Source: a virus
Length of the DNA stretch: 25,036 bases
Direction: 5' to 3' (one strand)
Virus record (IMG/VR): IMGVR_UViG_3300028800_000299
Coordinates: 1-25,036 of that record
The notes below the pieces were generated by a model. That model was not told where the DNA came from and did no database searches. It was given only the letters and a program-made list of their open reading frames with translations. Of this stretch, positions 1 through 25,036 are shown piece after piece; position 1 is the stretch's first letter, and every line of letters begins with the position of its first letter. The translations under genes and the position numbers were made by a program.

Positions 1-62
1 CCAAAGCTTTCTAAATTCGACGCATTAATTTCTACTAATTCACCTAGTTTTAAAAATGACAT
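1..62 (-). CDS. 5' end of a hypothetical phage gene, cut by window edge
   Basis: Only the first 20 codons are in the window; they read MSFLKLGELVEINASNLESF and continue past base 1. The ATG (62-60) follows a GGGAG Shine-Dalgarno sequence that lies in the last codons of the preceding small gene. Spacing and direction fit the long minus-strand operon. Too little is visible to name a family. Confidence 0.55.
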   Translation of the reverse strand, partial: MSFLKLGELVEINASNLESF

Positions 63-67
63 TCGTA

Positions 68-214
68 TTAGCTCCCAGACTTTTTATCTTTATTTTGTTC
101 TGCTGGCTTGACAGATTCGGAACCTTTCTTAATGCTACTCTTTCTGGCCTCTTCAGATGAAGAATCCTGATCAACATTAAGTATTTTTCCATCGCCACCA
201 CGTTTGATAAACAT
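68..214 (-). CDS. Small hypothetical protein, 48 aa, charged and Ser/Lys-rich
   Basis: The short frame starts MFIKRGGDGK and ends in a Lys/Ser-rich tail. The ATG (214-212) is preceded by a clear GGAG at a normal distance, and the stop (70-68) lies 5 bases before the next ATG, as elsewhere in this operon. The protein is hydrophilic, with no membrane segment or cysteines, and is probably disordered apart from its first residues. A longer open frame on the same strand (40-225) can only begin with TTG and gives a less plausible protein, so I treat it as a shadow. Function unknown. Confidence 0.6.
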   Translation of the reverse strand: MFIKRGGDGKILNVDQDSSSEEARKSSIKKGSESVKPAEQNKDKKSGS

Positions 215-336
215 TTTTTCTCCAATGAGAATTACAATTTCATATATTTAGATAATAAATTATTGCCACAATTTTCAGATTTATTGGCAACATGTGCCCA
301 GTATATTCTAAAATATACTATTATTGCTAGATCTTC
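215..336. promoter_or_regulatory. Intergenic gap with AT-rich inverted repeats; possible promoter or operator
   Basis: This is the largest non-coding gap in the window, between the 208-residue gene and the 48-residue gene. It holds a palindrome with 7-base arms (AGTATAT, 300-306, and ATATACT, 313-319) and a second inverted repeat, TTGCCA (263-268) with TGGCAA (285-290). Neither is followed by a convincing T-tract on the minus strand, so a terminator is unlikely. A promoter or protein-binding site is possible, but I cannot place a -35/-10 pair with confidence. Confidence 0.25.
300..319. repeat. AT-rich palindrome, 7-bp arms with 6-bp centre
   Basis: The arms AGTATAT and ATATACT are exact reverse complements separated by TCTAAA. 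It lies about 18 bases past the stop codon of the 208-residue gene in the direction of transcription. It could be a repressor operator or a weak RNA hairpin. In such AT-rich DNA a chance palindrome of this size is quite possible. Confidence 0.3.
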
Positions 337-963
337 CTATCTGTTTTCATCCTCGTTAAGCTGATTTTGTCTTTCATTGTATAAATCAAGCATAAGCGGA
401 GTTTGTTTTTCGATCTTCATTTCAAGGTCTTTACTAATACTATCTGTCCAGTTTTTTCCTAAAATGTTAGTTTGTAAGTGTGTTTTTAATCTCTCATCAA
501 TAATATCATTAAGATCATCGCAGTCTTTTTGTATTGTTTCAATAACAGAAACGGCATCCTTTACGAAAGTTTTAGATTGAAAATCAGAAAATAAATCAGC
601 GAAATCATTAACTTGTTTTTCAATATCTTCAATGGCTGCAATGAAAGATTTCATAATTTTGACCGTCTGAGTATCGGAAGCAAACGTCTGCATAATTGTA
701 ATGCACTTAAAAGCAATTATTTTAAAATTGTTAAAATTATCGATAACCTTATCTCTAAATCTACGAAGAGCAGCTCTAAACTTCAATACTTGTGCAGTAT
801 CTATATCACCATTATCTTTGAAAGGTGTCTTCATAATATCCAAATGATCAGATGCCGCTTTAAGAAGCTTCTGAGCATAATTAAAGCATAGCAATGCCTT
901 TTCAGCTTGAGCTTTTTCAAGATCTGATACTTCATATGACATTTGGATTGCGAATATTTTCAT
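337..963 (-). CDS. Hypothetical helical protein, 208 aa, end of virion module
   Basis: The frame starts at an ATG preceded by AAGG at normal spacing and lies 9 bases after the phosphatase gene, so the two are probably co-transcribed. The protein looks almost entirely alpha-helical, with alternating charged and hydrophobic residues (for example around 60-130, including the basic stretch RAALRRFRDK) and an acidic C-terminus. It has no signal peptide, membrane segment, cysteine cluster or enzyme motif that I recognise. Its place downstream of portal and hydrolase genes suggests a virion or assembly protein, but that is inferred from context only. Confidence 0.8.
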   Translation of the reverse strand: MKIFAIQMSYEVSDLEKAQAEKALLCFNYAQKLLKAASDHLDIMKTPFKDNGDIDTAQVLKFRAALRRFRDKVIDNFNNFKIIAFKCITIMQTFASDTQTVKIMKSFIAAIEDIEKQVNDFADLFSDFQSKTFVKDAVSVIETIQKDCDDLNDIIDERLKTHLQTNILGKNWTDSISKDLEMKIEKQTPLMLDLYNERQNQLNEDENR

Positions 964-972
964 AGTTTAACC

Positions 973-1725
973 TTAAATTGTATTAACGAACCCTCCACCG
1001 TTTTCGATAGGACCAGACCCTTTGATACCTGCGTCATTGTCGTATAATCCAACTTGTGGAATTTGATCTCCTTCAGAGATAGACTTATCATTATAGTTTT
1101 GCTTTGTTACAACATTTTGTCGTGTCGGATACTGATCATATGCGTAATCATAACCATATTGATGATTAGGATCTAACTGTGGAGCAAAGCTTTTTACATC
1201 TGCACTATCGATAGTCGATGCAGCTTCATCTCTACTATTATCCGCGATATCCCAAGTAGAATTGTTATCTTTATGATTATCTTTACAAGACTTATTTATA
1301 ATTTTCTCATAAAATTTTACGACACTTGGGTCTAACCCAATGCCAAATCCTAGTTTCTTGGCTTCAGCAATAGCTCTTTCATAGGAATATCCCATGTATT
1401 GGCATTGATACATCGCCACAACCATTCCAGTTCTATCCTTGCCATGAAGACAATGAACGTAGGTTGGACCACCATCAATTAATAATTCGTGTAAATTATA
1501 GCTGAGAAGCCTTGCTATTGGTTCAAAATCCTTCATATTGATAGGAATTATGATATGTTTAATTCCCAATAGTTTACATACTCTATTGATTCGTTCGCCA
1601 CACTTTTGATCTAAACTAACAATTTTTTTAATACCATATACATCATGAAGAACGTTTACATCTTTGATAGATGGGCATGATCCTCGGTATAAACCTTTAG
1701 TTATAAGTCTAAATCTATCTAACAT
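973..1725 (-). CDS. Dual-specificity/tyrosine-type protein phosphatase with disordered tail
   Basis: The first 145 residues carry the cysteine phosphatase P-loop, YVHCLHGKDRTG, giving C-x5-R with nucleophile Cys92 and phosphate-binding Arg98. The segment LYRGSCPS (12-19) matches the entry strand usual in this family. Asp66, in MKDFEP, sits at a plausible distance upstream of the cysteine to be the general acid. The enzyme class removes phosphate from Tyr/Ser/Thr or from phosphoinositides and RNA ends; the substrate cannot be read here. Residues 146-250 are polar, rich in Asp, Asn, Tyr and Gly, and probably disordered, with no family match I know. The ATG follows GAGAT and lies one base after the previous stop. 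Finding it among packaging/virion genes suggests it may enter the particle or act on host proteins late; both are inference. Confidence 0.85.
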   Translation of the reverse strand: MLDRFRLITKGLYRGSCPSIKDVNVLHDVYGIKKIVSLDQKCGERINRVCKLLGIKHIIIPINMKDFEPIARLLSYNLHELLIDGGPTYVHCLHGKDRTGMVVAMYQCQYMGYSYERAIAEAKKLGFGIGLDPSVVKFYEKIINKSCKDNHKDNNSTWDIADNSRDEAASTIDSADVKSFAPQLDPNHQYGYDYAYDQYPTRQNVVTKQNYNDKSISEGDQIPQVGLYDNDAGIKGSGPIENGGGFVNTI

Positions 1726-1726
1726 G

Positions 1727-2338
1727 TTATCTCAAATTAGCTACTACATTGTTTATAACAGCCCTTATATATTGAGGTTCATTACCAATTAATACATTTT
1801 TTACGAAAGAAATTGATTGCCCTATTGAAGACGATGCCGGCATTTGTTTGCCACCAAGAACGTTTTCATCCAAAAAATAAATCTTTCTCAATACCGTGTG
1901 TAGGGCTTTTGCTCTTTTATCAGGATCAACTCTATTGAGCGTGAATTTGATAATGTTGGCTAGATATTGACCAGCAAGCGGAGCGTCGCCCAAGTCGGAA
2001 GCATTAGCAACTTTTTCAACTTTCAATTTCAATGGATGTAATGAATTGAATAAATCAACCGCAAATATAAGCGCGATTTCTCCAGCCTTTACAACATCAT
2101 TGTTAATTAACATATCGAAGCACATTTTATAAATTAGTAAGAACTCTCTAACGGTTTCCTCGTCACATTGCTTTCTTAAATCTCTCATGATTGCAGAGTA
2201 AGAAAAATCATTTAAATCCGTTAGATCGATTTTATCTGATGATGTTTTACGAATAGAAAATTTATTAGCACCAGCCTGTCTCAGACAAGAGGTGCAGTAA
2301 TTATCAGTTAACTCAATTAAATTATCTATTTGATTCAC
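1727..2338 (-). CDS. Hypothetical protein, 203 aa
   Basis: This frame begins with GTG, overlaps the previous gene by 17 bases, and has AAAGGA about 10 bases upstream. No better in-frame start exists before the helical core. The protein is mainly helical. It has a CTSC pair near residue 16, too isolated for a zinc site, and a hydrophobic helix near residues 65-95 that looks like a buried helix and not a membrane span. I do not recognise the family. Tight coupling to its neighbours suggests a structural or assembly role with them. Confidence 0.75.
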   Translation of the reverse strand: MNQIDNLIELTDNYCTSCLRQAGANKFSIRKTSSDKIDLTDLNDFSYSAIMRDLRKQCDEETVREFLLIYKMCFDMLINNDVVKAGEIALIFAVDLFNSLHPLKLKVEKVANASDLGDAPLAGQYLANIIKFTLNRVDPDKRAKALHTVLRKIYFLDENVLGGKQMPASSSIGQSISFVKNVLIGNEPQYIRAVINNVVANLR

Positions 2339-2726
2339 CAGCGAATAATCCTTTTACAATTTTTGAGTCTCTGGTGCTAAGGAAAGTATCTTTCAAAATA
2401 CCAGATTCATCAACCTCTGTAACTGTTCTGATTGCTCTTTCATTAAGACAAACAATATTACCTAACTTTATATTTTTTGTGTTTTGATCCATATACGCAC
2501 AATTCAAAACTAAACATTCTGCATATGCTGCAACAATTTTGCCAATTAGGACTGCGGCGCACTTTTGAGTGCTATCATCGTATTTGACATCCTCGAAAGT
2601 GTCTCCAACATATATTTCAACTATCTTACCTTTCAAAACTTTAGCAAGTAGTTCTGCAAGCGTAATGTCTTCACCTGCACCATTTAATTCGTCAATTACT
2701 TTTGTGAAGTCTCTTTCTTTACTCAT
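2322..2726 (-). CDS. Hypothetical small beta-rich protein, 134 aa
   Basis: The ATG has AGGA at good spacing and follows the hydrolase stop by 7 bases. Residues 30-110 look like a run of beta strands (GKIVEIYVGD, VLIGKIVAAYAECLVLNCAY, GNIVCLNERAIRTVTEV). The strand order and the closing I-R-x-V-x-E-V segment recall small Sm-like barrels, but no diagnostic Sm motif is complete, so this is only an impression. The N-terminus is helical and acidic. Function unknown. Confidence 0.75.
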   Translation of the reverse strand: MSKERDFTKVIDELNGAGEDITLAELLAKVLKGKIVEIYVGDTFEDVKYDDSTQKCAAVLIGKIVAAYAECLVLNCAYMDQNTKNIKLGNIVCLNERAIRTVTEVDESGILKDTFLSTRDSKIVKGLFAGESNR

Positions 2727-2733
2727 TGCAGTC

Positions 2734-3789
2734 CTATTTGATAAATTTTAAGTGGAATTGTCTATACGCTAACTGCGCCAAATCAATATCTAATTCTTGA
2801 TAGTTAGATACTTTATTGGATAATACTTTTGTTTTTACATCGACTCCGCCGATTTTCTTAGTTGCTAACTTGAATGCGCCTGCAATTGAGCTTGATAGTT
2901 GATTAACGGCTTGTTTACAAATCTCTTCTGGGCCATGGATTGAACATAATACTTCTACATTTTCTTTATCTGTATGAATCGTTGCATCTGATTGGGTTTC
3001 TTCATCAAGAGCCAAACACAAAATTCTTGCAAATTCCAAAGAATCAATTAGATTACTCGATTTAACTTGAATTACAATATCATTTTTAGGTAAGAATTTT
3101 TTATATGTAGCCTTCTTAACTAACTTATCATTCACATTATCTTCAGATAAAGCCGATAAAAACGAATTGAGATACTGATTTATTTGATCCATTGGTTGCG
3201 CACCCTCATGTGGAGTAGTGGTGGCAACAGCTTGGCCTTTATCGAAGTTCCCGCTTTGGGCTCTTTGGAAGCTATCTGATTTATTGAAGGCATCGTATGA
3301 GCCAGTTAAGCCAGCAGTATACCCTTTTTCATCAGCGGTATAGTATCCACTTTGTTTTAGTGATTTAGAAAACGCCGCAGGATCGCCTTGCATTATGGTA
3401 TTCCAAACTTTCCCGCCAGCACGATTATGAAGATTTTTTAGATAGTCTTCTGTGGCAGTTTCCAAATCAGGATAGGAACGAAATCTCATAGTCTGTGCTA
3501 CCCATTTTCCTGGAGACACTTGCTCTTGAAGCTTCATATCGTTGCCATTTTTATCTTGATGAATAAAGAAATCCCAACCATCTCCAGGAGAATGCGTAAT
3601 GTTTCCAATATTATAATTAAACATCGCATTTCTATGGGCGGTTTCTAAATTGTTTTGAGCAATTAAGAGACCCACTTGTTTTTGAGTTAGATCTATATTA
3701 TAAAGCTTTTTAGCTGCGGTCATAAAATGCGCAGCCATTTCAGGCTCTGATACTGTAGTTCTAACTGTTTTAACTCTTTGGTCAGCCAT
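2734..3789 (-). CDS. Glucosaminidase/lysozyme-like peptidoglycan hydrolase with extra C-terminal domain
   Basis: Residues 15-175 have the layout of the beta-N-acetylglucosaminidase (GH73/LYZ2-like) fold. There is a helix ending in the catalytic motif IAQNNLET with Glu49, then FNYNIGNI (57-64), then an R-x-Y segment (FRSYPDLETATEDYLKNL), and finally a closing GYYTADEKGYTAGL-like segment. Such enzymes cut the glycan backbone of peptidoglycan. There is no signal peptide or holin gene beside it, so a virion-borne hydrolase that opens the wall at infection is as likely as a lysis enzyme. Residues 195-351 form a separate alpha/beta domain that I do not recognise. The gene lies 7 bases after the preceding stop and has AGTAGG upstream. 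Confidence 0.8.
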   Translation of the reverse strand: MADQRVKTVRTTVSEPEMAAHFMTAAKKLYNIDLTQKQVGLLIAQNNLETAHRNAMFNYNIGNITHSPGDGWDFFIHQDKNGNDMKLQEQVSPGKWVAQTMRFRSYPDLETATEDYLKNLHNRAGGKVWNTIMQGDPAAFSKSLKQSGYYTADEKGYTAGLTGSYDAFNKSDSFQRAQSGNFDKGQAVATTTPHEGAQPMDQINQYLNSFLSALSEDNVNDKLVKKATYKKFLPKNDIVIQVKSSNLIDSLEFARILCLALDEETQSDATIHTDKENVEVLCSIHGPEEICKQAVNQLSSSIAGAFKLATKKIGGVDVKTKVLSNKVSNYQELDIDLAQLAYRQFHLKFIK

Positions 3790-3796
3790 TTAGAAC

Positions 3797-5122
3797 CTAC
3801 TGTGTTAGTGATTTAGCAATAGCTAATAAGCGCTCACTAGTTGGTTTGTCTGTTTTTTCAATTGTTTTTGCAAATCTCAAAATTTCCAAAGACAATACCG
3901 CAGGGTTTCCATTTGAAAGTTTTGTAATTTTGTCAATGAATTCTTGTGTAGTGATAGTTGGAACTCTTGGTGGAGGTGGGAAAGATGGATTTTCTAGATC
4001 ATATTCCTTTAAATTTTGCTTGGCTTGTTCAGGATTGATTGATACTGGAGGTGGATAAGTGGATAAAGGTGCCTTTGCAACCGGCTTAGGTGGTGCTGGT
4101 GTTGTTGGCGCAGTTGCTACTGGACCTGTCTCCTTAGCAACGGGAATGACAGATTGTGGTGGATCGGAATCTCTTGTTGGAAATACCTTTGGAGAATTTA
4201 AATCTTCTTTCAACGAATCTGTAACGGATTCCACACCAGATGGTGGGCCACTGTCCATGACAGTATCTCTTACTGGTACAGCATTTGGGTCTAATACGAC
4301 TGGAACTTCACTTGAAGTGGCGGGGACTGCACTTCTGGCAGCATCGCTTTCAGCTTTTCTTTGTTCGGAGTCTCTTTGAGCATCAATATATTTCTTTACT
4401 GCTCCATTGAAATATTCACTAAACGCAGCATCATAGGCACCGAACTTAGCAATAAATGTATCAGATAGCTTAATGTAATCTTCAAGCTTTCTCGTTGCTC
4501 TAAACGTAGCTAATTGTTTGAATGTGGATAGGATAAGATTTAGAAACATTTCAGAACGATTAAGCATTCTTTCTGTTTGACGCTTGAGTTCTTTAGCTTC
4601 TTTAGGAAATCTTTGTTCCCAGTGTTTTAACGATTTACCACGATCACTTGTTATGTTATGCCACCAATCTTTAACTCCGGCTTCTTTTGACATACCATCA
4701 TCAGCTTTACCCGTGTCAGCTTTTTTTGCGACAGGCTTTGCTTTGAATCTTTCAGGCATCTTATTGAAGAGGAATTCTTTGTGTTCGTTATCTAATTCGC
4801 CAAACAAAAATTCATTGTGAACGGCGTGAGCCTCTCTATTTAACTTTGTAAGTTCTAATTTAATCTCATCAATTCTCTCATGAAATTTTCCCAAATAAGA
4901 AATACAAGTCATGTATTCACGTCTGTTAAAGTTGCTCTTTGCAACCTTTAACATGTCTTTGAGATCAATGGCCTTTTCTCTGGCGTCATCATCTACTTGA
5001 CGCAAGGTATCCATCAATCTTGTGAATTCGGGACTAAATACGCCAGATAATGCTTCGCCCGGCGCATTTAATTTTTCTCTTATTTTATTGAAAACTCCAC
5101 GTCTCTGAGCAATTTTATTCAT
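3797..5122 (-). CDS. Probable virion/assembly protein, helical with Pro-rich linker, 441 aa
   Basis: The N-terminal 130 residues are helical with coiled-coil character, and a second helical block follows at 150-260. Residues 262-390 form a long Pro/Ala/Val/Asp linker containing RDSDPP (317-322) and SFPPPPRVP. A small helical domain closes the protein (390-441). The start is preceded by GAGGAT. It is the first gene after the portal, separated by an 84-base gap. No family recognised; position and build suggest a structural or scaffolding role. Confidence 0.75.
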   Translation of the reverse strand: MNKIAQRRGVFNKIREKLNAPGEALSGVFSPEFTRLMDTLRQVDDDAREKAIDLKDMLKVAKSNFNRREYMTCISYLGKFHERIDEIKLELTKLNREAHAVHNEFLFGELDNEHKEFLFNKMPERFKAKPVAKKADTGKADDGMSKEAGVKDWWHNITSDRGKSLKHWEQRFPKEAKELKRQTERMLNRSEMFLNLILSTFKQLATFRATRKLEDYIKLSDTFIAKFGAYDAAFSEYFNGAVKKYIDAQRDSEQRKAESDAARSAVPATSSEVPVVLDPNAVPVRDTVMDSGPPSGVESVTDSLKEDLNSPKVFPTRDSDPPQSVIPVAKETGPVATAPTTPAPPKPVAKAPLSTYPPPVSINPEQAKQNLKEYDLENPSFPPPPRVPTITTQEFIDKITKLSNGNPAVLSLEILRFAKTIEKTDKPTSERLLAIAKSLTQ

Positions 5123-5206
5123 AGAATATCCTCATGCCTGCTTTTAACAAAATAATGCAGTAATATCCCCAAATACAATAAGTTAGTGTATTAATTTATA
5201 TAATTA
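5123..5206 (-). promoter_or_regulatory. AT-rich gap after portal gene, possible promoter
   Basis: This gap separates the portal stop from the next ATG, while most gaps in the operon are under 15 bases. On the minus strand it contains TATATAAATTAATAC, which resembles a -10-type or T4-late-type (TATAAATA) box but does not match exactly. No clear hairpin with a T-tract is present. A promoter is possible and unproven. Confidence 0.2.
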
Positions 5207-7135
5207 CTACTTTGGGGGAGGTCCGCCCGGAGGCGGGCCTGGTGGTGGGGGTGGGCCTCCAGGGCCTGGTCCTTCACCACCACCCGGTGGACCTGGCGGT
5301 GGGCCACCTCCGCCAGATGGCGGTGGAGGTGGTGCCGATAACCCTGGCAATCCCATATCAGGGGCTCCAGGTGGCATGCCACCTGGTGGAGCGCCACCAG
5401 GAACTTCACCTGGAACCGGAGCTTCACCCTGAGCATTCTGTCCGGGCTTTGGAGCAATTTCAGGAATTTCATCTTCATCGTCAAGGGCACGAAGTTCATT
5501 AAGATCCATCGCCGCAAGTGATGCTGATTCTTTTTTAAAGATAGCTGCTTGAATAGCTTCTTTACGAAGTTTTCTCTGCTCGTCTTCATCTTCAAGGCCC
5601 ATTGATTTATATAAGGTACTCAAAGAAACTCTAGCAGATGAACCTTCTGCGGCTGGCTGTGTTAATGTAACAAGCTGTGTAATATAGTCCCCAGTGTCGA
5701 ATAATGACATGTGGTTCCAATCAACTTCTGGAACGATCAAATGCTTTTCGGTTTTTGATCCGCCTTGCTTGTATTCGTAGAAACCCTGAATCTTTGAAAT
5801 TGGTGCGAAGATTTTTCTTCTCAACCAATTCGACAACATGTTTCTAAATTGCATATATCTTTGACGTAAAACATCTAGGGCAACGCCAGCGTTAGCATAG
5901 GTTGTATCTGCCCCACCATCCATAACAGAAGATGGAACCTGAAGCCCAACGTAAATTTCTTTTATTAATTGAGTAATATCACCAGAGATATCATAGATGC
6001 CTTGGCTTGAACCAACTCTCTCAATAGCGATACCTGCATGAGAAAAAATCTTAAAATCTTTATCATACTGAGCTTGTTCGAAAAGCTCTCTCCACTGCTC
6101 AAGATCAGCGTGGGATGGATGTAGTGCATCTGCACCTTCCCCACCAATCTTAACAAGAGTTAATGGGTTAATCATATTATCTGCTTGCGCAAACTTTGAC
6201 TCTCTTAACTTATCAAATAACATTAATTGTCTGAAAATACAAACAGGCAAACCAGTACCTCTAATTTCGTATGGACTAATTTTTCTAGCCAAATGCGATA
6301 CATGAAAATTGTCAAGAGGAATGTTATCACCTCTCTTAACTGAATCAATTATATGACGATTCAACTTCTTTCTTTGCTCAATATCAGCTGGCTTATTAGA
6401 TTCTACAATTTGTTTTAAATTAAGATCTGGCTTCAACATGATGATTGGTTCGTTCGCAATAACTGTGCGATTTACAATCATGAAGTCTGGGTTTTGAATC
6501 ATAAGGCGACTCCACTTTCCCTTATTATTGTCAAGCTCAGCATAAATAAATGCTTCTCCAAGCAGCCAAAATTCTTGAGCAATCTGAACGCAAATGTTCA
6601 TAAGATCGATTTCTTCAATCATTTCATTGAAGAATTTTTGTACTTCAACGTTGTGGCATTTGATTTGCAATTTGCTAATCGGATAGGTACTATGAAGATT
6701 GATTGCGTTATGGACAAATGGATTTAACGCATAGAATGCGCGACACCAAGCGTTAATTGTGGCTCTATCTCTTGGAAGATTCTGATTGCTGCTTAGCCAA
6801 AGAGGAGAATATACTTCTGAAATTTGTTTTACTGTATTGCTTGTGCCACCAAATCCAACATTTCCGCTTGAAAGAGTTTGTGCATTTTTCTTAATTCCAC
6901 TACCACTGGCGGTGACAATGCCGCTGGTTGTTAGTCCATCGTCATTGAGTTTTGGTCCAGTGCCATCACGAAAGACTCCAGCGCTGACTTCATCTTGTAG
7001 GATGCCGCGGCGTACTTCAGATACGCCTTTGACCATGAGGGCACTCACTTGTGGGGCGGTATTTCTTCCGATAAGGAACTCATTTGATTTTGAAGATCCT
7101 TGTGGGATAGAGAATGTTTGTTTGAATTTTTTCAT
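5207..7135 (-). CDS. Portal protein with Pro/Gly-rich C-terminal tail
   Basis: The 642-residue protein is encoded directly after the large terminase, the usual place for the portal. The core (about 105-540) has the portal layout: an N-terminal wing (SPLWLSSNQNLPRDRATINA, then NPFVHNAINLHS), a beta-rich clip-like region, and a stem/crown region with DITQLIKEIYVGLQVPSSVM and a long helix GVALDVLRQRYMQFRNMLSN. Portals form the 12-fold ring through which DNA is packaged and which docks terminase and the connector. Residues 1-100 are Gly/Ser/Thr-rich and probably flexible. Residues 561-642 are an unusual Pro/Gly low-complexity tail. The start has GGAG at normal spacing. Core assignment rests on context and recognisable pattern, not on a catalytic motif. 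Confidence 0.85.
   Translation of the reverse strand: MKKFKQTFSIPQGSSKSNEFLIGRNTAPQVSALMVKGVSEVRRGILQDEVSAGVFRDGTGPKLNDDGLTTSGIVTASGSGIKKNAQTLSSGNVGFGGTSNTVKQISEVYSPLWLSSNQNLPRDRATINAWCRAFYALNPFVHNAINLHSTYPISKLQIKCHNVEVQKFFNEMIEEIDLMNICVQIAQEFWLLGEAFIYAELDNNKGKWSRLMIQNPDFMIVNRTVIANEPIIMLKPDLNLKQIVESNKPADIEQRKKLNRHIIDSVKRGDNIPLDNFHVSHLARKISPYEIRGTGLPVCIFRQLMLFDKLRESKFAQADNMINPLTLVKIGGEGADALHPSHADLEQWRELFEQAQYDKDFKIFSHAGIAIERVGSSQGIYDISGDITQLIKEIYVGLQVPSSVMDGGADTTYANAGVALDVLRQRYMQFRNMLSNWLRRKIFAPISKIQGFYEYKQGGSKTEKHLIVPEVDWNHMSLFDTGDYITQLVTLTQPAAEGSSARVSLSTLYKSMGLEDEDEQRKLRKEAIQAAIFKKESASLAAMDLNELRALDDEDEIPEIAPKPGQNAQGEAPVPGEVPGGAPPGGMPPGAPDMGLPGLSAPPPPPSGGGGPPPGPPGGGEGPGPGGPPPPPGPPPGGPPPK
5210..5455 (-). 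repeat. Low-complexity Pro/Gly coding tract (portal C-terminal tail)
   Basis: These bases encode portal residues 561-642, which are almost only Pro and Gly with a few Ala, Glu and Asp, in runs such as GPPPGPPGGG. On the plus strand the tract is a G-rich run of GGTGG/CCTGG-like units, in sharp contrast to the AT-rich surroundings. It is in frame with the portal and ends at its stop. It also opens false frames on both strands. Confidence 0.85.
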
Positions 7136-7198
7136 TAATCTCCGGCGAACGATACCTATATGCTGTATATTTAATATATCAATAAGATCAGGAATATA

Positions 7199-9061
7199 TT
7201 AAATTCTGCGCTTTATATACCCAGCTACTGCCAGAGGCTTGCCCTTGTTCTTCAAATTAGCATTCACCAAAAATGGATTGGTAACAGTAAAAGCTTTAGT
7301 TGCGATAAATTTATAAGCAATATAAGCATTCAATAAAGCCATGAGTCCATCGTTTGGTGTGGTTCCTTTGACATAATGTATGGATGGATCTCCGAATCTG
7401 GATGTAACTGGCTTGATATCCATACTTGCACAATGAGAAACTAACCAAGCTATTTTCTCAAAATCACCGTATGGGAATCTGATCATACCTTTTTTCATTT
7501 GCTCAAATAGTTCGCCAATGTAGTAATCCCTTTCAAACATTAATTCTTTAGGAAATAAGTCCTTATGGAATTGTATTTTGCCATTTATTTTATTATGGGC
7601 TCTTGACACAAGATACTTGTCGCCATACTCATTATGTAGATCGGAAGAAAAATCGTTTGAGAATCCAATATCCCCGATAGCCAATTGGACGCCGTATTGA
7701 CGCATGATATGATCAATAATATCTTTTTTACTCTTTGGGTCATTCTTTGGAAATTTGTAACAATAGTCCACCGATAATCGATTTGTTCCCTGAGATGTAA
7801 GGAGCACAGCTGTAGTATAGGACTGCCCTGTCATTTTACTTTTATTAGTATTAGCCATTTGATCTATGTCTGAACGGGCACCATAGTCGATTCCCAATGT
7901 CACGATTAAATCTTCGGTTGGTAGGATACGAGCGCGAAACTTTCTACCAATATCTCCACCCAATTCTCTTATTTGTTCTATGGTTATAGGGCTAGAGTCG
8001 CCTTGGAAGAATTCTCCCAAAACTTCGTTTTGGTAAACCCTTTCTGTATTGATTGGGTGGATACCTGGCTTTTCAGCAATGATTCTTTCTTTTGGAAATC
8101 CTGGCATGTATAATTGATTGATATGGAATCCAACCATACCACACTCACTTTCATCCTTGGGACTAACCCATTTTCCTCGCTCAACAGCCTGATTTTTATC
8201 TTGTTCATGCCCACAATCAGGACATTTAACAACGAATGTATGAATCCAAATTTTTTCCCAATCATCGCTACCAGGGGTATAGAGAGGGAAAAACTTTTCG
8301 CATTTTTCACAACCCAAGTGATAATACTGTTGATTTGATGTTTCCCAAAGGTTATAAAAATCTGAACCCTTTTTCTTAGGGGTTCCGAAATAAACTTGGA
8401 CGCCGTATCCTTTTGGTCCGTATTTTGACTGGGAAAGAATTTTGGTAGCATTTAAGATAGCTGCGCCTGTTGTGTCTTGACACTCGTCGAAGAACAACAT
8501 GTCTGCGGTTCTACCTCTGATTCTATCCGCATCGATACCTACAGATTCAATCCATAAATGGTTTCCATTTATAAATTGTTTAAAACTTAGCGAGTCGGTT
8601 GTAGAGCTAGTTTGATCTAGTCTCTTTTGCATAAATGATTTTGGTTTGGCAGATTTTACAACGCGATCTTCATCACTAATGGATGAATTAGAAATCATTG
8701 GATTTAATGTAGTTTTAGAATAAGATGCAGCCATTTCCAATTGAGGGAATGCATGCATGACTCTTACGGATGGTCTTCCGCCTGTGCCGAAACCATCGGA
8801 GCCCATGAAATACATTTCGAGGGCAGCCGCCATAATCGTCCCTCCGACTTGACGTCCCTTGACTAGAATGACTGGCTTACCATTTGGTTCTAAGGCCTTG
8901 ATTCCAATGTATCTATAAATATCAGCAAATGGCTTATAACCATTCCCATGCAATCTGAATGGATTTCCATCCAGTGTTAAATGAGATTCTGCGAAAGTAA
9001 CTGGATCAAGATCCAATATTTTACTTTTTATTTCTTTAAATAAATCTTTATCGAGAGACAA
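7199..9061 (-). CDS. terL: Terminase large subunit (TerL), packaging ATPase/nuclease
   Basis: The 620-residue protein has the full TerL layout. Walker A is KGRQVGGT (68-75), Walker B is MLFFDE (188-193) with catalytic Glu193, and the coupling segment is YFGTPKKKGS (224-233). The nuclease domain has acidic candidates Asp392 (GIDYGA), Asp464 (AIGDIG) and Asp571 (PNDGLMAL). Between ATPase and nuclease sits a zinc-ribbon-like insert, CEKC (251-254) with CPDC (280-283), of the kind found in GpA-like terminases. The enzyme pumps DNA into the prohead through the portal and cuts concatemers. The start is TTG with AGGA upstream; no in-frame ATG lies before the conserved N-terminus. It ends 63 bases before the portal start. 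The small subunit is not obvious. Confidence 0.95.
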   Translation of the reverse strand: MSLDKDLFKEIKSKILDLDPVTFAESHLTLDGNPFRLHGNGYKPFADIYRYIGIKALEPNGKPVILVKGRQVGGTIMAAALEMYFMGSDGFGTGGRPSVRVMHAFPQLEMAASYSKTTLNPMISNSSISDEDRVVKSAKPKSFMQKRLDQTSSTTDSLSFKQFINGNHLWIESVGIDADRIRGRTADMLFFDECQDTTGAAILNATKILSQSKYGPKGYGVQVYFGTPKKKGSDFYNLWETSNQQYYHLGCEKCEKFFPLYTPGSDDWEKIWIHTFVVKCPDCGHEQDKNQAVERGKWVSPKDESECGMVGFHINQLYMPGFPKERIIAEKPGIHPINTERVYQNEVLGEFFQGDSSPITIEQIRELGGDIGRKFRARILPTEDLIVTLGIDYGARSDIDQMANTNKSKMTGQSYTTAVLLTSQGTNRLSVDYCYKFPKNDPKSKKDIIDHIMRQYGVQLAIGDIGFSNDFSSDLHNEYGDKYLVSRAHNKINGKIQFHKDLFPKELMFERDYYIGELFEQMKKGMIRFPYGDFEKIAWLVSHCASMDIKPVTSRFGDPSIHYVKGTTPNDGLMALLNAYIAYKFIATKAFTVTNPFLVNANLKNKGKPLAVAGYIKRRI

Positions 9062-9071
9062 AATGTTCCTA

Positions 9072-9698
9072 TTATTTGTTTACCGTTGGTGTGAGACCAT
9101 GAAGAGCATCATCATTAGATGGATCAGAATCCTCATTTGTAAAGATAGGTAGCTTGCCTAAATCTCTAAAACTCATATCTTGATCTGGATGCTTTTGTTT
9201 AACTTTAATATTTAAATTATTTAGGAAACGAAGAAAATCCTCATCATCCCAAGATGAATCATCAGTAACGTCGTCACGATGAATTGATCTTAATTTATCC
9301 ACGATAGCAGGGATTGGTAAATTTCCATTGGTTGCTTCAATATAATTTTCGGCAGTCTGAGCCAATTGAGGAGCCATCTCTAAGATTTTGATTTTTTTAC
9401 TTTTTTTTTCAGGTTCCTGAGCTTGTGCTTGGGATTGAAGTTTGAAAAAAGCAGTTAATCCACTTCTTTCTTTCATATCATTAACAGCATCTTCGACGGA
9501 AGAAAATTTTGGCTTTGTGCCCATGATTGATGAAATTTGATCGTAAATGGATCTATCAGCCTTTCCTTTGGATTGAGTGCTTTGTTTTTCTAAATTTTCG
9601 GCAAACTCATTCATCCAAGTAGGAAGACGATCGCGTCTTTCAACGTCATATGATTCGCGAGTAATTACTGGCATTGATCTTGATCCGTTTTTTTTCAT
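9072..9698 (-). CDS. Hypothetical hydrophilic protein before TerL, 208 aa
   Basis: The ATG has AAGGA upstream, and the frame ends 10 bases before TerL. The protein is hydrophilic, with predicted helices around 25-85 and 100-170 and a short Lys-rich stretch (EKKSKKIKIL). Its C-terminus carries NEDSDPSNDD (188-197), nearly repeated at the end of the next upstream gene. No family recognised. Position directly ahead of TerL could suggest a small terminase or a capsid accessory protein, but I see no helix-turn-helix. Confidence 0.75.
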   Translation of the reverse strand: MKKNGSRSMPVITRESYDVERRDRLPTWMNEFAENLEKQSTQSKGKADRSIYDQISSIMGTKPKFSSVEDAVNDMKERSGLTAFFKLQSQAQAQEPEKKSKKIKILEMAPQLAQTAENYIEATNGNLPIPAIVDKLRSIHRDDVTDDSSWDDEDFLRFLNNLNIKVKQKHPDQDMSFRDLGKLPIFTNEDSDPSNDDALHGLTPTVNK

Positions 9699-9707
9699 GA
9701 TAAATCC

Positions 9708-10679
9708 TTAGGCTTGGTAATTGGCAGCCCAATCAAAGTTATCAGAAGATGTTGGATCAGAATCTTCATCAGGAAGATATCCTCTGTCACGACGAATTGG
9801 ATAGCCCATATCGGCAAATAATTGAAGACATTCAACTTTTTGTTTGTCATCAAACTTGTATTTTTCATCAAACTTCTTGAACATATCTTCAATATCATGA
9901 CCGCCAGAAACAGATCCGTTAATACATGTTCTAACAATGGCAGAGATGAAAAGTGGAACCGTAACAACAATACCGCTTATCCCAGGAATCTTTTGCGCTT
10001 CTTTAACTAAACCAGTTTCAGAATCAGCATCAGCCTTCTTCTTTTTCTTACCACTCTTCTTTGATTTTGAAATTTTATCGATACGCGCATTTAACATCTC
10101 AATTCCATTATCAATTTTAGCTCTAACTTCTTCAACTTTGTTGGCATCTAATTCGCCATCAACGTCCATTCTCATGGCTTTTGAGATTTCATTATCAAGT
10201 TTTTGAAGATAGGAGAGTGCTCTCTCTACGCCGGAAGTATCATATCCTGAGTGCTTTGGTACGTCACTGAGACGTTCTTGGACCCAAGTAATGAATCCTG
10301 TTGCGCCCTTTGATTGCCAATCCCACTTTGGCGCAACCTTGGATTTTTTCTCGTCTTCAGCTTTGCTTTCGTCTTTTGGCTCTTCTTCATGAACTTCAAG
10401 ACTTTTTTCCATTTCTGGATCGAGGCGATCGACGCCTGGTAGCTCAGCGATTTCAAACTGAACTTCGCCCGGATGCTCTTCGGCAACTTCTAAAGATGGC
10501 TCGGCACCTTGCATAACTTCTTGTAATACTTCTGGATCATGCATTTCCATAACGGTCTCTGGAGTTGGAGCTTGTGGATAAATTACTACATGCTCGCCAG
10601 ATTCATTAGGATCAATCACCATAGGTGATTCCTCTACGACTAAATCTTCCATCATCTGTGCTGTTGCCTGTAATGACAT
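9708..10679 (-). CDS. Hypothetical acidic protein, 323 aa
   Basis: Residues 1-110 are very acidic and Pro/Glu/Met-rich and look disordered. Residues 118-205 are helical, followed by a Lys-rich stretch (KSKKSGKKKKK, near 205-215). The remainder is a compact domain (GISGIVVTVPLFISAIVRTC, then a helix) ending with DEDSDPTSSDNFDW (304-317). The closing motif echoes the one in the gene just downstream. The start has AGAGG upstream and follows an 86-base gap. Unknown function; a capsid or scaffold-like role is guessed from position and charge pattern. Confidence 0.75.
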   Translation of the reverse strand: MSLQATAQMMEDLVVEESPMVIDPNESGEHVVIYPQAPTPETVMEMHDPEVLQEVMQGAEPSLEVAEEHPGEVQFEIAELPGVDRLDPEMEKSLEVHEEEPKDESKAEDEKKSKVAPKWDWQSKGATGFITWVQERLSDVPKHSGYDTSGVERALSYLQKLDNEISKAMRMDVDGELDANKVEEVRAKIDNGIEMLNARIDKISKSKKSGKKKKKADADSETGLVKEAQKIPGISGIVVTVPLFISAIVRTCINGSVSGGHDIEDMFKKFDEKYKFDDKQKVECLQLFADMGYPIRRDRGYLPDEDSDPTSSDNFDWAANYQA

Positions 10680-10765
10680 AAATACCTCTAAATTATTGAA
10701 CTTTGTCTTTTATATACCGTAATAATAGCAAACTACGATATTAGTATGTAATTTATCAAAAATAA
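10680..10765 (-). promoter_or_regulatory. Gap before 323-aa gene, candidate promoter region
   Basis: One of the few larger gaps in the operon. On the minus strand it contains TACTAATATCG (10746-10736), closely similar to TACTAATACGG in the other main gap at 18184-18174, at a similar distance from the next start codon (67 and 72 bases). A further AT-rich box, GGTATATAAAAGAC, lies closer to the gene. These could be promoter elements for a transcript that starts before the TerL group. The match is short, so chance is not excluded. Confidence 0.3.
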
Positions 10766-11257
10766 TTATTTCTTTTCTTTGACGTAATGGTTATCTAAAA
10801 CCCCATAGTATAGATTAGTTACAGGTTTATTCTCGAGATCTTCCTGTGGAATGATGCCATCATTTAATCCCAGTGGGCCAAGTGGTTCGGATGGGTTCCA
10901 TGGCATTTCAGTTACTTGATCTTCTAATGGGTCATTGATATGATTCTTATCGACAGCTGTCTTTGCCAAGATGGCAAATAACATTTTTCTTCTGCCGCGG
11001 ATTTTTTCAGCTCTCTTTTTCTTACGAAAGTCAGATACGCTTTTATAGTCATCCATGTGTTGATAGAGGCCTGTGCCTGGTCCAACGTCAGGGCCAGGAA
11101 GCTTATATGTATCGTAATTTCTAAACAATACACCCCTCGCTTTTGTTAAATTCTGATCATTCCCTGGATCTTTTTTATATTTTGGCTTTCCCGGGGTGGG
11201 ATCATTTTCATGATTACCACTCTGGAAATAACATTTTCTAATTAAATTTTCATTCAT
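10766..11257 (-). CDS. Hypothetical protein, 163 aa, basic centre
   Basis: I chose the ATG at 11257, which overlaps the stop of the nucleotidyltransferase by one base (TAATG), a usual sign of translational coupling. A longer frame from 11323 would overlap that enzyme by 67 bases and adds only sequence read out of frame from its end. The protein starts MNENLIRKCYF. It has a Pro/Gly-rich first half (GPDVGPGTGLYQ), a very basic helix (DFRKKKRAEKIRGRRKMLFA, near 77-96) and a Pro-rich second half. The basic helix could bind nucleic acid. No family recognised. Confidence 0.75.
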   Translation of the reverse strand: MNENLIRKCYFQSGNHENDPTPGKPKYKKDPGNDQNLTKARGVLFRNYDTYKLPGPDVGPGTGLYQHMDDYKSVSDFRKKKRAEKIRGRRKMLFAILAKTAVDKNHINDPLEDQVTEMPWNPSEPLGPLGLNDGIIPQEDLENKPVTNLYYGVLDNHYVKEKK

Positions 11258-12015
11258 TATTTTGCCGTTATTCGTTTTACATAATATGGATAAAGTTCTT
11301 TGGTTATTGGAATTTGGTTCCATAGACCCATCTCATCTAGTAAGTAAGTTGTTCTCGTTGGATTTACTGCAATTGCTTTATTCAATTTTTCAGCCAACGC
11401 TCTATCTGAAGCAAATCTCATGGAATCAGGATGTTGCTTTATCCATTGCATCAAAGCAGGATCAATGTCAAAATCCAATTTGGCGGCTAAATAAATTGCT
11501 CTGACAACTCTATTTTTATTGGATAGCAACGTAATTTCAGGAGATAGGCAGGTTCTAATTACCTTACTATTAATGTCTTTAAATCCACGGTTGGTTGGAT
11601 CAAGAATCTGTCTTAAATCCAAAGTCATAAGCAAAGCATTACAAGTAAAATCCCTACTAAACAATTCTCTTTGCATAGGGGTTGGATTTTCTATTTTTAA
11701 TTTTTGCAAATACTTATCAATTTCTGGGACAATGAAATTAGATGAAAAATCTACCTTGAATCCACCGATGAAAATAGAGCTGTGCCCATCATCCATAACT
11801 TTTGTTTGGATGTTGAACTTTCTATTCAATGAAACAGATGTTTCCTTAGAAAGCATATGAACTGACTCATCACCAGTTGTGAGATCAATATCTTCTATTT
11901 TGTTTAATCTACCCAAGATTTTATCACGTGGAGTCCCACCGCAAATAAATGGTGTAGATATTTGGCGTCTCTTAGCTACATTAGTAATTAACTTAAGAAG
12001 ATCTTTTAGTTTCAT
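11257..12015 (-). CDS. Class II nucleotidyltransferase (CCA-adding/poly(A) polymerase-like), short form
   Basis: The head domain is clear. It has CGGTPRDKILGR (25-36) with the GG-x2-RD signature, then DID (Asp42, Asp44), a third carboxylate at Asp89 (KVDF), and SRDFTCNALL (120-129), matching the R-D-F-T-x-N-A motif of tRNA nucleotidyltransferases and poly(A) polymerases. GFKDINSKVIRT and NRVVRAIYLAAKLDFDI (168-184) match the neck that follows the head. This family adds CCA to tRNA or A tails to RNA. At 252 residues it lacks most of the body and tail domains of cellular CCA enzymes, so specificity cannot be told. The start has GGGAG upstream. Placement inside the packaging/virion module is unusual. 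It may repair tRNAs damaged during infection, or use another substrate. Confidence 0.88.
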   Translation of the reverse strand: MKLKDLLKLITNVAKRRQISTPFICGGTPRDKILGRLNKIEDIDLTTGDESVHMLSKETSVSLNRKFNIQTKVMDDGHSSIFIGGFKVDFSSNFIVPEIDKYLQKLKIENPTPMQRELFSRDFTCNALLMTLDLRQILDPTNRGFKDINSKVIRTCLSPEITLLSNKNRVVRAIYLAAKLDFDIDPALMQWIKQHPDSMRFASDRALAEKLNKAIAVNPTRTTYLLDEMGLWNQIPITKELYPYYVKRITAK

Positions 12016-12026
12016 TCATCTCCCGA

Positions 12027-13691
12027 TTACCTTGCGGGAGCGGCTGGTGGAGCCGCTGGCGATGCTGCTGGAGGCGCTGGAGGGGCGGCGTTGGTGGTTT
12101 CCACTGGCCCGCCCAAGTCTTCTTCAACTTCAAGTTCTGGCTCTGGTTTAGCCGCTTGACCAAGTTGAGACTCTTCTTGTTGTTTCTTCATTTGCTTCTT
12201 AGCTTTATCCTTGTCTTGATCTTGTTGAAGCTTATTCTTGGCAGCATCTAGCTCAGGAGTTGATGGAACTGCGTTTTGATTTTTCAAATCAACTGGGTTC
12301 GTTTGTGTCAAACCACGTAATCTCGAAATGATACCATCAAGACGAGTAAGAATATATTGATTTGAATCTAGCGATCTGGTAGTTGCTTCTGCAAGTTCTG
12401 GGAAGAATGTTCCAATTCCTAAATGATTTAACATCATGTCAACAAGGGATAATTGTCTTGGCAATTCTCTCGTCTTATATATTTTAGCTAAATCTTCAAG
12501 TTTTGTGAGAGCGTCCTCAATTTTAATACCTTGGAGCATTTGATCCATTTTTTGGTCAAATGCAGTTGCGGCTACGACTTCTGGATCCTCTGCCACTTCA
12601 AGTGGTTGGTCTTTTCCAACTGGCGCTTTTTTAGTTGCTGCTGGTTTTGGTGCTGGTGGAGCGGGCTCTGGTGCCGCATCTGGTGGTGGAGCATCGGGAG
12701 CCGCCTGTGCTTCAACAATCCAGTCCTCAGCTTCTTGAACTTCTAATTCATCGTCCTCTGCTGATTCAGCATCGGTTTCATCTTCGTCACCAGCAAGACC
12801 ATCAAGAAACCCTTTCATACCCGGGCTAATTGGTTTTTCAGTTTCCCCAGGTAGTTGTGAATTCGTTGGAGAATTATTTGGCATAGGCATTTGCCCAGGA
12901 GCTTGTCCTGGAACTGCCCCAGGTAATCCGCCGCCTGAAGTCATTGGGTTATCTGGTTGGGATGCAGATAGTGCGGCATCATCAGCAAGTTTAAATAGAT
13001 AATCGGATGCTCTAGTAAAGCCTTTCTTCGTGAGGATATTTGCCTCACGGATAATCATATCCTCGTAAAGTCTCGTTGATGTTGTAATCTTATTTACAGT
13101 ATGAATCTTTTTCTTAAGTTCATAAATAATGTGCATAAGCGTTTCAAATTCATTTCCGGCAAATAATTGTCCTTCTTGAGAGCGCAATAATTTTTCAGCT
13201 GAATCTAGGCGGCTTACAATTTTATTTCTTTGCTTTTCGATTAACTCTCTTTTTTCTTCATCATGGACTAATGAATTGGATTTTGGATCTTTTGCAAAAT
13301 CGATGTCATCACCGACTGATCTTTCTTGTTGGATTGGGAGAAAGTAACCAGGCTTATTATCATTGGCCCAGTAGGATACTTGGGCAATTTTGGTGCGAGC
13401 GGGCTTTTCCTCAGCTTCAGAATATTTCTTATGAGCTTTTTCCTCATAATATTTTATCCAATTTTTAAAGTCCAACTGTTCCATTTTATCCCATCCTGCT
13501 ATAACATTTTGTAGAGCGGCTGATTTTTCTTCACCTTTATGGACGCGATAGTATATAGTTTTTACCGCATCAACCCATTTATCGGTCTTTCTTGGAGATG
13601 GATAACTTATGTAATTATCATAATTTGGGTAGGATTTCTTATAAGATGTATCTGTATTTGGTAATGCCTTCTTATTCATTATCGCCGCCAT
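12027..13691 (-). CDS. Large hypothetical phage protein with acidic and Pro/Ala-rich disordered regions, 554 aa
   Basis: Residues 30-240 form a helical domain (YYRVHKGEEKSAALQNVIAG; DFKNWIKYYEEKAHKKY). Residues 245-375 are disordered, with a Gly/Pro/Met stretch, an acidic run (AGDEDETDAESAEDDELE) and a Pro/Ala run. Residues 376-465 are helical again (SLDSNQYILTRLDGIISRLR), and the end is Gln/Lys-rich then Pro/Ala-rich. The gene overlaps the upstream gene's stop. Two ATGs compete: 13691, used here, and 13679, whose protein would begin MNKKALPN. Neither has a strong ribosome site, and the second may be the true one. The layout suggests a structural or scaffold protein; no family name can be supported. 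Confidence 0.75.
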   Translation of the reverse strand: MAAIMNKKALPNTDTSYKKSYPNYDNYISYPSPRKTDKWVDAVKTIYYRVHKGEEKSAALQNVIAGWDKMEQLDFKNWIKYYEEKAHKKYSEAEEKPARTKIAQVSYWANDNKPGYFLPIQQERSVGDDIDFAKDPKSNSLVHDEEKRELIEKQRNKIVSRLDSAEKLLRSQEGQLFAGNEFETLMHIIYELKKKIHTVNKITTSTRLYEDMIIREANILTKKGFTRASDYLFKLADDAALSASQPDNPMTSGGGLPGAVPGQAPGQMPMPNNSPTNSQLPGETEKPISPGMKGFLDGLAGDEDETDAESAEDDELEVQEAEDWIVEAQAAPDAPPPDAAPEPAPPAPKPAATKKAPVGKDQPLEVAEDPEVVAATAFDQKMDQMLQGIKIEDALTKLEDLAKIYKTRELPRQLSLVDMMLNHLGIGTFFPELAEATTRSLDSNQYILTRLDGIISRLRGLTQTNPVDLKNQNAVPSTPELDAAKNKLQQDQDKDKAKKQMKKQQEESQLGQAAKPEPELEVEEDLGGPVETTNAAPPAPPAASPAAPPAAPAR

Positions 13692-14436
13692 TCAATTTTT
13701 TACCAATTGTTTCCGTGATAATTTTTGCTTCAGATAGCCTAGCCTCCGTTGTTTTTTCTTTTTCAGTTGGAAGTGTTAATCTTTCAATTTTCTCAGTAAA
13801 CTTTTCCATGAAACGCATCGATGATTCAATATCAATTTCTGATAAAGTTTCACGAATAGCCTCATTAATTATTTGAACCTGTTGGTCAACGTGCTGAACT
13901 GTGACATTATGCTGAATAACCTGATCTGGAGCCCCAAGAACAATCTTATTGAATCGCTCCAAATTACTACCTAATAAGTCGAACCATTCAATAAGAACTC
14001 TATCATTTCTTGATATGTCTCGCGGGTCTTCTTGAAGAGCGTCGAACACCTGCCCAACTCTCACTTCAATTTTCTCAATCATATTTCTAAGCATATGCTT
14101 AATGTCAATTTCCTGAGAAGCTAATTCAATCATCTTACTTTTGTAAGTAACATTACCCTGAACTGCTAACATCAAGTCGTCTTCGGTAGAAGTTGCAATA
14201 GCTTGTTTAGTTTTTGATAAATCTTCTTTAATATAAAGTAATACTTCCAAATAATTGTCAGCAAATGATTTTAATGATTTCTCAGCGATAACAAACTTGG
14301 CTTCGCTAACATTTTGATATTTAGCTTCTAACCATTCATGAATATCTTTTGCACTAATCCCAATGACAAGCTTAGCTATTATTTCCTTTTGATCAGGATG
14401 TTCTAATATTTTTTTTAGTGCATTTTTGTTGTTCAT
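13672..14436 (-). CDS. Hypothetical helical protein with HTH-like N-terminus, 254 aa
   Basis: The N-terminal 60 residues (KLVIGISAKDIHEWLEAKYQ, then an EKSLKSFADNYL helix) look like a small helix-turn-helix that reads a DNA site, as in some terminase small subunits and phage regulators. Residues 60-250 are long charged helices likely to form coiled coils and oligomers. Together they would fit a small terminase, which is otherwise missing near TerL, but the gene lies several genes upstream of TerL and the match is only by pattern. It follows its neighbour by 11 bases without an obvious Shine-Dalgarno sequence and overlaps the next gene. Confidence 0.75.
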   Translation of the reverse strand: MNNKNALKKILEHPDQKEIIAKLVIGISAKDIHEWLEAKYQNVSEAKFVIAEKSLKSFADNYLEVLLYIKEDLSKTKQAIATSTEDDLMLAVQGNVTYKSKMIELASQEIDIKHMLRNMIEKIEVRVGQVFDALQEDPRDISRNDRVLIEWFDLLGSNLERFNKIVLGAPDQVIQHNVTVQHVDQQVQIINEAIRETLSEIDIESSMRFMEKFTEKIERLTLPTEKEKTTEARLSEAKIITETIGKKLNGGDNE

Positions 14437-14447
14437 AAGTTTTCATT

Positions 14448-15173
14448 TTAGCTTTTGAATACATCAAAGCCGTTAAGTCGTGTTTCTCTGTTATCGAATT
14501 GATTTTGTGGCGTTGGATAAGAATCTGGGGTTTGAGCAGATACGTCGCCACCAGGGACTTTATTGCCTTTTTCATCGGTATAGCCGGTTTGATAATTGTA
14601 TACCTTCTTGTCAAGATCGCACTGCCACATAGAATCGCCTACACGGGCCATTTGTGCGCCAGCATGATCAGGACATGTTCTTGTACTTAGTGGATGTTCC
14701 ATCATACGATATTCTTTCATATATGGACTCTTATCTAAAGCTTCATTGGTATCAGCCACTTTGTTTTGCTCATCGAGAGATTTTTTTGTATCTTCATACT
14801 TTTGCTTCAAAGTATCAATTTTTTTTTCCTCACCCTCTTTGAATCTAGCTGCCCATTGAGGCGGAGCCGCAATCGTAAGTAATAATTCGTCGATAGCTGA
14901 TGCGCTTTTCATTAATTCTGGATTACCAGACTCATCAAGTGCACGAGCAATCTCTGCAAGAGAATCGATTGTAGTTGGGGTGATGGAACTTGGTTGAGCT
15001 GGCTCCATTAAATCAACTTCTTGAGCGCCTAACTTGAGAACTTGCGCAGCTTGAAGGCAAGTCTCCGCAACAACTGAAAGACAGTTTTCATCGTATTCGG
15101 CAAGTAAAATTGCTTCGTTGTCTGGGTTTTCTAACCAGTTAGCAATAGCAAAAAGCATTTCAGAAATTCTCAT
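14448..15173 (-). CDS. Hypothetical virion-module protein with Cys/His cluster, 241 aa
   Basis: Residues 1-58 form a helical domain (MLFAIANWLENPDNEAILLA...). Residues 85-160 are helical and coiled-coil-like. Near the end there is RTCPDHAGAQ (166-174 region) with MWQCDLDKKVYNYQTGYT, so Cys167, His170 and Cys185 could bind a metal; a fourth ligand is not clear. The tail contains DSYPTPQNQFD (217-227), similar to motifs in other proteins of this module. The start has GAAGGGA upstream. No function can be assigned; the tight operon context points to particle structure or assembly. Confidence 0.78.
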   Translation of the reverse strand: MRISEMLFAIANWLENPDNEAILLAEYDENCLSVVAETCLQAAQVLKLGAQEVDLMEPAQPSSITPTTIDSLAEIARALDESGNPELMKSASAIDELLLTIAAPPQWAARFKEGEEKKIDTLKQKYEDTKKSLDEQNKVADTNEALDKSPYMKEYRMMEHPLSTRTCPDHAGAQMARVGDSMWQCDLDKKVYNYQTGYTDEKGNKVPGGDVSAQTPDSYPTPQNQFDNRETRLNGFDVFKS

Positions 15174-15174
15174 A

Positions 15175-15816
15175 TTATTTTCCCTTCTTTGCGTTCTCGT
15201 TTTCTTCTAATAATCTTTTCATTAGTTTACCAGGAGTCTCTCTTTTTGGTTTTTTATTGAGAAGACCATTGGTTGGATTTTTCCCAGGACCGTAATCCCA
15301 AGTAGGAACGACTGTATCCACTATGCCTTTTAATTCAGGGGCGTCAACAAAGACTCCCTTCAAATCATGAAGATTTAAAATTCTCTTGCTTTCTTTCCAA
15401 ATGTAATCCTGAATATGTTTGATACCTTCATCCATTTTTAACATTTTAGATCTTTCAACACCCTTCGTAACCAAGCTATTTCTTAATTTATTTAATTCTT
15501 CTAACAATCTCGTTGATAAAGAAAAACCCTCTTTCAATGTCAAAAGCTCGACATTTGCCGCAAGATTATTAATTATGTTTTGAAAACTTTTCCAATTGGA
15601 ATCGAAACTTAATTCAGAATTAAGCTCTTGATACATGGGTAATGATGTTATGCCTGCATGAACTTTGTCATAGGCTAGAATCAACTTATCTTTAAGGATT
15701 CTGGTTTTTTCTGCACTGATTGGTTTTCCAAATGAATTATCGCCGAGGCCACCTGAGTAATCGCCCTGCCCAGCATATCTATCATTTAAATATTCTGCGA
15801 AACCTAAAATTCCCAT
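15175..15816 (-). CDS. Hypothetical protein, 213 aa
   Basis: It begins MGILGFAEYLNDRYAGQGDY, followed by a Gly-rich linker and two long helical stretches (about 36-90 and 95-150). The last 60 residues are Pro/Lys-rich and probably flexible (KKPKRETPGKLMKRLLEENE). It ends one base before the next start and begins 6 bases after the previous stop. No recognisable motif, signal peptide or membrane segment. Likely part of the virion/assembly set by location only. Confidence 0.78.
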   Translation of the reverse strand: MGILGFAEYLNDRYAGQGDYSGGLGDNSFGKPISAEKTRILKDKLILAYDKVHAGITSLPMYQELNSELSFDSNWKSFQNIINNLAANVELLTLKEGFSLSTRLLEELNKLRNSLVTKGVERSKMLKMDEGIKHIQDYIWKESKRILNLHDLKGVFVDAPELKGIVDTVVPTWDYGPGKNPTNGLLNKKPKRETPGKLMKRLLEENENAKKGK

Positions 15817-15822
15817 TTTCGT

Positions 15823-17445
15823 TTACCCGAAAATCTTAGAATTCATAAAGAAGGCGCCTTGATAAGTTTCTTCCATACCCTTTCTGTAATTAGGTTGGCA
15901 GTTACCATGAGCATCTTGATAAACCTTGTGAAGAGGTAGATTCGTATGTCCACAAATTGGATGCGAACTATTTGCATTCTTGATGATTCTTGAGCAGGTT
16001 GGAACTGTTCCAGAAGCAACCTTCTTTACACCTAAGTTGTTGATATAGAGAGCGAAAGCTTCTTTGTAGGCTGATTCATTGCCAGATTGTTGCAAAATAT
16101 TCAAAGCGTCTTCTGCTTTGGCAAAATTACTATCAATGACTGCGGCTTTGACATTTTGAACAAGTTCGGAAGGATTTAGATTGTGTTGAGGTGAAGTTGC
16201 TGCAACAACCTTTGCATCTGCGCTGTTATTGACGAACAAATCACTAATTGTTTCTTTTGTGAAAGAAGCAACTTTGCCATCACAGATTAAAACTTCTGGT
16301 GATAAAACTTTATCATTAGCAATTTTTACAGGAACCTTGAATGCTGTCTTTCCGCCGAATAAAGATACTCCGAAGAAAATTGTCTTCTCGTCGCATGCAA
16401 CAACACTAATTTGTGGGTTCTTAATTCCCATTCCAGCTAATGTTCTAACAACAGCGTCTCTACCATTGTTTAACTTTGCTTCGCCAAACTTGAAGCCTGC
16501 GATGCCACCTGGTGATGAAAATTTTGCAGCAAATGAATCTGCCTGTGCAGACTTTGGAACTGCGACGTCAGCTCGGGCGGCTTTGAATGGTTCCAATCCA
16601 ACAACTCCGCCGAAATCTCCGACGTGTTCTTTTTTGGATGCCATCTTGGTCATTGCCATTTCAACTGAATTAATTACATCTTTACCTGTGGCTTGTTTTG
16701 TAAGCACGGCTAAAATGTCCTGTGAACGAACTTTTGATTTTGTCCCAGCGAATGCAATTAAATATTTTTTAATATTTACATGATTCAAATCTTGTGGCCC
16801 AGCATTACACATAAATACTTCTGGCTCTACCACTTTACCCTTAATAGTCTCTACCGGGACGAATATACTTGTAACGCCCTTTGGAGTATTATAGTCTGCT
16901 TTAACGATAATGAAATTTTCGTTACCCGACTCAACATCTACTTTGGATGCTCTCAAGTTCCACATATCTAAATTAGAAGCTACCGCACGTTTTGCTTGTG
17001 CAGCGACATCACTAGAATATGATTTCAATGTATCATTGCCAAAAGCTGCGTCTAATGCGTTGGATAAAATTGGGTCAGAAAACTTCTCATGGATTTTATC
17101 GATGGTAGTTTCTTGAGTTTTATCAATGGTTGGCCCGGTGGGAGTTGCAACAGTACCAAGCTCATCTTTAAAGTATTCAGCAAATTTTGAATTTCTACTG
17201 TAAAGTTTATTGTATAATGATTTTAATTCACTTTGCGTAATGAATAATTTGTCGTGATTTTCCATTTTGGTAATCACGGCATCCATCGCAATAATGGTTT
17301 GATCATAGGGATGAGCCTCAGCCATTTTGTGTAGTTTTGCGGAAATAACTGGAATGGCAAGTTTCTCGCCCTTTTCCATTATCTGACTGAAGTGTCTTAG
17401 AATTCCAATAGCGTTTGCTACTTCATTATCTTTGTCGAGACTCAT
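15823..17445 (-). CDS. Hypothetical protein with duplicated domain and C-terminal Cys/His site, 540 aa
   Basis: The N-terminal 100 residues are helical. Two related domains follow: about 151-231 and 328-407. They share the layout helix, then an F/I-V strand pair, then F-x-VPV, K-V-x-x-PEV and a Cys (IFVPVETIKGKVVEPEVFMC against FKVPVKIANDKVLSPEVLIC). The C-terminus carries Cys484, Cys498, His500, His507 and Cys516 in PICGHTNLPLHKVYQDAHGN, a possible metal site. The start has AGGTGATAA upstream. I do not know the family. A duplicated beta domain in the first large gene of the virion module would suit a structural protein. Confidence 0.78.
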   Translation of the reverse strand: MSLDKDNEVANAIGILRHFSQIMEKGEKLAIPVISAKLHKMAEAHPYDQTIIAMDAVITKMENHDKLFITQSELKSLYNKLYSRNSKFAEYFKDELGTVATPTGPTIDKTQETTIDKIHEKFSDPILSNALDAAFGNDTLKSYSSDVAAQAKRAVASNLDMWNLRASKVDVESGNENFIIVKADYNTPKGVTSIFVPVETIKGKVVEPEVFMCNAGPQDLNHVNIKKYLIAFAGTKSKVRSQDILAVLTKQATGKDVINSVEMAMTKMASKKEHVGDFGGVVGLEPFKAARADVAVPKSAQADSFAAKFSSPGGIAGFKFGEAKLNNGRDAVVRTLAGMGIKNPQISVVACDEKTIFFGVSLFGGKTAFKVPVKIANDKVLSPEVLICDGKVASFTKETISDLFVNNSADAKVVAATSPQHNLNPSELVQNVKAAVIDSNFAKAEDALNILQQSGNESAYKEAFALYINNLGVKKVASGTVPTCSRIIKNANSSHPICGHTNLPLHKVYQDAHGNCQPNYRKGMEETYQGAFFMNSKIFG

Positions 17446-17464
17446 TTATCACCTATTTTTAGAA

Positions 17465-18112
17465 TTAAAGTAATTCAGGGTATTTACTTAATACCTCTTT
17501 TTTAGCTGTTTCTGGTAGCTCAGAAAGTAATGCGGCAACTAATTTTTTGTTTGAGGCCAATTTCTTAGGAAGATACTTCTCAACAGAAACAAGTTCTGCA
17601 TCTGGAATTCCAAGCTTCTGTGAAGCAACTTTAACAATAGGATCGCCTTTATAGAAAAAGTTCAAAACCTTTGCTACCTTGGCTGATGCATTATGTTTAA
17701 AATATTCTACTTGACCCAAACGCTTGTCTGCTTCTTCTTTGGTGTCGTAAGTGCCTAAGTTCTTACCTTCTTCAGATTGAACTTGCCATTTACCATTGGT
17801 TAAATGTTTTACAACCGCAGTCTTAACCATTGCATTCTTTTGCAAGATACTGGCTCCGCTTGACAAAATTACTTCCCAGCCATCAGCTACTGATGCGGTT
17901 TTCTTGTTGTCGGTTTCGTCGTATAGAGTGACAATGTAATCACCATCTTCAGCCGATTGAACTTGCCAAAGTGATGCGCCCTTGTCGGAATCCTTGAATC
18001 TAACAACATCAAAAGCTACAGTCTCGAGCTGATCTTTTACGTCGGCAAGCCTGTAAGATTTCTTTAATAACTTGTTCTCTAATTTAGTGAAATCTACTTT
18101 GAATTCTGACAT
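17465..18112 (-). CDS. Hypothetical protein, 215 aa, first gene of the virion module
   Basis: The ATG follows ACGGAG at good spacing and comes after the 110-base module boundary. The protein has two WQVQS segments (49-53 and 109-113), each followed by an acidic turn and a strand, suggesting a duplicated small beta unit. The second continues GKNLGTYDTKEEADKRLGQV, then EYFKHN, a pattern seen in phage peptides that pass over from a beta hairpin to a basic helix. Residues 145-215 are helical and Lys/Leu-rich. No enzyme motif. Being first after a likely promoter, it may be made in quantity. Confidence 0.78.
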   Translation of the reverse strand: MSEFKVDFTKLENKLLKKSYRLADVKDQLETVAFDVVRFKDSDKGASLWQVQSAEDGDYIVTLYDETDNKKTASVADGWEVILSSGASILQKNAMVKTAVVKHLTNGKWQVQSEEGKNLGTYDTKEEADKRLGQVEYFKHNASAKVAKVLNFFYKGDPIVKVASQKLGIPDAELVSVEKYLPKKLASNKKLVAALLSELPETAKKEVLSKYPELL

Positions 18113-18222
18113 TACGTCTCCGTGGAGTGAAATTTAGCTCTATATGATATAAATAATTATTGATAAAACGATGCCGTATTAGTAGTTTAGTATCAACTAA
18201 TTGCTAAATTATTTTTAATATT
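18113..18222 (-). promoter_or_regulatory. Module-boundary gap, candidate late promoter region
   Basis: This 110-base gap separates the replication module, ending with the HTH gene, from the virion module. On the minus strand it contains TACTAATACGG (18184-18174), resembling TACTAATATCG at 10746-10736, and an AT-rich box, TTATTTATATCATATAGAG, nearer the next gene. A weak inverted repeat, TTTAG with CTAAA (about 18186-18208), is present, but no strong terminator. A promoter here fits the layout; exact elements are unproven. Confidence 0.35.
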
Positions 18223-18663
18223 CTACCATTTTTCGCTACGAATCTCCGCCATCTTGTCAAGAATTTCTTTAATTTTTTCGTCTTTCTCAATTATTTTCCA
18301 AAGTTTCTTTTTGGCGCCACCGTAAACACGTTTGCCATTTTTATAATCTACATTGCCATTCAATGACTTTGTGATACTGGATTGATTGACATTGAGCATC
18401 TTGGCAATTTCCATTTGTGTATAACCATCAGCATATAATCTGATTACTTCTTTTTGTCTATCAGTAAGTAAAGTATTTACAATTCTCCAAAACTCTACCT
18501 TTAAGTCATCTTCAAGAAGCATTAAGTCTTCATTGTATTGAAATGGATTAAGACGATTATAGATTGAATCTTCATTACAGAACGCCTCCATCATATCGTT
18601 TGAGCACACAGTCTCAAGCAAAACATATTGGTAGCGATCTGAACGATTTTGTCTTTTATTCAT
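18223..18663 (-). CDS. Sigma region 4-like helix-turn-helix protein, 146 aa
   Basis: The central part (66-103 from my start) is a clear HTH of the sigma-70 region 4/LuxR type: LTDRQKEVIRLYADGYTQME, then IAKMLNVNQSSITKSL. It is followed by KRVYGGAKKKLWKI, a basic segment also fit for DNA contact. Sigma region 2 is absent, so it is not a complete sigma factor; a transcription regulator or sigma-like adaptor is more likely. I chose the ATG at 18663, which has GGAG at proper spacing; the ATG four codons earlier has none. Its position just before the virion module makes it a candidate regulator of late genes (inference). Confidence 0.82.
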   Translation of the reverse strand: MNKRQNRSDRYQYVLLETVCSNDMMEAFCNEDSIYNRLNPFQYNEDLMLLEDDLKVEFWRIVNTLLTDRQKEVIRLYADGYTQMEIAKMLNVNQSSITKSLNGNVDYKNGKRVYGGAKKKLWKIIEKDEKIKEILDKMAEIRSEKW

Positions 18664-18686
18664 GCCCAACTCCATAAAATTATTCG

Positions 18687-19484
18687 CTAATGTATATTTG
18701 TATTCCTTACGCTAAAAGGTATGGAATCATTATCATTTTGCGAAAGATATTCGTAAATATCTTTATAACCTATCGGCAAATGTAAATTATGAACATTTGC
18801 AATGTTTCCAAACTTACTCATAGCTCTAGAGCTACCGACTTCACCACCTTCATCATTGTCGAATAGTATAAAGATATTCTTACTATATCGACAAATTAAC
18901 GATAATTGATAGTCCGTTATGTTATTATTGCCCACCGCTACAAAATTAAAGTGACCTTTCTCCCTAGCCTTGATGACATCGAATTGACCCTCGACAACAT
19001 AAGCTAAGTCTTTCTCTATAATCGACTGTTTTGCCTCATATAATCCGAATACGTGATTGCCCTTTTTGAAGAAAGTGTTCTTATATTTTGGTATCTTAGC
19101 AGCCTCTCGTTCTTGATCTGAGAGTAAAGTTCTGCCTACTAAGGCGATAATATTACCATAAACATCGCGATATGGCAAAATAAGTGGATGATTCTCAAAA
19201 AAAGAATTAAATACCTTCTTATAAGATACCGTTTCTTCAAGTATCCAGTGAGACAGCAACTGCGCTTCTTTTAATTTTTCTTCACTCACGAATGAAGTTA
19301 GTAGATTGATGTTATCGATTCCTGGGAAATATCCAAACTTAAATTCTTCTTGCATTTGCGGATTCAATCTAGAGTTCACATACTCTCGATATGGCTCAGC
19401 AAAAGGAGAATTATTTAATAGGTATCGGCAAGCATCCACAACATCGTCATAAGAATGGGATTTGTAAATTTTCTTAGATGACAA
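18687..19484 (-). CDS. DnaG-type primase catalytic core (TOPRIM), lacking the N-terminal zinc domain
   Basis: The 265-residue protein aligns with the RNA polymerase core of DnaG primases. It has FGYFPG (50-55), then LILPYRDVYGNIIALVGRTL (101-120), KYKNTFFKKGNHVFGL (133-148), TOPRIM motif YVVEGQFDVI with Glu165, and FDNDEGG with Asp209/Asp211 for metal binding. It makes RNA primers for DNA synthesis. Cellular DnaG has an N-terminal CHC2 zinc domain and a C-terminal helicase-binding domain; neither is here. A separate two-ribbon zinc protein is encoded two genes upstream and could supply the first. The start is TTG with GAGG upstream and overlaps the previous gene by 11 bases. No helicase gene is in the window. 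Confidence 0.9.
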   Translation of the reverse strand: MSSKKIYKSHSYDDVVDACRYLLNNSPFAEPYREYVNSRLNPQMQEEFKFGYFPGIDNINLLTSFVSEEKLKEAQLLSHWILEETVSYKKVFNSFFENHPLILPYRDVYGNIIALVGRTLLSDQEREAAKIPKYKNTFFKKGNHVFGLYEAKQSIIEKDLAYVVEGQFDVIKAREKGHFNFVAVGNNNITDYQLSLICRYSKNIFILFDNDEGGEVGSSRAMSKFGNIANVHNLHLPIGYKDIYEYLSQNDNDSIPFSVRNTNIH

Positions 19485-19716
19485 GATCGCCTCGCTTTAT
19501 CCAAGCACCAATTATTTGTAAAATCGTATATTTGATGCTAGCCTCGGATTTGTTATTATGAAGCTGATTTATGTAATGCTTAGTCTCTTCATTTATTTCA
19601 TTGAGCAAATCATATAAATTATCGTTTTTTAATTTCCAATCCAAAGGGTGTGGTTTAATATCAAATATTAAACAACCTCTATTAATACGAAACGTAATTT
19701 CTGGTAGTTCAGACAT
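19474..19716 (-). CDS. Small hypothetical protein, 80 aa, between zinc protein and primase
   Basis: The frame overlaps its neighbours on both sides (8 bases with the zinc-ribbon gene, 11 with the primase), a strong sign of a real coupled gene. It starts MSELPEITFRINRGCLIFDI and continues into two amphipathic helices (NLYDLLNEINEETKHYINQL; SIKYTILQIIGAWIKRGDL). No known family. It may belong functionally with the primase and zinc protein. Confidence 0.75.
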   Translation of the reverse strand: MSELPEITFRINRGCLIFDIKPHPLDWKLKNDNLYDLLNEINEETKHYINQLHNNKSEASIKYTILQIIGAWIKRGDLVI

Positions 19717-20041
19717 CCTTATCTACTTTCTTTAGCTGCGTCTTTAACATTCGCTTGAATGTCTCAGTGAGGTGCGCTAGAGGATCACCGCACGATGAAC
19801 ACACTATATCCGTGCCGTTGTCCACCGGTCTGTCCTCTTTTCCGCATTTTTGACACTTCACACTGAATGGAACCTTCTTAACCTCCCGATATTGTTTCAA
19901 AGCTTTTAGTTGCATCTTGATAAAATGATTTACTTTATCCAATTTTTTATTACAAAGACCGCAAAATACTTCTTCGGTTTTTGGATTTAGATAAGGGTCT
20001 ACCGCCTTGTTACAGAACGGGCACAACATTTGAACAGCCAT
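19709..20041 (-). CDS. Tandem zinc-ribbon protein, 110 aa
   Basis: Two zinc ribbons are visible: Cys7/Cys10 with Cys27/Cys30, and Cys63/Cys66 with Cys81/Cys84 (CPFC, CGLC, CQKC, CSSC). Each is followed by a similar helix (VNHFIKMQLKAL and LTETFKRMLKTQL), so the protein looks like a duplication of ribbon plus helix. Zinc ribbons of this type bind DNA, RNA or polymerase subunits. The gene has a strong AGGAGA site, starts right after the DnaJ stop, and lies two genes ahead of a primase core that has no zinc domain. It could be the template-reading partner of that primase, or a transcription factor. Confidence 0.85.
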   Translation of the reverse strand: MAVQMLCPFCNKAVDPYLNPKTEEVFCGLCNKKLDKVNHFIKMQLKALKQYREVKKVPFSVKCQKCGKEDRPVDNGTDIVCSSCGDPLAHLTETFKRMLKTQLKKVDKDV

Positions 20042-21028
20042 TTAATTCTCCTGATTCTTTAGGAATTTTATTAGTTTATCAGTCTCTGGTGGGTAAAGTA
20101 CATATAGCTTAACTCGTTCATTACCGACACGATTAACACCTAAATTGGGTAGGATAACTTCATCCTTGTTTTTAGATTGTGGTGGAATTGTAATTGTCGT
20201 GATTCCATCTATTGTTGGAACGGTTACTTCAGTTCCTTCGAGCGCTTCCAATAGAGAAATTTTCTTTCCCGTTACTACATCATTCCCTTCAATTTTTAGA
20301 GTAACTGATTTTTCAACTTTGACATGCAAAATTACATCAGTGTATGCATCACCAATCATACCGTGGCCAGCGTAGTCACCGATTCCTACCAATCGTAAAA
20401 CATCCCTTCCTTCATGAACCCCTGGTGGTATATTTGCCTCAATAGATATATTCGTTTCTAAAAACCCATCTTCTTTACACTTGACACAAGATTCATATTT
20501 CGTTGCACCACGACAGGAACCACACGCCCCTCGCATGGTCATATGGCCCTGGACCATCGTTATGAATCCGGTTCCTTTACATGGCGTGCAACCATTTGAT
20601 ACTTGTTTTTTACCTTGACCATTGCAATCGTCACATTTTGTTTTTCTACTATATGATAGAGGTTTTTGACATCCCAACACAGATTCACGAAAACTAATTG
20701 TCGTGTTTAGATGTTTATCTTCCACGATAATAGTTTTTCTATTGGAACCGCCCATACCGTGCTGGCGTAGAAGATCTTCAATGTTTATACTGAAACCATG
20801 ACTGCTACTACTGTAGGTGTGGGCTGGAGCTTCAGTGGGACCAAATCCTTGACCCGTGGTTAGATACTGATAGGCCTCATTGACTTCCTTAAACTTTTCT
20901 TCAGCATCAGATTCTTTATTACGATCAGGATGATATTTAGCCGCAGTCTTCTTATAAGCCTTCTTCAAATCATCTTCAGATGTATCCTCAGTAGTTCCCA
21001 ATACGGAGTGTGCTTTTGTTCTATCCAT
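20042..21028 (-). CDS. dnaJ: DnaJ (Hsp40) co-chaperone, class I
   Basis: All parts of a class I J-protein are present in 328 residues. The J domain carries the HPD motif at 33-35 (KYHPDRN), which triggers DnaK ATP hydrolysis. A short Gly/Phe-Ser linker follows (60-80). Four CxxC pairs come next: Cys132/135, 147/150, 169/172 and 181/184, three of them in near CxxCxGxG form. Two substrate-binding beta domains close the protein (from about 190). It is slightly shorter than bacterial DnaJ, mainly in the linker. No DnaK is encoded here, so it presumably recruits the host DnaK. The start overlaps the RuvC stop (TAATG), which places it in the replication operon; it may remodel replication or regulator complexes. 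Confidence 0.95.
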   Translation of the reverse strand: MDRTKAHSVLGTTEDTSEDDLKKAYKKTAAKYHPDRNKESDAEEKFKEVNEAYQYLTTGQGFGPTEAPAHTYSSSSHGFSINIEDLLRQHGMGGSNRKTIIVEDKHLNTTISFRESVLGCQKPLSYSRKTKCDDCNGQGKKQVSNGCTPCKGTGFITMVQGHMTMRGACGSCRGATKYESCVKCKEDGFLETNISIEANIPPGVHEGRDVLRLVGIGDYAGHGMIGDAYTDVILHVKVEKSVTLKIEGNDVVTGKKISLLEALEGTEVTVPTIDGITTITIPPQSKNKDEVILPNLGVNRVGNERVKLYVLYPPETDKLIKFLKNQEN

Positions 21029-21621
21029 TATTCTTTCTTGCCTTTCTTTGCTTTTTTAACTTTTGGTTTTTTAATTTTTAATATTATTTTACCTGTGTGT
21101 ACGTATGCACAATATAACGCGACTGCTACGCTGTCTGCCATGTCTTCTGAAACTGAATCAATATTTCCCTTCTTTTTATAAACATAAGGAAATGCAATTC
21201 CCAAATGGCTCGCGACAAGTTCAGGCATCTCTTCTTTTTTTGGTAGCACTGGCGTCTTTTTCAACCCATGACGAATCTGCATGACATTGAATAATTCTGG
21301 TGACTTGCTCAAATAATCATGTGCTAATAAGCCAATCATTCGATTAAAAACTGCCAAAGTAATAACCGTTTTGGCGCTGCTTTTATTTTTCATGAATTGA
21401 ATAATATCTTCCACTGCAATATAATCTGGTTTAAAATCATCAATGATTTTTTTTATTATATTTTTCGTATGATAGAGTCTTTCTAATATATTGCCTTTCT
21501 TAATTGGCTTATGATAATTACATTTGATAAATTTAACATCATTAGTAGTATCATCGAATTCTAATACAGAGTAGCCGATGCAAGTACTGGAAATATCGAA
21601 ACCTAATATTTTTTTAATCAT
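21028..21621 (-). CDS. RuvC-like Holliday junction resolvase
   Basis: The 197-residue protein has the RNase H-fold resolvase layout: first strand with Asp9 (LGFDISSTCIGYSV), Glu71 in YIAVEDIIQF (68-77), and terminal acidic residues Asp160/Asp163 in SVSEDMADSVAVAL. A Lys-rich tail (KIKKPKVKKAKKGKKE) would add DNA affinity. It would cut branched DNA during recombination or before packaging. The start is fixed by the catalytic Asp9; it has no obvious Shine-Dalgarno sequence and lies 19 bases past the terminator after the ssDNA-binding gene. Its stop overlaps the DnaJ start. Confidence 0.85.
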   Translation of the reverse strand: MIKKILGFDISSTCIGYSVLEFDDTTNDVKFIKCNYHKPIKKGNILERLYHTKNIIKKIIDDFKPDYIAVEDIIQFMKNKSSAKTVITLAVFNRMIGLLAHDYLSKSPELFNVMQIRHGLKKTPVLPKKEEMPELVASHLGIAFPYVYKKKGNIDSVSEDMADSVAVALYCAYVHTGKIILKIKKPKVKKAKKGKKE

Positions 21622-21639
21622 AGTAGGTTATATATCAAT

Positions 21640-21669
21640 AAAAAAGGCCACGAGTTTTGCTCATGGCCT
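21640..21669 (-). terminator. Intrinsic terminator after the ssDNA-binding protein gene
   Basis: On the minus-strand transcript a 10-base-pair stem (AGGCCAUGAG with CUCGUGGCCU, one G-U pair) closes a 5-base loop and is followed by a run of U. The arms lie at 21660-21669 and 21645-21654 and the T-tract at 21640-21645. It sits 23 bases after the ssDNA-binding protein stop, as expected for a terminator that ends a strongly expressed transcript. Confidence 0.85.
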
Positions 21670-21691
21670 CTGATATGTTTAATTTGAGAGA

Positions 21692-22429
21692 TTAACTTGT
21701 TGCGGTTTCTTCGTTATACTCTGGGAAGATATCGTCAACGCCCTCAGTTTCTTGAGGAACGACATCTGGTGTCTTACGAGCGGTTGCCTTTCCACCTGAC
21801 TTGCCGGCTGCTGCTGGCTTTGCTGGTGGAATGAATGGTGCAGCTCCTTCAAGAACATGATCGAGTCTCTTTTGAACTTGTTCAGGAGTTGGAGGAGTTA
21901 CCTTGCGAGCTAGCTCTGCTGAGTTAGCGCCGTCTCTTGCCTTCTTAGCTTCAACAGATAATTCCTTGTGAGGAATTGGTTGAACCATGTAGTAACCAGT
22001 TGGGCCACCATTCTTGTTAACTTTGATGTTGATATCATAGTTCTTTGGATTGCCCCAGATTTCATCGTTTGATAATGCTTTGATCGCTGCATATACTTGA
22101 TATGAAACGTCAAGAATTTTGTACTGATTGGTCTTGATTTCGATCACGCCAATAAACCATCTTTGGCCTGCCTTTAAACCTAAGTCACAGGCTGGGCAAG
22201 AACCTTTGCCATCGGGGTTTGAACAATTTACTTTTTGTCCGAAACCTTTAAGGTCATCAGCTTTCTTCACGCCCTTGTGAACGATGTATTGAAAAGCGTT
22301 TGTTACTAGTCTAACTACGTTAGAGCCGCTGTCTAATCTAAGCCAAAGATCCTTTGAGTTAGGTTGTCTACCACTAGTTGGTTCGCTTTCGTCGTCCCAA
22401 GATACTTCGCCATTTCCATATGTTGCCAT
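21692..22429 (-). CDS. ssDNA-binding protein, gp32-like with zinc site and acidic tail
   Basis: The 245-residue protein has an OB-like core (LWLRLDSGSNVVRLVTNAF; RWFIGVIEIKTNQYKILDVS) and the sequence GPTGYYMVQP typical of phage ssDNA-binding proteins. His51, Cys69, Cys78 and Cys81 (SCPACDLG) are spaced much like the His-Cys-Cys-Cys zinc site of T4 gp32. After a Pro/Ala/Lys linker it ends in an acidic tail (GVDDIFPEYNEE), the part that in this class recruits partner proteins. It would coat single strands during replication and cooperate with the recombinase and the UvsY-like candidate. The start has AAGGAAAA upstream and an intrinsic terminator follows the gene. Confidence 0.88.
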   Translation of the reverse strand: MATYGNGEVSWDDESEPTSGRQPNSKDLWLRLDSGSNVVRLVTNAFQYIVHKGVKKADDLKGFGQKVNCSNPDGKGSCPACDLGLKAGQRWFIGVIEIKTNQYKILDVSYQVYAAIKALSNDEIWGNPKNYDINIKVNKNGGPTGYYMVQPIPHKELSVEAKKARDGANSAELARKVTPPTPEQVQKRLDHVLEGAAPFIPPAKPAAAGKSGGKATARKTPDVVPQETEGVDDIFPEYNEETATS

Positions 22430-22506
22430 TTTATTTTCCTTATGTCTAGCTACGCTAGTTTTAATTTGAATTACTACTACCTTTCTTTCTAATGTTGTTT
22501 CAGAAC

Positions 22507-22806
22507 TTATCGAACTGAAAATTCAACTAATCTTGTTCTTGTATTATCTGATGTGCGTGTAAAACGAACGCTAATGCCTTCAGCACGAACTCTTCTAACT
22601 ACTCTGTTAAGGACAACGCGCAATACGCTTGCAGAACCTGGCCAAAATGCTGGAACTGAATTACCTAACGAGGCTGTTAAAGCATTGTTAAGTTGTGTCA
22701 TGGTTCCAACCCATGGTGTTGATCTGCGGGATACTAATCTTACGATGCCATTCACTACTAAATTTGATACTGTTTTTGCATTATTTGTTCTACTATTTAA
22801 TGTCAT
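22507..22806 (-). CDS. Small basic winged-helix-like DNA-binding protein, 99 aa
   Basis: I chose the ATG at 22806; the frame could also open with GTG at 22818, but that start has no ribosome site. The protein begins MTLNSRTNNAK. From residue about 30 it reads TPWVGTMTQLNNAL, FWPGSASVLRVVLNRVVRRV, RAEGISVRFTRTSDNTRTRL. This matches the pattern W-x-G-T-x-x-x-L ... W-P-x-S ... L-x-x-x-L ... G-I-x-V-x-F-x-R that I know from the C-terminal winged-helix region of phage and plasmid primase/helicase proteins. Here it stands alone. It is strongly basic (pI high), consistent with DNA binding. A plus-strand frame over the same bases is a shadow. Confidence 0.72.
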   Translation of the reverse strand: MTLNSRTNNAKTVSNLVVNGIVRLVSRRSTPWVGTMTQLNNALTASLGNSVPAFWPGSASVLRVVLNRVVRRVRAEGISVRFTRTSDNTRTRLVEFSVR

Positions 22807-22841
22807 TTTATTGCTCACTTTTTATATATTTTTAATTGTTT

Positions 22842-23216
22842 TTATTTTTTGCTTGCTGTTTTAAATACAAGACTTTTTACACTATGAATTGTGTGCCAAG
22901 GAATCCACATTTCGGTGATTTGAGTTGCGGTTGCGCTGGCAATCAGTTCTTTGTATCCTGTTACTATATCGTCTTCCGTGCTATCTGAAAAAAAACCTTT
23001 TACATGAATGAAATCGTTATTAAATGCAACCTGATCGAGTGCGATAAACATCCGATAAGTTTTTAATTTGGAGCCTAAATCTGGTAATATTTTCACTAAA
23101 TATGAAGTTACCATTTTAGCTGGAGGTCCGTTAGGGATTCCGGGAATCCCTACGCTTACTGGAGACGTATCTTTAAAAGCGCCTACTGCGCCAACTGCTA
23201 AATCTTTATTCGTCAT
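22842..23216 (-). CDS. Hypothetical small beta-rich protein, 124 aa
   Basis: Three ATGs are in frame at the start (23228, 23219, 23216). The last one has GAGG at the best spacing and gives MTNKDLAVGAVG; its 11-base overlap with the recombinase stop suggests coupling. After a Gly/Pro-rich N-terminus (GIPGIPNGPPAKM) the protein has several probable strands (YLVKILPD, TYRMFIALDQVAF, DFIHVKGFF) and ends with EMWIPWHTIHSVKSLVFK. That close resembles the last strands of small barrel proteins, but no diagnostic motif is complete. Role unknown; context says replication/recombination. Confidence 0.75.
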   Translation of the reverse strand: MTNKDLAVGAVGAFKDTSPVSVGIPGIPNGPPAKMVTSYLVKILPDLGSKLKTYRMFIALDQVAFNNDFIHVKGFFSDSTEDDIVTGYKELIASATATQITEMWIPWHTIHSVKSLVFKTASKK

Positions 23217-24201
23217 CATTATCCTCATCTACGTCGTTGGAATCATCCCAGCCCTTTATATCATCAATCTTTTTTACTTCCTTGGCTAATTGAACACCGC
23301 TTGCGGAAATAACTAAGTTCATTTGGTAGATTGATTCGTCACCGTCAAACAAGTGGTTTTTCTTAACCTTAGCGCGAGTTACGATTCCGTACTTGTATTT
23401 CTCGCCATCTTTCGTTCTTGTGAGATCTTGTTTTCTTGAAAGTTGAATAATTAAAGAACTTAAGTAGTAAAGGGTTCCACCGCCTTTTTCAATTTGAGAA
23501 GGGGCGCCCATACCAATGGAAACGTAAGTCTGGTTGATGACTAAAACCGCTATGCATTCCTCACCAGTTTCCTTATTCATGTATCTGTTCATGAGCTTCT
23601 GGAACTTGTGTATGGCGCTTCCGGTTTCCTTAGCAGAAACACCAGGCTGCATTGATTGATCTTCCGTATCAGCCTTATCTTCTGTTGAATTGAGAGTCGC
23701 GCCGACGCTATCCCAAACGATCAAAATCTTGATATCAGGGTCAAGTTCTTTCGCAGCATGAACGTAGTGTGCTACAGCTTTTGCACCGTCATTGATATTG
23801 TTAGAACGGACAAGAGCTAATCTGCTTGAATCTCCACCAATCTTCTTATCGAATCTGCCGACTTGGAACTTTCTTTCACTATCCCAAAGGATAACTAAGA
23901 CATCTTGATCTTGCGCATACTTCATGAAGGACATTGCATGCGTTGATTTACCGCTATCTGCTTTACCGCTTATTTGCGTAACGATTCCGTATTTCAATCC
24001 TGGCAAGTGAGTTAATTCGTGCCAATGGTCTCCGCCCTGCCATAAAATGAAGTCATCATCAGTTGTCGCTGGAAGCGTGGCGCCTGTGCAAAGTTGTTTT
24101 GCTAGACCGCCTTCTTTTTTTGAATATGAAGTTTGTGCCTTTTTAACCAAAGCATCAATATCTAATTTTGCTAATTTACCCTTCTTGTCATCCTTTGCCA
24201 T
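23206..24201 (-). CDS. RecA/UvsX-like recombinase
   Basis: The 331-residue ATPase has Walker A GKADSGKST (79-87), Walker B ILIVWDS with Asp164, and the L2-region VINQTYVSIGM (221-231). GGTLYYLSSLIIQLSR (241-256) is typical of the RecA core. The N-terminal 60 residues and the acidic C-terminus (DDSNDVDEDNDDE) are family-typical extras. It would form filaments on single strands and drive strand exchange, with the ssDNA-binding protein and the coiled-coil protein encoded just before it. UvsX is the likelier group from the phage setting, but RecA cannot be excluded. The start has AGAGGG upstream. Confidence 0.92.
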   Translation of the reverse strand: MAKDDKKGKLAKLDIDALVKKAQTSYSKKEGGLAKQLCTGATLPATTDDDFILWQGGDHWHELTHLPGLKYGIVTQISGKADSGKSTHAMSFMKYAQDQDVLVILWDSERKFQVGRFDKKIGGDSSRLALVRSNNINDGAKAVAHYVHAAKELDPDIKILIVWDSVGATLNSTEDKADTEDQSMQPGVSAKETGSAIHKFQKLMNRYMNKETGEECIAVLVINQTYVSIGMGAPSQIEKGGGTLYYLSSLIIQLSRKQDLTRTKDGEKYKYGIVTRAKVKKNHLFDGDESIYQMNLVISASGVQLAKEVKKIDDIKGWDDSNDVDEDNDDE

Positions 24202-24217
24202 TTAACCCTCTTCTAAT

Positions 24218-24637
24218 TTATTCGGACCATGCTTTATTTTTACCAATGTTTCTAAAGTATATATGTCCATCTTTTAATATCGCTAATAAGTTATTCAATT
24301 TTTTTAAATTGGATTCTTGTTTAGCATGTTCATTTTTAGCATCTACTATTTCTGGTTCTTTTGCAACGAAACTCGCAATCATATTTTCTGTTTTCTTTTC
24401 CGTGCCATTGACTTTAAAGTCATAATATTTTTCGGCTTCTATTCTTGATACTTCATTTTTTGCACCACGAGCTTGCATTTCTACCTCTTCGATATAAAAT
24501 GCAAGTTTAAATTGTGCCACTAAAAATGAAGCGGCGGTTTTATCCGCCCTTTCTGAATCATATTTATCTCTACTTGCCGCATCGAGTTCTTCAAAACAGA
24601 ACTCCATTGTGGGCTCTACATCTGAGTAATCTATCAT
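24218..24637 (-). CDS. Coiled-coil protein next to the recombinase, UvsY-like candidate
   Basis: The 139-residue protein is nearly all helix, with many Glu/Lys heptads. Its pattern resembles T4 UvsY (137 residues): a helix ending in EVSRIEAEKYYDFK, a T-E-N-M-I segment (SEM in UvsY), and a last helix with LLAILKDGHIYFRNIGKN comparable to the UvsY ALDAIKSRGFAIKHIQD region. UvsY loads UvsX on gp32-coated DNA. Size, helix pattern and place beside the recombinase agree; sequence identity looks low, so this is a candidate only. The start has AAGGAAG upstream and the gap to the recombinase is 16 bases. Confidence 0.75.
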   Translation of the reverse strand: MIDYSDVEPTMEFCFEELDAASRDKYDSERADKTAASFLVAQFKLAFYIEEVEMQARGAKNEVSRIEAEKYYDFKVNGTEKKTENMIASFVAKEPEIVDAKNEHAKQESNLKKLNNLLAILKDGHIYFRNIGKNKAWSE

Positions 24638-24646
24638 TGGACTTCC

Positions 24647-24970
24647 TTACTTACTTAATTTTTCATCTAACTCTTTAATTTTATCTTCCATTTTTTTACA
24701 TAGAACATCTACTTGATTATGGACTTGTCTTAAATGTTGGTTCTGCATTATACTCATGCAATATAAAAATATCTCTAAACTAACCTGTCTTTGAGATGGT
24801 GGCTTTAAAAATATAATAATTCCATCATTATCCGTTTCGAATAAATCGATGAAATAATCTTCACCCTTTTGATATGGTAGCTTTGTATAAGAGGCAATTA
24901 TCCTTTTATACATGTGCCATTCATCTTCAGTTAAATCAATTTTCTTATTGTCTATGATACGAATTGACAT
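24647..24970 (-). CDS. Conserved-looking hypothetical protein, 107 aa
   Basis: Starts at an ATG with AGAAGG upstream. The N-terminal part is a mixed alpha/beta fold (IRIIDNKKIDLTEDEWHMYK; DYFIDLFETDNDGIIIFLKP) and the C-terminal 40 residues are a helix with coiled-coil character (VHNQVDVLCKKMEDKIKELD). No catalytic motif or cysteine cluster. It looks like a compact phage accessory protein of the recombination operon; I cannot name it. Confidence 0.78.
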   Translation of the reverse strand: MSIRIIDNKKIDLTEDEWHMYKRIIASYTKLPYQKGEDYFIDLFETDNDGIIIFLKPPSQRQVSLEIFLYCMSIMQNQHLRQVHNQVDVLCKKMEDKIKELDEKLSK

Positions 24971-24972
24971 TA

Positions 24973-25036
24973 TTACCTTCTGATGAGACCGATACTACCA
25001 CCGGATCGCATCGCGTTTGATGCTCTAGCCGATTTA
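24973..25036 (-). CDS. 3' end of a hypothetical gene, cut by window edge
   Basis: The last codons of a frame are visible: it ends ASNAMRSGGSIGLIRR and TAA, just before the Shine-Dalgarno sequence of the next gene. A glycine/arginine-rich end is all that can be said. Direction and spacing fit the operon. The family cannot be recognised from 20 residues. Confidence 0.55.
   Translation of the reverse strand, partial: KSARASNAMRSGGSIGLIRR

What the first reader, a model, noticed from the sequence alone, without database searches (positions are those of the whole stretch)
18687..20041. Primase core without a zinc domain, with a separate two-ribbon zinc protein in the same operon
Seen: the TOPRIM primase (FGYFPG, YVVEGQFDVI, FDNDE) starts directly at its catalytic core, with no CHC2 zinc domain. 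Two genes upstream, overlapping through an 80-residue gene, a 110-residue protein carries two zinc ribbons. Known: DnaG needs its zinc domain to read the template. Inference: the zinc function may be supplied in trans by a split primase made of three small proteins, with the 80-residue protein as a possible link.
Basis: partly seen in the sequence, partly recalled or inferred. Interest (0 to 1): 0.55.

Follow-up and report, generated by a model that had tools for sequence, protein, structure and literature searches.

The report
Split primase, but wrong zinc protein
A giant-phage enzyme that starts DNA copying does seem to be split into separate genes, but its zinc part is most likely made by a gene about 20,000 bases away in its relatives, not by the small zinc protein next door.

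Summary
The 265-residue protein is a genuine DnaG-type catalytic core (DNAG_N + TOPRIM). It has no zinc domain, and its reading frame extends only 4 codons above the start. A 110-residue double zinc ribbon lies two genes upstream.

In 20 of 20 relatives searched (contigs of 150-481 kb), a separate protein of about 200-230 residues carries the true primase zinc domain (CHC2, PF01807). It lies 17.7-25.9 kb upstream on the same strand, which here would be beyond the window. So the primase is probably split, but into core + CHC2 protein.

The 110-residue protein lies upstream of the core in every fetched IMG/VR locus with upstream DNA. It shows no convincing likeness to CHC2 (profile-profile probability 3%). 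It is missing from one relative that keeps the gene block, the core and the CHC2 gene, and was not detected in phage G, which encodes core and CHC2 separately. The 80-residue 'link' was found only in the window.

A standalone primase zinc ribbon accompanying a DnaG-like core is already in print for other jumbo phages (PMC7824862). Added here: a huge-phage clade with Pol III-type polymerase, and the distinction between the true zinc partner and a look-alike neighbour.

The parts
18687..19484 (-). Stand-alone DnaG-type catalytic core (RNA polymerase domain: DNAG_N + TOPRIM), 265 aa, TTG start
   Evidence: Pfam; TIGR01391 dnaG positions 119-353, E 4e-33; AlphaFold mean pLDDT 93.8; VIA-align Z 25.1, rmsd 4.3, 243 aligned to Aquifex primase 2au3
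19474..19716 (-). 80-aa gene between zinc gene and core; found in this window only; not a conserved link
   Evidence: no match in the 127 other loci at E 0.1; no Pfam match; best PHROG match E 0.0043, unknown function; other genes lie in the same slot in L096, L054, L073
19709..20041 (-). 110-aa double zinc ribbon (two C4 ribbons, each followed by a helix in the model), conserved accessory gene, not the CHC2 domain
   Evidence: 8 Cys invariant in 53/53; weak generic zinc-ribbon hits only; hhalign to the CHC2 profile prob 3.2%, E 0.014; model mean pLDDT 78.8, pTM 0.47
18223..18675 (-). sigma-70 region-4-like HTH protein, next gene of the conserved block
20042..21028 (-). DnaJ-like protein, upstream gene of the conserved block
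   Evidence: DnaJ, DnaJ_C
21028..21621 (-). RuvC-like resolvase of the conserved block
21692..22429 (-). SSB-like protein of the conserved block (weak assignment)
   Evidence: best PHROG match is a family of unknown function (E 2.1e-10), then single-strand binding proteins at E 1.6e-4 and 3.6e-4; synteny
23206..24201 (-). RecA/UvsX-like recombinase of the conserved block

Best explanation
The 265-residue protein is one half of a two-gene DnaG-type primase of a huge phage. The other half is a separate CHC2 zinc-binding protein of about 200-230 residues, whose gene lies about 18-26 kb upstream on the same strand in relatives, i.e. outside this window. Proposed working: the CHC2 protein reads the template start site and holds the primer's 5' end, while the core makes the RNA. 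The two meet on a DnaB-type helicase instead of through a covalent linker; the conserved C-terminal part of the CHC2 protein is the likely dock. The neighbouring 110-residue double zinc ribbon is a separate, conserved but dispensable accessory protein (probably nucleic-acid or polymerase binding), and the 80-residue gene is a local insertion. Shown by sequence: the core's identity, the absence of a zinc domain in cis, a separate CHC2 gene in 20/20 relatives searched, and absence of the zinc-ribbon gene in one relative. Inferred: physical cooperation in trans, helicase docking, the presence of the CHC2 gene in the window's own phage, and the accessory role.
For: The core aligns with DnaG from about residue 91-115 on (sequence match to 2au3 from 112), and the CHC2 protein matches the DnaG N-terminal zinc domain (PF01807), so the split falls at the known domain boundary. 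PF01807 over cut-off in 20/20 genomes, one protein each (a second, sub-cut-off hit in G009). DNAG_N over cut-off once in each of 20 (second, sub-cut-off hits in G003 and G018). All 20 CHC2 genes lie 17.7-25.9 kb upstream on the same strand. CHC2 ligands C/H/C/C invariant in 19/19 aligned. L184 (383-kb contig) keeps the block, core and CHC2 but lacks the 110-aa gene; no A4 match at E<=1 in its MAG, while both control genomes match. Phage G: gp229 CHC2 (210 aa) and gp419 core (235 aa) are separate genes with no A4 match at E 0.1. CHC2 protein and core both match PHROG 6444, a DNA primase family, at successive positions. DnaB_C over cut-off in 13/20 records.
Against: The window itself holds no CHC2 gene, and its record ends there. 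The 110-aa gene lies upstream of the core in 126 of 128 loci (the other two, L015 and L028, begin at the core), which fits a functional tie, although the neighbouring genes are conserved too. Its absence rests on one close relative (L184, completeness of contig and MAG unknown) and one distant phage (G), where the search had no positive control of its own and where PMC7824862 reports about 35 copies of another zinc ribbon. PF01807 and the core profile miss T4 gp61 altogether, so a divergent second template-reading ribbon cannot be excluded by profile alone. In the distance comparison the core follows CHC2 (partial r 0.68) hardly better than DnaJ (0.66). 7 of 20 records show no over-cut-off DnaB_C.
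Confidence: 0.85

Rival explanations
1. One reading: the adjacent 110-aa double zinc ribbon is the template-reading zinc module of a split primase, with the 80-aa protein as link.
For: Same operon, overlapping genes; the zinc gene lies upstream of the core in 126 of 128 loci, the other two being cut at the core, and in 27 of 27 further ones; C4-type ribbons exist in T7/T4 primases (recalled).
Against: A genuine CHC2 protein exists in 20/20 relatives searched; no convincing profile likeness to CHC2 (prob 3.2%); gene absent in L184, which keeps core and CHC2; not found in phage G; 80-aa gene in the window only.
Confidence: 0.06
2. The 110-aa protein is an accessory third factor of the split primase/primosome (for example a loader or second ssDNA reader), working together with CHC2 and core.
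For: Kept upstream of the core in all fetched IMG/VR loci with upstream DNA; two invariant C4 ribbons and conserved basic residues.
Against: The block RecA-p128-SSB-RuvC-DnaJ-Zn-Prim-Sig-p215-p540 is conserved as a whole, so adjacency does not single out the primase; the gene is missing in L184; partial distance correlation with the core is only 0.38.
Confidence: 0.2
3. The 110-aa protein is a transcription or translation factor (RNA polymerase- or ribosome-binding double zinc ribbon) that is only co-transcribed with replication genes.
For: Weak best fold matches are RNA polymerase I/II subunit entries (Foldseek chain I) and eIF5/eIF2B, archaeal/eukaryotic large-subunit and pre-initiation-complex ribbons; weak sequence matches eL34 and eS27; a sigma-region-4-like gene follows the core.
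Against: All matches are below significance (best VIA Z 3.5; best Foldseek E 0.054) and zinc ribbons are generic; Sig remains without Zn in L184.
Confidence: 0.35
4. The core is not a replicative primase but a TOPRIM protein with another task (e.g. repair), and CHC2 is unrelated to it.
For: Small core without the C-terminal DnaG helicase-binding domain; one acidic position is changed in the window's copy.
Against: The other DnaG catalytic positions checked are intact; it is the only DNAG_N protein over cut-off in 20/20 genomes, each with one CHC2 protein over cut-off; Pol III alpha in 12/12 genomes searched suggests a phage-encoded replication apparatus.
Confidence: 0.05

Closest known systems
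Jumbo-phage DnaG-like primase accompanied by a standalone primase-type zinc ribbon (PMC7824862, section 3.4.1, passages seen)
   Same: TOPRIM core and primase-type zinc ribbon made as separate proteins; jumbo phages.
   Different: The passage ties it to the review's group 2 phages (family B DNA polymerase); the relatives here have no DNA_pol_B match in 12/12 and Pol III alpha in 12/12 genomes. The passage is one sentence and gives no experiment or gene spacing.
Bacillus phage G gp229 (CHC2) and gp419 (core)
   Same: Two separate genes; gp229 hits PF01807 (E 2.6e-19) and gp419 hits the core profile (E 2.3e-20).
   Different: About 154 kb apart on opposite strands instead of about 20 kb upstream on the same strand; no match to the 110-aa zinc family at E 0.1.
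Short CHC2-type PHROG families 11992 (177 positions, unknown function), 18097 (199, DNA primase) and 360 (133, DNA primase)
   Same: Profiles the size of a free zinc-domain protein; the five CHC2 proteins scanned match 11992 and most match 18097 and 360.
   Different: The matches cover the zinc domain mainly; members of these families and their core partners were not examined.
Full-length bacterial DnaG and fused phage primases (PHROG 6444; Porphyromonas phage BK068110 primase)
   Same: Same catalytic core and CHC2-type zinc domain.
   Different: One polypeptide: in BK068110 both the core and the CHC2 query match inside one primase gene. Leptospira phage LE4 (577 aa) and Bacillus phage Glittering (336 aa) primases are long enough for a fused domain, but theirs was not tested.
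T4 gp61 / T7 gp4 primase
   Same: Core fold (T7 entries Z 13.9-14.9, T4 entries Z 11.8-12.6); in T4 zinc domain and core each dock on the helicase (PMC10359460, passages).
   Different: Zinc domain and core are covalently linked there.

Membership tests
DnaG-type primase catalytic core (RNA polymerase domain) | DNAG_N + TOPRIM domains in order | tested here: met
   Pfam over cut-off: PF08275 49.8 bits, PF13155 44.3 bits
DnaG-type primase catalytic core (RNA polymerase domain) | DnaG core fold | tested here: met
   Z 21.2-25.1 to the 12 DnaG entries at the top of the list, 235-246 residues aligned
DnaG-type primase catalytic core (RNA polymerase domain) | catalytic acidic and basic residues (list recalled: E, DxD, second DxD, R/K) | tested here: met
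   R118, K133, E165, D169, D209, D211, D242 in 55/55; exception: position 244 is Y in the window, D in the 54 others
Full-length three-domain DnaG | CHC2 zinc domain in the same polypeptide | tested here: not met
   no PF01807 in the protein; open frame 269 codons
Full-length three-domain DnaG | C-terminal helicase-binding domain | tested here: not met
   no such Pfam hit at E 0.1; the protein's end aligns near DnaG residue 355-384
Split DnaG primase (core + standalone CHC2) | separate CHC2 protein in the same genome | tested here: inconclusive
   20/20 relatives plus L184; not in the 25-kb window record, which ends before the expected place
Split DnaG primase (core + standalone CHC2) | the two proteins work together | not testable with these tools
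   no complex prediction or assay available
CHC2 / Zn_ribbon_DnaG (PF01807) for the 110-aa protein | CHC2 profile match | tested here: not met
   not among the 20 hits of the window protein at E 0.1; for the 53 members, not among the 25 families shown of 48. Caveat: PF01807 also misses T4 gp61
CHC2 / Zn_ribbon_DnaG (PF01807) for the 110-aa protein | similarity to the phages' own CHC2 proteins | tested here: not met
   hhalign prob 3.2%, E 0.014, 18 columns around one CxxC
DUF678 (PF05077) for the 110-aa protein | score over Pfam cut-off | tested here: inconclusive
   window protein 24.0 against cut-off 24.1 bits; 35 of 53 members at E<=0.01, best 3.6e-6

The most novel reading that the evidence does not exclude
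A DnaG primase naturally broken into two unlinked polypeptides (core and CHC2), joined only through the helicase, with a clade-specific double zinc ribbon as a third, regulatory primosome subunit. It would be a primase that starts and measures primers without any linker between its zinc and catalytic parts.
Probability: 0.15. Interest if true: 0.55.

Novelty: new member of a known kind. Interest (0 to 1): 0.35.

Why it matters
The T4 work (PMC10359460, passages) proposed that the linker between zinc domain and core helps set primer length, but saw only a small effect when the linker was changed. Primases in which no linker exists are natural tests of that idea, and phage G, whose record names a Bacillus megaterium strain as host, carries such a pair (gp229, gp419). 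The case also warns that a zinc-ribbon gene beside a zinc-less primase need not be its missing domain.

Tried and rejected
Rejected: the 80-aa gene as a conserved link (no match in the 127 other loci; a 90-aa gene in the same slot of L096 is not detectably similar, E 1.3). Rejected: adjacency as proof of partnership, because the whole block is conserved. Rejected as weak: correlation of evolutionary distances over 19 genomes (partial r core-CHC2 0.68, core-DnaJ 0.66, core-p540 0.56, core-Zn 0.38). No named family for the 110-aa protein from PDB sequence search (best E 0.0052, ribosomal eL34), Foldseek (best E 0.054) or VIA-align (best Z 3.5). No phage record matched it by tblastn at E 0.01. 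A weak score of its profile on phage G gp229 (5.3 bits, a search of two sequences) was disregarded. Huge phages LR756502, LR745206, LR756511 and LR756504, found through DnaJ, gave at most weak core matches and no 110-aa match; in LR756511 the weak core match and a sub-cut-off CHC2 match both lie in a 339-codon frame, so that one looks fused. Atu_ph07 (named in the review's group 2.2) and T4 gave no match to the CHC2 family or to the core profile, so the review's statement on group 2 could not be checked with these profiles.

Limits of counts: the primase scan kept 80 of 114 matches, and many fetched loci are overlapping stretches or near-copies. The 20 genomes were picked by me as large contigs among those then fetched, not all of them; G003 and G018 look like near-copies, so G018 was dropped from the distance comparison and its CHC2 protein from alignment A5. 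The 12 genomes are a subset of those 20. L015 and L028 begin at the core and cannot show an upstream gene. Of the six loci, L184 is used; L185 begins inside the core; L186 and L187 are CHC2-core proteins in one chain; L188 is a 513-aa protein matching the core profile; L189 gave a 77-aa weak match.

Literature: full-text searches of one held open-access library. Among what I looked into, only PMC7824862 states the standalone zinc ribbon; most other papers were seen as listings only, and papers outside that library were not searched.

Full report
What was checked. The window is a 25,036-base virus record. On the minus strand it carries RecA-like, SSB-like, RuvC-like and DnaJ-like genes, the 110-aa zinc gene, an 80-aa gene, the primase core, a sigma-region-4-like gene and further genes. 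Downstream are a portal and a terminase large-subunit gene. The core has DNAG_N and TOPRIM domains and no CHC2 domain. Its open frame is 269 codons for a 265-aa protein, so a zinc domain in cis is excluded.

The core is a genuine DnaG core. A 55-sequence alignment gave an AlphaFold model of mean pLDDT 93.8. It aligns with 12 DnaG entries at Z 21.2-25.1 (2au3: Z 25.1, rmsd 4.3, 243 residues), starting at DnaG residues 91-115 and ending at 355-384. Of the positions checked, R118, K133, E165, D169, D209, D211 and D242 are invariant in 55/55. The window alone has Y at 244, where the 54 others have D. NCBIfam dnaG matches at positions 119-353, below its own cut-off for the whole protein. So the zinc domain and the C-terminal helicase-binding domain are both missing.

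The neighbourhood. Scans of IMG/VR with the core and the zinc gene gave loci of a clade with contigs of up to 481 kb. In 76 loci with distinct core sequences (one of them the window's own), the genes found keep the order RecA-p128-SSB-RuvC-DnaJ-Zn-Prim-Sig-p215-p540; many loci are cut short by contig ends, and I did not check each missing end gene. Only L015 and L028, which begin at the core, show no zinc gene. The 80-aa gene occurs in the window alone; other genes sit in that slot in L096, L054 and L073. A further scan with divergent zinc sequences found 38 loci. The 27 new ones all have the core after the zinc gene, and the other 11 had been annotated, with the same result. Zinc without core was therefore not seen, but because the whole block is conserved this does not single out a zinc-core partnership.

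The true zinc domain. Searching 20 large contigs of the clade for PF01807 found one separate protein over the Pfam cut-off in 20 of 20, and DNAG_N over the cut-off in one place in 20 of 20. The 110-aa family is present once at high score in 20 of 20 (one further weak hit in G010). The CHC2 match lies 17,746 to 25,862 bases upstream of the core match on the same strand in all 20. The proteins (201-229 aa) have CP...H...C.GC motifs with invariant C/H/C/C ligands (19 of 19 aligned) and a partly conserved C-terminal part for which the five proteins scanned gave no Pfam family over its cut-off. In L133 a calcineurin-like phosphoesterase gene follows. Their PHROG matches include the DNA primase family phrog_6444 (positions 9-104 for L149), and the core matches the same family at 121-360. 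The split thus lies at the zinc-domain/core boundary. The window has no such gene, but holds only about 5.5 kb upstream of the core.

The 110-aa protein is something else. It has two C4 ribbons with all eight Cys invariant in 53 of 53. Profile-profile comparison with the CHC2 proteins gives 3.2% probability (E 0.014) over 18 columns. Pfam hits are weak and generic; DUF678 comes nearest, 0.1 bit under its cut-off. Structure matches are weak: Z 3.5 or less, to eIF5/eIF2B, ribosomal and pre-initiation-complex chains, and Foldseek E 0.054 or more, led by RNA polymerase I/II entries. One relative, L184, found in a 383-kb contig filed in a Chitinophagales MAG, keeps RecA-SSB-RuvC-DnaJ-Prim-Sig-p215-p540 but lacks the zinc gene; the DnaJ and core frames overlap. 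The MAG has no match to the zinc profile at E 1, while two control genomes match. The same contig has a CHC2 gene (179 aa) 19 kb upstream of the core. Absence of the zinc gene with retention of CHC2 argues that CHC2, not the 110-aa protein, is the core's zinc partner. Bacillus phage G fits, more distantly: gp229 (CHC2, 210 aa, annotated 'DNA primase') and gp419 (core, 235 aa, 'DnaG-like DNA primase') are separate genes on opposite strands, and the zinc family gives no match. That empty result had no positive control in the same call, and the review reports about 35 copies of another zinc ribbon in phage G.

How it probably works. In DnaG the zinc domain binds initiation trinucleotides on the template (PMC3290774, passage). 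In T4 both zinc domain and core dock on the helicase through separate motifs, and the zinc domain holds the primer's 5' end (PMC10359460, passages). Trans-action of primase subunits has been reported (Corn 2005; title seen in a reference list, content recalled). A split primase could therefore be assembled on the helicase without a linker. DnaB_C proteins in frames of 469-482 codons are present over the cut-off in 13 of 20 records. These last steps are inferred.

What is known. PMC7824862 (passages) states that in group 2 jumbo phages the DnaG-like primase tends to be accompanied by the standalone primase-type zinc ribbon that is fused to the TOPRIM domain in cellular primases. The relatives here have no family B polymerase match (0 of 12) but Pol III alpha (12 of 12), so they resemble the review's group 3.2 (phage G). 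Short CHC2 families also exist in PHROGs. The finding is thus a further member of a known kind, in another lineage. The function of the 110-aa family is open.

Uncertainty. The presence of CHC2 in the window's own phage is predicted, not seen. PF01807 does not detect T4's zinc domain, so absence of a match is weak evidence on its own; the finding of CHC2 in all 20 relatives carries the argument. Distance correlations favour core-CHC2 (0.68) only marginally over core-DnaJ (0.66).

Noticed in passing
window 18687-19484 (residue 244): The window's core has Y where the 54 other aligned homologues have D, at what is probably the last acidic position of the TOPRIM site; it could be a sequencing error, a tolerated change or a weakened enzyme.
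   Followed up: partly
L184 877-3135: The RecA-like gene reads as 752 aa against 331 in the window, suggesting an intein or fusion.
   Followed up: no
L184, about 6766-7488: A reading that looks by eye like a GIY-YIG-type homing endonuclease sits between core and sigma-like gene, followed by a similar partial copy.
   Followed up: no
L013 867-1868: The RecA-like gene is in two pieces (106 and 176 aa), perhaps an interrupted or frameshifted copy.
   Followed up: no
L054 5229-5786 and L073 5461-6015: Two phages carry genes of 185 and 184 aa, alike by eye and of unknown function, between zinc gene and core; the slot seems to accept insertions.
   Followed up: partly
window 11257-12015: tRNA nucleotidyltransferase-like gene (PHROG 2244, E 1.1e-15) on the same strand as the terminase and portal genes.
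   Followed up: no
G019:C1:253486-255633: Pol III alpha matches in two pieces inside a 1631-codon frame, unlike the 902-1218 codon frames of the other 11 genomes, suggesting an insertion such as an intein.
   Followed up: no
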